Positions 1 through 64,000 of a DNA stretch of 64,000 nucleotides are shown piece after piece. The DNA comes from Ignavibacteria bacterium. Its GTDB lineage: Bacteria > Bacteroidota > Ignavibacteria > Kapaibacteriales > UBA4661. The translations under genes and the position numbers were made by a program. The notes beneath the pieces are model-generated. The model had not been told where the DNA came from and ran no database searches. It worked only from the letters and a program-made list of their open reading frames with translations. Position 1 is the first letter of the stretch; each line of letters starts with the position of its first letter. The stretch covers positions 62,001-126,000 of the forward strand of contig JACVZY010000110.1 of assembly GCA_014654705.1 (NCBI GenBank), given 5' to 3'.

Positions 1-2821
1 CGCCCAAGAGTCCGAATTTTGCTTGATTCCACCCAAGCGGCAGACCACCTTGGCGGCGCGTTGGGAAGTTATCGCGCAGCTCTACGCCGTACTCCGGCAA
101 ACCGCCGTAGTTGGAGCTAACACCCACGCGGCGCGTGAAATTGAAGACATCTTGCCCGTACATTCCGTCCACCTGCACACGAAGCGAGAGCTTACCGAGC
201 ACAAATTCATTGATGAAGGACAAGGTAAAATCAGGGTTTGGATCGCCAACAACTTTTTGCAACTGTACGCCCGTCGGCTGCCCGTTTGCATCACGCTGCG
301 GCGTACCGATGCCGTTTCTGTCCACCGTACCGCGCTCACGTTGAGGTAAACCTGCCGGAGTAAGCAAATACGAACCGTCCGGATTACGCGCACCATAGAA
401 TGTACGGAACACGCCAAGCTGCTGCCCGTTCACCACAGCCACCTGACCAAAGCCGTCGGTAATTTGCAAAAAGCCGCCTTCTATTCCATTGATGACGCTA
501 CGGTTTTGGTTGTAAATACCCGTAAGTGTCCACTTGAAATCGTCGGTCTGCACCGGAACAACGCGCACGAGAAGTTCAATACCATTACTTGTAAGCGTTC
601 CTACGTTTGCCAGAAGATTGGAAAAGCCCGTCGTCGGTGCAAGAGTACGATTCAAAAGAAGATCGGCTGTTACTTTGTTGTAATAGCTAAATTCAACACC
701 GACGCGGTTTTCCAAGAGTGCAAAGTCTGTTCCGATTTCTAATTCCGTTTGACGCTCAGGCTTTACATCCACCGAGCCAAGCACCGTTGAAGGCAACAAG
801 CCCGATAAACCCGTAAAAGCAGCAGGATTATAGTTCGTGAAACGTGTGTAAGCGCCGATTGCGGTAAGCCCACCCGATTGCCCCCAGGCAGCACGGAGTT
901 TTGCAGTCGGCAGGATTTTCGCCAACTCACTCTCTTTCCAGAACTCCGATATCAACGCCGAACCGCTCACTTTGGGGAAAAATTGAAAACGATTCGCCGC
1001 ACCGAATACCGACGAAGCATCCATGCGGAGTGCACCCGTCACAAAAAATGTGTTGTTGATTTCAAAACTTTGCTGCACAAATGCACCGTAGATGGCAAAC
1101 TCTTCGCGGCTATCGCCCAATGCCTGCCCCACAGCACCGCTTGAGGCAACAACAGCCACAGGAGCAAGTTGCTCGGACTGAGCGGTAAGCTGTTCGCGGC
1201 GCTCGTACTGAAGCGTACCACCAAGTTGGGTGATTGATTTAATATCATCGCTGAGGTCGCCTCGGTAGGTGATGTTGAGGTCGTTATTAATAGCCGCAAC
1301 GTTGTACGTGCTGCGACGGGAGAAACCGCCTGCCAAGCCGGGTGTTGTCGTGCCCCGCGGAATAAAGGCACTGCCGATTTGGGAGTACGTATCGAAGCCA
1401 AACACGTAATTCACACTCAGCCCTGTGACGGGAATATAGTTCAACTGAAAATCCCCCGTCAAACGGCTTGTATTGTTGCTAAAGTCAAAGCGGTCAATCG
1501 CCTCAATGGGATTGGTACGGGTAACAATCGCCGGTGGGCTGAGTTGAGGATACACGCCGTCCACAGGGCGCGGGTCAATGTAGTTTTGAGCAAAGATAAA
1601 TCCTGTTAACGAACCGTAGGCATTATTCAAGCCGCCGTTTGGGATTTCTTTGCTGCTGGAATTCACATAATTCAAGCCCACCGAAGCGGTGAGATTATCA
1701 CTCAAGACCTGCTCTACTCTAGCACGAGCGCCGGCACGATTAAAACTTGAGCCGCCGACAATACCTTGATTTCCCGTTTGGTTGACCGAGAGAAAATACT
1801 TTGTACCACCGGAACCACCTTGCGCCGAAAGATAGTTGTCAATACCCCACGCACGACGGAAGATATAATCTTGCAAGTCATAGCGTTTAATGGCGGAGCC
1901 GTCGGGGTTTTTATCAACCACCACACCGCCTATCAAGCGCAGAGGCTCAAGGTTCACAGGCATTTTTTGCCGCAAGTCGTCCGTATTGACGCGAGTTGAG
2001 AACGTGATGGTCGGAGCGCCAGTTGTACCGCGTTTGGTGAAAATTTGCACAACGCCGTTATTTGCCCGTGCGCCATAGATAGCAGCAGCGGCAGCGCCTT
2101 TCAGCACTTCGATACGCTCAATGTCGTTGGGGTTGATGTCCACCAGACGATTTTGGGCATAACCACCCAAATCCACCAACTCGCGGGAATCGTTGTTGAC
2201 AATTACCCCGTCAATGATGTAGAGCGGATCGGCGCTGCCGGAAAACGTGTTCGTACCGCGAAGGCGCACCGAAACGCCGCCTGCGGGATTACCCGAGTTT
2301 TGCTGAATCTGCACACCGGCAACTTTACCCGCCAGTGCTGCGTCAATCGCATTTGCGCCCGTATTCTGCACGTCTTTCGCGTTTACCGCACCAATGGAGT
2401 TACCAAGCGTCTTGCGGCTTGAAGCGGCGGACGTACCCGTTACGACGACTTCATCCATACGAGTAATGTCCTCGTCCAGCTTCACATCCAGTGAAATGGC
2501 AGTGTCATCGCCGAGAGTGATTTGGCGGCGGAATTGCTTGTAATTGATTGCCGAAACGATAACATTGTACTTGCCCGGAGCAAGATTAGCACTGACGGTA
2601 TAGTTCCCTTGCGGGTCGGAAACGCCACCAAAACTGGTTTTGTCAATCCGTACCACAACGCCGCGCATTGCGCCTTTTGCGTCTTTGACCGAGCCGGAAA
2701 TTTTGTATGCCCGCGTTTGCGCTCGCAGCGTCAAAGCGCTCAGTGGCAGCAAGCAGACCATAAAAATCCACACAAGCTGAGTGATGATGCGCTTGGGCGG
2801 AATTGGTAAGAATGGTTTCAT
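1..2821 (-). CDS. SusC/RagA-like TonB-linked outer membrane receptor (C-terminus beyond window)
   Basis: The reading frame is open from an ATG at 2821-2819 to the left edge (940 codons), so the C-terminal barrel end is missing. The protein starts with a signal peptide (about residues 1-34, ending LTLRAQ). A carboxypeptidase-regulatory-like beta-sandwich follows (about 40-125). The plug (about 130-250) carries the SusC signatures VRLRGTNT, DPLYIIDGV and ERIEVLKGAAAAAIYGARA, and the rest is a beta-rich barrel. By family, such receptors import oligosaccharides or peptides across the outer membrane using TonB energy, with a SusD lipoprotein partner. A susD gene would lie downstream, outside the window. 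No N-terminal STN domain is present, so an anti-sigma partner is not indicated. The substrate cannot be told from sequence. Confidence 0.93.
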   Translation of the reverse strand, partial: MKPFLPIPPKRIITQLVWIFMVCLLPLSALTLRAQTRAYKISGSVKDAKGAMRGVVVRIDKTSFGGVSDPQGNYTVSANLAPGKYNVIVSAINYKQFRRQITLGDDTAISLDVKLDEDITRMDEVVVTGTSAASSRKTLGNSIGAVNAKDVQNTGANAIDAALAGKVAGVQIQQNSGNPAGGVSVRLRGTNTFSGSADPLYIIDGVIVNNDSRELVDLGGYAQNRLVDINPNDIERIEVLKGAAAAAIYGARANNGVVQIFTKRGTTGAPTITFSTRVNTDDLRQKMPVNLEPLRLIGGVVVDKNPDGSAIKRYDLQDYIFRRAWGIDNYLSAQGGSGGTKYFLSVNQTGNQGIVGGSSFNRAGARARVEQVLSDNLTASVGLNYVNSSSKEIPNGGLNNAYGSLTGFIFAQNYIDPRPVDGVYPQLSPPAIVTRTNPIEAIDRFDFSNNTSRLTGDFQLNYIPVTGLSVNYVFGFDTYSQIGSAFIPRGTTTPGLAGGFSRRSTYNVAAINNDLNITYRGDLSDDIKSITQLGGTLQYERREQLTAQSEQLAPVAVVASSGAVGQALGDSREEFAIYGAFVQQSFEINNTFFVTGALRMDASSVFGAANRFQFFPKVSGSALISEFWKESELAKILPTAKLRAAWGQSGGLTAIGAYTRFTNYNPAAFTGLSGLLPSTVLGSVDVKPERQTELEIGTDFALLENRVGVEFSYYNKVTADLLLNRTLAPTTGFSNLLANVGTLTSNGIELLVRVVPVQTDDFKWTLTGIYNQNRSVINGIEGGFLQITDGFGQVAVVNGQQLGVFRTFYGARNPDGSYLLTPAGLPQRERGTVDRNGIGTPQRDANGQPTGVQLQKVVGDPNPDFTLSFINEFVLGKLSLRVQVDGMYGQDVFNFTRRVGVSSNYGGLPEYGVELRDNFPTRRQGGLPLGWNQAKFGLLG

Positions 2822-2863
2822 TGAACACACCTCGTTTGGTAAAAAAAATGGTTGGTGAGAATC

Positions 2864-4324
2864 TTATTTCTTCAAAAGCATTTCCATCAAGACCTTCGCA
2901 CTACCGACACCAATTTGCCGGATGAGTTCGCGGTCGGTCTCGTCGCCGACTTCATAGGTGAGCGACGGCGCAAGCAGTTCACGGTCGAACCATCGCCCCG
3001 ATGTAGCGCCATTCGGCGTTCTGGGAGAATCAGAAATCGTTACCTGATACGCAGGAAAAAGCGCTTGGGTACGCTCAAGCCACGTTTCGACAAATTTACT
3101 GCGCTCCGCTGCTGCGGCGTTGTATTGCTTATACGCGGGGTTACGCGCATACTCCGCACTGTCGGCGGCAGTGTTCATGGGCGGATTGCTGAGGGTGTAA
3201 AAAATATCGTGCTGCGTGGTGTGAAAATCTACCCCAAAAACGAAGCGGGTTTGGAGTGAATCGCGCATTTTGAGCAACGCATCACGCACAGCTCGCGGTT
3301 CGGGCTGGTTAAAATTAAGCCAATCACGGTTCAGGTCAACTCCGTGCGCGTTATGCCGCCAGTGCCCACCGTCAACGCCGTCAGGATTCATGCAGGGCGC
3401 AACAAAGACACGAAACTTCTGCCGAAACTCCTTCGCAAGCGGCGTATCGCCTGCAAGCGTTTCCACAAAGGGCAGAAGCGCAAGCGTTCCGGTGTGCTCC
3501 GGCGGATGCTGGCGACTGACAATCACCACACAAGGCGCACCCGGAGCGGCTTCGACAATATCCAAACGAATAAGCGGTTTGCCCTGCGAAGATTTACCAA
3601 GCGTACTTTTTTTCACAAACGGCAATTTTGCTAGATTCGCGCTCCACGCCTCAAAATCAGATGATGTAAAAAGTTCATGCCCCGAAACCCAAAGTGTATC
3701 GGGGCTGAGGGTTAGATGCAATGTGGCGGATGTTGTCTCGCGTCCGGCGCTGTCGTAATGCACCTTGTAGGAAGCGGGATCAATCGGCGACCACGAATGC
3801 CAATCAGCGCTTGGCTTACGGGAGAGCTTAGGAATGTAGCGATGGCGTGCCTCGCGGTAGGTAAGCGTCAAGCGAATAGTTTTGGCGGAAGAAGCATTTG
3901 TCCACGCCTTAAAACCATACCACGCCGAATAGTTCACGGGTGCATTCTCAGGCGCAAGCACCGCGATAAACGTCGAATCGTTGACCATCTTCATATCGTT
4001 CAATCGTGCACCGTCGAACTCGTTGCTGAAATAGACATCTGCGCCCGCAAAAGCAAACGTACGTTTTTTCTGAAACTCGACGGGTTTGTCGTTTGTGTTG
4101 AGCGAACCGGGCGGGTCGTACGAGTACGCCCGCGTAGAATCGCCGGACATTCGCAAACCGGCTTCTTTCAGGATGGTACGTGCTTTTGCCGATGTTTCAG
4201 CAGAAATAGTTCTTGTGCTTTCGGACGAAGAACTGGTCGTCTGACGCACGGTGGAGCAAGCGCTCAGCGCTACTCCCGTAGCCACTATCAAGACAAAAAG
4301 ACGCGGTAGTGAGTGGTTCATCAT
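2864..4324 (-). CDS. M14-family zinc carboxypeptidase, lipoprotein
   Basis: A secreted metallocarboxypeptidase predicted to be lipid-anchored: the signal peptide ends in a lipobox (VALSAC, Cys about residue 23). The N-terminal beta-rich region (about 60-230) resembles the domain that precedes the catalytic domain in cytosolic carboxypeptidase-like M14 enzymes. The M14 motifs are all present: zinc ligands in RQHPPEHTG (about 273-276), substrate-binding GVDLNRDW (about 331), the third zinc ligand in GVDFHTTQ (about 367) and the catalytic Glu in YEVGDETD (about 455). The ATG at 4324 (or 4321) is preferred over an upstream frame extension to 4411, because the extension would overlap the oxidase gene and bury the lipoprotein signal. 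The next upstream gene on the same strand ends 32 nt away, so co-transcription is plausible. Its exact peptide substrate is unknown. Confidence 0.9.
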   Translation of the reverse strand: MMNHSLPRLFVLIVATGVALSACSTVRQTTSSSSESTRTISAETSAKARTILKEAGLRMSGDSTRAYSYDPPGSLNTNDKPVEFQKKRTFAFAGADVYFSNEFDGARLNDMKMVNDSTFIAVLAPENAPVNYSAWYGFKAWTNASSAKTIRLTLTYREARHRYIPKLSRKPSADWHSWSPIDPASYKVHYDSAGRETTSATLHLTLSPDTLWVSGHELFTSSDFEAWSANLAKLPFVKKSTLGKSSQGKPLIRLDIVEAAPGAPCVVIVSRQHPPEHTGTLALLPFVETLAGDTPLAKEFRQKFRVFVAPCMNPDGVDGGHWRHNAHGVDLNRDWLNFNQPEPRAVRDALLKMRDSLQTRFVFGVDFHTTQHDIFYTLSNPPMNTAADSAEYARNPAYKQYNAAAAERSKFVETWLERTQALFPAYQVTISDSPRTPNGATSGRWFDRELLAPSLTYEVGDETDRELIRQIGVGSAKVLMEMLLKK

Positions 4325-4356
4325 TGGTCGGGCGAAAAAAAGAAGGAGAAAATGTA

Positions 4357-5355
4357 TCAGGACTGGGAAGCTGCCCGCGCAAGCGCAACAACTTCGGCGG
4401 CGCAACCCCAATTAACGGTGTAACCGGAGCCACCATGTCCGTAGTTATGTATGACGGTGCAGCTATCGGATAATTGCTGGCTTTCGAGGCGAATTTCTGT
4501 TCGCCCGGGACGCAACCCGGCTTTGTGTTGAAGAATATGAGGCTTTGCGAGAGAGGGTTCGATAGAGGAGCATCGTGCAATAATGCCATTCACAGTAGCC
4601 TCGTCGATACTTGTTTCCCAGTTACCTGTCATTGCCACACCGCCTAAAATCACATCTTCAGAACGTGCAATCGTGTAGGTGGCGTGTTCGCTGTGGTGGT
4701 CGTCTGCTTCGATGGTAACGGAACGGTTAGTACCCGGATTTTTGACGACAATAATTTGCCCGCGAATGGGAAACAAACTTTCGTCGCCGACAAGGTGCTT
4801 TGCTTCAAGACCTGTGCAGTTCACGATAATACGACTTTTGCCGGATATTTCCGAAAGACTTTTTACATCCCCAATTTCAATCTTTCCGCCCAGCTCTTGA
4901 AAACGCTGCATCAGGAACGGTAGATGTTTGTGCGGTTCTGCAATCGGCACCTCGGCGTAGAACCCCGACGGGAACTGCCCTTTGGCGAGCGTGGGAAACT
5001 CTGCCACAATTTCATCTTCCGTTAGCGGGCGATAGACATCCACCGCCTCAGACCACCACGCATCGCCGCTCGTGAGCCTTGGCAGCAGTTGAAAAAAGCG
5101 CGTCATGGTGATGCCCGCTTCCGGTACTTGCCGAAGACGCATCATCTCTTGAAAGGTCGAGCGCGACCAACCCAAAATACGATGAATAGGTTCCGCTTTG
5201 TACGGGAACCACAGTCCACCCGCCACGTCGGATGTGGTGTTGGGCGGCAGCGTCCGCGAGATTATGCGAACGTCGGTAAAGCCAGCTTCTTGTAATTTCA
5301 CCCCGCACGAAAGCCCGGAGATGCCGCAGCCGAGAATGGTAATGGTCTTGGTCAT
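4357..5355 (-). CDS. D-amino-acid oxidase family flavoenzyme
   Basis: FAD-dependent oxidase of the DAAO/DASPO family (332 aa, usual length), which oxidatively deaminates D-amino acids to 2-oxo acids, ammonia and H2O2. The N-terminus carries the dinucleotide-binding motif GCGISGLSCG, followed by the family-typical DVAGGLWFPY. The C-terminus has HNYGHGGSGYTVNWGCA, the FAD-contacting glycine-rich segment conserved in DAAO, and the region LRPGRTEIRLE supplies the Arg expected to bind the substrate carboxylate. There is no signal peptide, so the enzyme is cytoplasmic. The neighbouring M14 carboxypeptidase and the cell-wall salvage genes elsewhere in the window make D-Ala or D-Glu plausible substrates, but this is inference. 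A candidate promoter lies at 5455-5486 inside the small gene upstream. Confidence 0.9.
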   Translation of the reverse strand: MTKTITILGCGISGLSCGVKLQEAGFTDVRIISRTLPPNTTSDVAGGLWFPYKAEPIHRILGWSRSTFQEMMRLRQVPEAGITMTRFFQLLPRLTSGDAWWSEAVDVYRPLTEDEIVAEFPTLAKGQFPSGFYAEVPIAEPHKHLPFLMQRFQELGGKIEIGDVKSLSEISGKSRIIVNCTGLEAKHLVGDESLFPIRGQIIVVKNPGTNRSVTIEADDHHSEHATYTIARSEDVILGGVAMTGNWETSIDEATVNGIIARCSSIEPSLAKPHILQHKAGLRPGRTEIRLESQQLSDSCTVIHNYGHGGSGYTVNWGCAAEVVALARAASQS

Positions 5356-5406
5356 AGTTTTACTCTACACATTTCTACTCTGTTTATTTTTGCAAATCCA
5401 TCTATT

Positions 5407-5586
5407 TTATTGTGTAAATCCGTCCCAAAACCCTCTGCCATAGTCACTTGTAGCCAAAGATAGAAACAAAAGCACAAGAGCGGCAATCCACTTCCAACGA
5501 GAACGTGCAGTCTTTCCGCGTTCGGCGAGAGCAAAAATCAGCATAGCTATTCCCACGCCAAGTACAAAAGAAGAGAATTTTTCCAT
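5407..5586 (-). CDS. Small membrane protein (59 aa), unknown function
   Basis: An ATG at 5586-5584 opens a 59-codon frame ending TAA at 5409-5407. The product starts MEKFSSFVLGVGIAMLIFAL (first membrane segment, about 5-21), has a short basic loop (ERGKTARSRWKW), then a second hydrophobic segment (about 34-45), and ends DYGRGFWDGFTQ. The two-helix hairpin with a basic loop is coherent for a real small membrane protein. I do not recognise the family. The tail motif GFWDGF is echoed by GFRDGF in the tiny ORF just upstream, which suggests the two are related. It lies between the oxidase and MBL-hydrolase genes on the same strand, in a 400-bp gap otherwise empty. Confidence 0.6.
   Translation of the reverse strand: MEKFSSFVLGVGIAMLIFALAERGKTARSRWKWIAALVLLFLSLATSDYGRGFWDGFTQ
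5455..5486 (-). promoter_or_regulatory. Candidate Bacteroidetes-type promoter for the D-amino-acid oxidase gene
   Basis: On the minus strand TATCTTTG (5462-5455) matches the -7 consensus TAnnTTTG, with TTG (5486-5484) 21 nt upstream as a -33 element. The predicted start is about 90 nt before the oxidase ATG. The promoter lies inside the 59-aa ORF, which lowers confidence. Confidence 0.4.
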
Positions 5587-5623
5587 AGGATTTTCAAGGT
5601 TTTTGGTTCAATGGTTTTAGCTT

Positions 5624-5710
5624 TTAACGACCAAATTCATACCCTGCTTTGAAGCCGTCACGAAAACCGTGCTCAATCTTGTTGGCAAATACTATGCTCA
5701 TAAGAAGCAT
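5624..5710 (-). CDS. Tiny ORF (28 aa) with GF-DGF tail
   Basis: The minus frame from ATG 5710-5708 to TAA 5626-5624 encodes a hydrophobic start (MLLMSIVFA) followed by HGFRDGFKAGYEFGR. The frame stays open further upstream (reading KHLKLFRLVAAIMLLMS) into the end of the MBL-hydrolase gene without an ATG, GTG or TTG start, so the product may once have been longer. It resembles the C-terminal half of the neighbouring 59-aa protein: a membrane segment, then GFxDGF. Whether it is translated cannot be judged from sequence. Confidence 0.3.
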   Translation of the reverse strand: MLLMSIVFANKIEHGFRDGFKAGYEFGR

Positions 5711-5754
5711 AATTGCGGCGACAAGTCGAAAAAGCTTTAGATGTTTATTACCGA

Positions 5755-6435
5755 TTAAAACGACGCCCTATCCACCTTCGTATCGTGCATGAGCGCGGTA
5801 AAATCAATATTCTCACGTCGGTCGTTGGCATGGACGGAAAAGACTTTGTGAATGTGATATTTGTGGTCGTGCTCGAAGCGAGACATTTTATCAATCGCCG
5901 CTATTTTTGCATCCTTCGGCACTGCATAGCGAGGCTTATCGTCATGGGCGGAGCGAAGCGTATTCAATTCCCAATCGCCCATAATCGCGGTACCCTTAAA
6001 AATGACGTTCGTGTCTGTCCAGCTATGCTTTGGCGCATGAACGAGATAGAGCGGTTCACCGCCAATATCCAGTTTGGAGTCGTGGTCGAAAAAATATACA
6101 TTATTGAGCATTCCCGCAATGCCCTCGAACCCGCGCTGCAAGTGAACTTCTGCCCTGGGGAACGCACCTTGCATTTCGCGGGCAGTTTTGGCGTTGTAGT
6201 GGTCTATGTGCGTGTGAGTGCAAAGAATATACTTTACGTCTATTTTCCGCTTTTTGCAGACGTTGTATGCCTTTGTAGCGGGCGATTCCTGATGGTCGGG
6301 GCTGTAGGGCGGCAGTTCGAGAATTGCACCCACTCCATTATGCGTGAGCAGCCAGCAGCCCGTGCCGAACCATTCAAAGCGCCCCATCAGCAGTACGCCT
6401 TTACTCCATTCTTGAACACGTGTCCGTTTAATCAT
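5755..6435 (-). CDS. Metallo-beta-lactamase-fold hydrolase
   Basis: A 226-aa MBL-fold protein with no signal peptide. The metal-binding motif is THTHIDHYNA (about 85-94). Further metal ligands fit HAPKHSWTD (about 130), GDWELN (about 151) and the C-terminal H in VFSVHANDR (about 210). The family covers glyoxalase II-like thioesterases, lactonases and nucleases; nothing here selects one. The fold begins FEWFGTGCWLLTHNGVGAILELPPYS, typical of MBL proteins. It stands alone between the small-protein cluster and the esterase gene, 46 nt from the latter. Confidence 0.85.
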   Translation of the reverse strand: MIKRTRVQEWSKGVLLMGRFEWFGTGCWLLTHNGVGAILELPPYSPDHQESPATKAYNVCKKRKIDVKYILCTHTHIDHYNAKTAREMQGAFPRAEVHLQRGFEGIAGMLNNVYFFDHDSKLDIGGEPLYLVHAPKHSWTDTNVIFKGTAIMGDWELNTLRSAHDDKPRYAVPKDAKIAAIDKMSRFEHDHKYHIHKVFSVHANDRRENIDFTALMHDTKVDRASF

Positions 6436-6481
6436 AGTCTTCCTTTCTCACTGTAAAAAAAATGAATGGTACAAACCACTA

Positions 6482-8572
6482 TTACGGCTCTTTGATGCTG
6501 GCTCTGAAGAATGACAACACCCCCACGCCGCGCTTGGTAACGAGCCATGGTCCGTCATAAACCACCGCAGTGGCGGGATAAAATTTGTTTGGAATATACG
6601 AAATACGTTCAGCACGAATACCTTCGCGCAAGCGGACGCGCACAAGATTACTTCCCTGCGCTTCTACGCTCTCAACCCAGCCATGAGCATCCAGAACAGA
6701 CTTATTTCCTTCTTGCAAGCGTCCATCAATCTGAAAAGCATCCTTCAGAAAATACGATACGCCTTTGACAATCAGGGAGTCGGCAGAACTCGTGATATGG
6801 CTGGCGGAAGGCGCAAACTCTAAAAGCACAGTTCGCCGCGCAGAATCCACAAAGGATGCTTGGCGCAGGCTTGGTGAGCTAATATCGACCGTATCAGTTC
6901 CACCGTAAAAATCTCGTTCCGCGAGGCGAAAGAGTTGCCCGGCAAGCTGCTCGTAGCCTTGCTGAGAAAAATGACAACCATCATAGCCCTGCACTGCGTT
7001 TGCAGCGAACACCTCTACATTCGGCAGAAACTCCGGCAGACGGCGCTGCTCTTCACGAATATCACTTTGGTCAAGGTCATTACAAGAGTTTGGACGTATC
7101 TGCACGACATAGAGACGTTGTACTGCAGGGTAATCCAGCTTCCACGCGCGATAAAGCGCAGCAAATTTTCCGGCATACCCTAAGCCTGCATTTGATTCAC
7201 CTTGATACCACACAACACCGCGAATATGTTTTGCCAAGCCGGACTGACGAGCCAAATTGAGCGTGTAATCATAGATTCCTTGCGGCGGAAATCGGCGCAT
7301 TGGCAGGTGCGCCTCAATGCTTGCACCGTTCACTGCCCCATGAATAACGCATATTGGAATACTATGCGCTTCCGCAATTTGCCGCACCAATTCGCCGCCC
7401 AATCCACCAATATGCCCCAACGTTCCGGGAAGGTTGTTGCTGGCTGTCATTGGCTGCCACCACGCATTGTTATTGTCATTGTTGTATGTTCGTAAAAACT
7501 CTTCTTTGGGCGAAGAAGGGACATTGCCCAGAACTATATTGGACTGCCCTGCAAGTAAAAATACATCACCAGCAACCAAGCTATCTCGCTGCGCCACAAT
7601 ACTATCTGCGCCGTTTCTGAAGCGCACACCAAGCGTTAAACCATACTCGACGCACTCTGCTTTTAGACGAAGTGTTAGGGCAAAACGGGCTGGAGAGGTT
7701 GACAATACTTTCTTTGACCGAGACGAATTTTTTGGTGAAGTCTGCACCGAAATGCTGCTCGGTGCGTACACAAGCGGCATAGAAACTCGTTGTACCGCAA
7801 CTCCTTTTCGCAGTAATATCGCATATACGGAATCAATCTCTTTGCGATTGACAGTCCCAGAAAGCAGTACCGATGCAGAATCATGTTCATCACGTGCAAA
7901 AAACTGAAAGTTCTGTGGAAACGTAATATCCGGTACAACTGCATTATTTGCGCAGTAACGGTCGAAAACTTCTTTTGCCTTCGTATCGCTCAATATCTGT
8001 GCTTTACGGCAATCTTCACACCCCGCATCACGCCGCCCCACACCGATTTGCGCCAAAGCGCGATACACATACAACGCTCCATTTTGACGGAGCTGATTTT
8101 TATAGAGTGAGCGAGCGAATAAACTGTCGGCTCGCACATACTGCCCCGCTGCAAGGGCAAACATCCCATTAAACGAATCATTTTCTAGGGGAGTTCTCAG
8201 AATACTTGGCGGAGGATTTTGAACGATGCTCTTACGCAAGCGCAAAGCAACACTCATATCTTCAAATGCCGCATGGTAGTCTTCCATACCAAATGCAACC
8301 ATGGAGCGCATAAAATATGCATCAGCATACCGCGGCACAAGAGCAATGACCATAGAAAAATCTTCTCTCGCCGCACGGTAGTTACTACCCATACCGCCGG
8401 ATTGCTGTTCAATCGCAGTCCGTATGTTAGCAATAGCTCGTTGCCAGTACATTTCAGCCTCTTGCATTTGCGTAGGTTTGACGCGCTGAGCTTTGGCAGA
8501 GGACAATGGTAGTAGAACTGCAATAACAACACAAATCATTCGCATTGATACACACACCTTTGGTAGAGTCAT
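6482..8572 (-). CDS. Sialate O-acetylesterase-like SGNH hydrolase with N-terminal TPR region
   Basis: A secreted 696-aa protein. A signal peptide (MRMICVVIAVLLPLSSAKAQ) begins at codon 10, so translation may start there (8545) rather than at 8572. Residues about 30-200 form TPR-like helical pairs (AREDFSMVIALVPRYADAYF). The C-terminal half has the SASA-family blocks: LLAGQSN with the nucleophile Ser, VVWYQGESNAG, and DGCHFSQQGYEQLA supplying the Asp/His of the triad. Such enzymes remove O-acetyl groups from sialic acids or other sugars. Its start codon overlaps the stop of the upstream KdpD-like gene (TAATG), implying translational coupling. The TPR fusion is less common and may mediate complex formation. 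Confidence 0.85.
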   Translation of the reverse strand: MTLPKVCVSMRMICVVIAVLLPLSSAKAQRVKPTQMQEAEMYWQRAIANIRTAIEQQSGGMGSNYRAAREDFSMVIALVPRYADAYFMRSMVAFGMEDYHAAFEDMSVALRLRKSIVQNPPPSILRTPLENDSFNGMFALAAGQYVRADSLFARSLYKNQLRQNGALYVYRALAQIGVGRRDAGCEDCRKAQILSDTKAKEVFDRYCANNAVVPDITFPQNFQFFARDEHDSASVLLSGTVNRKEIDSVYAILLRKGVAVQRVSMPLVYAPSSISVQTSPKNSSRSKKVLSTSPARFALTLRLKAECVEYGLTLGVRFRNGADSIVAQRDSLVAGDVFLLAGQSNIVLGNVPSSPKEEFLRTYNNDNNNAWWQPMTASNNLPGTLGHIGGLGGELVRQIAEAHSIPICVIHGAVNGASIEAHLPMRRFPPQGIYDYTLNLARQSGLAKHIRGVVWYQGESNAGLGYAGKFAALYRAWKLDYPAVQRLYVVQIRPNSCNDLDQSDIREEQRRLPEFLPNVEVFAANAVQGYDGCHFSQQGYEQLAGQLFRLAERDFYGGTDTVDISSPSLRQASFVDSARRTVLLEFAPSASHITSSADSLIVKGVSYFLKDAFQIDGRLQEGNKSVLDAHGWVESVEAQGSNLVRVRLREGIRAERISYIPNKFYPATAVVYDGPWLVTKRGVGVLSFFRASIKEP

Positions 8573-11469
8573 TATGCCTCCGCACTTTCTAGCGGCATAT
8601 CCCGCATGGGCAGAGTGATAACAAATTTCAAACCGCCTTGTTTGCGGTTTTCAGCCACGATAGAGCCTTCGTGAGCGTCAATAATACCTTTTGTTACCGC
8701 CAAGCCAAAACTTGTACCTTCTGTTTCTGTGCCGGGTGTACGATAGAATTTGTCAAAAATCTGCCCCAAAGCATCGCTGGGTAATCCGGGTCCGCCATCA
8801 GCAATCACAAGGCGCATCTCTGCTTTTATGTCTTTTTTCTTACCGATATAGGGCTGCTTCGAGACGACAATTTTAATGGGCGTTTCTTGAGACGCGTGCT
8901 CGGCAGCATTTTGCAAGATATTCACGAGCGCTTGTTCCATCAGAACAAAATCCATTTCGACGCGCGGAAAATCTATCGGAATTTCAACGTTGACAATGTG
9001 ATCCGACAACTCCCGTCTCAGCCGCGCCATGACGACCCCTACAAGATCACTCACCTCGCACCATTCTGTGTGGAGATTGATGTCGTCTCCATCCACACGG
9101 GTAATATCCACCAGATTTTCGACGAGATGATTCAGTCTGGAAGAGGCTTTCCGAAGGCTTTCCGCTAGTTTAGCGCGTGATTCCTTGTCGTCAGCAAGGT
9201 CTTCGTCTGCGAGACTGGAAGCAGCGAGACTAATCTCAGCAAGTGGCTTGCGGATGTCGTAGGAAATAGAATTCAGAACCGTCGTGTGCAAGCGCTCTGC
9301 CTCTTCGCTTAATTGTGTTTTTTGAGCCTCCTCGTTCAGTATTTCGCGCTCTAGCGCCGATGAAATCTGGCTTACAAAGTTTTCTAACAATGTCTTTTGG
9401 TCAAGCGGAAATATTGCCGCCTGAAGACGAACTCCCATAACGCCGAATTGCTCTCGGGGCGATGAAAGTGGTGTGTAGTAAAATTCTGAATTCGGAAGCG
9501 TCGAAGTAAAGCGCCCTGCGGGCTTTTGGTTCCCAAAGACCCACGCAGCATTGGTGTACTCCTTGTCTTGAATATCCTCGTCCAGCCGCGCTGTGCTTGA
9601 TTCGTGAAGAGCATTGTCCAAAAGGTCGCCGTCATGCTGCACAAAAAAAGCCACTTCCGCCCGGAACGTTCTCCCGATGTGGACGACCGCTTTACGCAGT
9701 ACCTCATCTTTTGTTCCGGCAGCAGCAAGGTCTTTTGCCAGATGATAAAGTGCTGAAGTGCGCTCCTCCCGGTATCGCACGGCTCGTTCCTGCGTTTTGG
9801 CGCGATTCGTCAGTACGGCGGTAATGACCGAAATCACGAAGTACATTCCGAACATAATACCATCGGCGGTGGAGGCAATCGAAAATGAAAACCTTGGCGG
9901 AATGTACAGAAAATTCCACAAGAGACCACTAATGAAGCCCGCAAGCAAGACAGGTCCACGACCGAAATAGAGTGCAAGAAGAGTCGTGGTAGAAAGCAAA
10001 ATCATGCCGTCGCTTTGGTAGCCCACAAACTGCGGCAAAAGCGACGCTAAGCCCGCAACAGCGCTGGCGATGCACACCGCAACAATGTATTCTTTGGGCG
10101 AGGAGCGAAAGCGTGAAAATTCACTCGGAGCAAAGGTTTTGCGCTTCTCCGGCGCTGCTTCTTCCACGCGGATAGCATAGACATCTATCGTACCACTTTC
10201 TTCTATCAGCCTGTCAATAAACGTTTTTGATGAACCTTTGAAAAATGTCACTACCCGCTTCCAGAGCGACTGTTGCGGCTCTGCAAACGGCTTGCCAACT
10301 ATAATTTGCGACACATTGTTTTGCTTTGCCGCACGGACAATACCGCTTACCAAATCATCATCCACAGTCGAAATAATCTCTGCACCCAGTTCTCGCGCCA
10401 AGATAAGATTTTCGGAGAGACGCGTACGGGCACTGTCGCTCATTTGTGCGGAATTTTCGACGCTGACAGCAATCCAGGGTGCGTCCATAGAGTAGGCAAG
10501 ACGGCGCGTCCAGCGTACAAGCGCCTTCGAGTAGGGACTAGGACCAACCGCCACCATCAGACGCTCCCCGGCTTTCCACGTCTCGGCGATATGCTGTTCT
10601 TCCATGTAATCGCGCAACTCCTGATCAACACGCTCCGAAGCAAGACGCAGAGCCATTTCACGTAGCGCCATCAAGTTTCCTTTGCGAAAGGTCGTATTGG
10701 CGGCATGGTTGATAGCCTCGGGATTGGAGAGGGGAATAATTTTACCTTCAGCGAGGCGCTTCAAGAGCTCATCGGGGGCAATATCAATCAATTCAATTTC
10801 ATCTGCTTCTTCTAAAAGCGAGTCCGGCACGGTATTGCTGACCGCTATGCCGGTAATCTGGCGCACAGTATCTATGCGGCTTTCGAGGTTACTGACATTC
10901 AACGTCGTAAACACGTTGATTCCATTATCCAGCAGTTCCCGCACATCCTCCGAGCGCATCAGATGCCGCGCACCTTCTGCGTTTTTATGCGCTAAGTCAT
11001 CGACAATAACAATGTCGGGCTTGCGCTCCAGCACTAGGTCAATATCTATTTCATCACTTGCTTTAGTATCGCCGCTCTTGGCATCAGCAATCTTGCCACT
11101 TTTGGAAATATATTCTAAATCGCCCAAGAGCGCATCTGTTTCGGGATGAAGATTCATCTCCAGACTGGCGACGACAACAATTTTCCCCTCACGCTTGCGT
11201 TCGTGCGCTTCGTGGAGCATGGCGTACGTTTTACCAACACCATCGCACATTCCAAAAAAGATTTTCAGTTTGCCGCGCCGCTCCTCTGCATCATCTCGTT
11301 GGAGTTGTTCAAAAACTTCTGCGGGCGTTGCAGCAAGTGGTGACGGCAAAGAGTCCTCGAAATCATCACCCTTGGCAAGTGATGAGGTGGGAAGAGACGT
11401 GTCGGCAGATGACGTATTTGAACTGACCATAGTAGGGACGAATCCGTAATGGTAACGCTTCAGAAGCAC
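8572..11469 (-). CDS. KdpD-like sensor protein with Tyr replacing the phosphoacceptor His
   Basis: Membrane sensor with full KdpD architecture (965 aa). The N-terminal KdpD domain has Walker A FGMCDGVGKTYAML (about 72-86) and IVIVDDLAHKN. A universal-stress-like domain (about 305-445) follows, then four membrane helices (DUF4118, about 460-570), a GAF-like region, a dimerization helix and a HATPase. The H-box reads NSISYDIRKPL where E. coli KdpD has ALSHDLRTPL: the phosphorylated His is Tyr737 (codon 9261-9259) and the TP Thr is Lys. The ATP-binding motifs look intact (NILQNAAEH, DGGPGLP, GTSFGLAV). No kdpE or kdpFABC is nearby. It is probably not an autokinase by the usual route and may act as a ligand-binding or scaffold protein. 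An internal ATG at 11430 is an alternative start. Confidence 0.88.
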   Translation of the reverse strand: MLLKRYHYGFVPTMVSSNTSSADTSLPTSSLAKGDDFEDSLPSPLAATPAEVFEQLQRDDAEERRGKLKIFFGMCDGVGKTYAMLHEAHERKREGKIVVVASLEMNLHPETDALLGDLEYISKSGKIADAKSGDTKASDEIDIDLVLERKPDIVIVDDLAHKNAEGARHLMRSEDVRELLDNGINVFTTLNVSNLESRIDTVRQITGIAVSNTVPDSLLEEADEIELIDIAPDELLKRLAEGKIIPLSNPEAINHAANTTFRKGNLMALREMALRLASERVDQELRDYMEEQHIAETWKAGERLMVAVGPSPYSKALVRWTRRLAYSMDAPWIAVSVENSAQMSDSARTRLSENLILARELGAEIISTVDDDLVSGIVRAAKQNNVSQIIVGKPFAEPQQSLWKRVVTFFKGSSKTFIDRLIEESGTIDVYAIRVEEAAPEKRKTFAPSEFSRFRSSPKEYIVAVCIASAVAGLASLLPQFVGYQSDGMILLSTTTLLALYFGRGPVLLAGFISGLLWNFLYIPPRFSFSIASTADGIMFGMYFVISVITAVLTNRAKTQERAVRYREERTSALYHLAKDLAAAGTKDEVLRKAVVHIGRTFRAEVAFFVQHDGDLLDNALHESSTARLDEDIQDKEYTNAAWVFGNQKPAGRFTSTLPNSEFYYTPLSSPREQFGVMGVRLQAAIFPLDQKTLLENFVSQISSALEREILNEEAQKTQLSEEAERLHTTVLNSISYDIRKPLAEISLAASSLADEDLADDKESRAKLAESLRKASSRLNHLVENLVDITRVDGDDINLHTEWCEVSDLVGVVMARLRRELSDHIVNVEIPIDFPRVEMDFVLMEQALVNILQNAAEHASQETPIKIVVSKQPYIGKKKDIKAEMRLVIADGGPGLPSDALGQIFDKFYRTPGTETEGTSFGLAVTKGIIDAHEGSIVAENRKQGGLKFVITLPMRDMPLESAEA

Positions 11470-11795
11470 GGCTCAGAGGCAGCGCAGAGGCAAGAGTTAC
11501 CGTAAAATAGTTTTCATTGCAAGCGTAAAATACCTCTATTTTCGATTTTTAACAAGATGTAGAAATAGTCCCTTCTTTTGCTATGGTTCTAGCTATCGCT
11601 CTAAAGGATTCCTAAGCAACTCTCTATAGAAAAATCATATTTCATAAACAAAGTAATTTGTAAGAATGTGGATAATTCGCTAAATTACAATGTATCAATT
11701 TTTTAGAGCTTTTCAAAAGCAGTCCTACCTATCACACCAGTATCTGCTCACAATTTAATATCATACTTTCCTACACCTTGTCTTTGGAGGCAACA
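11470..11795. other. Intergenic region between divergent KdpD-like and marR genes
   Basis: A 326-bp AT-rich stretch with no convincing ORF. It must hold the promoters of both divergent genes. I see a near-match to a -7 element for marR (TACTTTCC at 11764-11771) and an inverted pair TTGTAA/TTACAA (11658-11663 and 11685-11690) that could be an operator. Neither is strong. Confidence 0.35.
11786..11790 (+). promoter_or_regulatory. Shine-Dalgarno site fixing the marR start
   Basis: GGAGG lies 5 nt before ATG 11796. It selects this start over the in-frame TTG at 11778. Confidence 0.75.
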
Positions 11796-12443
11796 ATGCC
11801 CACGCTACATCCCTCTTCGACAATCTTTAATCCGCACTACAACTCTATCAATACCACGAGTAAAATTGTCGTGGCGTTTGAGCGTATCTCCGAAGCCTTC
11901 CGTGTTATGCTTTGGCAGGCAAGCAAAAGCACAGGATTATCGCCCCTCCAAATCCAAATACTGACCTTCTTGTCGTTCCATCCTCCGGCACAGCGCAAGG
12001 TGTCGTATCTGGCACAAGAATTTAATATGACAAAGCCTACGGTCAGTGATGCGATTAAGTCGCTCGAAGAAAAGGGACTGATCGCAAAGGTTACGGAAAC
12101 AAATGATACGAGGAGCTACACCATAAACCTCACCGCGAAGGGTGATATGCTATCACAAGAAACCTCGCTTTTTGCTCAAAAATTCAACGAAGCGCTTGGC
12201 GGAATGCCGCCTATTGAGCAGGAATTTCTTTTAGAACATCTTGTGTCTATTATTTACTCATTTCATAAAGAAGGAATCCTAACTATACAGCGCACTTGCT
12301 TTACGTGCGCCTTCCACACTCGCAATACCATGAATCTCTCCTCTAGCACTGATTCTCACTGCCGTCTTCTTGACCAGAATCTCCACTTTTCTGATATTCG
12401 CCTGGACTGCCCGCACCACGAGCTAAAAGGAGGATTGGCATGA
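11796..12443 (+). CDS. MarR-family transcriptional regulator with C-terminal Cys/His cluster
   Basis: A 215-aa winged-helix repressor-type regulator. The helix-turn-helix runs through QRKVSYLAQEFNMTKPTVSD, followed by the wing (VTETNDTRSYTINLT). MarR proteins usually end soon after the dimerization helix; this one has about 55 extra residues with CFTCAFH, HCRLL and LDCPHH, a pattern that could bind zinc or an Fe-S cluster, or act as a redox switch. The same kind of tail is known in other Bacteroidetes MarR proteins. The stop overlaps the start of the M1 aminopeptidase gene (ATGA), so the two are translationally coupled. The start follows from the GGAGG site. Confidence 0.88.
   Translation: MPTLHPSSTIFNPHYNSINTTSKIVVAFERISEAFRVMLWQASKSTGLSPLQIQILTFLSFHPPAQRKVSYLAQEFNMTKPTVSDAIKSLEEKGLIAKVTETNDTRSYTINLTAKGDMLSQETSLFAQKFNEALGGMPPIEQEFLLEHLVSIIYSFHKEGILTIQRTCFTCAFHTRNTMNLSSSTDSHCRLLDQNLHFSDIRLDCPHHELKGGLA
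12428..12433 (+). promoter_or_regulatory. Shine-Dalgarno site for the M1 aminopeptidase
   Basis: AGGAGG ends 6 nt before ATG 12440, inside the last codons of marR. It supports the overlapping ATGA start over the internal ATG at 12470. Confidence 0.7.
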
Positions 12444-14710
12444 GAAAAAACAACAGAAAATATAGTATGAAAGCGCTCTTCCATCTGCACTTTCACATTA
12501 TTCTACTCGGTGTTCTGCTGACTGCGCAGGCGCTTGCTCAAAGCCCTGCATTTCTGGAGGAAGAGCCTGATGTGGAACACAAAAACTGCTCTCATCGTAT
12601 TACAGCTTCGACCGGTACGCCATCTCAAGTATTTCACAACTTCTTGAGCCAAAAGCAATCTTCCAGCCTGACAGCAGCTCCGCCACAAGGTTACGATGTG
12701 CTTCGCTATGATCTTTTCATGGACTGGACACAAACATTATCGGCAGCGAGCGAAACAGGCAGAGACCGCCAATTTAATGGAATTCAGACCATAACACTCC
12801 GCTTAGATGCAGAAAGAGGCTCTTTTTCGTCTGCAGCTATTTCGCTCAATGCTGCGCAAATGCGTATTGATAGCGCGTTTTGGGGCGGACAGCGAGCGCA
12901 AATACTCTTGGCAAGCACAATAGCCGATGGCGGAACGGTCAATCTCGTACTTCCAGCCAATGCCCGTCTGGGCGACACGTTACGCCTACGACTGCACTAT
13001 ACCCATACCAGCAGTACCAACGACGAAGATGGCACGGGATTCATGCTGTATCGGAAAGGGCGCTTGGGTGCTATCCGCACAGGTAATGACTCCGTATTTA
13101 TTCCGCACCGCGTCGCCTATACTATGAGCCAGCCCTACGGCGCACGGCGCTGGATGCCCTGCAACGACACGCCGAACGACAAAGCACTCGTGAGCATAAC
13201 CGTGCGGGTTCCTCGTGGTTATCAAGCAATAGCAAATGGGCTTTTGCAAGAACGCCGCTTGGATTCATTGGGCGGAGAAACATTTGTATGGAAACATACC
13301 TCGCCCATCGCACCCTACCTTATGGCTGTTTCAGCATCCATTTTTGAATCATATCGGGAATGGTATAAAAAAGTTAGCAATCCAAACGATAGCATACCAG
13401 TTGATAATTATTTTTGGAAAGAAGACGACACAAACCTGCCATTGAACAATAAAAACTATAATGTCAGAAAGTCATTTGAAATCACCGTTGGAACGATGGA
13501 GGCATATTCGCGTTGGTTCGGGGAATATCCCTTTGAGAAGTACGGACACGTCGTTGTACAGCCATTTTTTGCTGGTGGCATGGAGCATCAAAGTATCTCT
13601 ACCATCAACCGCTCGTGGCTGCGCGGGTCGTCGCCTGCAGGAATCGCCCATGAGATTATCCACCAGTGGTTTGGCGATAAGGTAACGTGTGCTTCATGGG
13701 AAGATATTTGGCTCAACGAGGGCTTTGCCACATACGGCGAGGCACTTTGGTACGAGTCGTGGGGCGGACGGGTATGGAATATGGTTGCGATGAAAGGCTT
13801 TCGCAACAATTACTTCGCAAGCAGAACAAATATGCAATCGGTCTATGTGAACTCACCAACTTCGATTGACGCTATTTTCAATTATGCCACTACATATGCA
13901 AAAGGCGGCTGGATACTCCACACCTTGCGCCGAATCTACGGTGATAGCGTCTATTTCCCCGCTCTACGTCTTTACTTAGCACGATTTGCCTTCACTGCCG
14001 CATCGACACGAGACTTGCAGCAAGTATTTGAAGAAACCATACGGCAGCGCATGGCACAAGCCCCCGTAGCCGTTGGCACTCTCTTTCAAGAATGGGTCTA
14101 TGGAAGCGGGCACCCTGTTTTCGGTGCCGCATGGCGAGTAGAGCAAAAAGTACCTCCTCTAACAAGTAGCAGCTCGTTCCTTTTTCGCACAATTGTCTCC
14201 CTTTCACAACTTCAAGCCGGAGTAAATGTGCCGGAGGTATTTCATCTACCTGTCGAAGTAACATTTATGAAGTTCACTCAGATTGGAAGCCGCACCGATA
14301 CTACACGCATTGTGCGCACCATCACGATGAATAACCGCCGCGAGCAAGTAACATTTGACTTGCCCTTTGCGCCAGACAGCGTAGTTATTGACGAAGCCGA
14401 TAATATCTTGTGCGAAAAGCGAGTTGCGCAATTGAGACCAAACGCACAAGAAGCACAACTCACACTCTATCCGCAGCCAATTCGTAGCGGCGAGGTCTTG
14501 AATGTTGATTTGTCACTTGCCTCCGAGCAAACGCTTACGGTAGATGTCGTGAATGTGCTGGGTCAGACCGTGGCATTACTCTATGAGGGCTTGGCATCGC
14601 CCGGAATACACCTTTTCCGAGAAACACCTAATCTGCCAACGGGCGCATATTTCCTGCGATTGCAGACAGGCTCCGGCACAACAACGCAGAAGTTTCTTCT
14701 CTTGCCTTGA
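12440..14710 (+). CDS. M1-family zinc aminopeptidase with T9SS sorting domain
   Basis: A secreted M1 metallopeptidase (756 aa). A signal peptide ends near LLTAQALAQ (about 34). The N-terminal beta-domain (about 75-330) precedes the catalytic domain, which has the exopeptidase motif GGMEHQS (about 379; GAMEN in classical members) and the zinc site HEIIHQWFGD with the distal Glu in NEGFATYGEAL (about 404-427). The last about 80 residues (LYPQPIRSGEVLNVDL to the C-terminal FLLLP) form a type A T9SS sorting domain, so the enzyme should be exported by the Por machinery and attached to the surface or released. It is coupled to marR, which suggests direct regulation by it. It ends at a bidirectional terminator. 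Confidence 0.92.
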   Translation: MRKNNRKYSMKALFHLHFHIILLGVLLTAQALAQSPAFLEEEPDVEHKNCSHRITASTGTPSQVFHNFLSQKQSSSLTAAPPQGYDVLRYDLFMDWTQTLSAASETGRDRQFNGIQTITLRLDAERGSFSSAAISLNAAQMRIDSAFWGGQRAQILLASTIADGGTVNLVLPANARLGDTLRLRLHYTHTSSTNDEDGTGFMLYRKGRLGAIRTGNDSVFIPHRVAYTMSQPYGARRWMPCNDTPNDKALVSITVRVPRGYQAIANGLLQERRLDSLGGETFVWKHTSPIAPYLMAVSASIFESYREWYKKVSNPNDSIPVDNYFWKEDDTNLPLNNKNYNVRKSFEITVGTMEAYSRWFGEYPFEKYGHVVVQPFFAGGMEHQSISTINRSWLRGSSPAGIAHEIIHQWFGDKVTCASWEDIWLNEGFATYGEALWYESWGGRVWNMVAMKGFRNNYFASRTNMQSVYVNSPTSIDAIFNYATTYAKGGWILHTLRRIYGDSVYFPALRLYLARFAFTAASTRDLQQVFEETIRQRMAQAPVAVGTLFQEWVYGSGHPVFGAAWRVEQKVPPLTSSSSFLFRTIVSLSQLQAGVNVPEVFHLPVEVTFMKFTQIGSRTDTTRIVRTITMNNRREQVTFDLPFAPDSVVIDEADNILCEKRVAQLRPNAQEAQLTLYPQPIRSGEVLNVDLSLASEQTLTVDVVNVLGQTVALLYEGLASPGIHLFRETPNLPTGAYFLRLQTGSGTTTQKFLLLP

Positions 14711-14715
14711 GAAAA

Positions 14716-14754
14716 CAACACCCCGCACAAAGCATCTGTTTGTGCGGGGTGTTG
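14716..14754. terminator. Bidirectional hairpin terminator
   Basis: A perfect 16-bp stem (14716-14731 with 14739-14754, core CCCCGCAC/GTGCGGGG) and a 7-nt loop, between the convergent aminopeptidase and repeat-protein genes. Confidence 0.8.
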
Positions 14755-14777
14755 ATAATGGATTGCTTGCAATACTT

Positions 14778-16013
14778 CTAAAACCTGAATCCACCGCTTA
14801 TTCCTATCCATGCAGAGCCGATACCCGAAGCACCGGATGCTGCCGGAACACGCCACGATGCCGGAAACAACTCTAGCTGTGAAGCGGGATTGTAAGAAGC
14901 CCAATTAAGCGTGGGTCCGATAAATACCGAGAAATTTTTTGCGAATTCATGCCCATACAAAAGCCGCACACGTCCAATGCCTGCATATCCAGCCCACGTC
15001 CGAATGTTGACCCCTTCCATAACGCCCTCTCCATGTAGGCTGATGTCCAGATAATCACGCCCGGAAAAGTAAATCTGCGTTCCCAAGCCATATCCAAAAG
15101 ACCACAGCGTTACGCCGTTGAATGGCTGCAAGCCAACAGTAAGCAGATTGTAGAAGTTTTTATTTCCTGTCCGTAATCCCAAACGGATAAAGCGCATTTC
15201 ATCTGTCCAGAGGTCAACGTGCAAGCCGTGTGCAGCAGAGAAACTCAATAGTCCAAGCATTACGCCTTCGTTATTTTCTGCTATGTTAATAACACCAATT
15301 TGCGCACCAGTAACAGTAACAGCAGTGTTCACAATTCCTGCAATTTGTAGCCCAGTAACATTTTTCGCATGATTGCTCACGCCTGCACCCTGCACACCAT
15401 GAACATTTTCAGCAATATTCAGAACCCCGGCGCCCTGTACACCGTGCAAATCACCTGCAACGTTGACCACACCTGCCCCTTGTACTCCTTCTACTTTGCC
15501 GCCGGCAATGTTGATAATACCCGCGCCCTGCGCACCGGACAAGCCTTTTGCGGCAATGTTGAATACGCCCGCGCCTTGTGCGCCGTCAAACCTACCGCTC
15601 ACGACATTGCCAACGCCCGCACCCTGCGCCCATGAAGCATCTCCACCAACGATATTGATGACTCCTGCACCCTGCAAACCGCTCACATAATCGGTCTGAA
15701 CGTTAAAGATACCCGAGCCTTCCACGCCTTCAAGAGCATTTCCCACGCCACCGATTACATGAAGCGAAACATTAGAAACAATGCGCTTTCCAGTGCTTGC
15801 CTGTACGATATTTCCTACGGAAAGTGGTGCAACAAAACCGATATTCACCGGAACCTGTGTATATGCTTCCCGAGGGAAAAGCGTCAAGAATTGCGTTGCG
15901 GCAGTACTGACTGCAACACTACTGGTGGTGGCTGTTGTCTGCGCCTGTGTATGGGTGAAGGTACATCCAAGCGCCAAAACGAGCGCTGCTGAGAATAATA
16001 AAAGCGTTTTCAT
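14778..16013 (-). CDS. Secreted protein with about ten 15-16-residue QGAGVxN repeats
   Basis: The preferred start is ATG 16013-16011, which gives a normal signal peptide (MKTLLLFSAALVLALG, cleavage near HTQAQ); the longer frame to 16073 adds 20 unlikely residues. The middle (about residues 95-255) is a run of imperfect repeats of the form G-x-Q-G-A-G-V/I-x-N-I/V-A followed by 5-6 variable residues. The C-terminal 140 residues are beta-rich, with alternating aromatic and small residues, like a small outer-membrane barrel. The repeat pattern resembles the LA_2272-type surface repeat described from Leptospira. I infer an outer-membrane or surface location. The function is unknown. Confidence 0.75.
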   Translation of the reverse strand: MKTLLLFSAALVLALGCTFTHTQAQTTATTSSVAVSTAATQFLTLFPREAYTQVPVNIGFVAPLSVGNIVQASTGKRIVSNVSLHVIGGVGNALEGVEGSGIFNVQTDYVSGLQGAGVINIVGGDASWAQGAGVGNVVSGRFDGAQGAGVFNIAAKGLSGAQGAGIINIAGGKVEGVQGAGVVNVAGDLHGVQGAGVLNIAENVHGVQGAGVSNHAKNVTGLQIAGIVNTAVTVTGAQIGVINIAENNEGVMLGLLSFSAAHGLHVDLWTDEMRFIRLGLRTGNKNFYNLLTVGLQPFNGVTLWSFGYGLGTQIYFSGRDYLDISLHGEGVMEGVNIRTWAGYAGIGRVRLLYGHEFAKNFSVFIGPTLNWASYNPASQLELFPASWRVPAASGASGIGSAWIGISGGFRF

Positions 16014-16136
16014 AGTATTGAAAAGTGAATGAGCGAAATTGTGGAAGCAGCCTCCGGTTGGCTGGCTCACCATAAACTGACTTACTATGAAAAAGCCTAT
16101 ACGCTACGTTGGGTTACAATTTTTTTTTGAATTGAC

Positions 16137-17096
16137 TCACAACCCCGCTACAATATGCTCCACAATCGGCTTTGCGTGGGCACGACCATTCTCAATAAAA
16201 ATACTCCATGTTTGGCAGCCGCACATCACCGAACCCGCCACGTACAGCCCGCTCACGTTGGTTTCAAATGTCTCGGGATGAAATTCCGGGATAAGATTAT
16301 CCGCCACATTCACGCCTGCACCGCGCAGTAAAGCCTCGTCGGGGCGATAGCCGATAAGAGGAAACACGAAATCTGCTTTGAGCGCTGTTTCTGCGCCCGT
16401 GACGTTGCTTCGTATATGCACTGCATCGGTAGTAATGCGGCTTACAACGCTGTCGAAGTGTGCGGCAATTTCACCATTTTTGATGCGATTATCAATATCA
16501 GGGCGCACCCAGTATTTCACAACCTTGCTGAGTTCGGCAGTGCGATGAACAAGATGAACTCGCGCTCCGTGCCGCCATAGCTCCAGCGCGGCTTCTACCG
16601 CAGAGTTGCGCCCGCCAATGATAACCACATCCGAAAGCGCATACTTATACGGTTCATCGTAGTAGTGCGCCACGTGCGGTAGTGTCTCGCCCTCCACGTT
16701 CAAAAGATTAGTTGCATCAAAATAGCCCGTCGCTACAACCACACGCCGCGCACCGTAGTTTCCACGCGAGGTAATACAAAGAAAAACATCCCCTTGCTTT
16801 TGAACAGCCTTGGCTTCGGTATGCAAAAGAAGATTGAGCCGATGATAGCCAACTACTCCCCGATAGTACTGAAGCGCCTCGCTGCGTGTGGGGCGGACGT
16901 TAACAGTCGTAAAAGGCAGTCCATCCAGCGAAAGAAGTTCCGGCGTGGAGAAAAACGTCATGTTTGTCGGAAAACGTCGTATTGCGTCGGTAATACCGCC
17001 TTTTTCGATAACAATGTAAGATAGGCCTGCTTTTTGTGCTTCAATTGCACACGCAAGCCCTGTAGGACCTGCTCCAATGATAACAATATCGTACAT
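16137..17096 (-). CDS. ypdA: YpdA-like FAD/NAD(P)-dependent disulfide reductase
   Basis: A two-dinucleotide-fold flavoprotein of the thioredoxin-reductase type (319 aa from ATG 17096). The FAD motif is IIGAGPTGLACAIEA, the ATG motif is VVVATGYFD, the NAD(P) motif is VIIGGRNSAVEAALEL, and the C-terminal block is FIENGRAHAKPI, all as in YpdA, the bacillithiol disulfide reductase family. It lacks the CxxC of thioredoxin reductases. The Cys that I recall as important in staphylococcal YpdA, next to the FAD glycines, reads Thr here (GPTG), so its redox partner may differ. It lies 27 nt downstream of a PPOX-like gene on the same strand, a likely operon for thiol or flavin redox. Confidence 0.82.
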   Translation of the reverse strand: MYDIVIIGAGPTGLACAIEAQKAGLSYIVIEKGGITDAIRRFPTNMTFFSTPELLSLDGLPFTTVNVRPTRSEALQYYRGVVGYHRLNLLLHTEAKAVQKQGDVFLCITSRGNYGARRVVVATGYFDATNLLNVEGETLPHVAHYYDEPYKYALSDVVIIGGRNSAVEAALELWRHGARVHLVHRTAELSKVVKYWVRPDIDNRIKNGEIAAHFDSVVSRITTDAVHIRSNVTGAETALKADFVFPLIGYRPDEALLRGAGVNVADNLIPEFHPETFETNVSGLYVAGSVMCGCQTWSIFIENGRAHAKPIVEHIVAGL

Positions 17097-17123
17097 AACG
17101 TCATAAAACAATGTAAATTTTGA

Positions 17124-17672
17124 CTACTGATTTATCAATGCAGGGAGTCCATCAATACTCACCGCATTATTTTTTGCTTTATACTCCGCAACGCCCTCTT
17201 CACCTTTGTGGAACGCCCATTTCTCCAGCACATCACGTTCACCGACGTAATCATAAAAAGGAACACCAAACCCGCATGAATCCGTGATACGGTCAAGCTG
17301 AATACGAATAATCGAACGGATACCGGGGCGGTCAGGAAACTTTTCAGCGAGACCTTTATACGCAGTATTTTCCGGCGTTATGACCTCACCCTGCCCATAC
17401 AATCGGACGATACGCGGCACTTTATCGAAGGAGCAGAACATTACCACAATACGACCGTTTTCGCGCAAATGCGCAATCGTCTCCGCACCGCTTCCCGTCA
17501 AGTCTTGATACGCAACCGACGTTGGCGTGAGAATCCGAAAAGCTGCCGCATCCTTTGGCGAGCAATTCACATGACCTTCGGCGGATAAAGGTGCCGTCGC
17601 CACGAAAAATATGTGCTGTGCGCCTACCCAAGCCCTCATTGCATCATCTATTTCTGCATACATTTTGCCCAT
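17124..17672 (-). CDS. Pyridoxamine 5'-phosphate oxidase-like FMN-binding protein
   Basis: A 182-aa split-barrel flavin protein. The N-terminal part (WVGAQHIFFVATAPLSAEGHVNCSPKD) is typical of the PPOX-like family that binds FMN or F420. Later segments (YQDLTGSGAETIAHLRENGRIVVMF and RLYGQGEVI) continue the barrel. True PdxH residues are not all present, so this is not called as vitamin B6 synthesis. The start is placed at ATG 17672 because GGAGG lies 8 nt before it; the frame extends 6 codons further upstream. It is likely co-transcribed with the ypdA-like gene downstream. Confidence 0.8.
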   Translation of the reverse strand: MGKMYAEIDDAMRAWVGAQHIFFVATAPLSAEGHVNCSPKDAAAFRILTPTSVAYQDLTGSGAETIAHLRENGRIVVMFCSFDKVPRIVRLYGQGEVITPENTAYKGLAEKFPDRPGIRSIIRIQLDRITDSCGFGVPFYDYVGERDVLEKWAFHKGEEGVAEYKAKNNAVSIDGLPALINQ

Positions 17673-17680
17673 GGTTGATA

Positions 17681-17685
17681 CCTCC
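17681..17685 (-). promoter_or_regulatory. Shine-Dalgarno site for the PPOX-like gene
   Basis: GGAGG on the minus strand, 8 nt before ATG 17672, fixes this start over the upstream in-frame ATG at 17690. Confidence 0.65.
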
Positions 17686-17814
17686 GTCAATCTCGTAAAA
17701 AACTGCGTTGTATTGTGAAACTATGTCGAATAAGACTTACGAAAAAGCGTTTTTTGGGGAGTCCGACGCGAACTTCCGTTCGCACTCCGGGTCTATTTCT
17801 CATAAGCCCTCAGT

Positions 17815-18390
17815 TTATGAAAGCTGAAGAGTCTTCTCGCCCGCTGTGTCGAGGGTTTCGACAATAATATGATTATTGGTGTAGATGCAAATATCGGCTG
17901 CAATCGCCATTGATTTTTCGACAATTTCTTTTGCTTCAAAAGTCGTATTTGCTTGCAGGGCGCGTGCCGCCGAGAGCGCATACATACTACCGGAGCCGAT
18001 AGCAACGATTTGATCGTCCGGCTCAATCACATCGCCCGTGCCGCTAATTATGAAGGCATTTTGGTTGTTCATAGCAATAAGCATTGCTTCCAATCGGCGT
18101 AGATAGCGGTCTGTGCGCCAGTCGCGGGCAAGTTCGATAGCAGAGCGCGAAAGATTGCCTCGGTGCTGCTCCAGCTTTTCCTCAAAGCGCTGCATCAGGG
18201 TAAAAGCATCAGCGGTCGCACCGGCGAAGCCAACCATGACGGAATCGTTGTAGAGCTTGCGCAGTTTTTTTGCAGATTGCTTCATCACCGTCGCGCCGAG
18301 CGTTACTTGTCCGTCTGCGCCGAGGGCAGCTTTTCCGTCTCGAATAACGCCAATAACTGTTGTGGAGCGGATAATCGGGGTTTGTGCCAT
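17815..18390 (-). CDS. hslV: HslV, proteolytic subunit of the HslUV ATP-dependent protease
   Basis: A cytoplasmic threonine protease of the proteasome-like fold that works with the AAA+ unfoldase HslU. The ATG at 18390 gives a 9-residue leader (MAQTPIIRS) before the catalytic-type N-terminus [20 protein letters not shown]. The core motifs [36 protein letters not shown] and [11 protein letters not shown] are those of HslV. The frame continues upstream to 18513, but without HslV similarity. hslU is normally adjacent; here it is not in the window, and the neighbours are a PPOX-like gene and a divergent secreted protein. Confidence 0.95.
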
Positions 18391-18754
18391 AGTAAACGTT
18401 CTTGATGTATAGAGTGTTTGTTTGCTTGGCGCAGCAAACATTATGTTCGCTGTTCCACGTATAATATAAGTTTCAATTTGCACTTTTCTTGGCTTTCGGC
18501 AAAACAGGAACAAAACTTGGGGAGCAGTCTTAAACCTTTTTTTTCTCCAAGCCGCTCCAATAAATGTTCACCACGCCAACAAAAACACGGAAAATTTCTT
18601 TTTATGAACACGCTTTTGTTGTAAATTCGCCATCGGGAACACTAATGAACTTTCACACACATTTTGTGAATATATTGAACGCTCTTGTAAGCTGACAACC
18701 TCAATAAATACCCGAAGTAACGACGCTATTTCTCACACTTTTGGAGCATTTTCC
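18391..18754. other. Intergenic region between divergent hslV and YfiR-like genes
   Basis: A 364-bp stretch with no supported gene. It must carry both divergent promoters. I found no exact TAnnTTTG at a suitable place; TATATTGA (18672-18679) on the plus strand is the nearest. Poly-T and poly-A runs are present but no convincing hairpin. Confidence 0.3.
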
Positions 18755-19264
18755 ATGAAACGATTCCTACAAAGCCTCAGCGCAGCACTTGCTATCGCTG
18801 TTACCACGTTTGCCGCAAGCACCGCCTCTGTGCTTGCTCAAGACCTAGACGTTCCGCCTCAGTTGCAAGCTGCTATTTTCAAAAAAGTATTCGCCTATGT
18901 CAAAATCGGTCCCCCGAAAATCACCATCGTACACTCGGCTGCGGGTGCAAAGTCCAAAGATGATTTGACAGCGCAGTTCAAAAACGTTGGCTTGGAAGTG
19001 GACGCGGTCGAAGAAGGTAATGCCGGCAAAGCAAGTGGCAACGTGGTCTATCTCGTTCCGGGTGTGTCCGCCAGCGCTGCAAAAAAAGTGGGTAAAAAAT
19101 TTATTATTACCTGCAGCAAAGATTTCATCACCGACGGCGTGGCAATGATGGCTATTGTGAACGCAGGCGGCAAGCCATCACTTCTTGCAAACACTACCGC
19201 TATTGGCGGCGCAGGCATTGAGGTTGACCCACAGCTTTTCCGCATTGCCAGCCAAGTGAAGTAA
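18755..19264 (+). CDS. YfiR-like (DUF4154-like) secreted protein
   Basis: A 169-aa protein with a signal peptide ending ASTASVLAQ. The rest fits the YfiR/DUF4154 pattern: an early helix (LQAAIFKKVFAYVK), a strand reading ITIVH, a middle strand VVYLVPG, then KKFIITCSKDFITDGVAMMAIVNAGGKPSLLANTTA and the family-typical ending DPQLFRIASQVK (compare SSQLLRLA in YfiR relatives). In Pseudomonas, YfiR is a periplasmic repressor of a diguanylate cyclase. Here no cyclase is adjacent, so only the fold is proposed. It is monocistronic, with its own terminator. Confidence 0.7.
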   Translation: MKRFLQSLSAALAIAVTTFAASTASVLAQDLDVPPQLQAAIFKKVFAYVKIGPPKITIVHSAAGAKSKDDLTAQFKNVGLEVDAVEEGNAGKASGNVVYLVPGVSASAAKKVGKKFIITCSKDFITDGVAMMAIVNAGGKPSLLANTTAIGGAGIEVDPQLFRIASQVK

Positions 19265-19288
19265 ATTTCTTGTAAGCGATTAAACGCT

Positions 19289-19330
19289 AAAAGCCCGATA
19301 TTTTCTATCACGGAAAGTATCGGGTTTTTT
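19289..19330 (+). terminator. Rho-independent terminator of the YfiR-like gene
   Basis: Stem AAAAGCCCGATA / TATCGGGTTTTT (19289-19300 with 19318-19329) with a G-T wobble, followed by a T-run. It can also serve the convergent gene on the minus strand. Confidence 0.75.
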
Positions 19331-19336
19331 ATGCCC

Positions 19337-21070
19337 TTATTCCACAAAGCGCTGCGTGGCAATCAAGCGTTGCTGCCGAGCGGGAAAATCATCAAAGAGC
19401 GTAAACGCCTCGCGCGTGGAGAGAATCACCTGCCCAAAACGCCCAAGTTCGGGCACAAACGCGAGATCGAGCCGTAAAATGCCATCGGTGCCGGTGGAGG
19501 ATAGGAATGCCGGGTAGCGCAGGCGCAAGCCTGCGCCATACGAAGCACCGCCAAAGAAAATATTTGACGTGAGTCCCTGTGATACATCGAAAAACAAAGT
19601 TCCTGAAAGCCTGTATGCACCGAAATCTGCAAGTGCAAGCCCCCGCAATTCCACATTCAAAGAAGCACCTCCGAAGCGGCCCGCAAGCGTGTTTGCACCA
19701 TAGCCACGTGTACCGAAATCATTATCAAAAACTGTAAAGCCACCATTCGGCAGTATAGCAAGCAAGCGGCTGGCAAGGATTATCTCATTCCCCAATGCCG
19801 CGTGTAATTTGATTTCGCCGCGTGCTAAATTTTCCCCAAGAGCTTCACCACGAACGCTGAAATACAGTCTTTTACCAACCATGATAGAACCACCGGCACG
19901 AGCAGTAAGGAAAATAGAAGTTCGATTCAGGCTAAGAAAAAAAGATTGAGAAGGAACGCCCATACCGCTCGAAATCTCAAAACCGCTTATCAACCCACCT
20001 TGAGCATAAAAACCCACTGGAATAGCTGTACCAAGCGTTTTTGCAATAATATGAGGCGATGCTCCCCATAGTCTATCGTCCAAAAGTGCCGCCGTGCGAT
20101 GTTCTGTGCCAACTTCAGCAAGACCAAGTACGCATTGTTCGAGCGAATTACTCCTGAAATCGCTATTCTCGCGCCTTGTCCAGTCCGCTTGCACCGTCCC
20201 GCTCAGAAAAAAATCAGTATCCCAATACGAACCGCGCACAATTCCTGTGGAATTAAAGCGCCATGAGTCAAACGTTTGCAGGGCGAATGCTGCCGGATTC
20301 AGTGCTGAGGCAGTTTCTGAAGGAAAATAACGAAACTCCATTCCGCCGTGATGCGATATATTCACCGACCATTCGTTATACTGCTGCTTTTCACTGGCGG
20401 GCGAAAGAATGGAAAACTCTTGCGAATTCCGAAAGCGATGCGCTACCAGACTCGCTTCCAAGGTCATGGGAATTGTCTCATCGCTTTCTTGTACACGCCA
20501 TTTGGCGCGGACAGCTCCCTGCCAACCAATCGCGTTTTCGCTTCGATACACAAGACTTGTTTCAAGGGCTATCCCCGTGCCGCCTACATTACTCAGACTT
20601 GCTCCTACGCCGCTCATAGCGGCTCCACCACCTGTTTCCAAGACCAGATACGGCGCGATGCTTGGACGCTCAAAGAGCGATAGCACCACGTCAACCTCCC
20701 TCGGCGAGAGCTGCGGATGCTCTTTCTCACGGACGGTATCCAAGCGTGTTTCCATGCGGCTAAAAAGCCCTGTTGCCCGCAGGTTCGACTCCGTTTGCTC
20801 AATCGTCGCTGCATCAGCCACCGAGCCATCGCCGAGCAAAATTTCATTCACAAAAAGATTATCCGACGGCGAGCGATGAAGCGGCAACAACGGCACGGCA
20901 AAGAGCGGCATAGTAAAACGCTTCGGCGCAAAGGAACGATACGCTGACTTGCGAATGGACAAATCCGATGATGTTAAGACGGGCGACGGATAGGGTGAAA
21001 ACTGCTGTGCAAGGCATAAGTAAGGGGACACAAAGCCAAGCGAAAAGGCAAATATTCTGAGATTCGGCAT
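19337..21070 (-). CDS. Outer-membrane beta-barrel protein, Omp85/BamA-like
   Basis: A 577-aa secreted protein from ATG 21070 (signal MPNLRIFAFSLGFVSPYLCLAQ). Residues about 65-135 look like a single POTRA-type module (VNEILLGDGSVADAATIEQT, then NLRATGLFSRMETRLD and VDVVLSLFERP). The rest alternates polar and hydrophobic residues as in a barrel and ends with strands GAGLRLRYPAF and LDLAFVPELG, though a terminal aromatic residue is not exact (ends RFVE). Omp85 proteins insert or secrete proteins through the outer membrane; with one POTRA-like unit this is a minor member. The family call rests on pattern, not on a diagnostic motif. Confidence 0.6.
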   Translation of the reverse strand: MPNLRIFAFSLGFVSPYLCLAQQFSPYPSPVLTSSDLSIRKSAYRSFAPKRFTMPLFAVPLLPLHRSPSDNLFVNEILLGDGSVADAATIEQTESNLRATGLFSRMETRLDTVREKEHPQLSPREVDVVLSLFERPSIAPYLVLETGGGAAMSGVGASLSNVGGTGIALETSLVYRSENAIGWQGAVRAKWRVQESDETIPMTLEASLVAHRFRNSQEFSILSPASEKQQYNEWSVNISHHGGMEFRYFPSETASALNPAAFALQTFDSWRFNSTGIVRGSYWDTDFFLSGTVQADWTRRENSDFRSNSLEQCVLGLAEVGTEHRTAALLDDRLWGASPHIIAKTLGTAIPVGFYAQGGLISGFEISSGMGVPSQSFFLSLNRTSIFLTARAGGSIMVGKRLYFSVRGEALGENLARGEIKLHAALGNEIILASRLLAILPNGGFTVFDNDFGTRGYGANTLAGRFGGASLNVELRGLALADFGAYRLSGTLFFDVSQGLTSNIFFGGASYGAGLRLRYPAFLSSTGTDGILRLDLAFVPELGRFGQVILSTREAFTLFDDFPARQQRLIATQRFVE

Positions 21071-21180
21071 AAAAACACGATTCTCCGGCATTGTACAACA
21101 AACAATTTGAGGAGCGTTGGGTCGCTATCGTGTTTCCTTCGGGGAAGTGAGCAAAAGAGTGAGAGAACAAATATACGAAA

Positions 21181-21210
21181 AAACCCGATAAACACGTATT
21201 TATCGGGTTT
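21181..21210 (-). terminator. Rho-independent terminator of the giant surface-protein gene
   Basis: A perfect 12-bp stem (21181-21192 with 21199-21210, core CCCGATAAA) and a 6-nt loop. On the minus strand it runs into TTTTTTCG. The plus side also has a T-run. Confidence 0.8.
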
Positions 21211-21266
21211 GATTTTTTTGGGGGCTTGAATTCAATCTACCTCGGCTTCTATCACGGCTTTGGCTT

Positions 21267-24200
21267 TTACCGAATCACTTGCAGTTTTTCCGTTAAAACT
21301 TCGGTGTTCGTGGTGAGCCGCACAAGATAGGTGCCGCTTGGCAAATCACTAATGCGAATGCGTGTGGTATATTCTCCGGCATTTGCTTCGCCTGTGCGGA
21401 TACGCTTGACAACTTGCCCTTGCATATCTAAGACATCCAGCGAGATACTTCCCTGCTCTGCCACCGTGTAGCGAATATCAGTTTCGTTGCTTGCCGGATT
21501 CGGCTGAATTGCCGTGAGAAGCGAACCTGTCGCCGCAGGCGTAATCAGGCGCGTACCGCCCGCACGCGAGACCGTAGCTGTAAAGGTATTTGTTATCGGC
21601 GCTTCCTCAATAAAGACCTTTGTTGTTCGTTGTCCGGGTCTGCCCCATATTAATTGCTCATACACAAGTGCTGTCTCAGTAACGCTTCCGGCAACCGCGC
21701 GGCATGGAATGGAGTCAATCAAGACCGAATCGCGCCGCACCGAAGGACGCGCACGCGAAGGATAAATTCTTGGTAAACCTTCCGGTGGGAAAAGCTGAAC
21801 GCGGCTTATTGAGTTAAGAGGTGCAGAGTTCGGTAGATTTTCGGTATAGGCGTCAGGATTGAGCGCAAGCACATTTCGGTCGAAGCGCACCGTGCCGTAT
21901 ATAATCTGCTGGAATTGTGTTGTTATGGTCGGTAAGGTTGCTCTTGTGTAATACACCTCCAACTGGATAGCACTTCCGGGAGCGGCTTTTTCTTGACCTC
22001 TGGCGGTGCGTACCGCCACTTCGGCATAGAAATCGGTTGCGAGTGGTAAAATAGCATTTGCAGCCAACGAACCAACGCTACTATCGCGGCGAATAGCGCT
22101 ATTGTCAACGTCAGCCACCACTTTCAGTCGGGCAGCCAGCCGCCCGCTTAGGGTTGGCTCACAACGAATAATCAGCGCTGTTGTGTCGCCCGGTCCCAGA
22201 TACAGTGGCGCTTGGAAAGCAAGAGTCGAAAATGAGTTTCGGACATTATTTTGAATCTCAACCCTGCTAATGGTGATAACATTCGTATTTGCCCCTGCCG
22301 TCGCCGTTGTCACACGCGGTAAACGGTTAATGAGCAGCACAGCAGCGCGTGTTCGTTTATTCACGCGCACAAGGTCGAAATCGGTATCCACGACTTTAAG
22401 TGGCGTTCCGTCACCTTGCAAGATATTGGCAAAATTGACTGTTCTGAGTTCGCCACCCACAACGGTTCGGTACTGAATCGTAACCGTTCCGAGCTTCCGC
22501 CCCGCCGTACGCGGCGAGAATTTGACGGGAATGTTAATACTGCTGCCCGGCTGAAGGGGGAAATTATTCCCAATTTCTTGTAAAAGCTCAAAGCTGTTCT
22601 CGCTGTCGCTGATACGCAGTTGAGCAATGCTTATCGTTGCGGTGGTGTTGCTTATGAGCACCAAATCACGCCGCACCTCATCGCCAACCGGTGTGCGGGG
22701 GAAGCGTGGAATGACTGCCGCAATTTCAATATTTTGCGCAACCGTTACAAACGGATTCCATACCGACCACGGGGCAATTCCCGTGATGTTGCGCCCACGC
22801 ACACGCCAGTAGTATAGCGTCTCATAGCGCACACCAGGCAGACGGTAGGCAGTGTCGCTCACGCTCACGGTCAACGTATCGCGCCCTGAAAGAAGCTGAA
22901 CGTCATAGACGCTTGCATCCGTCGTGCGCGTCCATGAGAGCGAAGCTGTCGTAACGATATTGGTAATACTGTCTAGTGGGAAAATTGGCTCGGGTATTTC
23001 TCTAGGCGGCACGGGTACACCGGCAGAATCAATACGGATTGGACGAGTGTACAGCGTCAACGAGCGAAGCTCGGGAAGCGTATTGGTTACGCGGCAGGTG
23101 TATGTGCCACTTGATGCGGAAGTAAAGGGAAAAATAAATGTGCTATCGCGCAGTACCCCACTCACCGCAACCTCGCCCTGCTGCGTCTGACGGAACCACT
23201 GGTAACGATTCGCCGTTCCGCCTGTATTGACCGCGAGGCGCACAGGAATACTGATAATTGCCCCGATACGCTGCGCCTCACCGATACTGTCTTGCGGGAC
23301 AATAGCAAGCGTGTCAATGAGCGCGTTTGTTTCAAGCGAAGAGAAATCAAGACGATTATCGGCAACGTTGAGGTTATTCAAAAGGCGAACACGCAAGAGA
23401 TTGGGCAAAACGGTGATGCGGTTGCCGGCAATACCAAAACGCGCAAGTGCAGCAAAATTCTCAAATGTACCCGGCACAGCGCCAGTGAATCTATTACTAT
23501 CCAGCCACAACGTTTCCAGACTATCCAAGCTGCTCAGGGATTCCGGCAACGTTCCATCCAACTGATTCGACCGCAATGACAAGTACCGCAAGCGGCGCAG
23601 CTGGCTCAGTTCGCCCGGCAGCGCTCCGGTGAAACCGTTTCCGCCCAAGTTCAGCACCCGCAGACTATCCAAACTCAGAAGTGTTTGAATGGGTAATGCG
23701 CCTGAGAGCCTATTATTTGCCGCAGCAAGTACGGTCAATTTGCGGAGGGTGCGGAAATTATCCGGTATCGTTCCTGAGATGCGATTGCTCGATACATCAA
23801 ACTCTTGCAAGTTTGGAGTGGAAGCCAGCGCAGCTACTTTCCGCGTAGTAGCACCAAAGGTTGTGGGAATAGCGCCAACAAGTTGATTGTTGTTCAACCG
23901 CACTATCCGCAGGCTGGTCAGATTGCCCAAAAACGCAGGGATGGAGTCCGCAAGCGCATTGGAAGAGAGGTTCAGTTCCTGCAAATTCACTGCATTTTCG
24001 AGTGAGCGCGGAATACGACCACTCAGGGAATTATTCGCCACCGAAAGAACACGCAAGTTCGGCACATTACCGATACTATCGGGCAGTACACCGCTCAGGC
24101 GCATTCCACTAACGTTTAATTCTTCCAAGCGCCGGAAATTGGTGATGTAGCTTGGGAACGTACCAGTAAGAGGATTGCCACTCAAATTCAAGGTACGCAG

Positions 24201-27200
24201 CGCTGTCAAAAATTGCAAAGCAAGTGGCAGCGAGCCTTGTGCGTTATTCTGAGGCAGCGACAACCCCACAACCCGTCCCCGCGTGGCAGAATCAGTGCCC
24301 ACCGTTACACCGAACCATTGTGAAATTGGTCGTAGGGTAAGCCAATTAACATTGAGTTTCCAGCCCGAACCAACCGTGCGGCGATAAATTTCCACCAATG
24401 CCAAGGAATCGGCTTGAATGCTGGTAACAATGCTAAAGAGGTTATTGACGCGCGTCGTGCCCTGCTCCGCCTGAATGGTAATCGGCAAATCAAATCCTAG
24501 CGGCGAAGCGGGGTCTATCACAACGGTCAGTTGATTGGGCGAGTCTTGGGTAACACGAAAAGCTGGAGTTGCGCCCAAGAGTACTTGCCTTGTACCGTTT
24601 AAGTTGTTGCCACGAATAATGAAGGTCGAGCCGGGTAGCCCGAATGTTGGTTCGACCTGCGCGATATTGGGGGGCGGCAGGTATGTTATCGGCAGGGGTG
24701 AGCGAGCAAATCCGCCTGATGTGCCAATGACAATTGTTCCGCTCGTGGCATTCGCGGGCATGATAAAGGTCAGTTGTCCATTGGTAACAACGCGGAATTC
24801 TTGGAAATCAAGAATCTGGTTATCGTTGACAATTTGCAGAACATTAGCATCGTTGAAGTTTTCCCCTACCACGGTGATGAGCGTTCCTGTTGTTGCCGCT
24901 GTTGGAGTAAATCCGCTAATTATCGGTGGCGGAGCAATATTCTGAAATACTCCCGGAGCAACACTTGTGCCTCCCAAAGCAGTAACAGAGACAATACCGG
25001 CAGTTGAAATCCGTGCTGTTTCGGCGATAATGAGCGAATCGGAAACAACCTGAAAATTCGCCGCCGTTACGCCCGCAATACGCACATTAGCGATAGCTGC
25101 AACGGTAAAATTTCGCCCTAAAATTTGAACAATCGTTCCTGTCGTTCCCGATAGCGGCGTAAATTTGCTCACAATCGGTGCCGGTACTATCGTTACAGTA
25201 AAAGAACTTGTTGTCGTACCGCCCGGCGTGATGACGGTAATTGGATATTGCCCCGGAGAAAGACTTCGCGGCACAACAACGCTCATCGCCCGAATAGTTG
25301 AGACCGTTACATCCGCAGCCGTAACATTCCCAAAGCGGACTTCGGGTATCGCCACAAAGCCAAAACCTTCTAACTCCAAGGTAGCACCCGTTCCCAAGAT
25401 AGGGGGCGTGGCTTTGGTTATGAGCGGCGGCGGTGCAAACGTAAAGACCGTTGCGGAGGTGATTATTCCGGCAGGCGTAAAAATTTCAACAAAACCAGTT
25501 GCTCCTGTGCTAATAACTGCTGTCAACCGGTTACTATTATTCAAGGTAAATTGTGTTTTCACGCCGCCAAAGCGGACTTCGGACACTTGCAAGAAGCCTG
25601 TCCCGCTCACTGTTACAAGCGTGCCTTCCGGTGCAACAGATGGTGCAATGTCGGTAATGCGGGGCGGCGGAATGAAGGTAAACGTAGAAATTGTTGCCGC
25701 AGTTCCACCCGGGGTAACGACACGAAGCGAGCCGGTTGTCGCATTGCGAGGAACAATAGCAGTAATATCTGTCGGCGAATTGATAATCACTGTTTGCGCA
25801 GGAACACCTCCAAATGTGACCGTCGGCGGTGTGTTGTAGAGCGTCCCACCAAAGCGTGTGCCGATGATACGCACAGGAGTGCCGGGCGTGCCGAGCACAG
25901 GAAAAAAATTGGTAATCGTCGGTGGTAGCACGTAGGTAAGCGTTGTTACCGATGCCGTAGAGCCACCTTGCGCTGTAACACTTAACGCCACAGAGACAGC
26001 ATTGACAAAGCCGGGGTCAGCAACAACCGAGGCAGGAAGAACTGCCGTTATCCGCGTCGGCGAGAGAACATTATAGGTCGCTGCCGTTACCGAGCCAATA
26101 CCGACACGGGTAACTCCAATAAAATTTGAGCCGGAGATGAGTACTGTTGCACCGGAGCCAACAACTATCGGCGCTACAGCAGAAATATTCGGACCCGGCA
26201 CGGTGTTGCCAATCCGAAAAGCCAACGTACTCTGCATCGTCGGCAGTCCGACGGGCGCAGTCGATGTAAGCTGTGTATTACTGAAGAGCGTAGCAGACAG
26301 CGGTGCGTAATCGCCTGCGGCAGAATTAGCAACGACTATAACATTAGAGGCAACAAGATTTGTGTCACTGAGTTGCACACGAAAACTTGCAACACCGGTA
26401 ATAGTTGTTAGCGTAGCTGTCCACAAATGTCCGTTGGATGCGAACGAGGCAATTTGATTACTTGTTCCCCCCGTAAAGGCAATTTGCGGTGTCAAGGCAA
26501 TGCCTGGCGTTGCATCTGCGGTGGGAGCAGCCGTCACAGGATTAATCAAACTAAAAGGCATAAACCGTCCGGCAGCCCCAACGGGATAGAAATAAACACT
26601 CGCGCTGGTGCGGATAGTACGCTGCAAAGTTCCTTGCACGTAAGCACTCGTAGAGCCTCCCACAAGCGAGGTGGCATTAGAACTGAGCAAGATAACACGA
26701 TTTCCAACCGAAGGCGTAATTGTGCCGCGCTGCAGACCAAGCAATGTTGTCGTGATATTTGGATACGCGCCTTCGGGACCAACGACCAAGTTACTTCGTA
26801 AATCCACATTGGTGGGGCGGTTCAGGGTGAAATTCCGCAAATAAGCGTTACCCGTCAGTGCATTGTCAGGAGAGATAAAAAAATTGCTTATGGGCGTAGT
26901 GCTGGTGCTGTCTATAATAATGTCAACCGTACCGACTTCAGGATTTTCGACACCAAAGGTTGGTACACCTGCTTGAGTCAGGATATTACCCTTTAACGTC
27001 AAGGTGGTATTTTGTTTGAGTCCTACAATCGGTCGTGTGGCAGCAGCGCTGGGCGCAATAGAGAGTGTTCCGAAAATTGTGCGCGTGCCATTGAAATACA
27101 CTTGCCCTGCACCACTCATTGTTACAGACACACTTCCACGCATTATCGCAGGCAACTCGGCGCCCACAACAGCAATCAGACCTGTTCCGAAATACTCAAG

Positions 27201-28418
27201 CGTGGCGTTACCGGAGGCGTATTGGACGGTTCCGGAAGCCATCACGGCTGAAGCCCGCAAGCGCCCACCGTCCTGCACATTGACAGTACCTGTTCCGCCA
27301 AAGCCGGCGGCTTGTACTTGAAACACACCTCCATTATTGACTGTTACACTTCCACTCAGAGCCACCGCGCCTAGTCCGCTAGAATAAATAAGCGTCCCAG
27401 ATACACTTATATCAGAACCGAGTGCGGTAGTGATATTGGTGTGCATTGTCAGGGTTCGTCCCGACGGAATAACTAATACAGGCACAGCTGCACCGAGGGT
27501 AATATCGGCAACCTCAAACGAAGAACCAATGGAAATACTACCACTCCGAGTAATAGAAAGCGACTGTAAAGCACTTGCAGCGCCCGCACCGGAGGTAACA
27601 CGCAAGCTACCGCTCACACTGCCTGTTCCGGCAATATTAAGATTACCGGTTCCAGCTGTTGCATTAAACGAACCGTTGGTAAAATCAGCAATATCGTTCA
27701 GCGTTAGATTGGGTGCGCCTGCGCCAAAAATACAGGTGCCATTTCCTTGAAAAGTAAACGAGCCATTACACGTTACCGAAGAATTTTCCAGCTGAAGCGT
27801 TCCCGAACTCACCGTAAGAGAGCCATTGAGCGGCACACTCACGTAATTGACAAGCCGTAAACCAACGGCACTGGTATTGTTCATCGTTATATTTGCTGTT
27901 ACGCCAGCCGCAGGAAATTCTAACATTCCTGAACTGACGTCCCTTGTCGTTGTACCGGTATAGTAGAGATTTGAACCGACATTGAATGTAAAGCCTGTTA
28001 CTCCAGCAATATTAGGATTGCCATCAATACGCAATGTCCCACCCGCAGCCACGGTAATCGTTCCGCCACCAGTTATCGTACCAACAACCGTTAGTTGACC
28101 TCCATTTTGCACATCTATCGTTCCGCCATTCAGCAGCATCGTACCATTGACAACCGCATGCCGACCTGCCAGTACAACAAGATTCTGTCCCGCAAAATTT
28201 GCCCCTGCGAAGCCTGAACCCAAGCCCTGTGGCGTATTATACCAAGCAGAAGGTACGGCGGCATCAGTAAAACCATCGAAGAAATACAATTGAGCAGAAA
28301 GCTGTTGAGGTTCAAATAGGCAAAAAGAAGCCATCATCAGAAACACGCTCATAAAAATTCTTCTGGAAGTATTGGATGAACCACCTAAATACTTCCATAA
28401 ATAGTCCCGATTTGCCAT
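21267..28418 (-). CDS. Giant T9SS-exported surface protein: beta-solenoid, seven IPT repeats, LRRs, Ig/Fn3
   Basis: A multidomain adhesin-like protein of about 2380 aa; the preferred start is ATG 28418, before a signal segment ending PQQLSAQ. Residues below count from codon 28469. Order: a G/T/V-rich solenoid-like region (about 70-640; GGTITVAAGGTLRIDG), then seven IPT/TIG repeats (about 755-1350; each starts PxIxxxxP and contains SGxxF-like turns). Plant-type leucine-rich repeats come next (about 1380-1690; LRTLNLSGNPLTGTFP, SLRVLNLGGNGFTGALPGEL), then Ig-like and Fn3-like domains (about 1715-1910), beta-sandwiches of choice-of-anchor type (about 1910-2130), and a type A T9SS domain (about 2310-2400). 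It should be surface-exposed and bind proteins or glycans; the ligand is unknown. It is a single gene with its own terminator. Confidence 0.9.
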   Translation of the reverse strand: MANRDYLWKYLGGSSNTSRRIFMSVFLMMASFCLFEPQQLSAQLYFFDGFTDAAVPSAWYNTPQGLGSGFAGANFAGQNLVVLAGRHAVVNGTMLLNGGTIDVQNGGQLTVVGTITGGGTITVAAGGTLRIDGNPNIAGVTGFTFNVGSNLYYTGTTTRDVSSGMLEFPAAGVTANITMNNTSAVGLRLVNYVSVPLNGSLTVSSGTLQLENSSVTCNGSFTFQGNGTCIFGAGAPNLTLNDIADFTNGSFNATAGTGNLNIAGTGSVSGSLRVTSGAGAASALQSLSITRSGSISIGSSFEVADITLGAAVPVLVIPSGRTLTMHTNITTALGSDISVSGTLIYSSGLGAVALSGSVTVNNGGVFQVQAAGFGGTGTVNVQDGGRLRASAVMASGTVQYASGNATLEYFGTGLIAVVGAELPAIMRGSVSVTMSGAGQVYFNGTRTIFGTLSIAPSAAATRPIVGLKQNTTLTLKGNILTQAGVPTFGVENPEVGTVDIIIDSTSTTPISNFFISPDNALTGNAYLRNFTLNRPTNVDLRSNLVVGPEGAYPNITTTLLGLQRGTITPSVGNRVILLSSNATSLVGGSTSAYVQGTLQRTIRTSASVYFYPVGAAGRFMPFSLINPVTAAPTADATPGIALTPQIAFTGGTSNQIASFASNGHLWTATLTTITGVASFRVQLSDTNLVASNVIVVANSAAGDYAPLSATLFSNTQLTSTAPVGLPTMQSTLAFRIGNTVPGPNISAVAPIVVGSGATVLISGSNFIGVTRVGIGSVTAATYNVLSPTRITAVLPASVVADPGFVNAVSVALSVTAQGGSTASVTTLTYVLPPTITNFFPVLGTPGTPVRIIGTRFGGTLYNTPPTVTFGGVPAQTVIINSPTDITAIVPRNATTGSLRVVTPGGTAATISTFTFIPPPRITDIAPSVAPEGTLVTVSGTGFLQVSEVRFGGVKTQFTLNNSNRLTAVISTGATGFVEIFTPAGIITSATVFTFAPPPLITKATPPILGTGATLELEGFGFVAIPEVRFGNVTAADVTVSTIRAMSVVVPRSLSPGQYPITVITPGGTTTSSFTVTIVPAPIVSKFTPLSGTTGTIVQILGRNFTVAAIANVRIAGVTAANFQVVSDSLIIAETARISTAGIVSVTALGGTSVAPGVFQNIAPPPIISGFTPTAATTGTLITVVGENFNDANVLQIVNDNQILDFQEFRVVTNGQLTFIMPANATSGTIVIGTSGGFARSPLPITYLPPPNIAQVEPTFGLPGSTFIIRGNNLNGTRQVLLGATPAFRVTQDSPNQLTVVIDPASPLGFDLPITIQAEQGTTRVNNLFSIVTSIQADSLALVEIYRRTVGSGWKLNVNWLTLRPISQWFGVTVGTDSATRGRVVGLSLPQNNAQGSLPLALQFLTALRTLNLSGNPLTGTFPSYITNFRRLEELNVSGMRLSGVLPDSIGNVPNLRVLSVANNSLSGRIPRSLENAVNLQELNLSSNALADSIPAFLGNLTSLRIVRLNNNQLVGAIPTTFGATTRKVAALASTPNLQEFDVSSNRISGTIPDNFRTLRKLTVLAAANNRLSGALPIQTLLSLDSLRVLNLGGNGFTGALPGELSQLRRLRYLSLRSNQLDGTLPESLSSLDSLETLWLDSNRFTGAVPGTFENFAALARFGIAGNRITVLPNLLRVRLLNNLNVADNRLDFSSLETNALIDTLAIVPQDSIGEAQRIGAIISIPVRLAVNTGGTANRYQWFRQTQQGEVAVSGVLRDSTFIFPFTSASSGTYTCRVTNTLPELRSLTLYTRPIRIDSAGVPVPPREIPEPIFPLDSITNIVTTASLSWTRTTDASVYDVQLLSGRDTLTVSVSDTAYRLPGVRYETLYYWRVRGRNITGIAPWSVWNPFVTVAQNIEIAAVIPRFPRTPVGDEVRRDLVLISNTTATISIAQLRISDSENSFELLQEIGNNFPLQPGSSINIPVKFSPRTAGRKLGTVTIQYRTVVGGELRTVNFANILQGDGTPLKVVDTDFDLVRVNKRTRAAVLLINRLPRVTTATAGANTNVITISRVEIQNNVRNSFSTLAFQAPLYLGPGDTTALIIRCEPTLSGRLAARLKVVADVDNSAIRRDSSVGSLAANAILPLATDFYAEVAVRTARGQEKAAPGSAIQLEVYYTRATLPTITTQFQQIIYGTVRFDRNVLALNPDAYTENLPNSAPLNSISRVQLFPPEGLPRIYPSRARPSVRRDSVLIDSIPCRAVAGSVTETALVYEQLIWGRPGQRTTKVFIEEAPITNTFTATVSRAGGTRLITPAATGSLLTAIQPNPASNETDIRYTVAEQGSISLDVLDMQGQVVKRIRTGEANAGEYTTRIRISDLPSGTYLVRLTTNTEVLTEKLQVIR

Positions 28419-28805
28419 GACAAAAGAAAGATAAAATTTGGAATAATTCTCGGTATGACTAATGCCCATAAAGCACCAGAGTGTTGGTTATATTGAAGTT
28501 TCAGACAACCATATCACGCAGGAAGCAAGGTTATATCCTGCACAGAATCCTGCAATGAGACCAGAACAGTTGTTTTGAAGCGAAAAGATAGATAATTTCC
28601 ATTGATTCACAAAGGACTTCCTTTCGGGAAATGAAAAATACTACGAAAGTGGTAGCTGATAGCTTTGAGAGATAGTGTTTTCACAAGCGACCGTTGAAAA
28701 TTTGTCCGTCGCAAAACAAAAAAACTGAGAGCGCCGAAGCACCCTCAGTTATAGTTTTCAGATTATTTATGCGTAGAAAAACGCAGTATCAAATGGAGTA
28801 ATTGA
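28419..28805. other. Intergenic region upstream of the giant surface-protein gene
   Basis: A 387-bp stretch. It holds the terminator of the cytochrome P460-like gene (28723-28750) and must hold the promoter of the giant gene. No ORF or clear -7/-33 pair was found. Confidence 0.4.
28723..28750 (-). terminator. UUCG-tetraloop terminator of the cytochrome P460-like gene
   Basis: On the minus strand AACTGAGGGTGC-TTCG-GCGCTCTCAGTT forms a 12-bp stem with two G-U pairs closed by a UUCG loop, followed by TTTTTTT. Confidence 0.85.
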
Positions 28806-29333
28806 CTACGGATTGCTCACATTCATCAGTGTTCGGTCAATATGACCTGAAATACTATGGCAAGCAATACAGCCATTGCCTTTGCTGGAGAGCGGATGGC
28901 GCTCTGCTCCTGCAGCCGTTACATATCCCCATACCCAACCATCAGCATCGGCGCTTGGGTCTGCCTTGCGCTTGAGCATCAACGCATAGCCGGAAATGCT
29001 TCTATCAGAATTGACTAGCTCTTTTACAATCGTTGAGCCTTCAGGAAAAACCGCTCCCGCTTTTACTTTTCCGTTTGCGTCCAACTGCGTGGCAGCTGTT
29101 GCATCATAGCGGGTACGTTGAAAAACTTCAATATGACCAGACACGCCATTTTTTGGTAAGTATGCGTCGGATTTTTTATACCATGTATAACCGCTTGTTT
29201 GCTTGGCTATTTCAAAAATTTTGGGAATCGTTAGTGCGTCTGTATTTGTAGGTGTGGTGGTATTCATCTGGCAAGCATTCAAGAGAGATACAAATACTAT
29301 CAGTGCTATGCTAAGGGCAATCTGTTTTTTCAT
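28806..29333 (-). CDS. Cytochrome P460-like c-type heme lipoprotein
   Basis: A 175-aa lipoprotein (signal with lipobox LLNAC, Cys about 21). The body matches the cytochrome P460 pattern: WYKKSDAYLPKNGVSGHIEVF early, VFPEGSTIVKEL in the middle, then GYALMLKRK and WVWGYV. One heme-binding CIACH sits near the C-terminus, followed by SGHIDRTLMN. P460 proteins carry a cross-linked heme and oxidise hydroxylamine or bind small nitrogen or sulfur ligands; many Bacteroidetes members have no assigned substrate. The Crp/Fnr gene next upstream, on the same strand about 240 nt away, could be its regulator, but this is inference. Confidence 0.85.
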   Translation of the reverse strand: MKKQIALSIALIVFVSLLNACQMNTTTPTNTDALTIPKIFEIAKQTSGYTWYKKSDAYLPKNGVSGHIEVFQRTRYDATAATQLDANGKVKAGAVFPEGSTIVKELVNSDRSISGYALMLKRKADPSADADGWVWGYVTAAGAERHPLSSKGNGCIACHSISGHIDRTLMNVSNP

Positions 29334-29570
29334 GACACTTATCGGAAAAAGGGTGGTGAAATAAATTTTTTAAGAGATATGTTTTTTATTGGAGTGCACA
29401 CTACTGAGAATTTTCCAGTTTACATCGCCTTTCGTTATCCTCGTAAGTGGCGAGGCTTTAGCGCTCAAGCATCTTGGGTTTGTTTATCGTAATTGAGTAT
29501 GGCTTTTGCCGAGGTAAAAAGAATGTGGTGAATACAATACAAAGTTACATTCTCGGCACGTTGCCAAATG

Positions 29571-30245
29571 TCAGACGGCGAACATTTGGCGTTTTTTAAT
29601 GCAAATTTCTCCACGCTTAAAGTCAAGAGCACCTTGCGAACGAAGGTCATTGAAAAGCTGATTTAATGTTGGACGAGCAAGCCCAATCAAATCAGCGATA
29701 TTTTGCTGGGTGTAGATGTGTTTGATAATCACTGTTTCGCCCCTTTTTTGACCGCTTTCCGAGGCGAGGTCTTTGATAAACTCCCGAAGTCGGGTTTCGG
29801 CATCTTTGAAAAGGAGAATTTCCATGCGCCGCTCAATCTTTTGCAATTTCCAACCGATGAGTTTTCGTATGCCCAGCGCAAAATCTTTGTAGTCGCGCAT
29901 GAGATTGTTCATCGTCTCCGCGCTCATGGGGCAAAGAACCGTGTTGGTATCAATGGCAACGGCACACTCTCGGCGCTTTTCCGCACCAAAAAGCGCCATT
30001 TCTCCGAAGAGCTCGCCCTTGCCCAGAATAGCTTTGATGCGCTCTTCGCCATTTTCGCCATAGACCACAATCTTTACTTTGCCTTCAGCAATAAGATAGA
30101 TACTAGATGCAGCATCTTCTTCCCAATAAACCACATCTTCTTTGCCAAATCTCTTAAAATTATGGTTCTTGCTGTATTCCGCGAACTTGTGCGGACACAG
30201 AAGCGTGTACATATCAACGTTTTCGATGTACCAAAGCGCGGACAT
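29571..30245 (-). CDS. Crp/Fnr-family transcriptional regulator
   Basis: A 224-aa regulator from ATG 30245 (the frame extends to 30356 without family similarity). The cyclic-nucleotide-binding-like domain (about 15-135) contains GKGELFGEMALFGAEKRREC. The Arg-Ser/Thr pair that holds cAMP in E. coli CRP reads Arg-Glu here, so cAMP may not be the ligand. No Fnr-type Cys cluster is present. The winged helix has QQNIADLIGLARPTLNQLFN as the helix-turn-helix. The cytochrome P460-like lipoprotein gene follows on the same strand. Confidence 0.88.
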   Translation of the reverse strand: MSALWYIENVDMYTLLCPHKFAEYSKNHNFKRFGKEDVVYWEEDAASSIYLIAEGKVKIVVYGENGEERIKAILGKGELFGEMALFGAEKRRECAVAIDTNTVLCPMSAETMNNLMRDYKDFALGIRKLIGWKLQKIERRMEILLFKDAETRLREFIKDLASESGQKRGETVIIKHIYTQQNIADLIGLARPTLNQLFNDLRSQGALDFKRGEICIKKRQMFAV

Positions 30246-30412
30246 ATCGTAAAGAAAATATCGGAAAGAAAGAAGAATAAAATAATATTGACGAAAAATA
30301 TACGAAATCAACTGCTGATAGCCGCATTTTTTTATTTCCCACAAACCAAAAAGCAAGTATCTTGGAGGTCAATAGTTTATTTATCAACTACTTTCTTTTA
30401 AACGTAAACATT

Positions 30413-30799
30413 ATGCCACACATTATCTTGGAACATTCCGCAAACATTGTTGAAAAGCCAGACTTCACAAGTCTTTTCAAAAAACTGCACGATACCATGA
30501 TGACCTTTGGCGTCTTCGCACTAGACGACCTGAAAAGCCGTGCATACTCATCAGACAATTACTTCATCGCCGATGGCAAAGAGCATCACGCCTTTGTTCA
30601 CGTCGAGGTAGGTATCTTGTCAGGTCGTAGTCTGGAAATGCGCGAAAAGCTGAGTGAGCAACTTATCGGCGTTTTGCAAGATGCCTTTCGCGATTCTTTG
30701 CATGAACGACACTGTATCGTAAGCCTTGAAGTCCGCGAACTCGACCGCAGTACCTATCGCAAAGTGGTGAATGCTCACGTATCATCGTCGGGAATGTAG
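30413..30799 (+). CDS. 5-carboxymethyl-2-hydroxymuconate isomerase-like tautomerase
   Basis: A 128-aa protein of the CHMI family in the tautomerase superfamily. It starts MPHIILEHSANI, with Pro2 available as the catalytic base once Met is removed. Further family segments are LFKKLHDTMM, LDDLKSRAY and VNAHVSSSG at the end. The start at ATG 30413 is set by the need for Pro2; the frame opens upstream at a TTG. In homoprotocatechuate degradation this enzyme isomerises CHM, but none of the other pathway genes are in the window, so the physiological substrate is uncertain. It is monocistronic. Confidence 0.82.
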   Translation: MPHIILEHSANIVEKPDFTSLFKKLHDTMMTFGVFALDDLKSRAYSSDNYFIADGKEHHAFVHVEVGILSGRSLEMREKLSEQLIGVLQDAFRDSLHERHCIVSLEVRELDRSTYRKVVNAHVSSSGM

Positions 30800-30808
30800 C
30801 AAAAAACA

Positions 30809-30849
30809 AATGTGTAGCTCATCCTGAACCAGCAGGTGGGCTACACATT
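30809..30849 (+). terminator. Hairpin terminator after the tautomerase gene
   Basis: A 13-bp stem AATGTGTAGCTCA / TGGGCTACACATT (one wobble) with a 15-nt loop, then GTTTG. It lies between convergent genes. Confidence 0.65.
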
Positions 30850-30897
30850 GTTTGTCGGCATTTTCTGCAAAACCTTACAGTTCTACAAATACAATGC

Positions 30898-31164
30898 TCA
30901 ATATCTTCTCAAAAGGAATATCACGGCAACGTGAATAACGGTTGCTGCCATAAGAATAACAGCAAAAATAGGCTTCTGTGTCTTATGCCGGAAAATCAAA
31001 CGTCCCAGCCATCCGCCAAAAAAACCACCCGCTAACGAGCATAAATGCAGAGTTCTCTCCGGCACACGCTCGGCATTTTTTTTTGCCTGTTGCTTGTCAT
31101 AGCCGTAGAGCGCAAATGTCACAGCGCTTGTAGTAGCAAGCCAAATCAAATAATACAATTCCAT
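30898..31164 (-). CDS. DUF1294 membrane protein
   Basis: An 88-aa protein with the DUF1294 pattern: FALYGYDKQQAKKNAERVPE, then SLAGGFFGGWLGRLIFRHKT and a final membrane segment. Three hydrophobic stretches (about 1-18, 42-58, 66-83) are visible. The function of the family is unknown. It lies 40 nt downstream of the RNA helicase gene and may be co-transcribed with it. Confidence 0.85.
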   Translation of the reverse strand: MELYYLIWLATTSAVTFALYGYDKQQAKKNAERVPERTLHLCSLAGGFFGGWLGRLIFRHKTQKPIFAVILMAATVIHVAVIFLLRRY

Positions 31165-31204
31165 TGTTCTTCCTTTCGATAAACAAAACTATGTACTCGT
31201 ATTG

Positions 31205-32776
31205 TTACGACCAGCTTCGTTTCGAGGAGCGTCCGTAGCTTTTGCCGCCGCCACTTTCACCCGCACGGCGCTCAGAACCTTGCGCACCTTTCGAGAATGA
31301 GCGCTTTTTGAACGTTTTTCCGGCGCTTGCTCCTGCTCCACCGCTTTTCGCAGTGCCATCGGCAGAAAGTACCGCAAAGCCTTGCGCGGCAGCTCGGGAT
31401 GAAACGGGAGCACGTCCCACGCCACTTTTCTTGTGATAGCCATTTTGATGACCGTCACGGTGCTGTTCGTGACTCTGACCATCACGGCTTTGTCCACCAC
31501 TGCGAACCTGACCGTCGCGGCTTGGACGTGCACCTCGGCGATGACCGTTCCCGCGTGATTCCTCGCGTTCAGCCTCTTCGCGGTGTATTTCCTGCATTTC
31601 AGCTTCGTCCGGTTTCACAAACACAAAGCCCGGATAGGACTTAATGGATAGCCGCTTGCCAATATGACGCTCTATTTTGCGCACATATGGTTCTTCGTCG
31701 CGGGCAACAAAACTAAGCGCATCGCCCGTCGTGCTTGCCCTGCCCGTTCTACCGATGCGGTGTATGTAGTCCTCTGCATCCGGCGGCGTGTCGAAGTTGA
31801 TGACGTGCGAAATACCGTCCACGTCAATACCCCGCGCTGCAACGTCGGTTGCGACCATGATTTTGTATTTGCCGCTCTTAAAGCCTGCCAGTGCTGTTTG
31901 ACGCTGCCCTTGTGAGCGATTGGAGTGAATAGCAATCGAAGGAAAACCTTTGCGCTCCAAGCGTCGCATGATGCGGTCTGCGCCATGTTTTGTGCGCGAG
32001 AAAACAAGAACGCTTTCCATGGATTCTTCTTTCAGCACGTGCAGCAGCAAATCTACCTTTTGCGACTGAGGAATGCTGTAAAAATGCTGTGTTACGTTTT
32101 CCGAGGGGTTGCGGCGCTCGCCAATGTTGACGATTTCGGGTGAACGCTGCACTTGACGTGTGAGTGTTTGAATTTTATCGGACATCGTTGCCGAGAAAAG
32201 CAGCGTTTGTCGCATTGGTGGGGTATTAGCAACGATTTTTTTCACGTCGTTGATAAATCCCATGTCGAGCATACGATCTGCTTCGTCGAGAACAAGAATT
32301 TCAAGTTGCGAGAAATCAATTGCCTTACGATTCATCAGATCGAGCAAGCGACCGGGCGTAGCAATGATAATATCGGTACTGAAGCGGAGTTGCTTTTCCT
32401 GCATTTCGATACTAACGCCACCATAGACGCAGAATGCTCTGAGACGCATAAAACGGGCGAGCGCAGAAGCAGTCGCCTCGATTTGCTGTGCCAGTTCGCG
32501 TGTGGGCGAAAGCACCAGCGCACGAACGGGACGAAATTTAGGATTTTGGAGCTTGCCGGGCTGCTGGAACTCCGGCGCGGAATTTGCAAGATTCTGCAAA
32601 AGCGGGATGACAAAAGCGGCTGTTTTGCCGGTGCCCGTCTGAGCGCATCCGATGAGGTCGGCACCCTCCAGAATACGCGGGATAGCAGCTTGTTGAATGG
32701 GGGTAGGGGTAGTGTACTGAGCAGCAGAAATCCCCTGCATGAGGCGGTCTGACAGACCAAATGAATCGAAGGTCAT
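31205..32776 (-). CDS. rhlE: DEAD-box RNA helicase, RhlE type
   Basis: An ATP-dependent RNA helicase (523 aa). The core (about 1-375) has the Q-motif region MTFDSFGLSDRLMQGI...PTPIQQ, motif I CAQTGTGKTA, motif II VLDEADRMLDMGF, motif III SATMS, and motif VI HRIGRTGRA. The C-terminal about 140 residues are low-complexity, rich in R, G, S and K (RDGQ, SGGQ, KKRSF), as in RhlE and CsdA, where such tails bind RNA. The role is RNA remodelling, often cold-induced or in ribosome assembly. A TATCTTTG -7 element lies about 40 nt before the ATG. Confidence 0.93.
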   Translation of the reverse strand: MTFDSFGLSDRLMQGISAAQYTTPTPIQQAAIPRILEGADLIGCAQTGTGKTAAFVIPLLQNLANSAPEFQQPGKLQNPKFRPVRALVLSPTRELAQQIEATASALARFMRLRAFCVYGGVSIEMQEKQLRFSTDIIIATPGRLLDLMNRKAIDFSQLEILVLDEADRMLDMGFINDVKKIVANTPPMRQTLLFSATMSDKIQTLTRQVQRSPEIVNIGERRNPSENVTQHFYSIPQSQKVDLLLHVLKEESMESVLVFSRTKHGADRIMRRLERKGFPSIAIHSNRSQGQRQTALAGFKSGKYKIMVATDVAARGIDVDGISHVINFDTPPDAEDYIHRIGRTGRASTTGDALSFVARDEEPYVRKIERHIGKRLSIKSYPGFVFVKPDEAEMQEIHREEAEREESRGNGHRRGARPSRDGQVRSGGQSRDGQSHEQHRDGHQNGYHKKSGVGRAPVSSRAAAQGFAVLSADGTAKSGGAGASAGKTFKKRSFSKGAQGSERRAGESGGGKSYGRSSKRSWS

Positions 32777-32812
32777 TAAACAATATGAACGTGATGAAAA
32801 ATAATTCAGTTA

Positions 32813-32820
32813 CAAAGATA
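32813..32820 (-). promoter_or_regulatory. Candidate -7 element for the RNA helicase gene
   Basis: TATCTTTG on the minus strand matches TAnnTTTG. No clear -33 TTTG is seen at 19-21 nt, so this is only a partial promoter. Confidence 0.4.
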
Positions 32821-32864
32821 CGATTTTTCTGCTATAATGCAGCAGATAATCGTGTTTGCTGACG

Positions 32865-33857
32865 TTATTCTGCACGGAACCCGCTTTCTAAGAAACTTCG
32901 CACATCGCTTTTCCATTGTTCGCGGTAGTCTGCAAGATACCCCGCGTGCCCCGCTCGCGGATAGACCACAAGACGCTTTGGTGAGGAGAGATTGTGAAAA
33001 ATTGCCCCTATTTCCTCACGACTCACTTTATCGTCTTTACCGCCCCAAAGAAGTAATGTCGGAGTGTGCACCGATTGTGCATATTCTGTTGGTTTATGCG
33101 CAAAACCCCAGAAACCATGCTGCACACCACCCCAAAACACCAACAATTCAGCCATTGGGAACGAAGGTAGCTTCATTGCCGTAAACCGCATCCGTGCTGC
33201 ATCAAGCATCGAACCAAAAGGACATTCCACAATAATTCCCGATGGCATTATATCGCCTTCACTAACTGCTTTGATGACCGCAGCCGCACCTAGAGAACTG
33301 CCGAAAAGAAAGATACGCTCCTCGCCTTGCTGCTTCAGATGGTTAAAACAGGCTTTCACATTTTCTGCTTCGTGAAAGCCAATCGTTGTTTCATTCCCAT
33401 CAGAACCTCCGCAGCCCATAAAATCTACCAGCATGGTATTGTATCTCATTTGTAGCAATTCGTCGGAACGCTCCAGCATTTGTGATTTTTCTGCGCTGTA
33501 ACCATGAAACAGAATCACCGTTCCTTTTGGTTTTGCTACGGTGATATGCCAACATTCAAGCGCTGTCTGACCGCTTTGAATCCGCACCGTCGCAAAAGGT
33601 TGTTTGGGCGTTGTCTGCGTGCGAGGACGCGGATTATCAATACCGAAAAGCGCAATCTTGATTTTGTCAAACCCCGAAAGCCGCGCGGGGTCTTTTGTCT
33701 TGGCAATATCGCTTTGGGAAAAGTGCGTGAACTTGTAGGCATGGAAATATGCGACAATGTTTATCAGCACGAATACAATAGCAAAGCCGTACAGCAGCTT
33801 GCTCATCAGTGCTGTACGGCTTTGAATATTTCGTTTTTTGAGAAGCCTTAATTGCAT
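32865..33857 (-). CDS. Membrane-anchored alpha/beta hydrolase
   Basis: An alpha/beta-hydrolase fold protein (330 aa, or 313 from the internal ATG 33806). A membrane anchor sits at about 20-40 (LLYGFAIVFVLINIVAYF). The oxyanion region is LFHGYSAEKS, the nucleophile elbow GSSLGAA, the acid in WGGKDDKVS and the His in RAGHAGY. It resembles small serine hydrolases/esterases of the BEM46/ABHD13 kind. It lies 22 nt downstream of the CUB protein gene on the same strand. The substrate is unknown. Confidence 0.85.
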   Translation of the reverse strand: MQLRLLKKRNIQSRTALMSKLLYGFAIVFVLINIVAYFHAYKFTHFSQSDIAKTKDPARLSGFDKIKIALFGIDNPRPRTQTTPKQPFATVRIQSGQTALECWHITVAKPKGTVILFHGYSAEKSQMLERSDELLQMRYNTMLVDFMGCGGSDGNETTIGFHEAENVKACFNHLKQQGEERIFLFGSSLGAAAVIKAVSEGDIMPSGIIVECPFGSMLDAARMRFTAMKLPSFPMAELLVFWGGVQHGFWGFAHKPTEYAQSVHTPTLLLWGGKDDKVSREEIGAIFHNLSSPKRLVVYPRAGHAGYLADYREQWKSDVRSFLESGFRAE

Positions 33858-33879
33858 ATTTCTTCAATTCAAAGCTACA

Positions 33880-36414
33880 TTAGCGAAGAATCATCAGCGG
33901 TGCGGCAAACGAATTCCTGCTTGACCGAACACGACATGAATAGGTTCCGACAGCTAAGTTTGCCACAGATAAATCGACCGTAATTTCTCCCGAAAGTGTG
34001 TTTTGATAAGAAGATGACCATACTTCCTGACCAAGTGAGTTGAAAATGCTTACAGAATAATCGCTCGCGCTCGGCAAGACAAACGTTGCACTACAAGCAC
34101 TGTTAGCAGGATTCGGGGACAATCGAATCGTTTCTTCTGCACCAGCCGTTTCCTGACGAACAGCAGTAGTAGTCAGCCCCACAGCTTTGCCCTGCTTAAT
34201 CTGCGCGCTTGGGTTGCCCTCGTTCATCAAGACTGATTCAAGCGTAATACTGCTCTCGCCCGGCAGTAATACTTCGGCTTCGACGGCAAAAAGATTGCCA
34301 TTACCGCTTAATTGGCGTTCACCAAAATACGTAAACCGCATTGTATTGTCAGACTCCAATTTGGAAAAAAACATTCCCTGTTCAGCCAGACTGTTTTCTT
34401 GCTTTATGCCCAGAATACGCAATGATTTCGCATCGTATCGAAGAGTCCCTTGATATGCGAGGACAGCCGCAGCGGCAATATTTTCAGAATGTACCGGTAT
34501 CAAAACACGGCTACCCACAGGTACATTCACACTACCAACAGCAATATCTACGCTTTTGGGTGTATCTGGGAATGAGGCAAATGGCGGGGTTTCCACTACT
34601 GTCGAAGAAACAGCTACCGTTGGAACAGGACAACCGCCGGGAAAGGACGTAATGAGACCTGTTGCATATCGTGCAATGAGTGCAGCATCATAGACCGTAA
34701 CTGAACCATTACCCGACACATCTGCCGCTCGTGCTTGCGCGGTACTCAAGGAGCGCAATCCTGCTGCTACTTGCGCCGTAAATGTTGCATCGGCTGCAGT
34801 TATGCCACCGCCTTCACTCACATCACCACAGAGAAATGCGATGCTAAAGAGTCCTCTCTCAACCGTCAAGCGTGGCACGCCTTCATTAAACTGGAAGCCA
34901 TTGAAGATTATTGGCGTTGAGGATGCGGAAGAAAACGATTGCGTCGGCACGGTGCCGATAAGATTGATGAGCGTACCGCTACCAGAAAGCGGTGTGGTGC
35001 GATACACATTCAGCGTCAATCGCCCAAAGCTGGCATTCGCTGTTACGACACCACCATCCGAAAGTGTTCCGGCAACAGTAGCATTAGTTAAACTCAGCAC
35101 ATCACCGCTAAAAGCAAGACTAATCTGATAAGCGTAGATATTTTGCCCCGTAAGATTACTTACCTGCAAAGGAATAACAACTGGTGTACCTCTGGATAAA
35201 GTTAATTGTGGGAGCGTAACACGAATAACGTTGGTGTCAATAGAAGCAGTTGAGTATTCGGCAGTCCAACCTCGCAATGCTGTCGAGCTATTCGATTGAA
35301 ATTGCACCAATAACGCTCCACCACTTGAGCGAATCAGATACGGCAACGTAGAACCGGTAAATTGCCCTATAACGGGGGATCCTGTAGTAGCACCATCATA
35401 GACCGTTACACCATCAACATTTTGCTCTGTTTGAAAAGCAGAAAATGACAGCGTAATTCGTTGACCATTTGTAGGCTGAATAAGCCATTGACAGTTAAGG
35501 TTATTAGCATATGTAGGTGTAGGTAACGTGCGGTCGCTGAATGTTCCGGCTGCGTCCGTGAGGCGCGTTACGCCTTGGCAAGTGAGTATTTGTGTCGTAA
35601 AATTTCGTGTCACCGACCAGCGCGGAACGCTTGTGATCGTATCGGGTGTGGCAGCGACCCGCCAAAAATATCGTGTTTGCTGTTGCAATGCGGAAAGTGC
35701 AAAAAGAAAACCTTGATTATTCGAGAGAGAAGCGTTATTAAAACCATTGCGGTAGCGCCATACAATATTGCCGGACTGAAAAAGAGAATCACGGGAAATC
35801 TGAAGCGTTACCCAATCTGCCGATACCCGACCATTCGGAAATGACATGGTAAAGGTAGGAGTAATAGTTACATCAAGAGCACCATTGGCAGGGGACGCCA
35901 AAACTGGCGGTACAAAGCGGTCAATGATAATCGTTGAATCTATTGTTCCGTAACTAGCTGCCCAGCCTGAACTTGTAACACTTCCATCGGTCGTGAAACG
36001 CACCAGCATTCCACTCCGAGAAACCGTGGAAAATACTGGTGGAATATCAGTGCCGGAAAACTGCCCTAGGATAGGAGCATTCACTGTTGTACCATCGTAC
36101 ACTGTAACAATATCGCAACATGATTCCGTAGAAAAACGAGAGAATTGCAACATAACGTTCCGCCTATCCGGAGGCTCAATGACCCATTGACAATTAAGGT
36201 TATCTGAATACGCCGCGAGACCCGAAACACGGTCAGAAAATGAACCAGAATTTGAGGTGAGCCTTGTAACACCACTGCAAGATTGCTGCGCTTGCACAAC
36301 ATAGACCGCCGACGTGGCTATGGCAAACAAAAGAACCATCGTAAAAAGACCCTTCAAAAGACCGCAACAATGCACGTTTGAGAAAGGCACGCGAAGAAAA
36401 AAATATGTTTTCAT
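33880..36414 (-). CDS. T9SS-exported CUB-cohesin-dockerin surface protein
   Basis: A secreted 844-aa protein (signal ends VYVVQAQQ). Residues about 48-165 and 280-395 are CUB domains (CQWVIEPPDRRNVMLQFSRF with CCDIVTVYDG; CQWLIQPTNGQRITLSFSAF with VDGVTVYDG), separated by an Fn3-like domain (about 170-275). A cohesin-like beta-sandwich (about 400-520), a dockerin-like pair of calcium-loop repeats (CGDVSEGGGITAADATF and ADVSGNGSVTVYDAAL, about 530-590) and a second cohesin-like domain (about 625-740) follow. The C-terminus is a type A T9SS signal (LSPNPANSACSATF to APLMILR). It is probably a surface adhesin or scaffold. The ATG at 36414 is preferred over 36420. Confidence 0.88.
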   Translation of the reverse strand: MKTYFFLRVPFSNVHCCGLLKGLFTMVLLFAIATSAVYVVQAQQSCSGVTRLTSNSGSFSDRVSGLAAYSDNLNCQWVIEPPDRRNVMLQFSRFSTESCCDIVTVYDGTTVNAPILGQFSGTDIPPVFSTVSRSGMLVRFTTDGSVTSSGWAASYGTIDSTIIIDRFVPPVLASPANGALDVTITPTFTMSFPNGRVSADWVTLQISRDSLFQSGNIVWRYRNGFNNASLSNNQGFLFALSALQQQTRYFWRVAATPDTITSVPRWSVTRNFTTQILTCQGVTRLTDAAGTFSDRTLPTPTYANNLNCQWLIQPTNGQRITLSFSAFQTEQNVDGVTVYDGATTGSPVIGQFTGSTLPYLIRSSGGALLVQFQSNSSTALRGWTAEYSTASIDTNVIRVTLPQLTLSRGTPVVIPLQVSNLTGQNIYAYQISLAFSGDVLSLTNATVAGTLSDGGVVTANASFGRLTLNVYRTTPLSGSGTLINLIGTVPTQSFSSASSTPIIFNGFQFNEGVPRLTVERGLFSIAFLCGDVSEGGGITAADATFTAQVAAGLRSLSTAQARAADVSGNGSVTVYDAALIARYATGLITSFPGGCPVPTVAVSSTVVETPPFASFPDTPKSVDIAVGSVNVPVGSRVLIPVHSENIAAAAVLAYQGTLRYDAKSLRILGIKQENSLAEQGMFFSKLESDNTMRFTYFGERQLSGNGNLFAVEAEVLLPGESSITLESVLMNEGNPSAQIKQGKAVGLTTTAVRQETAGAEETIRLSPNPANSACSATFVLPSASDYSVSIFNSLGQEVWSSSYQNTLSGEITVDLSVANLAVGTYSCRVRSSRNSFAAPLMILR

Positions 36415-36498
36415 ACACAAAAAGAGTAATACTTTGAAGAAAAAGTAAATTAGTAGATCGCTTTCCGAAGCCCTTTTTTCTTATTGTTTGAAAAGTAA

Positions 36499-36597
36499 GG
36501 TTGTGGACGCAAATATGTTAAAGTAAAACTAATAATTTATTTTGAAATATCAATTAGTTACAAAGAGAAACACTTTAATTTGTCACCGCCCACAACC
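36499..36597. repeat. Imperfect fold-back (palindromic) intergenic element
   Basis: Nested inverted repeats: GGTTGTGGACG (36499-36509) with CGCCCACAACC (36587-36597), then CAAAT/TAAAGT segments with their complements, and AACTAAT with ATTAGTT inside. The whole 99 bp can fold on itself. It lies downstream of nagB, so a large terminator structure is the alternative to a mobile-element remnant. Confidence 0.5.
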
Positions 36598-36627
36598 ACA
36601 TCAGCCATGCTTTTGCGCCTACATTCC

Positions 36628-38553
36628 TCAAAAATGCCAGCGCACAAAACCCTCAATCGCCTCATATTCCGCCAGTCCCAGCGCATCGTAGATTTCTGCC
36701 GTAGCGCGGTTGCGGTCTTCGGCGCGTTGCCAGAACTCACGTTTGTCCGAGCCGGGGAACATTGCCGCATCTTTTTGGGATTGGTGCTTGAAGATGGCTT
36801 TGCGCTTGCGCATCACTTCTTGCGGCGAGAGCGGTACTGCCATTTCGATTTGGTCAACGCCCCACTCCTGCCATGCACCACGGTAGAGCCACACCCAGCA
36901 GTCGTTTATCCATTTCGCGTTGCTTGCTTTGATGCGCTTCACCGCTTCCATAATAGCTGCCAAGCAAACGCGGTGCGTTCCGTGTGGGTCGGAAAGGTCG
37001 CCTGCGGCGTAGATTTGGTGCGGTTTGATTTTGTTCAATAAGTCCATCACGAGCCTGATATCCTCTTCACCAATCGGATTTTTCTTGATTGTACCGGTCT
37101 GATAGAACGGCATATTGAGGAAATGTGCGTTCGCGTCCGGTACACCACTGGCACGGCAGCCCGCCTTCGCTTCACCCTGACGAATAAGCGCCTTGATTTC
37201 CTGCACCTCCGTCGAATCAATCTGTCCGGGCTTTTTGTTATGCAAGAAGTCCAGCACTTTTTTGTAAAACTTCTCTGATTCTTTTGTGTTAAAGCCGAGA
37301 TGCTTGTTCATGTCCACCACAAAATCGGCAAAACGAATCGCGTCGTCGTCAAAAACCGCGATATTGCCGGAAGTCTGGTAGGCAACGTGGACTTCGTGCC
37401 CTTGGTCGGCAAGGCGAATAAACGTGCCGCCCATCGAAATCACGTCGTCGTCGGGGTGCGGTGAAAACAGCACTACGCGCTTGGGGAAAGGCTTTGCGCG
37501 TTCGGGACGGTTCGAGTCGTCGGCGTTAGGTTTGCCGCCGGGCCAGCCGGAAATGGTACGTTGAAGTTGGTTGAAAACATGAATGTTAATGTCGTACGAT
37601 GTTCCGCGAGCCGTCAGTAGGTCTCCCATACCGTGCTCATTGTAATCTTCATCGGACAACTTCAGAATCGGCTTTTTCACTTGCTGACAAAGCCAAACCA
37701 CTGCCCCGCGAACACGCTGCTCCGTCCAATCACATGGACCAATCAGCCATGGCGTTTTAACGCGGGTCAGTTCCGCTCCGGCGGCTTCGTCCAACACAAA
37801 AAGCGTGTTAAAGTGGCGTTGCAAAAAGGTTGCGGGTACGGAATCGGAAACATCGGTTTCGACGGTTTTCTGAATCACCCGTGCCTTGCCTTCGCCCCAC
37901 GCCATGAGGATGATGCGCCGTGCGCCCATAATCGTTCCCACGCCCATCGTAATAGCGCGACGCGGCACGTTATCTTCGGCAAAGAAGTCGCTCGCAGCGT
38001 CAATCCGCGTCATGCGGTCGAGCGTAATCATGCGCGTCCGCGAATCCGACCCCGACCCCGGCTCGTTGAAACCGATATGCCCCGTGCGCCCGATACCCAA
38101 AATCTGAATATCAATGCCGCCCGCCCGCTCAATTTCTTTTTCGTAATGTTCGCAAAATGCAGGAACCTGTGATGTAGCAAGCCGCCCATCGGGAATATGC
38201 ACATTCTCGCGTTTGATGTCCACGTGGTCGAACAAATGCTCGTTCATAAAGTGAACATAGCTTTGGAGTGCATCCGGCTCTATCGGAAAATACTCATCCA
38301 AATTGAAGGTTACGACATTGCGGAAGCTCAGTCCGTCTTCTTTGTGCATCCGCACGAGTTCGTCATAAACGCGCGTCGGCGTGGAACCTGTTGCCAAGCC
38401 AAGTACGGCATTTTTGCCGATTTTTGCTTTTTCCTTAATCAAGTCGGCAATTTCCTGCGCCACTGCCTTGGAAGCATCAACGGAATTGGAAAAAAGACGA
38501 GTCGGGATGCGCTCTCTGCGGCGCTGTTCGGGGGAGTCGGGTTGAATCTGCAT
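36628..38553 (-). CDS. nagB: Glucosamine-6-phosphate deaminase fused to PIG-L/LmbE deacetylase domain
   Basis: A bifunctional-looking cytoplasmic enzyme (641 aa). The N-terminal NagB domain (about 15-300) has LGLATGSTPTRVY, TFNLDEYFPI and GRTGHIGFNEPGS, the signatures of the isomerase/deaminase that makes fructose-6-phosphate and ammonia from glucosamine-6-phosphate. The C-terminal domain (about 365-600) is PIG-L/LmbE-like, with the zinc motif SPHPDDDVISMGG and later DLSDPHGTHRVC, the pattern of GlcNAc N-deacetylases. This fusion is known in other Bacteroidetes. It suggests deacetylation and deamination of amino sugars on one chain, but the activity of the second domain is inferred. The CBM9-like gene lies just upstream on the same strand. 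Confidence 0.93.
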   Translation of the reverse strand: MQIQPDSPEQRRRERIPTRLFSNSVDASKAVAQEIADLIKEKAKIGKNAVLGLATGSTPTRVYDELVRMHKEDGLSFRNVVTFNLDEYFPIEPDALQSYVHFMNEHLFDHVDIKRENVHIPDGRLATSQVPAFCEHYEKEIERAGGIDIQILGIGRTGHIGFNEPGSGSDSRTRMITLDRMTRIDAASDFFAEDNVPRRAITMGVGTIMGARRIILMAWGEGKARVIQKTVETDVSDSVPATFLQRHFNTLFVLDEAAGAELTRVKTPWLIGPCDWTEQRVRGAVVWLCQQVKKPILKLSDEDYNEHGMGDLLTARGTSYDINIHVFNQLQRTISGWPGGKPNADDSNRPERAKPFPKRVVLFSPHPDDDVISMGGTFIRLADQGHEVHVAYQTSGNIAVFDDDAIRFADFVVDMNKHLGFNTKESEKFYKKVLDFLHNKKPGQIDSTEVQEIKALIRQGEAKAGCRASGVPDANAHFLNMPFYQTGTIKKNPIGEEDIRLVMDLLNKIKPHQIYAAGDLSDPHGTHRVCLAAIMEAVKRIKASNAKWINDCWVWLYRGAWQEWGVDQIEMAVPLSPQEVMRKRKAIFKHQSQKDAAMFPGSDKREFWQRAEDRNRATAEIYDALGLAEYEAIEGFVRWHF

Positions 38554-38628
38554 ACTATGGTAAAACCTCTCTAAAAATGGAAAAGAATGGTTAGAAAGAA
38601 TTGTAAAACTCTCGTTTGTGAAAAATCT

Positions 38629-39423
38629 CTATTCACCCACACGCTTCATCGAAAAAACCACCTCACCAAAACGCGCCGGAACGTGAAACCGATTTACCAG
38701 CGTCGGCGACCAAGCGGATAATTCTTTCGTCGGGAAACGGTCAATGCGATAAAAATTCATACGCCACTTGTCGCCATCAGCAATCGGTGGCAAATTTACA
38801 GGCTGAATATCTGCTAGCGGCAATGCCATCTCCACCGTCCAACTTGTGTCTCGGTCAGTGGAATTATTGATTGTACCATGAAGTTGCGTTGCCGAGCGGA
38901 TGTTGAGTGTGTAAGCGTTATAGGGCAGCGCAACAGGCATAAAACCTCGTACTTCGCGGACATACAAGTCCAGAGCTGTATTGGCAGGACTAATTTCAAT
39001 TTCGGTATAACCAAATTTTTCGGGCGAATATGGCGAAAAAAAGATCTCAATCACCTCTTCTTCCCAGAGTTTATCGTCTCTGCGTGTCATGCGCCCAACG
39101 ATGTCCGTGTCGGTACATTCAAAAGCAATGTAAAGATTTGTGCTGTCCCAGAGAACCTTTGCGGAGGTTGCTAACTGCGGTTTTGTCAGACTATCGGTTA
39201 CAATCAAATTGCCCGTAGATGAGGCTTTCAGCCATGATTGTTCGTTCAGTATGCCATCAATAACAATAGCGCCATTGGTGCGAAATATTGTAAGTTGGTG
39301 GGGAGTGTCTTGCAGGAGATTTTGACGGAGAGGAACAAGCGAAGTCAATCCACCAAGCAAAAGCATGGCTATTGCTCCAAAGAGCAAGGTGCTTATTATA
39401 CCCATACCGGCGAGAGGTCTCAT
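38629..39423 (-). CDS. Membrane-anchored CBM9-like carbohydrate-binding protein
   Basis: A 264-aa protein with an N-terminal membrane segment (about 8-30, LLFGAIAMLLLGGLTSLV) and then a CBM9/DOMON-like beta-sandwich (about 45-264). The sandwich shows IDGILNEQSWLKA at the start, LWDSTNLYIAFECTD, EEEVIEIFFSPYS, WTVEMALPLADI and WRMNFYRIDR, the usual order in stand-alone CBM9-like proteins. Such domains bind sugars or act as secreted heme-binding sandwiches. It is next to nagB, 75 nt apart, consistent with amino-sugar use. Its upstream region was invaded by a MITE (39463-39656), which probably separates it from its original promoter. Confidence 0.8.
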   Translation of the reverse strand: MRPLAGMGIISTLLFGAIAMLLLGGLTSLVPLRQNLLQDTPHQLTIFRTNGAIVIDGILNEQSWLKASSTGNLIVTDSLTKPQLATSAKVLWDSTNLYIAFECTDTDIVGRMTRRDDKLWEEEVIEIFFSPYSPEKFGYTEIEISPANTALDLYVREVRGFMPVALPYNAYTLNIRSATQLHGTINNSTDRDTSWTVEMALPLADIQPVNLPPIADGDKWRMNFYRIDRFPTKELSAWSPTLVNRFHVPARFGEVVFSMKRVGE

Positions 39424-39448
39424 ACCTTAAAGAATAGGGTCTCGTTAA

Positions 39449-39772
39449 TATAACCGAAAAACGGTTCTAAATGATTTTAGTTGGAAACAATAATGGTACA
39501 AAAACATCGTGATAGCCAAGCAAAAAAGCGGCTTTTAGCATTTTATCCTTATCGTTAAACAACGCACAGGGCTAAAAAACCATGAGTTAAAGACCGCATT
39601 AAACATTGCTTCTCCGATGACTCATGTTGCCATTCCAACTGAAATCATTTAGAACCCGAAAAACTATCGGAACGCGCATCCAGCATTGAATAGACTTACC
39701 GGATTTTTGAGTATAACCGAAAAACTATCGGAACGCGCATCCAGCATTGAATAGACTTACCGGATTTCTGAG
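39449..39772. repeat. 61-bp tandem duplication, one copy split by a MITE
   Basis: The unit starting TATAACCGAAAAAC is intact at 39712-39772. A second copy starts at 39449-39462, is interrupted by the 194-bp MITE plus its 8-bp target duplication, and resumes to 39711. The span 39449-39711 is 263 nt; minus 202 nt it is exactly 61. The two copies differ by one base (T/C near their right ends). The duplicated unit is the 3' end of the TonB_C-like gene. Confidence 0.9.
39463..39656. mobile_element. 194-bp MITE with 23-bp inverted repeats and 8-bp target duplication
   Basis: The terminal inverted repeats at 39463-39485 and 39634-39656 match at 22 of 23 positions (ends GGTTCTAAATG... and ...CATTTAGAACC). 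They are flanked on both sides by CGAAAAAC (39455-39462 and 39657-39664), an 8-bp target-site duplication. The element has no ORF and must be moved by a transposase elsewhere. Several IS families make 8-bp duplications (IS66, IS1595, IS256, ISAs1), so the parent cannot be named. It sits between the CBM9-like and TonB_C-like genes. Confidence 0.88.
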
Positions 39773-40193
39773 CAGGAATCAACACTGCTTTTTTAATCGC
39801 TTCTAACGCAGAATCCTTAAACTCACGGAATTCTGCATTGGTTCTGATTCCTTGCGCACATTCGGCAAATACTTCGCTTGCTTTTCCTTGCTCATCAACT
39901 AAAACAATAAAGGTAAATATCGCTTGTAGTCCAAGCCTTTTTGCCCTTTCGGGATAGACAAGGTTACGAGATAGTTCTTTCCTATCCAGATACGGCTCTG
40001 TATCTACATGAATCGTCTTTCCCAGAAAGGGAAGCGAATCAATCGCTGCGGAAGAATACACACCGTAGCCTTTAGAAAGTCCGCTAGGAAAAGTATTCCA
40101 CCCGCAATCTTCTGCTGTAAACGGCTGCTGCTGTGCAGAAGAAATAGCATTTACCGCAGCCAGAAGGAGAAAAATAAGAAAAATGCTTTTCAT
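39696..40193 (-). CDS. Secreted TonB C-terminal-domain-like protein (copy 1)
   Basis: A 165-aa protein with a signal peptide (MKSIFLIFLLLAAVNAISSAQ) and a TonB_C-like fold: YPERAKRLGLQAIFTFIVLVDEQGKA, then ALEAIKKAVLIPAQKSGK and WMRVPIVFRL. Unlike real TonB it has no inner-membrane anchor or Pro-rich linker, so it is probably periplasmic or an outer-membrane-facing protein. Two Cys (FAEC, IQCW) are shared with its neighbour and could form a disulfide. The stop lies inside a 61-bp tandem duplication: after RVPIVFRL the frame runs into the second copy and ends YSKIR, so the native C-terminus was probably altered by a few residues. Confidence 0.7.
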   Translation of the reverse strand: MKSIFLIFLLLAAVNAISSAQQQPFTAEDCGWNTFPSGLSKGYGVYSSAAIDSLPFLGKTIHVDTEPYLDRKELSRNLVYPERAKRLGLQAIFTFIVLVDEQGKASEVFAECAQGIRTNAEFREFKDSALEAIKKAVLIPAQKSGKSIQCWMRVPIVFRLYSKIR

Positions 40194-40226
40194 AATAGGC
40201 TTAAAACTGGTGAAATACTTACACCG

Positions 40227-40865
40227 TTACGGCAAACGGTAGTGAATAGGAATTCTTGTCCAGCACTGCAAAGGCTTGCCCTCACGCTGCGCTGGCTCAA
40301 ACGTTACCGATTGAAGCGCTGCAATAGCATTCGCTTCGAGAGCCTCTATTTCCTCAATGCTAAGTTCAGCGTCCCATTTGGTATTTTTCGGATTAAATGC
40401 TTTAACACATTCCAGCATATGGCGGTCAAGTTTTCCTTTTTCGTCCACCAGCACCATCAACGATACCCATGCTTCTTTTTTTGCGGATTTTAAGGTTGGT
40501 GGGTGTGTGAGTTTGCTCATCAGCACTTTGGGGTCGAGATGCGGTTCGGACTCAATTCCCATGCTATTTCCCGGACATGGTACTTTATCAGAAATAATCG
40601 TTTGCCCCAGATGGCTTGCCGATTCGTTTTTTGCTTCCTGCTCACACGGCGAAATCTTTGTGTGAGCGTGTTTGTGTGCGTGTTCGTGCAGTGCACTTGC
40701 TTTCAGATGCGGGTGCGCTGAAGATTTCGATGGTTGTGCCATTATTTGGCTTGACGGCAGACTAAGCAAAAGGCAAAGCACCATAGCAGCACTCATGGTC
40801 GTACCAATAGCAACACCAAACGGCATTTGCTGAGCGGTATTTTTTGATAGTAGCAGCTTCTGCAT
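40227..40865 (-). CDS. Secreted TonB C-terminal-domain-like protein with His-rich segment (copy 2)
   Basis: A 212-aa paralogue of the downstream gene, 33 nt away. The start at ATG 40865 is fixed by AGGAGAA 6 nt upstream; the frame extends further but into a palindromic repeat. A hydrophobic signal region (about 20-42) precedes a His-rich stretch (HPHLKASALHEHAHKHAHTK), which could bind metal. The C-terminal domain shares EPHLDPKVL, LMVLVDEKGK, FEPAQREGKPLQCW and IPIHYRL with copy 1, including the paired Cys. No true TonB box-interacting partner can be named. Confidence 0.7.
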   Translation of the reverse strand: MQKLLLSKNTAQQMPFGVAIGTTMSAAMVLCLLLSLPSSQIMAQPSKSSAHPHLKASALHEHAHKHAHTKISPCEQEAKNESASHLGQTIISDKVPCPGNSMGIESEPHLDPKVLMSKLTHPPTLKSAKKEAWVSLMVLVDEKGKLDRHMLECVKAFNPKNTKWDAELSIEEIEALEANAIAALQSVTFEPAQREGKPLQCWTRIPIHYRLP

Positions 40866-40871
40866 AATACG

Positions 40872-40878
40872 TTCTCCT
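40872..40878 (-). promoter_or_regulatory. Shine-Dalgarno site fixing the start of the His-rich TonB_C-like gene
   Basis: AGGAGAA on the minus strand, 6 nt before ATG 40865. Confidence 0.6.
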
Positions 40879-40889
40879 AAAAAATGTGG

Positions 40890-41034
40890 TCGTATATTGT
40901 TCAGATATTGATGACAGTTAGAAGCATAGAATGCAGAATTGTAATTCCGCCGTTTCCGTGAGAAATACTTTGCAGAATTACAATTCCGCACTCCTTCGTA
41001 CCGTACAATCTCGCTAAACAATGTGGTAAGAATT
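40890..41034. repeat. Dispersed palindromic repeat, copy A
   Basis: An imperfect fold-back of about 145 bp. The left arm (from TATTGTTCAGATATTG) pairs with the right arm (to CTCGCTAAACAATGTGG), with GAATTGTAATTC and GAATTACAATTC near the centre. The right arm matches copy B at 48464-48558 (ATTCCGCACTCCTTC and CTAAACAATG in the same order and spacing). Its right end reaches the stop of the acyltransferase gene. Confidence 0.65.
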
Positions 41035-42148
41035 ATATTTTGATAAAGATATTCCGTTTGTACAAAACGTAAGCAATTGTCCAGAATACTAGATTATATG
41101 CTACGGCAAAGGCAAGTGAAGCATTGAGTGGGTTTGCAAACATTGGTACAAAAACAGCATTGTAGAACGCATTTTTCAAGGCGAGCTGTGTTCCATCGGC
41201 TTGCGTTACCGTAAAGAAAATGATAAGTTTCATCACCATCACTGACAAGAAGTAGCTTGCAAGCGCATTCATACCATAAACGACAAAAAATTTCGCCCAT
41301 TTTTGCCAGCCTTGCACGTCAATAATCCAATAGAACGAACCGAACATCAGTAACGCCCAACCAGCCATGAAGACCGTGTATGAGCTTGTCCAGAGGCTTT
41401 TGTTAATCGGCATATACCAATCCCAAACTCCCCCCGCTATCAAGCAGACAAATCCCGCAAAGAGCATCCACGCTGCTTTTTCAGCACGAGACATCTCAGA
41501 GCGCAATAAATACCCCGTCAGCGAACCAAAAAGCGTAGTGGCAACAGCAGGAAACGTACTCAAAATCCCTTCCGGATCCCATGTTTTGGACTGCACCCAC
41601 ATATGCCCCGTAAGAAAGAGCGAATCAATGTACGCCGCAAGGTTTTTGCCCGGTTCCATAAAGCCTGCCCCCAGTTCCGGCACCGGTATCAGATACATCG
41701 CTGCCATATATCCCAGCAGCAGACCCGCAATCCACATAGCTTGGGCGCGGGGCTTGAAGTTCAGCATAATCGCAGCGCCAATGGCATAACAAATCGCAAT
41801 GCGCTGCAATACGCCCGGAATACGAACCGTCTCAAAGTTGAAGCGTGGCACGATGTTCAAGACAAATCCCAAGAAAAAAATAATCGCAGCACGACGAGCC
41901 ACTTGCTTGAAAAGGTCTATCCTGCTGTCGCCCCGCTCCAAACGGTTTGCCATCGAATAGGTCATCGAAACACCAACGATGTAGAGGAAAAACGGGAAAA
42001 TCCAATCCGTAAACGTCCATCCGTTCCAGCGAGCGTGCAGAAGCTGCGGATACGCTTGCGTCCAGCTTCCGGGGCTATTCACCAAAATCATTCCGGCGAC
42101 GGTAAAGCCTCGAAAGGCATCAAGAGAAACTAAACGCTCGTTTTTCAT
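41033..42148 (-). CDS. NagX/HGSNAT-like multispanning acyltransferase (DUF5009 type)
   Basis: An integral membrane protein (371 aa, about 10 helices) of the family of heparan-alpha-glucosaminide N-acetyltransferase and bacterial NagX. It opens with RLVSLDAFRGFTVAGMILVNSPGSW, carries FTDWIFPFFLYIVGVSM, and later RIPGVLQRIAICYAIGA, the hallmark blocks. Such proteins move an acetyl group across the membrane to an amino sugar or have an uncharacterised role in chitin/GlcNAc loci. The location between nagB and namZ supports an amino-sugar role. It probably forms an operon with the downstream-facing paiB and namZ genes (gaps 18 and 21 nt). Confidence 0.88.
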   Translation of the reverse strand: MKNERLVSLDAFRGFTVAGMILVNSPGSWTQAYPQLLHARWNGWTFTDWIFPFFLYIVGVSMTYSMANRLERGDSRIDLFKQVARRAAIIFFLGFVLNIVPRFNFETVRIPGVLQRIAICYAIGAAIMLNFKPRAQAMWIAGLLLGYMAAMYLIPVPELGAGFMEPGKNLAAYIDSLFLTGHMWVQSKTWDPEGILSTFPAVATTLFGSLTGYLLRSEMSRAEKAAWMLFAGFVCLIAGGVWDWYMPINKSLWTSSYTVFMAGWALLMFGSFYWIIDVQGWQKWAKFFVVYGMNALASYFLSVMVMKLIIFFTVTQADGTQLALKNAFYNAVFVPMFANPLNASLAFAVAYNLVFWTIAYVLYKRNIFIKI

Positions 42149-42166
42149 AGTTGGGAGTGTTCGGAG

Positions 42167-42796
42167 TTACGGAAATTCTGTATCATCGTTTTTGTTGAGT
42201 ACTAGATGGCGCATATACTCGCCTGTTTCGCGGATTTCGGTTCTGTCGCTTTGCAAGAGTGCGTTGGTAATGCGCTCTTTTTCGTCAGGCGTTTTGTTTT
42301 GGCTCAATTTGTACTTCCCTTCCAGCGTATGAACTGCTATTTCAAAGGCAATGATACCTTCTTTCATGCGCTTTTTATAGAGTTCGGGCAGACTATCCCA
42401 CTGCGCTTCGTACTCAGCTTCGTACTGACGCATTGTTGCTTGCAGCACTGGTTCTGCGTCTTCCAGAATCCGTACAGCGCCGTAACAGTGTACGGCAATG
42501 TAATTCCACGTCGGAACGTTTTGCCGCGAAGTGTAGTGCTTGGGGGAGATGTATGCGTGAGGGCTTTGAAACATCACCAGTGCATCCCCATTCAGAAGCA
42601 TTTTCCCATGCGGATTTGCCTTCGCAAGGTGGGAACGCAGAAAAACTGAGCCTTCGCGCTCTTCTACGACAAAAGGCAAATGCGTAGCAAAAGGTCTATT
42701 TTCTGCAACACCAACAAGCGTAGCAAAGCTGTTACGGCTCATAAAATCAAGAAGTTCTGCTTGATTTTCGACCTTGTTATCGTTTGGGATATACAT
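42167..42796 (-). CDS. paiB: PaiB-like FMN-binding regulator
   Basis: A 209-aa protein with the PaiB/negative regulator pattern: MYIPNDNKVENQAELLDFM, THLPFVVEEREGSVFLRSHLAKANPH, FQSPHAYISPKHYTSRQNVPTWNY and VHCYGAVRIL. In Bacillus, PaiB affects sporulation and protease gene expression; the fold is an FMN-binding split barrel. It lies inside the namZ-nagX gene run with short spacings, so it is probably co-transcribed. TACCTTTG (42808-42801) just before its ATG could be a -7 element for a nearly leaderless transcript, but no -33 was found. Confidence 0.88.
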   Translation of the reverse strand: MYIPNDNKVENQAELLDFMSRNSFATLVGVAENRPFATHLPFVVEEREGSVFLRSHLAKANPHGKMLLNGDALVMFQSPHAYISPKHYTSRQNVPTWNYIAVHCYGAVRILEDAEPVLQATMRQYEAEYEAQWDSLPELYKKRMKEGIIAFEIAVHTLEGKYKLSQNKTPDEKERITNALLQSDRTEIRETGEYMRHLVLNKNDDTEFP

Positions 42797-42817
42797 TCTT
42801 CAAAGGTACAATGAGAA

Positions 42818-45226
42818 TTAACGGCTTTCCAGCGCTTGCACAACAGCATTATGCACTTGTGGGCGGACGGCGCGAATTTTATTATTCTCCGACGTAGGAA
42901 AGACGCGGTTAGACAGTAACACCACGCACAATTTTCTCACCGGATCGAACCAAATACTCGTTCCAGTAAAACCGGTATGACCAAATGAAAGCGGCGAAAA
43001 GAAATCGCCACAGGAGCATTTTTCGACGGCTTTTGTATCCCAGCCCAAAGCACGGGTGTATTTATCGTTTGCCCGTGTAGTAAAGAGCTTTATCGTTTCG
43101 GGCTTGAAAAATGGCTTACCACCGATAAGATTTGCCTCCGGTGCGGTTATTATCTGCATCACACGCAAAATATCATCTACCGTAGAAAATAATCCCGCGT
43201 GCCCTGCCACACCATGCAGAAGTGCTGCACGGGGATCATGCACGAGTGGTCGCTTGAAATCTTGCTTCCACGTCGTATCGTTTTCTGTGGGCGCCGTGCG
43301 CAAGCGCAGTGCGGAATCGGGATTGAAGGTGCTGGATTGCAAGCCAAGCGGACGGGCAATATTGTCTGCATAAAATACATCAAGCGGCTTACCCGAAATG
43401 CGATAAATAATCTCTCCAAGCGTGATAAATCCTAAATCGCTATACACAGTCGAATCCCCTGTTTTATAGACCAGCTTTTCGCCCCAGAGTGCTTTCATCG
43501 CCTCTTCTGCCCCTTTCACCCGTAAATCATATGGACGAAACGCCGCCAAACCGCTATTATGCAAGAGCAGGTTTTTTATGCGAATATGTGACTTTCCATT
43601 TGCGCCAAATTCGGGGATATATTTCGTTACGCTGTCTTCCAGCCCAAGTTTGCCTTCGTCATAGAGCTTCATTATGCACATCGTTGTCGCCATCACTTTT
43701 GTTAGTGAAGCCATGTCATACGCGGCATCCATCGGTGTTTTGAGAGAATTTTTGTCGTAGGTAAAACGTCCAAAACTTTCACGCATCACCACTTTACCAT
43801 TATGCAAAATTCCCACCGAGGCGGACGGGAAAGCACCATCTTGAATAGCCGCATCAACAACCGTTTTGACAGCACTCTGCAAGCGCTCGTAGGGTGGCAA
43901 GACGGCATAATCATTTCCAGACCAAATATCGGTTGAAGATTGCACAGGCGCTTGCTTTGCAGGATCGTTGGTATAGATGTAGTATTTGCGGGTCTTCTCA
44001 GCAAAATCGCTGGCTTCTTTCTTGAAGGCTTTTTCAATTTCTTCAATGCTTTTACCTGCCTTCATCATTGACAGCAACTGGCGGCTGCCCACACTCCGCG
44101 CCGTGCGGTCAATTTCTTTATTCCGAGAGCTGTCGGGGAAAAATTTTGATACCTCTCGCATCACAGTAAGCATTGTACGCATGGGGTTAATAGCACGGCG
44201 ATTTCTCACGTTCAGACTAAATCCCATACACGTTTTCCCTTGCAATTTGGAGCTTCCGGGCGAAAACATAGAAAATGTAAATTGTAATCCCGGAAGCCTT
44301 GTAGCATCAAGAGTCTGTGCGTTTTTAATGCCGTCCTGCATCGTTTTATTTGGCAGATGAAGACCGTAGGTCACAAACGGCTCGGACGTTCCTCGCCCGA
44401 CACTCCACGTCATGTCCTCCAGCATACCCAAGCAATGATAGCCAATGACAGCTTCCATGGAGCGTATGTTGGGGCTGGGATTGCGCCACGGGAAACCAAG
44501 CTCGTCGTAGAATTTTGAGCGGTCATAGCCCTGCATACGAATAACATTAAGCTTTGCACCAATACCAAATTCTGCATTGTAAAACTGCGCCAGTTCGCCC
44601 ATTGTCATACCGTGCGAAATGGGGATGGGAAAATAGCTGGTAAAACCACCGTGAAATTCTTTTTCCAAAATTGGACCATAGACACCAAGCGGAGCAGCCA
44701 TATTGGGTCTGTCGAGGACGAAGAACGGAATGCCCGCTTCGGCGGCAGCTTTCATGCCATAGACCATGGTGGTGGCGTAGGTGTAATAACGCACTCCAAT
44801 TTCTTGAATATCGAAAACAAGCGCATCCAAGCCCCTCAAATCCTCTTGCGAAGGACCCTTTTTCTTGGCAGTATAGAGAGAAATTATCGTCAAGCCCGTT
44901 GCAGAATCAATTTCGTTGCTGTTAATAATTTCATCTTTTGTGCCACGAATACCATGCTCCGGCGCAAAGAGTTTCACGGCAATTCCTTGCTTGGCGAGCA
45001 TATCGGCTGCGTGGGAGCCTTCACGCGTAAGGGCAGAATGATTCACTATCAATCCTACTTTTTTGCCTCGCAATGGAGAAAAATCTTGGTCACGAAGTAC
45101 TTCCAGACCAACTTTGAAGGCTACACCACTGTTGTCCGAACCGTTATCAGCTCGCAGGCAGTGAGTATTCACAAAACACAAAAGTGGAATGCAGAGCAGG
45201 CAAAAAAACAGTCTGAAGCGTTTCAT
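42818..45226 (-). CDS. namZ: NamZ exo-beta-N-acetylmuramidase fused to serine hydrolase
   Basis: A secreted two-enzyme protein (802 aa from ATG 45226; signal MKRFRLFFCLLCIPLLCFVN). The N-terminal half (about 35-400) is DUF1343/GH171, now known as NamZ, which removes MurNAc from the non-reducing end of peptidoglycan fragments; visible blocks are VGLIVNHSALTREG, LFAPEHGIRGT, DIQEIGVRYYTY and FPWRNPSPNI. The C-terminal half (about 455-800) is a class C beta-lactamase-like hydrolase with SLTK (Ser about 507), YSDLGF and HGVAGHAG. In Bacillus subtilis the namZ neighbour amiE (ybbE) encodes such a hydrolase; here the two are one polypeptide. A strong promoter lies 57 nt upstream. Confidence 0.92.
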   Translation of the reverse strand: MKRFRLFFCLLCIPLLCFVNTHCLRADNGSDNSGVAFKVGLEVLRDQDFSPLRGKKVGLIVNHSALTREGSHAADMLAKQGIAVKLFAPEHGIRGTKDEIINSNEIDSATGLTIISLYTAKKKGPSQEDLRGLDALVFDIQEIGVRYYTYATTMVYGMKAAAEAGIPFFVLDRPNMAAPLGVYGPILEKEFHGGFTSYFPIPISHGMTMGELAQFYNAEFGIGAKLNVIRMQGYDRSKFYDELGFPWRNPSPNIRSMEAVIGYHCLGMLEDMTWSVGRGTSEPFVTYGLHLPNKTMQDGIKNAQTLDATRLPGLQFTFSMFSPGSSKLQGKTCMGFSLNVRNRRAINPMRTMLTVMREVSKFFPDSSRNKEIDRTARSVGSRQLLSMMKAGKSIEEIEKAFKKEASDFAEKTRKYYIYTNDPAKQAPVQSSTDIWSGNDYAVLPPYERLQSAVKTVVDAAIQDGAFPSASVGILHNGKVVMRESFGRFTYDKNSLKTPMDAAYDMASLTKVMATTMCIMKLYDEGKLGLEDSVTKYIPEFGANGKSHIRIKNLLLHNSGLAAFRPYDLRVKGAEEAMKALWGEKLVYKTGDSTVYSDLGFITLGEIIYRISGKPLDVFYADNIARPLGLQSSTFNPDSALRLRTAPTENDTTWKQDFKRPLVHDPRAALLHGVAGHAGLFSTVDDILRVMQIITAPEANLIGGKPFFKPETIKLFTTRANDKYTRALGWDTKAVEKCSCGDFFSPLSFGHTGFTGTSIWFDPVRKLCVVLLSNRVFPTSENNKIRAVRPQVHNAVVQALESR

Positions 45227-45282
45227 AGCGAGGTTTTGAAATGAGGTGAACACAGGTCAGGTCAAGTTATTTGACAATGGAA

Positions 45283-45313
45283 CAAAGATACAAAAGCGGA
45301 TGGCTCAATCAAA
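45283..45313 (-). promoter_or_regulatory. Bacteroidetes-type promoter of the namZ gene run
   Basis: TTTG (45313-45310), a 19-nt spacer, then TATCTTTG (45290-45283) on the minus strand: a full match to TTTG-N19-TAnnTTTG. The leader is about 50 nt to ATG 45226. It probably drives namZ, paiB and the acyltransferase. Confidence 0.75.
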
Positions 45314-45353
45314 GCAAATCAGTAGAATACCAGCAGAAAGGCAGTATCTTCCA

Positions 45354-45400
45354 CAAAAAAATGCCGGATAAAAACGCTCAATTACGTCTTTTCCGGCATT
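45354..45400 (-). terminator. Rho-independent terminator ending the signalling gene cluster
   Basis: A 9-bp stem AATGCCGGA/TCCGGCATT (45360-45368 with 45392-45400), followed on the minus strand by TTTTTTT. Confidence 0.75.
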
Positions 45401-45429
45401 ACACGTCTTCATTACTACCAAGGCATTTG

Positions 45430-45861
45430 TTACGATTCTTCGTCAATAATTACGGAACGCTCCGCACCGCCTATTAAGCCCAGCCCTTGCAACGTATTGA
45501 GCACTTTATCGCGATCCAGCGGCTTAATCAGATACGCCTCGCACTGCTGTTTGAAAGCTGTTTTGACATTGTTAAAATCACCAAGCGCAGTAGTCATTAT
45601 TATTTTTGTGGTAATGAGTGAATCATCATCGTACTGCTGTTCTAATGCCCGAATATTTTTCAACACATCCTGACCACTAATCTCCGGCACCATGATATCG
45701 AGAAAAACAATATCATAGCGTTCTGAATTTTCAAGTGCTTTTTGGAATTTTTCCATTGCTTCTTTTCCATTCTCAGCAGAATCCACTTGCCCATAGGGAG
45801 AAAGAATCTCCATAAGAACACTACGACTCACATATTCATCTTCCATAACAAGCATTTTCAT
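45430..45861 (-). CDS. Single-domain response regulator (CheY-like)
   Basis: A 143-aa stand-alone receiver. The acidic pair is in VMEDEY (about 6-9), the phosphoacceptor Asp in FLDIMVPEISG (about 54), the conserved Thr in MTTALGD and the Lys in LIKPLDRD. There is no output domain. It is the last gene of a five-gene signalling cluster, 84 nt after the hybrid kinase, which suggests it receives phosphate from that kinase's HPt domain. Being cytoplasmic and output-less, it must act by protein binding. Confidence 0.9.
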   Translation of the reverse strand: MKMLVMEDEYVSRSVLMEILSPYGQVDSAENGKEAMEKFQKALENSERYDIVFLDIMVPEISGQDVLKNIRALEQQYDDDSLITTKIIMTTALGDFNNVKTAFKQQCEAYLIKPLDRDKVLNTLQGLGLIGGAERSVIIDEES

Positions 45862-45945
45862 TGTGCTATCCTATTTCAAAAAATTGCATATATGATTGAT
45901 TGTAACAACACCAAAGAGACTAAAATTTCTATTATTCACAGAATA

Positions 45946-48435
45946 TCAAACATGATTTTTCCACATCCCCGACCGAAAGTATCGGTCAATAAGCGCCAAT
46001 TCGTCTTCCAACATGGCAAAAAGGGATGGGGCTTCGTGCAACATAGCATTTTTACCAACTTTTTCCAACTGTCCGCATAAATCCATTGCCGTTTCTGCAC
46101 CAAAATTGCCCACTGCTGACTTGAGCTTGTGAGCCGAGCTGTGAAGTTCAGCAGCAGAATTACGTTCTACGGCGCTTTTGATGGCATCTTGGTCAGCGCC
46201 ATAGTTCTTGAGAAAATAACCAACGAGTTTCTCGACCACATCACGCTTTCCATTCACTGCTTGAAATAATTTCGACAAATCCGCCGGAATACGTCCTGTC
46301 CAAACACTTATTACCGCCGTTTGTCCACTTTCGTCATTTTTTTCTACTTGGTCAAGACCGTCAGCAACTGGCTTTTGGTGAAGAATACGTGCAATAGTGC
46401 TGTAAAGTTTCTCAAAATCTATTGGCTTGGTAACAACATCGTCCATACCCGTCCGACGACAAAGTTCCGCATCATGGTGCGAGGCATGGGCTGTAATGCC
46501 AATGATAGGCAAATGCCTTTTTGTGGTTTGTTCATGTGTGCGGATAGCTGCCGTCGCTGTCAGTCCGTCCATTTCCGGCATCTGAACATCCATGAGTACA
46601 ATATCGAAAGCAAAATTGGCATCATCCAGCAAATCCAACGCTTCCCGACCATTATTCGCAATCGTAACATTCCATTCCTGCATGGAAAGCATTTCTTGAA
46701 GCACTGCTTGATTGATAGGACTATCTTCAGCAATCAAAATTTTAAGCGCCTTTGGTGGCATCCTGCGATTACTTTGCTCTACACCGCCCGATGCTGCTTC
46801 ATCGGCAAACTCACGGTTCGCTTGCCCGGTAGCCATGTAGGACGCTCCTTCTATCGGCAACGGCAATCGGACGCGGAAGCCAAAAGTACTTCCCACACCA
46901 ACTGTGCTGCGGCACCACACACTACCATCCATCATCTCTGCAAGCTGCCGTGCAATAGCCAAGCCAAGTCCCGTACCGCCATATTTCCGCGTAAACGATG
47001 GGTCAAGTTGACTAAAACTCTTGAAAAGTTTATCCATTTTATCGGCTGCAATGCCAATACCGGTATCGGTAATTTCACACTCTATAATCACATCACCACC
47101 AGACTTTTCAGGAACTCTCACAACAAGATCAATGTGCCCTTCGCTTGTGAACTTCACTGCATTAGCAATAAAATTATTAAGAATTTGCTTGAATCGTATG
47201 CTATCGCCGATGACCAATGGCGGCAAATCACTGCTAATGGTCATATGTAGTTGCAAGCCCTTCGATGCTATTTGCGGACTAAAAATGCTCATAATATCGT
47301 GCACTGCCGCACGGATATTGATGGGAATATGCTCAAACTCCAGCTTTTGTGCTTCGATTTTGGAAATATCCAGAATATCGTTGATGATGTATAACAAGGA
47401 ATCAGCCGAAACTCGCACCATGCTCAGGTACTCTTTTTGCTTCTCGGTCATATTTTCACTGCCCGTCAGCAAACTGGTCATTCCAATGATACCATTCAGC
47501 GGTGTGCGCAGTTCGTGGCTCATATTTGCCAAAAAGCCGCTCTTTGCTTGATTTGCAGACTCTGCTTGCTCTTTGGCACGAAGAAGTTCGGCTGTACGTT
47601 CAGCCACGCGGCGCTCTAATTCCTCATTCATCGTCCGCATCGTCTGCTCGGCTAACTTGCGCTCGGTAATGTCTATCCCTACGAAAACTGCTTGTTCGTC
47701 CTGATGATATTTCCTTGCGATAATCAAATAGGTTCGCCGTCCGTCTTTTCCTGCTATTTGTACTTCAAACTCCCCTACTTCCTTGTTCTGCTCAAAGAAC
47801 GTTGCCACCGCATGGCGAAAACTCTGGTCTTCCAAATCGCCCGCGTCCGATGTCAAAGCACCAACTTGTTTACCAATATACTCCGCCGGCGGAAGCCCTG
47901 TCAAGCGCTCTATGTAGCCGTTTAAGCCAATATATCGCAGATCTTTCCCAATCCACGAGATAACACCGGGCACCGAATCCAAGACCACTTCCAATTGCTC
48001 TTTTGTCTCTTGGATAATACGCTGCTGCTCTGCCAAACGCCGCTCTGCCAGTATCGTTGAAGCCATTCTTTCGACCATTGCATAGAGTTTTTCTTGCTTG
48101 ACGGGCTTCAAAATATACTGGTCAATTCCCAACTCAATCGCATTCAAGAGGAAATCCGTGCGATCGTATGCCGTTGTCAGAATAATCGGCATATTCGGGC
48201 TGATAACTTTGATACGCCGCGCCATTTCCATACCGTCCATCACCGGCATAGCGACATCGCTCACCACCAAATCCGGCTTATGAGCGTTAAAGAGGTCAAG
48301 CCCTTCGCTACCGTCCTGAGCCAAATACACTTTTTCTACTTTTTTTTCCAAGAGCATTTTCGTCAAAAGACGAATCGCTGCGTCGTCTTCGACATAGAGA
48401 ACCGAAATCGGCAGTTTTTCCGTAACTATGGTCAT
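45946..48435 (-). CDS. Hybrid histidine kinase REC-PAS-HisKA-HATPase-REC-HPt
   Basis: A soluble 829-aa phosphorelay kinase without membrane segments. Order: receiver (about 8-125, [12 protein letters not shown]), PAS (about 150-265, [20 protein letters not shown]), coiled coil, HisKA with [13 protein letters not shown] (His about 306), HATPase ([25 protein letters not shown]), second receiver (about 570-690, [11 protein letters not shown]) and HPt (about 740-829, [13 protein letters not shown], His about 768). All phosphotransfer residues are intact. The input comes through the N-terminal receiver and PAS, so this kinase can integrate another phosphorelay. Position suggests partnership with the kinase-less CheA-like protein and CheR/CheD-like genes upstream. 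Confidence 0.93.
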
Positions 48436-48463
48436 AATTGTTGTTGAAAATATAGTAGCACAA

Positions 48464-48558
48464 TGTTTAGATAATGATTACAGTGAGCGACATGGTGTGC
48501 GGAGCTGTAATTCCGCACTCCTTCACAACTATACAATCCAACTAAACAATGCAGTAGT
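48464..48558. repeat. Dispersed palindromic repeat, copy B
   Basis: About 95 bp. The left part (CAATGTTTAGATAATG) is a loose inverted match to the right end (AACTAAACAATGCAG), with a central hairpin GTGCGGA...TTCCGCAC. The right half matches copy A at 40980-41030. It sits between the hybrid kinase and REC-CheD genes. Confidence 0.65.
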
Positions 48559-48618
48559 ATGCGACAACTGGTTAAGTTTTATAGGGGAAAATGTGTTTGT
48601 TGGGGGAGATGCCGAGAA

Positions 48619-49680
48619 TCAAATTACCCAAGGTACACGTTCGGGCGATGACAACTGCACCGCCTTCGAGCCAACCTGAATACAGACCGTGCGGCTCAGA
48701 GATTCACCGATATCTTCCGCCAAAAGAGTGATTCCAAGCGACGAAAGTAATGCTTTCACTGCGGCAATGTTCTTTTCGCCAATTTTGAAATAGTTATTCG
48801 CATCAGCACTTGTTTGTGCACCACCGGCTATTTTTGCGACGAGTTGCGATGTGGGCTTTCGGTACCCAATCCCTCGCAGTTGACTAATGAGCGCGGGCAC
48901 TGCTGTATCGGCAAAGTAGCCTGGCAGCAGCCTTGCTTTCTCCGGCGATGTCGTGGAGGTTGCCAAAGCAATATGCGCCATACCTACCATCTCAAGCGTC
49001 TCGCTGAAGAGATTTAACGCCACACAAGAGCCGAGTGCAAAGGTTTTGATACGCTTACCTGATTCATTGGAAACCCCGATTTCTCCAACGCCGAGAATCA
49101 TTTGCCCAATTCGCTCTTCATAATTTGGCGTTTGAAAAGGTGCCGCAGTAACAGTTCTCGGGACTGCTGGCATACCTTGCGATTGCCCTGCAACACTTTT
49201 CGGTGTCGGTACGCTGGGGGCAGATGCGTTTGTAAAAGGCTGTGCAGTAGAGGTTTTACGGGGTATTGCGGAGGTAATACGCGCAGCAGATTTAATCTTC
49301 ATCACAAGCTGCCTCAAGGTCTCATCAAAGCCTTGCGGATTCAGCGCAGACGGCTTGGAAATGTAGTCAACCGCTCCAGTTTCAAGCGCTTGTAAGGTAA
49401 TACTCTTATCGTTTTGTGTCCACGAACTCAGCACAATAATGGGAAGCGGGCGCTGCATCATCGCCTGACGGATAAATTCAAGCCCGTTCATTACAGGCAT
49501 ATCCATATCGGTAACAACGACATCGGGCTTGAGGGCGGCAAGTTTTTCCAGCCCATCCCGCCCATTGACAGCAACGCCCACAACTTCTATACTGCTGTCA
49601 AACGCAGAGATAGAGCGAAAGAGCAAATCGCGTACCAACGCCGAATCGTCAACCAAAAGTAAGCGAACTTTGTCCGACAT
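48619..49680 (-). CDS. cheD: Receiver-CheD fusion protein
   Basis: A 353-aa protein from ATG 49680. A CheB-type receiver (about 4-120; LLLVDDSALVRDLL, VVTDMDMPVMNGLEF, SSWTQ, SKPSA) is followed by a Pro/Thr-rich linker (about 125-190). The C-terminal domain is CheD, the glutamine deamidase of chemoreceptors. Its catalytic set is complete: Thr and Cys in KTFALGSCV spaced by 6, and His in MAHIALA 17 residues after the Cys, as in Thermotoga CheD. The CheB methylesterase domain that usually follows such a receiver is absent. So phosphorylation may control deamidation. The downstream hybrid kinase is 183 nt away and cheR is 66 nt upstream. Confidence 0.9.
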   Translation of the reverse strand: MSDKVRLLLVDDSALVRDLLFRSISAFDSSIEVVGVAVNGRDGLEKLAALKPDVVVTDMDMPVMNGLEFIRQAMMQRPLPIIVLSSWTQNDKSITLQALETGAVDYISKPSALNPQGFDETLRQLVMKIKSAARITSAIPRKTSTAQPFTNASAPSVPTPKSVAGQSQGMPAVPRTVTAAPFQTPNYEERIGQMILGVGEIGVSNESGKRIKTFALGSCVALNLFSETLEMVGMAHIALATSTTSPEKARLLPGYFADTAVPALISQLRGIGYRKPTSQLVAKIAGGAQTSADANNYFKIGEKNIAAVKALLSSLGITLLAEDIGESLSRTVCIQVGSKAVQLSSPERVPWVI

Positions 49681-49746
49681 GCTGCACCATGGTGAAAAAC
49701 GTGGAAGAGTTTGAATCCGAAAACCGTCGTCGTTAGACCGCAAGCC

Positions 49747-50616
49747 TTAGAGAGGCTTTTGATAAAGCGCCGGAATAATGTAACGAAAATCCGAACTTGT
49801 GCGGTCTATAGTCTCCGAATGCCCGATAAACAAGTATCCGCCAGGTACAAGGCAGTCGTAAAAGCGCTGCACAAGGGCATTTCGCGTCGGCTTGTCAAAA
49901 TAAATCATGACATTCCGACAGAAAATGACGTGAAATGGCTTCTTGAATGGGAAAACATCGTTCATCAAGTTAAACTTCCGAAAAACGACATCTTGCTTCA
50001 AGAAAGGTTTCACGCGCCAGATTTTATCAGGAAGTGCTTGAAAGTACTTGCGTTTGTACTCTTCCGGCAGCAGCGCTATTCGCTCCTCAACATAATCGCC
50101 GCCATCGGCAACAGCCAAGGCTTTTTCGGAAATATCGGTGGCAAGCACACCGGCTTTCCACATACTATATTCGGCTCCAAAAAATTCCATCATCAGCATA
50201 GCAAGCATATACGCTTCTTCGCCGGAGGAACAGCCCGCACACCACATCCGAAAATCATAGTCCTGCCGCCGCTTCAGTGGCGCTGTCATTTCGGGTAAAA
50301 CTCGTTTTATGAGATAATCAAAGTGGTCTTTCTCACGAAAAAAGAATGTGTGATTAGTCGTGATATGATTCGCAAACTCAATAAGCGGCTCGTTGCTGGA
50401 GCTCTTAACAATGTACTCGTAATACTGGCGAAATGATGTCATACCCATACGCCGCAGGACCTTCTGCAAGCGTACTGTTACCATTGTGCGCTTCTCCGGC
50501 GGCAGATAGATTCCAAAGCGCTCATAGACAAGACGGCTCAAGTTTTCGAACTCAGCCTCTGAAAGCGCGACTGAAACGATGTCGTCAACAGACGACCCTG
50601 TTTGATGTGAAGACAT
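49747..50616 (-). CDS. cheR: CheR-type protein-glutamate methyltransferase
   Basis: A SAM-dependent methyltransferase (289 aa) that methylates chemoreceptor glutamates. The N-terminal helical domain (about 15-75) has ERFGIYLPPEKRTMV and RLQKVLRRMG. The catalytic domain has TTNHTFFFREKDHFDYL, WCAGCSSGEEAYMLAM (SAM motif), ATDISEKALAVA, VIFCRNVMIYFD and LFIGHSE. It looks fully functional. No MCP is encoded in the window, so its substrate lies elsewhere or is not a classical receptor. It sits between the CheA-like and REC-CheD genes on one strand. Confidence 0.95.
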   Translation of the reverse strand: MSSHQTGSSVDDIVSVALSEAEFENLSRLVYERFGIYLPPEKRTMVTVRLQKVLRRMGMTSFRQYYEYIVKSSSNEPLIEFANHITTNHTFFFREKDHFDYLIKRVLPEMTAPLKRRQDYDFRMWCAGCSSGEEAYMLAMLMMEFFGAEYSMWKAGVLATDISEKALAVADGGDYVEERIALLPEEYKRKYFQALPDKIWRVKPFLKQDVVFRKFNLMNDVFPFKKPFHVIFCRNVMIYFDKPTRNALVQRFYDCLVPGGYLFIGHSETIDRTSSDFRYIIPALYQKPL

Positions 50617-50691
50617 AATTGAAATAAAGGAAAGGTGTACCGACTGTATCCATGTTTCTAAGAGAATGCTAATCCTGCTCAGGCTGCGCTT

Positions 50692-52059
50692 CTACGAGGT
50701 GCGCTGCCGGAGTGCCAGCACTGTATTTTCAAGCTCGGCGGTAACATTGTGCAGCATCTCTGCCGCTTTATTGAACCGTGTTAATTCAAGCCCGACAATA
50801 TCGGGATTTTTCGTTACCATCGTTTCAATCGCAACAAGTTCACCAACCAGCTCAAAAAGTTTTTCCAACCTATCGGCATCAACAATGGCGTCACGGCGCT
50901 GTGCAGGCAGAGTACCACTTTGTGCTTCGTTCTTTGCAACCGAAGGCGATTTTACCGAGTAGGAGTTTGGTAACGGTATTGGAGCAAAAACTCCACTTGT
51001 CGCCACTGAAGGTGTAGGCAGCTTTACTGCTCTCTGGGCGTTTTCCTTTTGTGTTTTCAACGCTTGCCGCGCAGCCAGACTTTGGATGAGCGTCGTAATA
51101 GAAGCCAGTATATTCAGCACCATCGAAATCAAGCCCGGATAGACGGTCAATGTATTTCGACGGATGGCGTCGAGAATAGCTTCTATGTCTATGCTTTTTG
51201 TCTCTATTTCCACAAAGCCCATAGAACGAGAACCTGCTTTGAGACGAAGAACGGAACCCAAAATAGCACCGATAACGGTCATATCGTGCGGATTCTGTTC
51301 CAAACGCCGACAGCCTTGCTCAATGATAGAGATGTGATCCAGTGATTCAGAGATGAAGCGTTGTAGGCTGTTGTCAGGAGCCGTAACTTTTGGTGCATAT
51401 TCTTGAACATCTTCCGTCTGCTTACTTGAAAGAGAACTGGTGCCTTGCGGCTCATCAATGATCACATTTCCTCGAACTTCAGCCTTAAACGCTTGGAGCT
51501 TTGGAACTGAGGAGACTTTTTCTGGCACATTGTCCGAAGTAATGCCGGAAGAGGCAATCTGGCTAGCCGAAGCAGACACAGACGACGGAGTGGTGAGAGC
51601 AGCATTGTCACCAGAAGTCGGTAAAGAGTCATTGACAGAGCTAGTGACTATTTCAGCATCGGATTTAATAACCATGATTGCCTCTTTTAGTTTGCCAATA
51701 TGGTTACGTACAGCTTCCCCGTGTCCACTATCTTTCACTTCTGCTCCAACAGTCGTCAGCAGCATTTTAACCAAAGAAAAACTCTCCTTGATTAGCGCCA
51801 CGCTCGTTGCCGACACCGCCATCGGCTTTTTGCGAAGAACGTCGAGTAATACTTCTACCTCTTGAGCAACAGTGCTAATGACATTAAAGCCCAGAAAGCC
51901 AGATAACCCCTTGATAGTATGAAAAACACGAAAAATAGAATTGATATTTTCTTTAGCGTTGCCGCTCGCAAGAACTTTTATTTTTTCCTCTTGCTCGTTC
52001 AACGAGTCAAGTGATTCAGCAACAAAGGCGCGGACTATTTCCAGTGTTTCGCTATCCAT
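50692..52059 (-). CDS. CheA-like protein lacking the kinase and CheW-like domains
   Basis: A 455-aa protein. Residues 1-125 form an HPt (P1) domain with VFHTIKGLSGFLGF (His47). A second HPt-like domain (about 225-330) reads VLRLKAGSRSMGF, with Arg where the His should be. After a Ser/Pro-rich linker comes a CheA dimerization helix pair (about 395-452; VDADRLEKLFELVGELVAIE and TAELENTVLALR). The protein stops (RQRTS, TAG) where the kinase core of CheA would begin. No remnant of P4 or P5 exists in the 75-nt gap before cheR. It may be a phosphotransfer and dimerization hub served by another kinase, or half of a split CheA. Confidence 0.85.
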   Translation of the reverse strand: MDSETLEIVRAFVAESLDSLNEQEEKIKVLASGNAKENINSIFRVFHTIKGLSGFLGFNVISTVAQEVEVLLDVLRKKPMAVSATSVALIKESFSLVKMLLTTVGAEVKDSGHGEAVRNHIGKLKEAIMVIKSDAEIVTSSVNDSLPTSGDNAALTTPSSVSASASQIASSGITSDNVPEKVSSVPKLQAFKAEVRGNVIIDEPQGTSSLSSKQTEDVQEYAPKVTAPDNSLQRFISESLDHISIIEQGCRRLEQNPHDMTVIGAILGSVLRLKAGSRSMGFVEIETKSIDIEAILDAIRRNTLTVYPGLISMVLNILASITTLIQSLAARQALKTQKENAQRAVKLPTPSVATSGVFAPIPLPNSYSVKSPSVAKNEAQSGTLPAQRRDAIVDADRLEKLFELVGELVAIETMVTKNPDIVGLELTRFNKAAEMLHNVTAELENTVLALRQRTS

Positions 52060-52336
52060 GATATTTAGAATCGGTCAAAAAGACGTGTACGAGGTGAAAT
52101 AACTGTGCTTAAAGCGATACGACTCTAGCGCCGTAATGTGGTAAAGATGCTGACGTAAAACATTTGATACGACGCCCCCTCAATCTACACAAAAGTATTC
52201 AGTATTTTACACAAAATTTTGTACTCCAACGTCCATTAAAGACAGGTATTGTGCGGTAAACGGCACAAGCTACAAAAAAACTGTACGTTTCATACACGAA
52301 AAGTGTATATTTTAGGGGAATACCGCTAGAAACGGG

Positions 52337-53581
52337 ATGCAGACAGAAAACACGCTCTTTGTACGGAATTCTCTTCAATATCGTTTACTCATTGCATCAC
52401 AGCACTTTATGCCAAATTCAGAGACGACATCAGTGACAAAAAACCAAGAACGCCGAGTATATGCCATTTCGCTTTTTCCGGCTCTTTCCATCCCAACGCG
52501 GATGCGCTCGGAATCGCACTATTCCGGCAAAGGGGTTTGTATTGCTATGATAGACTCAGGTTTTGTTACACACCCTGACCTGACAAAACCAGAAAATCGG
52601 ATTGTGCGTTATTACGATGCCGTAAAAAAAGAAGAGCATGACCTTCCGCCGGAAAAGCCTGAATTTTACTCGTGGCACGGCACCATGACCGCGTGCACAG
52701 CCGCAGGCAACGGGTTTCTTTCCCGCAAACTCTATTCCTCGCTGGCGTATAATGCGAATCTCGTGCTTGTCAGAACAATGGACGAGAAAGGCTCTATTCC
52801 TACCGCCCGCATAGCACAAGCGCTTGATTGGTGCCTAGAGAACGCAAAAAAGTACGGTATCAATATCATCAATTTGTCTGTCTATGCCGATGAAATAGAC
52901 ACATCGCTTGAGCATCCAGTCACCTCTCGCGTGGAAGAAGCAGTGCGGCGTGGAATTGTCGTCGTGGCAGCATCGGGCAATAACCCACGAGTCCCTTTAT
53001 ACCCACCAGCCTGCGCACCATCGGCAATAACGGTTGGCGGATTGGATGATAAAAATAATTTGCTCGAAGATGATGGCTTGTACAATTCCAGCTTTGGACG
53101 TACGCCGGAGGGCGTTATCAAACCGGAGGTTATCGCACCGGCAATATGGCTTCCGGCACCGATTCTGCCCGGCACGCCGACGCACGAAGAATCAGCAGCA
53201 CTTTCGGCTCTGGACAATATGCTCGACGATATGCTGATGAAAACCCTCCCGCTTCTCATCACCAAGACCAATCTCCCGCTTGAACTCTTGCGTTCAACGA
53301 ATGTGGAGGAAATTCGTGGAAAGATTGTGGAACGCTTAACCAATGAAAAAATCATCTCGCCAAACTACAAACACGTGGACGGAACTTCGTTTGCAGCACC
53401 GATTGTCTGCTCGGTCATAGCGCAAATGCTTGAGGCAAACGACCGCCTGACACCCGCAAAAATCAAAGAAATTCTCACGCAAACAGCAAAAAGGCTACCG
53501 AATTACCCCTCCGAACCGCAAGGATTCGGCATGGTGCAAGCCACTGCTGCCGTCGAAATGGCGTCAACGGCAACGCTATAA
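52337..53581 (+). CDS. S8-family subtilisin-like serine protease, probably cytoplasmic
   Basis: A 414-aa subtilase with the full triad: Asp in CIAMIDSGFVTHPD (about 74), His in YSWHGTMTA (about 114) and Ser in DGTSFAAPIV (about 350), plus the oxyanion Asn in AASGNNPR. There is no signal peptide or propeptide that I recognise; the first 55 residues are polar. An internal ATG (52409) is an alternative start. An insertion of about 75 residues, mostly helical (SALDNMLDDMLMKTLP), lies between the APAIW block and the Ser motif. It is divergent from the signalling cluster and convergent with the helicase (12-nt gap). Confidence 0.88.
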   Translation: MQTENTLFVRNSLQYRLLIASQHFMPNSETTSVTKNQERRVYAISLFPALSIPTRMRSESHYSGKGVCIAMIDSGFVTHPDLTKPENRIVRYYDAVKKEEHDLPPEKPEFYSWHGTMTACTAAGNGFLSRKLYSSLAYNANLVLVRTMDEKGSIPTARIAQALDWCLENAKKYGINIINLSVYADEIDTSLEHPVTSRVEEAVRRGIVVVAASGNNPRVPLYPPACAPSAITVGGLDDKNNLLEDDGLYNSSFGRTPEGVIKPEVIAPAIWLPAPILPGTPTHEESAALSALDNMLDDMLMKTLPLLITKTNLPLELLRSTNVEEIRGKIVERLTNEKIISPNYKHVDGTSFAAPIVCSVIAQMLEANDRLTPAKIKEILTQTAKRLPNYPSEPQGFGMVQATAAVEMASTATL

Positions 53582-53593
53582 AACCCTCCACCC

Positions 53594-55414
53594 TTATCCT
53601 ACTTGCCGTTCTTTGATACAGCGCCGGAGCCACTCTCGTTTATGCAAAAGTTCTTGTGTCGTCATTTGTTCAGGCGGCTTACCAAAACGCTGTACCGAAG
53701 CCGTGTGAACGAGCATAAAAGCGCTTGAATGACCATTCAGCGATTCTCTGGGTAATACTTTGGTGAGTTTCATCGTTAATTCAGAACATTCCTGGCGGAG
53801 CTCCCGTTCTCTTGCAGCCTGCTCCACGGCTTGCTCTACGGCTTCGCGGTCGTTGTTGACGATAAACATCGTTTCGGGGCGTGTGCGCGGTCTTCCACGC
53901 CCACGCTTGATGTCGAGCGGAATGTGCTGCAACGCGCCATTGTGCAGTTCCAATCCATGCGATTCGGTTTCGTGCTGCTCCACCGACACAAGTTCCCACT
54001 CCTCTTGTCCCAGTGGCACCTTTACGCGGGACTTTCCTCCGCCGTGCGTCCCCTCTGCAAGCGAAACGCCTATCTGTTCCTCGCTCGTGAGCCATTCGAG
54101 TATCTGTACCACTTCCGAATCGTTTGATGTATAAACATCGCAAACGTTTCCTTCGCTGCCAAACGGTGCATAATACCTCATGCCACGAAAAAGCTGCTGC
54201 ATCGTTTTGGAAAGTGCCCGCACCAAATCTGCTTTCACGATAACGCTTATCGGCTTAATGTCTGTGCCCTCGCCAATCATATCCACCTGCACCATCACAT
54301 CTATTGTGCCTGCCCGATACTCCCTCAACAATGCCGCCCGCTCGGTTTCGCCCACGTCCTGCCCAATACGAGCCGAGCGGTAGGTAGGAAATTGCTTTTG
54401 CACAAAGTCCAGAATTGCTGCTGCATGAAGATTACTCATAGCAATAATGAGCATTTGATGCTGCTTTTCGCCTGTTTTGTGTGCCGCAAATTCTGCTCTT
54501 TTTTCTGCAAAGCGCTCGAATGCCGGACTGAGCAAGGAATCTAGATAGACATCGTGAAAACGAAGTTTTTTGCGCGTGAGAAAAGCATCTATCTCTGCGC
54601 CGTTTTGCTGCGCTTCGGCAAGCTTGGAAAGCGTGATTTCGACAATAGCACCAGTTTCTGTGTTTTTTAGTTTCACCGCATAATCAATCACGTGCGCTTG
54701 CACACGCTTCAGTATGCCACCCTCAGCGTGTGCATCTCGCAGAAGCACCTCGTGGAGCGGCTTGTAGAACTGCGTGAGTTTTCCCCCTTCGTCTTCGCGG
54801 ACTTCTAAGGGCACACCAAAAATGGATTTATTGTCGGAGCGCATTGGTGTTCCCGAAAGCGCTACACTGCACGAAAAAGGAAACTGCTTGATTTTCGTTG
54901 CCCATGTGCCGTCCAGCGAGAGATGATGCACCTCGTCGAAAACAAACATACACCGTGCGCGGCTGCAAAACTGCCGTAGCGCATCACTACCGCCACGACC
55001 GCTTGCATACTGGTACGTCGTGACAATAACATCAGTGGAAAGGTGTTGCAAAAACTTCTTTTCCGAATCTGCCACGCAGAACGTAAGCGGTGGAGCGCCA
55101 AGACTGCGCATGAGCAAAGCAAGTTCCTGCGGGTCGGCGTATTGGTCACGCAGATTTCCGCGCGGAACGAAGATAACGAGCTTTTGCGCAATAGAAAGCG
55201 AGCGAGCAACCAGAAACGAGGAGAGCGCTGTTATTGTTTTCCCATACCCCGGCACAAACACGCCCAAACAATTCCGCTCGCCGGCAGAAAACGCCTTCGC
55301 TAAACGTGCCAGAAACTCAGCCTGACCTCGGCGGAAGCGAAAGCTACCGTTCAAAGCAATGCCCGGAAGCAATGCGCTTTGAGGTACAGATGTTAGGAAT
55401 CCAAATTGCTGCAT
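53594..55414 (-). CDS. Superfamily 2 DEAD/DEAH-type helicase with AT-hook-like motif
   Basis: A 606-aa SF2 ATPase. Motif I is PGYGKTITA (about 53), motif II FDEVHHLSLDG (about 157), motif III ALSGTPMRS. The second RecA domain has GQDVGETERAALLREYRAG and the arginine-finger region QQLFRGMRYY. A basic segment KRGRGRPRTRPE (about 497-508) matches an AT-hook and should bind the minor groove of AT-rich DNA. A coiled C-terminal part (about 515-606) ends with KREWLRRCIKE. I cannot assign a pathway; DNA repair, a plasmid or phage replication role, and defence are all possible. Its neighbours do not form an obvious defence system. Confidence 0.82.
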   Translation of the reverse strand: MQQFGFLTSVPQSALLPGIALNGSFRFRRGQAEFLARLAKAFSAGERNCLGVFVPGYGKTITALSSFLVARSLSIAQKLVIFVPRGNLRDQYADPQELALLMRSLGAPPLTFCVADSEKKFLQHLSTDVIVTTYQYASGRGGSDALRQFCSRARCMFVFDEVHHLSLDGTWATKIKQFPFSCSVALSGTPMRSDNKSIFGVPLEVREDEGGKLTQFYKPLHEVLLRDAHAEGGILKRVQAHVIDYAVKLKNTETGAIVEITLSKLAEAQQNGAEIDAFLTRKKLRFHDVYLDSLLSPAFERFAEKRAEFAAHKTGEKQHQMLIIAMSNLHAAAILDFVQKQFPTYRSARIGQDVGETERAALLREYRAGTIDVMVQVDMIGEGTDIKPISVIVKADLVRALSKTMQQLFRGMRYYAPFGSEGNVCDVYTSNDSEVVQILEWLTSEEQIGVSLAEGTHGGGKSRVKVPLGQEEWELVSVEQHETESHGLELHNGALQHIPLDIKRGRGRPRTRPETMFIVNNDREAVEQAVEQAARERELRQECSELTMKLTKVLPRESLNGHSSAFMLVHTASVQRFGKPPEQMTTQELLHKREWLRRCIKERQVG

Positions 55415-55649
55415 ACACTATTTTGAATTAAGAATGCCGTGAGCATCAACTCACCCAAGTCGGCTAATATAGAACGAAAATGGGAAGGAAAAAACTTGCA
55501 GAAAAGAAAGTTTGTGCTATTACAGTTTGTCCTCGTGCGGGGTTTCGGTATATTCGAGTGGAAGCGTTCCGAACTATTCACACATCACTATTGCCGTTAG
55601 CATCAATTCCCATACGATGGTGTAACTGGACTTTCAAGGATAACCTCTC

Positions 55650-56219
55650 GTGGCTACAAAGAGCACAACAAAGCAACATCAAGCATCTTCAGGCATTGCC
55701 GAAGCGCAAGAATTCACAGCTCGCTTGCAACGTGCTGAAACCAAAAGTGAAGTATTCGCCACAGGTGGCTTGTATTATCTCACTGTTCCGAAAGAGATTG
55801 CAGAAATATTTACTTCTGGTCGTCCCGTGCGGATTGTTTGTTTGCTTAATGGCGCGTTCGAGCGACACGGTGCAATACGCTCCAAAGGCGAAGGTTCATT
55901 TTTTATTGGTTTTGGAAAAGAAGTCGTCAAAGAGGCGGGATTATCACTTAATGAGGAAGTCCATGTGCGGGTTTGGCGCGACAGCGACGATTATGGTTTG
56001 GCACTTCCCGACGAACTCCACGAAGTATTTGAACTCGACCCCGAAGCAAAAGCAGTATGGGAAACATTCACACCTGGCAGGCAGCGCAGTTTGCTCATTT
56101 ATATGCGGGATGCAAAATCCGAACAAACCCGTATCAAACGGGCATTCGAGATTGCGGAAAAGCTCAAAACAAATACCTTTTACATTGCTCAAACGAAAAA
56201 GACAAATAAACAAGATTAA
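55650..56219 (+). CDS. DUF1905/YdeI-like protein
   Basis: A 189-aa protein with a GTG start at 55650, preceded by AAGGA. The N-terminal half (about 20-115) is a DUF1905 beta-barrel (YYLTVPKEIAEIF, FFIGFGKEVVKEAGL, VHVRVWRDSD). The C-terminal part (about 125-180) is a YdeI/OmpD-associated helical domain (LDPEAKAVWETFTPGRQRSLLIYMRDAK, EQTRIKRAFEIAEKL). The family is linked to bacteriocin protection in annotation, but its biochemistry is unknown. Its stop overlaps that of the convergent VOC gene by 3 nt. A 315-codon overlapping frame here is a shadow. Confidence 0.82.
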   Translation: MATKSTTKQHQASSGIAEAQEFTARLQRAETKSEVFATGGLYYLTVPKEIAEIFTSGRPVRIVCLLNGAFERHGAIRSKGEGSFFIGFGKEVVKEAGLSLNEEVHVRVWRDSDDYGLALPDELHEVFELDPEAKAVWETFTPGRQRSLLIYMRDAKSEQTRIKRAFEIAEKLKTNTFYIAQTKKTNKQD

Positions 56220-56605
56220 GAACGCAGCTGCACCAAATCCCACGCATTGCCGTACAAATCTTCAAAAACAACCACCGTTCCATACTCTTCCTCACGCGGC
56301 ACTTCCCGAAACGCCACACCACGCGCCTTGTAAGCATTGTAATCTCGCCAGCAATCGTCGGTGTGCAAAAAGAGGAACACTCGCCCGCCGGTTTGATTGC
56401 CAATGTGCGCCTTCTGCTCCTCAGTAGAGGCTTGCGCAAGAAGTAATGCGGTCTCTGAGCCTTTCGGCGCAACACGCACCCAACGCTTCCCAGCGCCGAG
56501 CGGTGTGTCTTCCAAAAGCACAAACCCAAGTTTTTCGGTATAATACGCAATTGCTTCGTCATAATCACGGACAAGAAGCGTCAAGGCAGCAATGTTCTGA
56601 GACAT
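56216..56605 (-). CDS. VOC/glyoxalase-family protein
   Basis: A 129-aa protein of the vicinal oxygen chelate superfamily. It shows the two beta-alpha-beta-beta-beta modules: ALTLLVRDYDEAIAYYTEKLGF and RVFLFLHTDDCWRDYNAYKARGV, ending YGNAWDLVQ. Metal ligands are not all recognisable, so the activity (lyase, resistance protein or dioxygenase) is open. It is probably co-transcribed with the LD-carboxypeptidase gene, 23 nt upstream on the same strand. Confidence 0.85.
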   Translation of the reverse strand: MSQNIAALTLLVRDYDEAIAYYTEKLGFVLLEDTPLGAGKRWVRVAPKGSETALLLAQASTEEQKAHIGNQTGGRVFLFLHTDDCWRDYNAYKARGVAFREVPREEEYGTVVVFEDLYGNAWDLVQLRS

Positions 56606-56628
56606 AATTTTGAGGCATTAGAGCGCTA

Positions 56629-57684
56629 TTACCACTGAACCGACGGTTCTAAAATGGTGAATTTTTTTGCATCTGCATCTACTTCTGCCAGCACGCCAAT
56701 GGGCATTGTGAATTTTTCTTTGACATGACCGAGAGGAAAGTTTGCAATGACTGGTATTTTCAGGGGTGCGAGGCGTGAGCGCAAGACCTCTTCCATTGTG
56801 GTCACATAGCTGCTGTCTTTTGCCTCGCTGAATTGCCCCAAGACCACCGCGGCACATTCTTGCAGCTTCCCGGCGAGCCACATCTGCGTCAGCATCCTAT
56901 CTACTTTATACGCCTGTTCGCCAACATCTTCCAAGAACAGGATTGCGCCGTCAGTGTTGATGTCGTATGGCGTTCCCATGAGTCCGGTTACAATGGTAAG
57001 ATTACCACCCACAATGCGTCCTTGCGCTTTCCCACCGGTATAAGAAACTATTTTGGTCGCGTTGGAATAGATAATTGGCTCAAAGCTAGGCTTTCCCGTA
57101 CTTTCCGGATAGACCAGCGGCAAAAACCACTGCCGCGTGAAATCATCCAACTCCGCCGCAGCCATAGGACCGTGAAAGGCAACCAAATTGCAGCGCTGAT
57201 AGACGGCATTGGCAAGGGCGGTAATATCGCTAAAGCCGCATATTAGCTTAGGATTTTGCTGAATTGCTTCAAAGTCCAGCATCGGCAGAATGCGCATCAC
57301 CCCATAGCCGCCGCGCATACAGATGATACCACCAACATCTTTATTTTTTACAAACTCCATAAACTCCGCTGCTCGTACTTCATCAGGTGCAGCCAAATAG
57401 CTTCCGCTTGACAGCACCGATTTTGCTATCACCGGCACAAGCCCCAATTCTTCCAGTGATTTTGTAAAACTCTTCACTTTTTTATCAAAATCTTCTTTCG
57501 CAACGCCACTGGCGGGCGCGGGAATACCAATTTTCATACCGGGCTTCAGAGCGGGCGGAAGCGCGGGCGGAAAAAGACGTTTGTTTGTTGTGGGCGTAGC
57601 AGATGAAGCGCTTTGTGGGGAAGAAAGAATGGAAGCCCCTGCTACGGCTGCGCCCAGAGAACCGAGAAAAGAACGACGTTTCAT
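56629..57684 (-). CDS. LD-carboxypeptidase (peptidase family S66), Tat-exported
   Basis: A murein tetrapeptide L,D-carboxypeptidase (351 aa from ATG 57684). The start begins a twin-arginine signal MKRRSFLGSLGAAVAGASIL; the open frame to 57852 is rejected because it would bury this signal. The catalytic Ser is in ICGFSDITAL, preceded by CMRGGYGVMRILPMLDF. Later blocks GGNLTIVTGLMGTPYD, LFLEDVGEQAYKVDRM and NFPLGHVKEKFTMPIG carry the Glu and His of the triad. By family, it cleaves terminal D-Ala from wall tetrapeptides; Escherichia LdcA is cytoplasmic, but a Tat signal places this one in the periplasm. It fits with the NamZ and NagB functions at 36-45 kb. Confidence 0.92.
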   Translation of the reverse strand: MKRRSFLGSLGAAVAGASILSSPQSASSATPTTNKRLFPPALPPALKPGMKIGIPAPASGVAKEDFDKKVKSFTKSLEELGLVPVIAKSVLSSGSYLAAPDEVRAAEFMEFVKNKDVGGIICMRGGYGVMRILPMLDFEAIQQNPKLICGFSDITALANAVYQRCNLVAFHGPMAAAELDDFTRQWFLPLVYPESTGKPSFEPIIYSNATKIVSYTGGKAQGRIVGGNLTIVTGLMGTPYDINTDGAILFLEDVGEQAYKVDRMLTQMWLAGKLQECAAVVLGQFSEAKDSSYVTTMEEVLRSRLAPLKIPVIANFPLGHVKEKFTMPIGVLAEVDADAKKFTILEPSVQW

Positions 57685-57807
57685 AGTACGTGAGTATTGA
57701 TGCGGCATATACGATAAAATTTTTCTTCTAACATCACCATTTTTCAGAGAATGAGCAAGATTTTCTTTCGCGGGAACCTTTTCAAAAGAATTTTTTTTGC
57801 ATGAAGT

Positions 57808-57838
57808 TTTGGAAACAACGAAAAAACCTGTAAATTTG
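57808..57838 (+). promoter_or_regulatory. Bacteroidetes-type promoter of tRNA-Ser
   Basis: TTTG (57808-57811), a 19-nt spacer, then TAAATTTG (57831-57838), a perfect TTTG-N19-TAnnTTTG. The tRNA starts 18 nt after the -7 element. Confidence 0.75.
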
Positions 57839-57855
57839 TAGTCTGCATGCAAAAC

Positions 57856-57942
57856 GGAGAGGTGCCAGAGTGGTCGAATGGGCTCGCCTGGAAAGCGAGT
57901 GTACCGGTAACGGTACCAAGAGTTCGAATCTCTTCTTCTCCG
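57856..57942 (+). tRNA. tRNA-Ser (anticodon GGA)
   Basis: An 87-nt class II tRNA. The acceptor GGAGAGG pairs with CTTCTCC (one G-T), with discriminator G. The anticodon arm is CTCGC-CTGGAAA-GCGAG, giving anticodon GGA. A long variable arm (TACCGGTAACGGTA) and the T arm AGAGTTCGAATCTCT identify serine. The CCA end is not encoded. Confidence 0.97.
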
Positions 57943-57945
57943 CAG

Positions 57946-57981
57946 AAACGGCTTAAAACATTGTTTTAAGCCGTTTTTTTT
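57946..57981 (+). terminator. Rho-independent terminator of tRNA-Ser
   Basis: A perfect 14-bp stem AAACGGCTTAAAAC/GTTTTAAGCCGTTT with a 3-nt loop, running into a T-run. Confidence 0.9.
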
Positions 57982-58010
57982 GCCCCTTGGTCACCATATA
58001 CGAACAGAAA

Positions 58011-60347
58011 TTATAAAAGAACTCTCACGCCCGCCAACCACATTCGTCCATCCGCAGGAACAATCCCCGGTCCAGGATAACCCGTGCTGCGGCGAGTGAA
58101 ATACCGATAGTCAAAGAGATTATTGACACTTCCCTCCAGAGACAGCCACGATAAAACCCGCCACCGCACGCTAACATCAGCAACAGTATATTCCGGCACT
58201 ATTCCTTGCTGCCCATCTGCTTGCGTTAGTGTATTTGCCGCATTCGAGAAACTTTTCCCAACATAGCTGCCTTGGAGCGTTAGCGAAAAGACATCAGAAA
58301 TTGCGTAGGTAAAACCTGAACGGACCATCCAGTCCGGTGCAAATTCGACACGATTGCCGAGCATATTTGCGAGCGGTGTTGTGGAGCCGCTTTGAGTACG
58401 TTCTGCACGAATGTCGTTGACATAACGGGCGTCGGTATAGCTTGCAGAAATAAAGAGTGAGGGGGAACCGATGTTTTGCGCAAGTTCACTCGCTCCAGCA
58501 AGCCTGAAGAAATCAATATCCAAAAGAAACTCCATTCCCACGTGCTGCGAAGCCGCAATATTGGTTCTAAGCGCCGTGGCTCCGAAGGTGAGCAATAATT
58601 TTTCTTCTTCTGTAAGAATTGACATAGGCAAAACCCCGACGCGATTGTTGTAGCGCACAAAAAAAGCCGACACATCCCACCGTAAGCCGCTTCCCACAAC
58701 ACCTCTCACGCCAATATCGGACGAAAAACCCGTTGAGGACTGAATGTTCGGGTCAACGGCGGTAAGATCAGTTTGAAATTGATCAGAAAAAAGTGCCGGT
58801 CGATACGCCTGTGCAAAATTTCCATACAACTCCAAAGAAGGCAGCAGAGTGGGAGCAAGGAAAACACTCAATCCAATCCCGGCAAGCGGAATAATTTCGC
58901 TGTAGGATGCCTGTACTGCGGTCGCCACGCCAAGCGTATCGAATGCTTTCGGCGATGTCGTGGCATATTCACGGGTGTAGGAGCCGGATCCCAAAGTTGC
59001 AATGCGCTCCAGACGCAGTCCCGGCGAAATGGCAATATACTGGCTCAATTGGATTTTTGCTTCAGCAAAGGCAGCAAGATTAACTGTGACAAAATTCAAA
59101 TCTCTTGAGAGTGGGGCTGCAAACGTAAAATCTGCTTCGCTACCCCCAACGCCTCTCCCTTGCTTTCGCTCGGTGGAGCCACGCGAAGCACGAACCCCAG
59201 CAGCAAGCGTTATAGGCAATCCCATGAGCACACCGTCATTGATTGAGCGAGCTTCAAAACCGATATTGGCATAAAAATCTTGATTGACGCGGCGGCGATT
59301 TGTGCCGTCGTCCACCACGCTTGTACTGCTTATCAAGCCCACACTATTGCGCTCTCCCAGCAAGCCAAACGCTTTCAGACTGAGACGAGAAGTTTCAGAA
59401 AAACGATGGTCGAACGTCAATGTCGGCAAAAGCCACGATGCCGCAAACCAATCCCGCGTGCGAAATGCCTCCTGCGGATTGGCAGCAAACTGCGCTTCGG
59501 TAAGCCCAGACGGCTGCTGCAAGCGATATTCCATGCGGGTTAGGCTTACCCCTAGGCGCGTGTCAGACGAAAAGGCGTATCCAAGTTTTGCCAGTACAGT
59601 GGATTGCTGAAAACCATTGTTTTGTCGCCACCCATCGCCCCGCCGGAAATTGAGGGCTGCGTAATAATCCAATCCAGCTTCATTGCTAGTCTTGAATGTT
59701 CCGCCGGCAGCAGTATAGGTTGAATACAAATTTCCGGAACCAAGTATTTGCGAGCTTTCCAGCGCAATAATCTTGTTTTTAGGTGCCGACTTTGTACAAT
59801 AATTCAGCAAGCCGCCAAATTGGGGACCATACTGCAAACTGCTCGAACCCCTGACCATATCTATATGTTCAAGCATTTCAAAAGCGGGTGTATAGTACGC
59901 TTCGGGATACCCAAGCGGGTCAGAAGAAATATCATACCCGTCTTGCCTCACATTAAATTCCCACGAACGATTTGGGCTAAGACCACGTACACCTACGTTT
60001 GCCTGAACCCCTGAACCATCGTGCTCCCAGATAAACACTCCGGGAGTTTGTGAGAAAACTTGACGGGTGTTATTGAGCGAAACGTTTGCCGAAAGCGCAC
60101 GAACATTGATTCGCTCAGCTTTTTTACCATTGTAAAGTGTTGTTCCTTCCACGGCAGGAATAATAGTCACTGCTGCAGGACGACCGGAGGAAACATCTAC
60201 AGCCTGGAGTCGATATTTTCTTTTCACACTGTCCGATGACGGATTACCTTGAGCCACAAGAATTTCATGCAGCATCAAAAAAATGAACAGTGCAACGGAA
60301 AAATACTTCCAACGTTGGGTGCACTGCGTACAAAAGACGGTGTACAT
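58011..60347 (-). CDS. TonB-dependent receptor, FecA-like
   Basis: An outer-membrane receptor of 778 aa from ATG 60347 (signal ends LMLHEILVAQG). The plug (about 45-185) reads VSLNNTRQVFSQTPGVFIWEHDGSG, ANVGVRGLSPNRSWEFNVRQDG and HIDMVRGSSSLQYG, as in FecA-type receptors for ferric citrate. The barrel ends NNLFDYRYFTRRSTGYPGPGIVP...RMWLAGVRVLL, typical of the group. It lacks the N-terminal carboxypeptidase-like domain of SusC, so it is a metal or siderophore receptor rather than a glycan one. No fecR or fecI is adjacent. Iron as substrate is inferred from family. Confidence 0.88.
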   Translation of the reverse strand: MYTVFCTQCTQRWKYFSVALFIFLMLHEILVAQGNPSSDSVKRKYRLQAVDVSSGRPAAVTIIPAVEGTTLYNGKKAERINVRALSANVSLNNTRQVFSQTPGVFIWEHDGSGVQANVGVRGLSPNRSWEFNVRQDGYDISSDPLGYPEAYYTPAFEMLEHIDMVRGSSSLQYGPQFGGLLNYCTKSAPKNKIIALESSQILGSGNLYSTYTAAGGTFKTSNEAGLDYYAALNFRRGDGWRQNNGFQQSTVLAKLGYAFSSDTRLGVSLTRMEYRLQQPSGLTEAQFAANPQEAFRTRDWFAASWLLPTLTFDHRFSETSRLSLKAFGLLGERNSVGLISSTSVVDDGTNRRRVNQDFYANIGFEARSINDGVLMGLPITLAAGVRASRGSTERKQGRGVGGSEADFTFAAPLSRDLNFVTVNLAAFAEAKIQLSQYIAISPGLRLERIATLGSGSYTREYATTSPKAFDTLGVATAVQASYSEIIPLAGIGLSVFLAPTLLPSLELYGNFAQAYRPALFSDQFQTDLTAVDPNIQSSTGFSSDIGVRGVVGSGLRWDVSAFFVRYNNRVGVLPMSILTEEEKLLLTFGATALRTNIAASQHVGMEFLLDIDFFRLAGASELAQNIGSPSLFISASYTDARYVNDIRAERTQSGSTTPLANMLGNRVEFAPDWMVRSGFTYAISDVFSLTLQGSYVGKSFSNAANTLTQADGQQGIVPEYTVADVSVRWRVLSWLSLEGSVNNLFDYRYFTRRSTGYPGPGIVPADGRMWLAGVRVLL

Positions 60348-60490
60348 TATTAAGAAGAAAATGAATGAAGAATTTAGGAACGTGAATTGTGCCGAAAGTT
60401 GATAAATAACAGGCATACACATCCGAAGCGTACCTTGAAGGTCGCTTGAAGAGTGTTGCCGAGAAGCTAGCTTCTACAAAGCCGACTGGA

Positions 60491-61732
60491 TTAAAATGTG
60501 ACCGATATATCTACGGGTTTTTCACCTCGCAAAACTCGCACGGGTACGGTGTCTCCAGCTTTTAGCTTAGACAGTGCTTCCATGTATGCCTGAATATCCG
60601 TAATCTCTGTCTGCCCGATTTTCACGACGACATCACCGTCTTGCAAGCCAGCTTTTGCTCCCGCCCGACCAGCGGTAACAGCATCCACCTTCAAGCCTTT
60701 GCCAGAGTAGCTGTACGACGGCATCACACCGAGAGAGACTTTGTAGCTATGCCCTGTCTGCTGCTTGACGCGAGTTTGTGCAAATGCAAGTTTTGGTACA
60801 GCTTGCAGCGAATCCATGATGTTCACGATATACCGCAAGACCTTTGCTTCACCGCTCAGGTTGATACGCTCAATATCATCCGATGGCTTGTGGTAGTCAC
60901 TGTGTACGCCCGTAAAAAAGAAAAGCACAGGAATTTTTTTGAGGTAAAACGAAGTGTGGTCGGAAGGTCCCACACCCGACGAATCGAGTGCCAGTGCGAA
61001 CTGATTGCTAAACGAGCGTTCAGCAACACTCTTGACAAGTGTCTCAAATGCAGGACTCGTGCCGACACCACCAACGATGAGTTCTTTTTTTGCCTCGTCA
61101 AAACGCCCAATCATGTCCAGATTTACCATGCAATGAACTTTTTCAAGCGGCACGGTCGGATATTCGCTAAAATGTTTTGAACCGAGCAAGCCCAACTCCT
61201 CACCGGAGAAGCAGAGAAAAAGGAAATTATACGGCTCTTTGACGGTGTTAGTCGCATAGAGCCGCGCCAATTCCAGTATGCCCGCCACACCCGAAGCATT
61301 GTCGTCTGCACCGTTGTGGATTTTACCTTTGGGCACAGGGTCGAGCGACGAGCCGTCATAACCAAGCCCTAAATGGTCGTAGTGCGCACCAAAGACGATA
61401 GTTCGCGCTGCACCGTTATCCAGAAAGGCAGCCACATTCATTGCCAAACGATTGCTGTCCGGCAGCACATCATTTTTCTTGATAAGCGGAAACGTCTGGA
61501 AAAACGTGCCATTATCGCCTTTTGGTGACAGACGCAATGAACGGAAATAGTTTGCAAGATACTCCGCAGCACGTTTTTCATCGGGGGTGCTGGTACCGCG
61601 CCCATGCAAAGAATCGCTTGCAAGGAAGCCAATATGCCGTCGAAGCAAGGTTGTGTCAATGGTTTGAGCGTTGAGAGAACCAACAAGTAGTATAGTCCCT
61701 GCAACAAAGATTCTAAAGAAGAGGTGCTTCAT
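60491..61732 (-). CDS. M28-family metallopeptidase with C-terminal PDZ domain
   Basis: A secreted aminopeptidase-like enzyme (413 aa from ATG 61732; signal to GSLNAQ). The two-zinc site is complete: HYDHLGLG (His/Asp), GADDNASG (Asp), GEELGLLGSKHF (Glu pair), NLDMIGR (Asp) and HSDYHKPSDD (His). A PDZ domain (about 325-413; GLKVDAVTAGRAGAKAGLQDGDVVVKIG) ends the chain. The combination is common in Bacteroidetes surface and periplasmic peptidases. It is 23 nt downstream of the TolB-like gene, so probably in one operon. Confidence 0.93.
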   Translation of the reverse strand: MKHLFFRIFVAGTILLVGSLNAQTIDTTLLRRHIGFLASDSLHGRGTSTPDEKRAAEYLANYFRSLRLSPKGDNGTFFQTFPLIKKNDVLPDSNRLAMNVAAFLDNGAARTIVFGAHYDHLGLGYDGSSLDPVPKGKIHNGADDNASGVAGILELARLYATNTVKEPYNFLFLCFSGEELGLLGSKHFSEYPTVPLEKVHCMVNLDMIGRFDEAKKELIVGGVGTSPAFETLVKSVAERSFSNQFALALDSSGVGPSDHTSFYLKKIPVLFFFTGVHSDYHKPSDDIERINLSGEAKVLRYIVNIMDSLQAVPKLAFAQTRVKQQTGHSYKVSLGVMPSYSYSGKGLKVDAVTAGRAGAKAGLQDGDVVVKIGQTEITDIQAYMEALSKLKAGDTVPVRVLRGEKPVDISVTF

Positions 61733-61755
61733 ATTGTTTTGAATATAGAAAAAAA

Positions 61756-62868
61756 TTAATCCACCCAATCGGCTATAAACAAGTTTGTGTCTCGTGTGCC
61801 GCCATTGCTACGATTTGAGGAAAAAATAAGTTTTTTACCATCCGGTGAAAACATCGGAAACGCATTAAAAATACTCTCGCCCGTAATCTGCTCCAGTCCC
61901 GTACCGTCTGTATTGACCATGTACAACTGAAAATCGTACCCTCGTGTCGAATGGTGATTCGAGGCAAAAATTATTTTTTTGCCCGACGGATGAAAAAACG
62001 GTGCCCAGTTCGCCTTGCCGAGATGTGTGATTTGGCGTAGATTTGAGCCATCCACATTGCAAGTGTAAATTTCCATATTCGTCGGCGCTACAAGCCCCAT
62101 ACTGAGTAATTCCTTGTACTCCGCAATTTCCTCCGGCGTAGTGGGACGCGATGCGCGAAAAACAAGTTGCTTGCCGTCGGGCGAAAAAAATGCGCCACCG
62201 TCGTATCCCAAGCCGCTTGTAATCTGCTTTTGATTTGTGCCATCCACATTCATTGTCCATAGCTCTAAGTCGCCGGAGCGGTCAGAGGTGAAGACAATTT
62301 TATCACCCTTGGGAGAAATTGTTGCCTCTGCATCGTAGCCGGACGTGGTAGCGAGCGGCTTCATATTGTTGCCATCAAGCGCTGCCACATAAATATCGTA
62401 TGTGCGATGGACAGCCCAGAGATATTTTTTGAGGTACTCCGGCTTAGTTACAACAGGCATCGGCGTACAAACGCTGTCTGTGCGGTGCGTGGAGCCAAAA
62501 AGAACGTGCTTGCCATCGGGCATGATGTATGAACACGTTGTGCGCCCGCGCCCTGTGCTGATGCGCGCAGGACGGTAGGCGGAATCACGCATTTTGAGCG
62601 AGTCTGCCAACGGCAGGTAAAAAATCTGGTCGCATTGCAAGCCCCATTTAGGGTTATTGGACTGAAATGAAATCGCTTGACCGTTTGCCCCGAAATAGGC
62701 TTCGGCGTTGTCGCCGCCAAAAGTGATTTGGCGAAGATTTGTGAGATGGCGGGACTCTTTGACGGCTGGTTTTGCTGCCTGCGAGGACTGTCCGGATGAT
62801 TGGGCAGTGGCAATAAAAGGCGTTTCGCAGAATACGATTACGACGACGAGAAGTGCAAAAAGGCGCAT
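61756..62868 (-). CDS. TolB-like/PD40 beta-propeller protein
   Basis: A secreted 370-aa protein (signal ends PFIATAQS). From about residue 45 it contains at least five WD40-like PD40 repeats with the usual cores: ISPKGDKIVFTSDRSGDLELW, FSPDGKQLVFRASR, FHPSGKKIIFASNH and FSPDGKKLIFSSNRSNG. The repeats resemble those of TolB, but no Pal-binding N-terminal domain or tol/pal neighbours are present. It could be a protein-binding partner or regulatory propeller for the M28 peptidase next to it. The function is otherwise open. Confidence 0.85.
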   Translation of the reverse strand: MRLFALLVVVIVFCETPFIATAQSSGQSSQAAKPAVKESRHLTNLRQITFGGDNAEAYFGANGQAISFQSNNPKWGLQCDQIFYLPLADSLKMRDSAYRPARISTGRGRTTCSYIMPDGKHVLFGSTHRTDSVCTPMPVVTKPEYLKKYLWAVHRTYDIYVAALDGNNMKPLATTSGYDAEATISPKGDKIVFTSDRSGDLELWTMNVDGTNQKQITSGLGYDGGAFFSPDGKQLVFRASRPTTPEEIAEYKELLSMGLVAPTNMEIYTCNVDGSNLRQITHLGKANWAPFFHPSGKKIIFASNHHSTRGYDFQLYMVNTDGTGLEQITGESIFNAFPMFSPDGKKLIFSSNRSNGGTRDTNLFIADWVD

Positions 62869-62931
62869 AAATGCTTACAATGGATATAAAATTTATGATT
62901 TAGTTCTGCCAATAATTAGCGTTGGTGTCGC

Positions 62932-63263
62932 TTAATTCCAATGCAAATCGGCGGCGTGCTTGCGAATATGCAACTTTACTGCCGCACAAGCAAGGAGTTC
63001 TCTGAGCTCCACCGCTTCGTGTTTATGCAGCACAAACGTTGCACCCGTACTGCCGACGGCAATATGAATTTTCCGACGGTGTGATGAATGAGCGAAGGCT
63101 TGTTCCCACGCATCAAGATCAAGACGGTCTATCATTTCCAAAATGTGCGAAAACCTTCAGAACTAAAACGCAGTTCTGTCGTGCCGAATTCAACATGAAT
63201 AGATTCGCAATGATCACAGCGAAAGACCTGACCGTTTCGAGTTTTGTGAAGAATAATCGCCAT
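62932..63263 (-). pseudogene. Frameshifted small Bacteroidetes gene (DUF6686-like)
   Basis: Two overlapping frames. The first (ATG 63263 to TGA 63132) encodes MAIILHKTRNGQVFRCDHCESIHVEFG, a CxxC segment with the pattern of small Bacteroidetes proteins of the DUF6686 kind. The second (ATG 63135 to 62932) encodes MIDRLDLDAWEQAF and the C-terminal half. They meet at ATGA. Adding one T to the TTTT run at 63150-63153 (minus strand) joins them into one 110-aa protein reading EGFSHILEMIDRLDL. So this is a one-base deletion in a homopolymer: a true mutation, a sequencing error, or a slippage switch. The family name is from memory of the pattern and is uncertain. Confidence 0.6.
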
Positions 63264-63285
63264 ACGAAATATTAAAAGATAAGAA

Positions 63286-63317
63286 CAAATATACAAAAAA
63301 TTGTAATTACACACAAA
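63286..63317 (-). promoter_or_regulatory. Bacteroidetes-type promoter of the frameshifted small gene
   Basis: TTTG (63317-63314), a 20-nt spacer, TATATTTG (63293-63286) on the minus strand, 22 nt before ATG 63263. Confidence 0.6.
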
Positions 63318-63322
63318 AGGAC

Positions 63323-63346
63323 GCAAGTATGGGAAAACATACTTGC
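63323..63346 (-). terminator. Hairpin terminator after the heme oxygenase gene
   Basis: A perfect 9-bp stem GCAAGTATG/CATACTTGC (63323-63331 with 63338-63346) and a 6-nt loop, with a short T-run (TTTT) a few nt beyond on the minus strand. Confidence 0.6.
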
Positions 63347-63370
63347 CAGAGGAACAAAAAATACAAACTT

Positions 63371-63982
63371 CTACACTTCTACGACACCAACCTCATGCAT
63401 TAGCCAGCGCTCCAAGGCAGCAAAGGTCTCTTTTGCACTACTAATAATGACGGATTCGTTTGCCTCATTGTCATTCGCCGCGCTTACAATCGCTTCGCAG
63501 AACCCCTTCCACATTACGCCAACATTTGCGCCGTAGCTGGAGAAATAGGCAGCGCCATTTTCTGCGGTGAAGCCAAACATTTTTTGCACTTGGCGAGCCT
63601 GAATCTGCCCGCCCAGCGTGGAGCCTTCCATCACGTACATCACCCCGACAGCCGCTTCGAGGCTGTTCATCGGCGGTAAATCCTCAGCACTAGGCAGCAA
63701 TGCAATTTCTACATCTGTCATACCCAACGCCCGTAGGTCTTGCTCCAAAAGCGTAATTTTACGGCGTTCATCAAAAGCAATACCGAGACGAGACCATTCA
63801 AAGGCAGACAACGCCTGCTCTAACGGAAGGTGAAAGCCGTAGAATTTCTGCAAAAATTCTTTGTACTGTTCAATGCTCATCGTGCCGTCCATCATGGCTT
63901 TGCCAAACGGGTTGCCTTCTACACTGTCATGCTGTGGGCGCGTTTGGCTCTTGAGTTCGGTCAAAATGCGAGGTTTTTCCAT
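63371..63982 (-). CDS. Biliverdin-producing heme oxygenase
   Basis: A cytoplasmic heme oxygenase (203 aa) that opens heme to biliverdin, CO and iron. The proximal-His region is TRPQHDSVEGNPF (His18), and the distal helix carries YVMEGSTLGGQIQARQ, the conserved glycine-rich segment over the heme. ERRKITLLEQDLRALG is family-typical. In this group the enzyme is often next to a bacteriophytochrome gene; the upstream neighbour lies beyond the window edge. With the FecA-like receptor at 58-60 kb it may also serve iron release. Confidence 0.88.
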   Translation of the reverse strand: MEKPRILTELKSQTRPQHDSVEGNPFGKAMMDGTMSIEQYKEFLQKFYGFHLPLEQALSAFEWSRLGIAFDERRKITLLEQDLRALGMTDVEIALLPSAEDLPPMNSLEAAVGVMYVMEGSTLGGQIQARQVQKMFGFTAENGAAYFSSYGANVGVMWKGFCEAIVSAANDNEANESVIISSAKETFAALERWLMHEVGVVEV

Positions 63983-64000
63983 TTTTGAATTGAATAGTTG

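Follow-up and report, generated by a model that had tools for sequence, protein, structure and literature searches.

The window analysed here is a stretch of 64,000 nucleotides from an Ignavibacteria bacterium (GenBank assembly GCA_014654705.1, contig JACVZY010000110.1, positions 62,001 to 126,000 of the forward strand). On its reverse strand, a KdpD-like gene, regarded here as encoding a tandem pseudokinase, occupies 8572..11469 (-), as delimited by the ORF list, Pfam and the alignment of its orthologues. Read from the GTG at 11469, this ORF gives a product of 965 aa. The real start is probably the ATG at 11430 (residue 14) rather than this GTG, since a comparable Met is present in all six orthologous frames, being least clear in L041; residues 1-46 are of low confidence or disordered in the AlphaFold2 model. 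Pfam assigned a KdpD domain to residues 64-281 (10627..11280 (-), PF02702, consistent with mapping onto the E. coli protein), DUF4118 to 461-565 (9775..10089 (-), the membrane-spanning region, also supported by the model), GAF_3 to 587-708 (9346..9711 (-)), HisKA, the DHp domain, to 730-793 (9091..9282 (-)) and HATPase_c, the CA domain, to 843-956 (8602..8943 (-)). The protein is thus of KdpD descent and architecture, as judged from the tree and from the order of the domains identified by Pfam.

No Usp match was obtained by Pfam in the window protein, and Usp was matched in the relatives L048 and L041; the corresponding region of the window protein has an alternating strand-helix pattern in the AlphaFold2 model. 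This model, computed from the 42-row alignment A1 (42 of the 91 rows surveyed below), has a mean pLDDT of 81 and contains KdpD, Usp, helical membrane, GAF, DHp and CA parts, each folded, with their relative placement unsure at a pTM of 0.44. Its best structure match was the N-domain of P. syringae KdpD (2r8r), and the closest named sequence records were Kapabacteria/Ignavibacteria metagenome assemblies.

A MarR-type regulator identified by Pfam is encoded divergently at 11796..12443 (+). Its ORF is listed from TTG at 11778, and translation probably begins instead at the ATG at 11796, just after a GGAGG. The divergent arrangement recurs at all six loci with enough flank (the window, L039, L041, L042, L044 and L046), the L040 contig ending too early, and an M1 peptidase gene lies beyond the regulator at the conserved loci. 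The regulator itself contains a C-terminal Cys/His pattern (C-x2-C, C, DCPH) that is invariant in the six orthologues and is perhaps a metal or Fe-S site. Two of the loci, which form the Asn subclade described below, are the only ones with a small gene between the regulator and the KdpD-like gene, just upstream of the latter (L042:9609-10127 (-) and L044:6628-7194 (+)); its product, tested in L044, gave a weak molybdopterin-oxidoreductase Pfam match under the cut-off. A DnaA-box-like TTATCCACA at 11667-11675 in the divergent region seemed conserved by eye and was discarded, the window having 2 matches against 1.3 expected by chance.

On the opposite flank, the window, L041, L042 and L044 have in common genes for a metallo-beta-lactamase-like protein, a DAO oxidoreductase and an M14 peptidase, the first of which comes immediately after the KdpD-like gene in the latter three loci. 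A 431-aa protein with repeated GAQGAG-type motifs, encoded at 14778-16073 (-) in the window, is also found near the locus in L042, L044 and L046 and had no Pfam match at E<=0.001. In the window, the KdpD-like gene is followed by a SASA-type esterase gene (6482..8572 (-), Pfam). The first-pass annotation, made from the sequence of the window alone, had described the stop as overlapping the start of a TPR-esterase gene; the overlap is there, one base long (TAATG), but the domain found is SASA, and no TPR was found at E<=0.001. The association that this arrangement implied does not extend to the relatives. The esterase adjoins the KdpD-like gene in the window and L039, and a 91-aa piece of it is all that L040 shows where its contig ends, so that the stop/start overlap is lineage-specific and a functional link to the downstream esterase was rejected.

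The H-box of the HisKA/DHp domain reads SISYDIRKPL. In the alignment with E. coli K-12 KdpD, codon 737 (TAC, 9259..9261 (-)) places Tyr737 at the phosphoacceptor His673, and Lys741 aligns with T677 at H+4, both as the first-pass annotation had proposed. The H+4 Thr serves phosphatase action in histidine kinases. A KdpD-domain search of eight same-genus Kapabacteria genomes (G000-G007) recovered one orthologue in each of seven genomes, and none was found in G004 (86% complete). The first-pass annotation had proposed to see whether Tyr is fixed in relatives; all seven proteins lack His, and the site is Tyr in the window protein, L039, L040, L046 and L041, and Asn in L044 and L042. The H+4 residues aligned with T677 in the seven proteins are K, K, Q, Q, H, T and T.

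The wider distribution of these substitutions was surveyed through a class-wide search of 391 genomes, from which most full-length matches were aligned. The resulting 91 rows include the window protein and comprise the seven orthologues and 84 other KdpD-type rows, of which 78 extend over the H-box and 81 over Walker B; the set omits at least one full-length match (G151:C52) and most short forms of about 380-580 aa. The phosphoacceptor His is kept in 78/78 of these other rows and the Walker-B Glu of the N-terminal domain in 81/81, and both residues are absent in the same seven proteins and in none of the other rows that extend over these sites. The absence of His from all seven orthologues, set against its presence in all 78 others, is attributable neither to chance nor to sequencing error, and an error at Tyr737 was further rejected by five assemblies with Tyr and two with Asn.

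The seven genes form one clade with support of 100/100, which stays at 100 when the histidine-kinase half is left out (both with 22 rows chosen from the 91). The first alignment of the clade contained the window protein and 19 of 22 matches, one L055 row and two L056 rows being left out, and a wider tree was built by a quick method from 52 of the 91 rows, those of 850 aa or longer. In a phylum-wide protein search of 395 genomes, which scored 2 candidates per genome, the best match outside the genus among the matches listed was 47% identical. All known members of the clade come from a single genus and from draft assemblies.

The CA domain has been altered as well. The first-pass annotation considered that the HATPase motifs remain, which holds for the N box and G1, whereas the G2 box reads GTSFGL where GTGLGL is expected. 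Across the clade, GTGLGL is intact in one of the seven members and altered in six, while six members still have the second Asn of the N box and six the Asp of G1; in the G003 copy, N854, D891 and G895 are all gone and the frame is still open. Between the Tyr and Asn subclades, conservation is lowest in the DHp, with 44% identity compared with 68% in the KdpD domain and 73% in the Usp domain. This divergence implies that the two subclades may have different partners and that the function they share may reside in the N-terminal half.

Similar losses were found in the N-terminal half. The N-terminal domain of E. coli KdpD has been reported to be an atypical serine kinase acting on KdpB, which binds ATP via Walker A and W39/R190 and cannot do without either of the Walker-B residues D109 and E110, E110A abolishing KdpB phosphorylation (PMC11018627). 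In the window protein, Walker A (GMCDGVGKT) is intact, and codon 158 (10996..10998 (-)), mapped on the E. coli protein, encodes Asp in place of the catalytic Glu, giving VDDLAH for VDELAH. The earlier statement that the Walker motifs remain is hence correct for Walker A and the Walker-B Asp and misses the loss of the catalytic Glu. Within the clade, the E110 position is Asp in five proteins and Asn in two; Asp could allow some residual catalysis, with which Asn is clearly difficult to square. All seven proteins retain Walker A together with the Walker-B Asp, and likewise the adenine Arg at the R190 position. The W39 position is Tyr in 7/7, as it also is in L048 and in 11/11 other aligned rows reaching the site.

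Residues that are invariant in the other KdpD rows, scored only at columns with at least 55 non-gap non-clade rows, were lost in addition: His194 is replaced by Asn in all seven proteins, and in the THGR motif His106 is lost in six and Arg108 in five. With regard to ligands, the Usp c-di-AMP motif (A/G/C)xSxSx2N(Y/F) was described for S. aureus KdpD and derived from Firmicutes (PMC8214093); by eye, GPSPYSKA in the window protein matches the first two positions of this Firmicutes-derived motif. A diadenylate cyclase was found in 21/21 genomes.

A relative from the sister genus offers a point of comparison. L048 (G009, L048:6308-8611 (-)) groups with the pseudokinase clade at 98/95 and likewise lies outside a kdp operon, near the same metallo-beta-lactamase-like gene. 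It keeps the phosphoacceptor His and the Walker-B Glu and ends right after the DHp, without a CA domain. By alignment, histidine-kinase function appears to have been lost on both branches by different routes, and these separate losses, one of the branches being represented by a single genome, suggest an early release of the paralogue from the need for histidine-kinase function.

The neighbours examined include no kdp gene, in agreement with the first-pass annotation, and the clade gene is unlinked to kdp genes in all loci with flank. Elsewhere in the window genome, contig C40 encodes KdpA, KdpC and a canonical KdpD with an adjacent OmpR-type regulator. KdpA was found in G000, G001, G006 and G007, with the same pattern for KdpC, and genome searches found neither of them in G002, G003, G004 and G005. 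Canonical KdpD with KdpA and KdpC therefore co-occurs with the clade protein in four of the seven clade genomes, where cross-talk is possible, and in G003 and G005 (99% complete) and G002 (91%) the pseudokinase is the sole full-length KdpD, and neither KdpA nor KdpC was found.

The two kinds of copy also differ in history. By their operon copies, G006 and G007 group as sisters (84% identity), and by their pseudokinase copies they stand far apart (62%), which hints that the kdp operon may have been horizontally transferred or patchily lost in the genus; the operon KdpD rows concerned are L037, L038, L043, L045 and L049. Between G000 and G001, the pseudokinase copies are 91% identical and the operon copies 79%, and the pseudokinase copy is also the slower one in the G000-G007 and G001-G007 pairs. 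That it always evolves more slowly was not upheld, failing in three pairs involving G006.

Erosion of CA motifs in several members, most advanced in G003, might be read as a sign that the gene is a decaying pseudogene on its way out. Against this, the six other orthologous stop-to-stop frames are intact (959-1006 codons) and the locus is conserved. A count for four clade pairs with a Nei-Gojobori script gave, for L044-L042 (dS 0.95), a dN/dS of 0.051 overall, 0.067 in the DHp and 0.025 in the CA domain, far under 1 in the very domains at issue; this pair is the only one with dS <1, the high or saturated values of the other three being indicative at most. Purifying selection acts on the clade genes, and decay, largely refuted by intact frames, low dN/dS and synteny, is left with next to no credence. 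It is hardly more credible that the protein is an unusual active kinase with phosphate on His728 or Tyr737. A conserved alternative His does exist nearby, as the first-pass annotation had allowed for: codon 728 (9286..9288 (-)) is His in 7/7 clade proteins and Tyr in 69 of 78 other KdpDs, and the second N-box Asn and G1 Asp retained in six members could serve such an activity. Its placement is poor for a phosphoacceptor, which makes that role unlikely: nine residues upstream of Tyr737, it would lie about half a turn round the helix, on roughly the opposite face, some 13 A away by helix geometry. Tyr737 is itself exchanged for Asn in two proteins, the G003 copy has lost its ATP-binding motifs, G2 is altered in six of the seven, and DivL, with Tyr at the same site, has been reported to be without autokinase activity (PMC4211667).

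Among the alternatives, the most serious, though still unlikely, is that the histidine kinase alone is dead and the N-terminal domain works as a serine kinase on a new substrate, with Asp replacing the Walker-B Glu. The nucleotide-binding residues kept throughout the clade would suit this reading, as would sister L048 with its Glu kept and CA missing, and a class of KdpDs that have the serine kinase but no histidine-kinase function has been described (PMC11018627). It has to contend with the loss of the Glu (twice to Asn) and of His194 in every clade protein and of most of THGR, and with the known substrate, KdpFABC, which, going by KdpA and KdpC, appears to be absent in G002, G003 and G005. 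Histidine kinases form dimers through their DHp domains, and the protein might instead modulate canonical KdpD by pairing with it in mixed dimers or by sequestering a response regulator that both use, for which the coexistence of both proteins in four genomes and the OmpR-type regulator beside canonical kdpD in the window genome provide an opening. We consider this improbable, as the nearly complete G003 and G005 have no canonical KdpD, KdpA or KdpC and the two genes have different histories.

The best-supported reading is that the gene encodes a KdpD paralogue with both kinase activities dead or nearly so, which, on the alignments, probably acts as a non-catalytic, partner-binding sensor outside the Kdp system. 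This agrees with the sensor pseudokinase with non-canonical output of the first-pass annotation, which had overlooked the loss of the serine-kinase Glu and the decay of the CA domain. In a more specific form, about which we are evenly divided, the tandem pseudokinase would be an ATP- or ligand-gated membrane scaffold, working without phosphoryl transfer and outside potassium-pump control. The paralogue would have diverged from the KdpD of the kdp operon before the separation of this genus from a sister genus, then departed from that operon, and subsequently lost the phosphoacceptor His, the serine-kinase Walker-B Glu and, in the Tyr subclade, the H+4 Thr. Fold and membrane region were retained, and so were Walker A, the Walker-B Asp and the adenine Arg. 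The N-terminal half of the protein probably still binds ATP and perhaps a ligand, and the bound state would be passed by shape change and not by phosphoryl transfer through the dimeric DHp/CA-like half to a protein partner, as in DivL, in a role probably outside the Kdp pump. Expression of the pseudokinase may depend on the MarR-type regulator encoded divergently to it.

The protein resembles E. coli-type KdpD in the domain order KdpD-Usp-DUF4118-GAF-HisKA-HATPase and is 35-50% identical to the non-clade rows of alignment A1. It differs in having neither the phosphoacceptor His nor the Walker-B Glu and in its altered G2, and the clade differs in being unlinked to kdp genes and occurring in genomes without KdpA or KdpC. 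Caulobacter DivL, reported to carry Tyr550, to have no kinase or phosphatase activity, to bind DivK~P and to control CckA (PMC4211667, PMC5361649), shares with the window protein and four relatives a Tyr at the phosphoacceptor of a HisKA/HATPase core, the two other relatives having Asn. A Y550H exchange in DivL is reported to have restored activity solely when the partner protein was there (PMC4211667). The DivL structure 4q20 was matched by sequence and came at rank 31 by fold, among many ordinary kinase cores. Unlike the window protein with its KdpD/Usp/GAF inputs, DivL has PAS inputs and belongs to a different lineage, and the loss of a second, N-terminal kinase site is likewise peculiar to the window protein.

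Closer in descent are the KdpD variants without histidine-kinase output, either KdpD/Usp-only or DHpCA-truncated, to which L048 conforms; as reported, they keep the serine-kinase domain in species with an annotated pump, whereas the present clade has lost the Glu and includes genomes that seem to have no pump (PMC11018627). That survey is described as covering pump-annotated species only and, where several copies are present, the full-length copy only, a design under which the clade could hardly have appeared (PMC11018627). Pseudo-histidine kinases and KdpDs without histidine-kinase function are, according to these sources, already known (PMC5361649, PMC11018627), and about 1% of histidine kinases are stated to have another residue in place of the His (PMC5361649). 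In the literature searched, mostly titles and listings, no report of a KdpD with both active sites lost was found.

That KdpD combines two kinases in a single polypeptide was reported only recently (PMC11018627). The present clade may be taken as a natural separation-of-function experiment, in which both active sites were dropped while the body of the protein stayed under purifying selection and the pump is seemingly absent in some genomes. It adds to the few bacterial pseudo-histidine kinases, few of which have been studied, and suggests that a sensor of the KdpD/Usp/GAF type can serve a function that has nothing to do with phosphorylation.

Follow-up and report, generated by a model that had tools for sequence, protein, structure and literature searches.

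The window is a 64,000-nucleotide stretch of DNA from an Ignavibacteria bacterium. Within it, a 194-bp element lies between two genes on the same strand, encoding TonB_C-like and CBM9-like proteins, and splits one unit of a tandem repeat. The features are as follows.

38629-39423, minus strand: CBM9-like gene (PF06452, E = 7e-11), a synteny anchor in congeners
39449-39711, minus strand: distal 61-bp unit (39449-39462 plus 39665-39711), with the element and one target repeat between its two parts
39455-39462, plus strand: target-site duplication copy 1, CGAAAAAC
39463-39656, no strand assigned: 194-bp element, a probable non-autonomous ISL3-type MITE, judged by its TIRs, 8-bp flanks, three homologues in congener G004 and hairpin fold
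39463-39486, plus strand: left TIR, GGTTCTAAATGATTTTAGTTGGAA, matching the other arm at 23 of 24 positions; the first 25 bases of the element equal the right end of an ISL3 IS in congener G001
39633-39656, minus strand: right TIR, GGTTCTAAATGATTTCAGTTGGAA, identical at 24 of 24 positions to the left end of the same IS
39657-39664, plus strand: target-site duplication copy 2, CGAAAAAC, a perfect 8-bp repeat of copy 1; 8-bp duplications also occur at other copies of the element
39696-40193, minus strand: TonB_C-domain gene of 165 aa (PF03544, E = 1.1e-11), with a C-terminus, judged by translation, changed by duplication
39712-39772, minus strand: 61-bp unit beside the gene body, uninterrupted, holding the last codons of the TonB_C-like gene (sequence comparison)

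An earlier note on this DNA described an element of 194 bp with 23-bp inverted repeats matching at 22 positions. The length stands. The arms do not: each is 24 nt, and 23 of 24 positions are complementary. As also claimed, the same 8-bp sequence is found on both sides. With up to three mismatches allowed, only the two arms match the TIR in 64 kb, and shuffled sequences are expected to give 0 matches. Note that no ORF of at least 60 aa lies inside 39463-39656, so the element has no transposase gene. The 194 bp fold as a single long hairpin (-64.8 kcal/mol, z = -6.7 against shuffles). Rfam gave no match for the element. Promoter and terminator scans returned nothing clearly above shuffles, and nothing within the element.

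Removing the element and one 8-bp copy does restore the claimed 61-bp unit, which matches the neighbouring unit at 60 of 61 positions. The single difference is C in one and T in the other, and the spacing of the units is 263 bp (61+194+8). The duplication is at the 3' end of the TonB_C-like gene, as described, with the refinement that the element itself is outside the coding sequence. A repeat of 61 bp does not preserve the reading frame, 61 not being divisible by three; the frame runs on into the second unit and gains SKIR before a new stop. The stop codon now in use therefore comes from the distal unit, read in a different frame. Read from the sequence, the predicted end of the protein changes from RLY* to RLYSKIR*, a gain of four residues; one 61-bp unit joined to the present outer flank would read ...VFRLY and then stop. 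The element occupies the 3' untranslated stretch, 39 bp past the present stop codon, and on its other side the CBM9-like gene starts 39 bp away (31 bp with the target repeat counted). Since it lies between this stop and this start, no gene is broken. We predict that the TonB_C-like protein was altered by the duplication only, not by the insertion. The element may affect the CBM9-like gene.

In the window's own genome (G000; 5.72 Mb in 118 contigs, 99% complete), the 194-bp element is the sole full copy. This census of copies rests on searches. There were 10 matches to the TIR pattern, compared to 0 for a reversed control, and a profile search (E up to 1) gave 13; all of the other copies are decayed. 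Relatives here include one of 151 bp with a 7/8 duplication (L003), and decayed elements of 176 bp (L011) and about 197 bp (L012).

Elements of the same family are present in six congeners (G001, G002, G004, G005, G006 and G007). With the profile, at E up to 1, the ends matched 58 times in G005, 52 in G001, 45 in G004, 13 in the window's own genome, 12 in G006 and 8 in G002. The same profile and threshold detected no end of this family in G003. G007, which is outside the profile set, gave 12 matches in a separate search. The closest homologues are in G004, where three elements of 187-194 bp are 89-91% identical to that in the window. Copies of the inverted repeat occur elsewhere in the window's own genome and in congeners. 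Further copies of 190-200 bp with 8-bp duplications, looked for on the suggestion of the earlier note, were found in part: there are elements of similar size with duplications, and full-length sisters only in a congener. Among 31 distinct copies, the 8-bp flanks agree at 8/8 positions in 10 and at 7/8 in five, where about 2% is expected with swapped right flanks. Around half of the copies are without a clear target duplication, including the three relatives of the 194-bp element in G004. We infer that copies without matching flanks are older insertions or rearranged sites. One nested insertion was seen at L052:201-1571 (G005:C14:80525-81895), where the outer 183-bp MITE has an 8-bp duplication of its own, AATACTCA.

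Outside the genus, order-level relatives G011 and G012 gave matches only at chance-level E-values of 0.2-0.4. A search of 84,980 species genomes, bacterial and archaeal, for the exact 20-base core returned 41 stretches, all in Candidatus Kapaibacterium/Ignavibacteria MAGs; as an exact-match search misses diverged ends, this result covers close relatives of the end sequence. Viral contigs contained no match to the end. Two weak matches in plasmid records are inside relaxase genes, and were rejected as chance.

The earlier note named a full IS with matching ends as support for its reading, and one is present in congener G001. This 1175-bp IS (G001:C230:1-1175) has the same 24-bp ends and an uninterrupted ORF of 389 codons (373 aa from the ATG). 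The encoded transposase belongs to the ISL3 family (NF033550, 221.6 bits for a cut-off of 180; PF01610, E = 1e-41; PF13542, above cut-off), and the match to Zn_ribbon_ISL3 is weak (17.3 bits for a cut-off of 25.5). The copy is located at a contig start, and the best pairing of loose ends for its target duplication is 7/8. Several other G001 contigs end inside IS sequence. This is the usual short-read sign of a repeat, so the IS is apparently multi-copy. Decayed or fragmentary ISL3 relatives are present in G002 and G007. In G009, from another genus of the family, there is a 37-residue match, 65% identical, with a TIR-like end adjoining. We found no ISL3 transposase in the window's own genome, by protein or family-profile search, though a short relic could escape; the family profile missed fragments in G002 that the protein search detected. 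Given this result, the 194-bp copy would be stranded in its present host. We consider the G001 IS the likely mobiliser, as judged from the matching ends and the intact transposase. Note that the element and this IS have only around 25-28 bp in common at each end, and that the interior is without detectable similarity. Origin of the element from the known ISL3 IS by simple internal deletion was considered and rejected, since no similarity was detected between the interiors.

The element has the properties of a MITE: a length below about 500 bp with TIRs, no transposase, target duplications of constant length, dispersed copies and a partner with the same ends. Our preferred reading, to which we give a probability of roughly 0.93, is that the 194-bp segment is a MITE with 24-bp ends that a DDE transposase of the ISL3 family would recognise, that it inserted into a pre-existing duplication, and that the transposase was later lost. 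It is very improbable that the segment is instead a conserved intergenic hairpin, such as a REP-like or regulatory RNA element, that did not transpose. The fold is far better than that of shuffles, and many relatives have structured interiors, as such an element might. However, a strong fold follows from inverted repeats in any case, and an immobile hairpin does not sit well with 8-bp target duplications, differing host loci, a matching full IS and the lack of an Rfam match. Nor was a conserved element position, at orthologous loci across species, seen for this locus. We give still less credence to movement by another transposase family. The suggestion comes from G005, where a 1371-bp unit has a DDE_Tnp_1 (IS4-like) transposase between near-identical TIRs with an 8-bp repeat. 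However, this unit is nested: inserted within a 183-bp MITE is a 1179-bp IS that has separate ends, CTATGTACACGACAAAA and CTTTGTACACGACAAAA, and a separate 9-bp duplication, GGTACAGAC. The inner ends and inner 9-bp duplication rule out the 1371-bp unit as a second autonomous element.

For mobilisation by an ISL3 enzyme, the order of events can be reconstructed as follows. A 61-bp tandem duplication would already have existed, and would already have shifted the stop codon of the TonB_C-like gene, adding the four residues. An ISL3 transposase, active in the ancestor or supplied in trans, would then have moved the element into the distal 61-bp copy. Later, the window's genome would have lost the transposase, leaving the 194-bp copy and a few decayed copies stranded. 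The earlier note proposed the same order, and its placement of the element in the distal unit is correct. That duplication came first and insertion second is the simplest reading, not a proven one; it is a parsimony argument, because no relative has the TonB_C-like gene without the element. We looked for an empty site by synteny in the sampled congeners, and found none for this gene. In G001, G002, G005 and G006 the TonB_C gene at 39696-40193 is missing between the CBM9-like gene and a second TonB_C gene. In G007 a homologue (41%) occupies another place in the cluster, and the short spacer downstream of it has no room for the element. The 263-bp arrangement itself was found in no relative. More broadly, the cluster at window positions 38629-42148 (CBM9-like gene, TonB_C gene or genes, membrane protein) is conserved in congeners. 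The first TonB_C gene is absent from their clusters or, in G007, sits on the opposite side of its paralogue.

Logically, the order could be reversed. The MITE might have entered a single copy, with the tandem arising by unequal exchange with an element-free chromosome, or by duplication and precise loss. All that can be read at the locus is that the element is present in just one of the two 61-bp units, and both routes give this arrangement. However, for the reversed order, chromosomes of two types must have coexisted or the element must have been excised exactly, where a single duplication and a single insertion suffice for the direct order, and comparison of synteny in congeners uncovered no empty single-copy relative. 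We regard the reversed order as unlikely. With duplication first, the locus would show layered mutation in a small space: a tandem duplication that shifted the frame would have given one gene a new terminus, and the mobile element that arrived afterwards would have hit the redundant unit, doing no more harm.

ISL3-type MITEs of about 180 bp, and their mechanism, are already known. In Microcystis aeruginosa PCC 7806, a 187-nt ISL3-type MITE has ends in common with a 1,215 bp ISL3-family IS and is flanked by 8-nt direct repeats (PMC11448079). It folds as a stem-loop, is mostly intergenic and has 31-33 identical copies and moved recently (PMC11448079). The element described here is similar in length, in ends common with an ISL3-family IS, in its 8-nt repeats, in its stem-loop and in lying between genes (PMC11448079). 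The differences are also clear. The Microcystis ends are 9 nt, matching GGCTCTTCG, whereas those here are 24 bp, beginning GGTTCTAAATG; the many identical Microcystis copies contrast with a single intact 194-bp copy here; and Microcystis, a member of the Cyanobacteria, has the ISL3 partner alongside the MITE in one genome, whereas the window's own genome lacks it (PMC11448079). For Methanosarcina acetivorans, a MITE of ISMac21 (ISL3) is listed with the values 179, 6, 22 and 7, which we read as, in turn, its length, copy number, inverted repeat and direct repeat (PMC3852290). Going by this listing, length and an ISL3 partner are again similar, although the host is an archaeon (PMC3852290). Compared to ISL3-family IS (NF033550, PF01610), the window element encodes no protein and has only the ends in common. 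The earlier note held that such elements are rarely described in this group; in keeping with this, searches of the open-access literature turned up no description of a MITE from Ignavibacteria or Kapabacteria. Here, there is an ISL3-type MITE group in the Kapaibacterium lineage. Our analysis provides this group, together with a likely partner IS, for a lineage represented here by MAGs only.

The family comprises subfamilies with differing interiors, in elements of about 150-200 bp. Many relatives still fold strongly after 26 bases are trimmed from each end (compared to mononucleotide shuffles, a weaker control). One speculative explanation, which we think considerably more likely to be wrong than right, is that MITE subfamilies across the genus, with unrelated hairpin-forming interiors, are sustained by one ISL3 TIR, outlive the transposase in most species, and are re-mobilised when the IS returns by transfer. 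If so, these elements would owe their persistence partly to selection for folded interiors. Two minor observations concern unusual copies. At L064:1525-1597 (G004:C20), a 73-bp element consists of little beyond two 24-bp ends back to back. At two G001 contig ends (the first 139 bases of L106 and L129) there is a repeated sequence with the same 24-bp end and an interior unlike that of the ISL3 IS, possibly a further MITE subfamily or IS.
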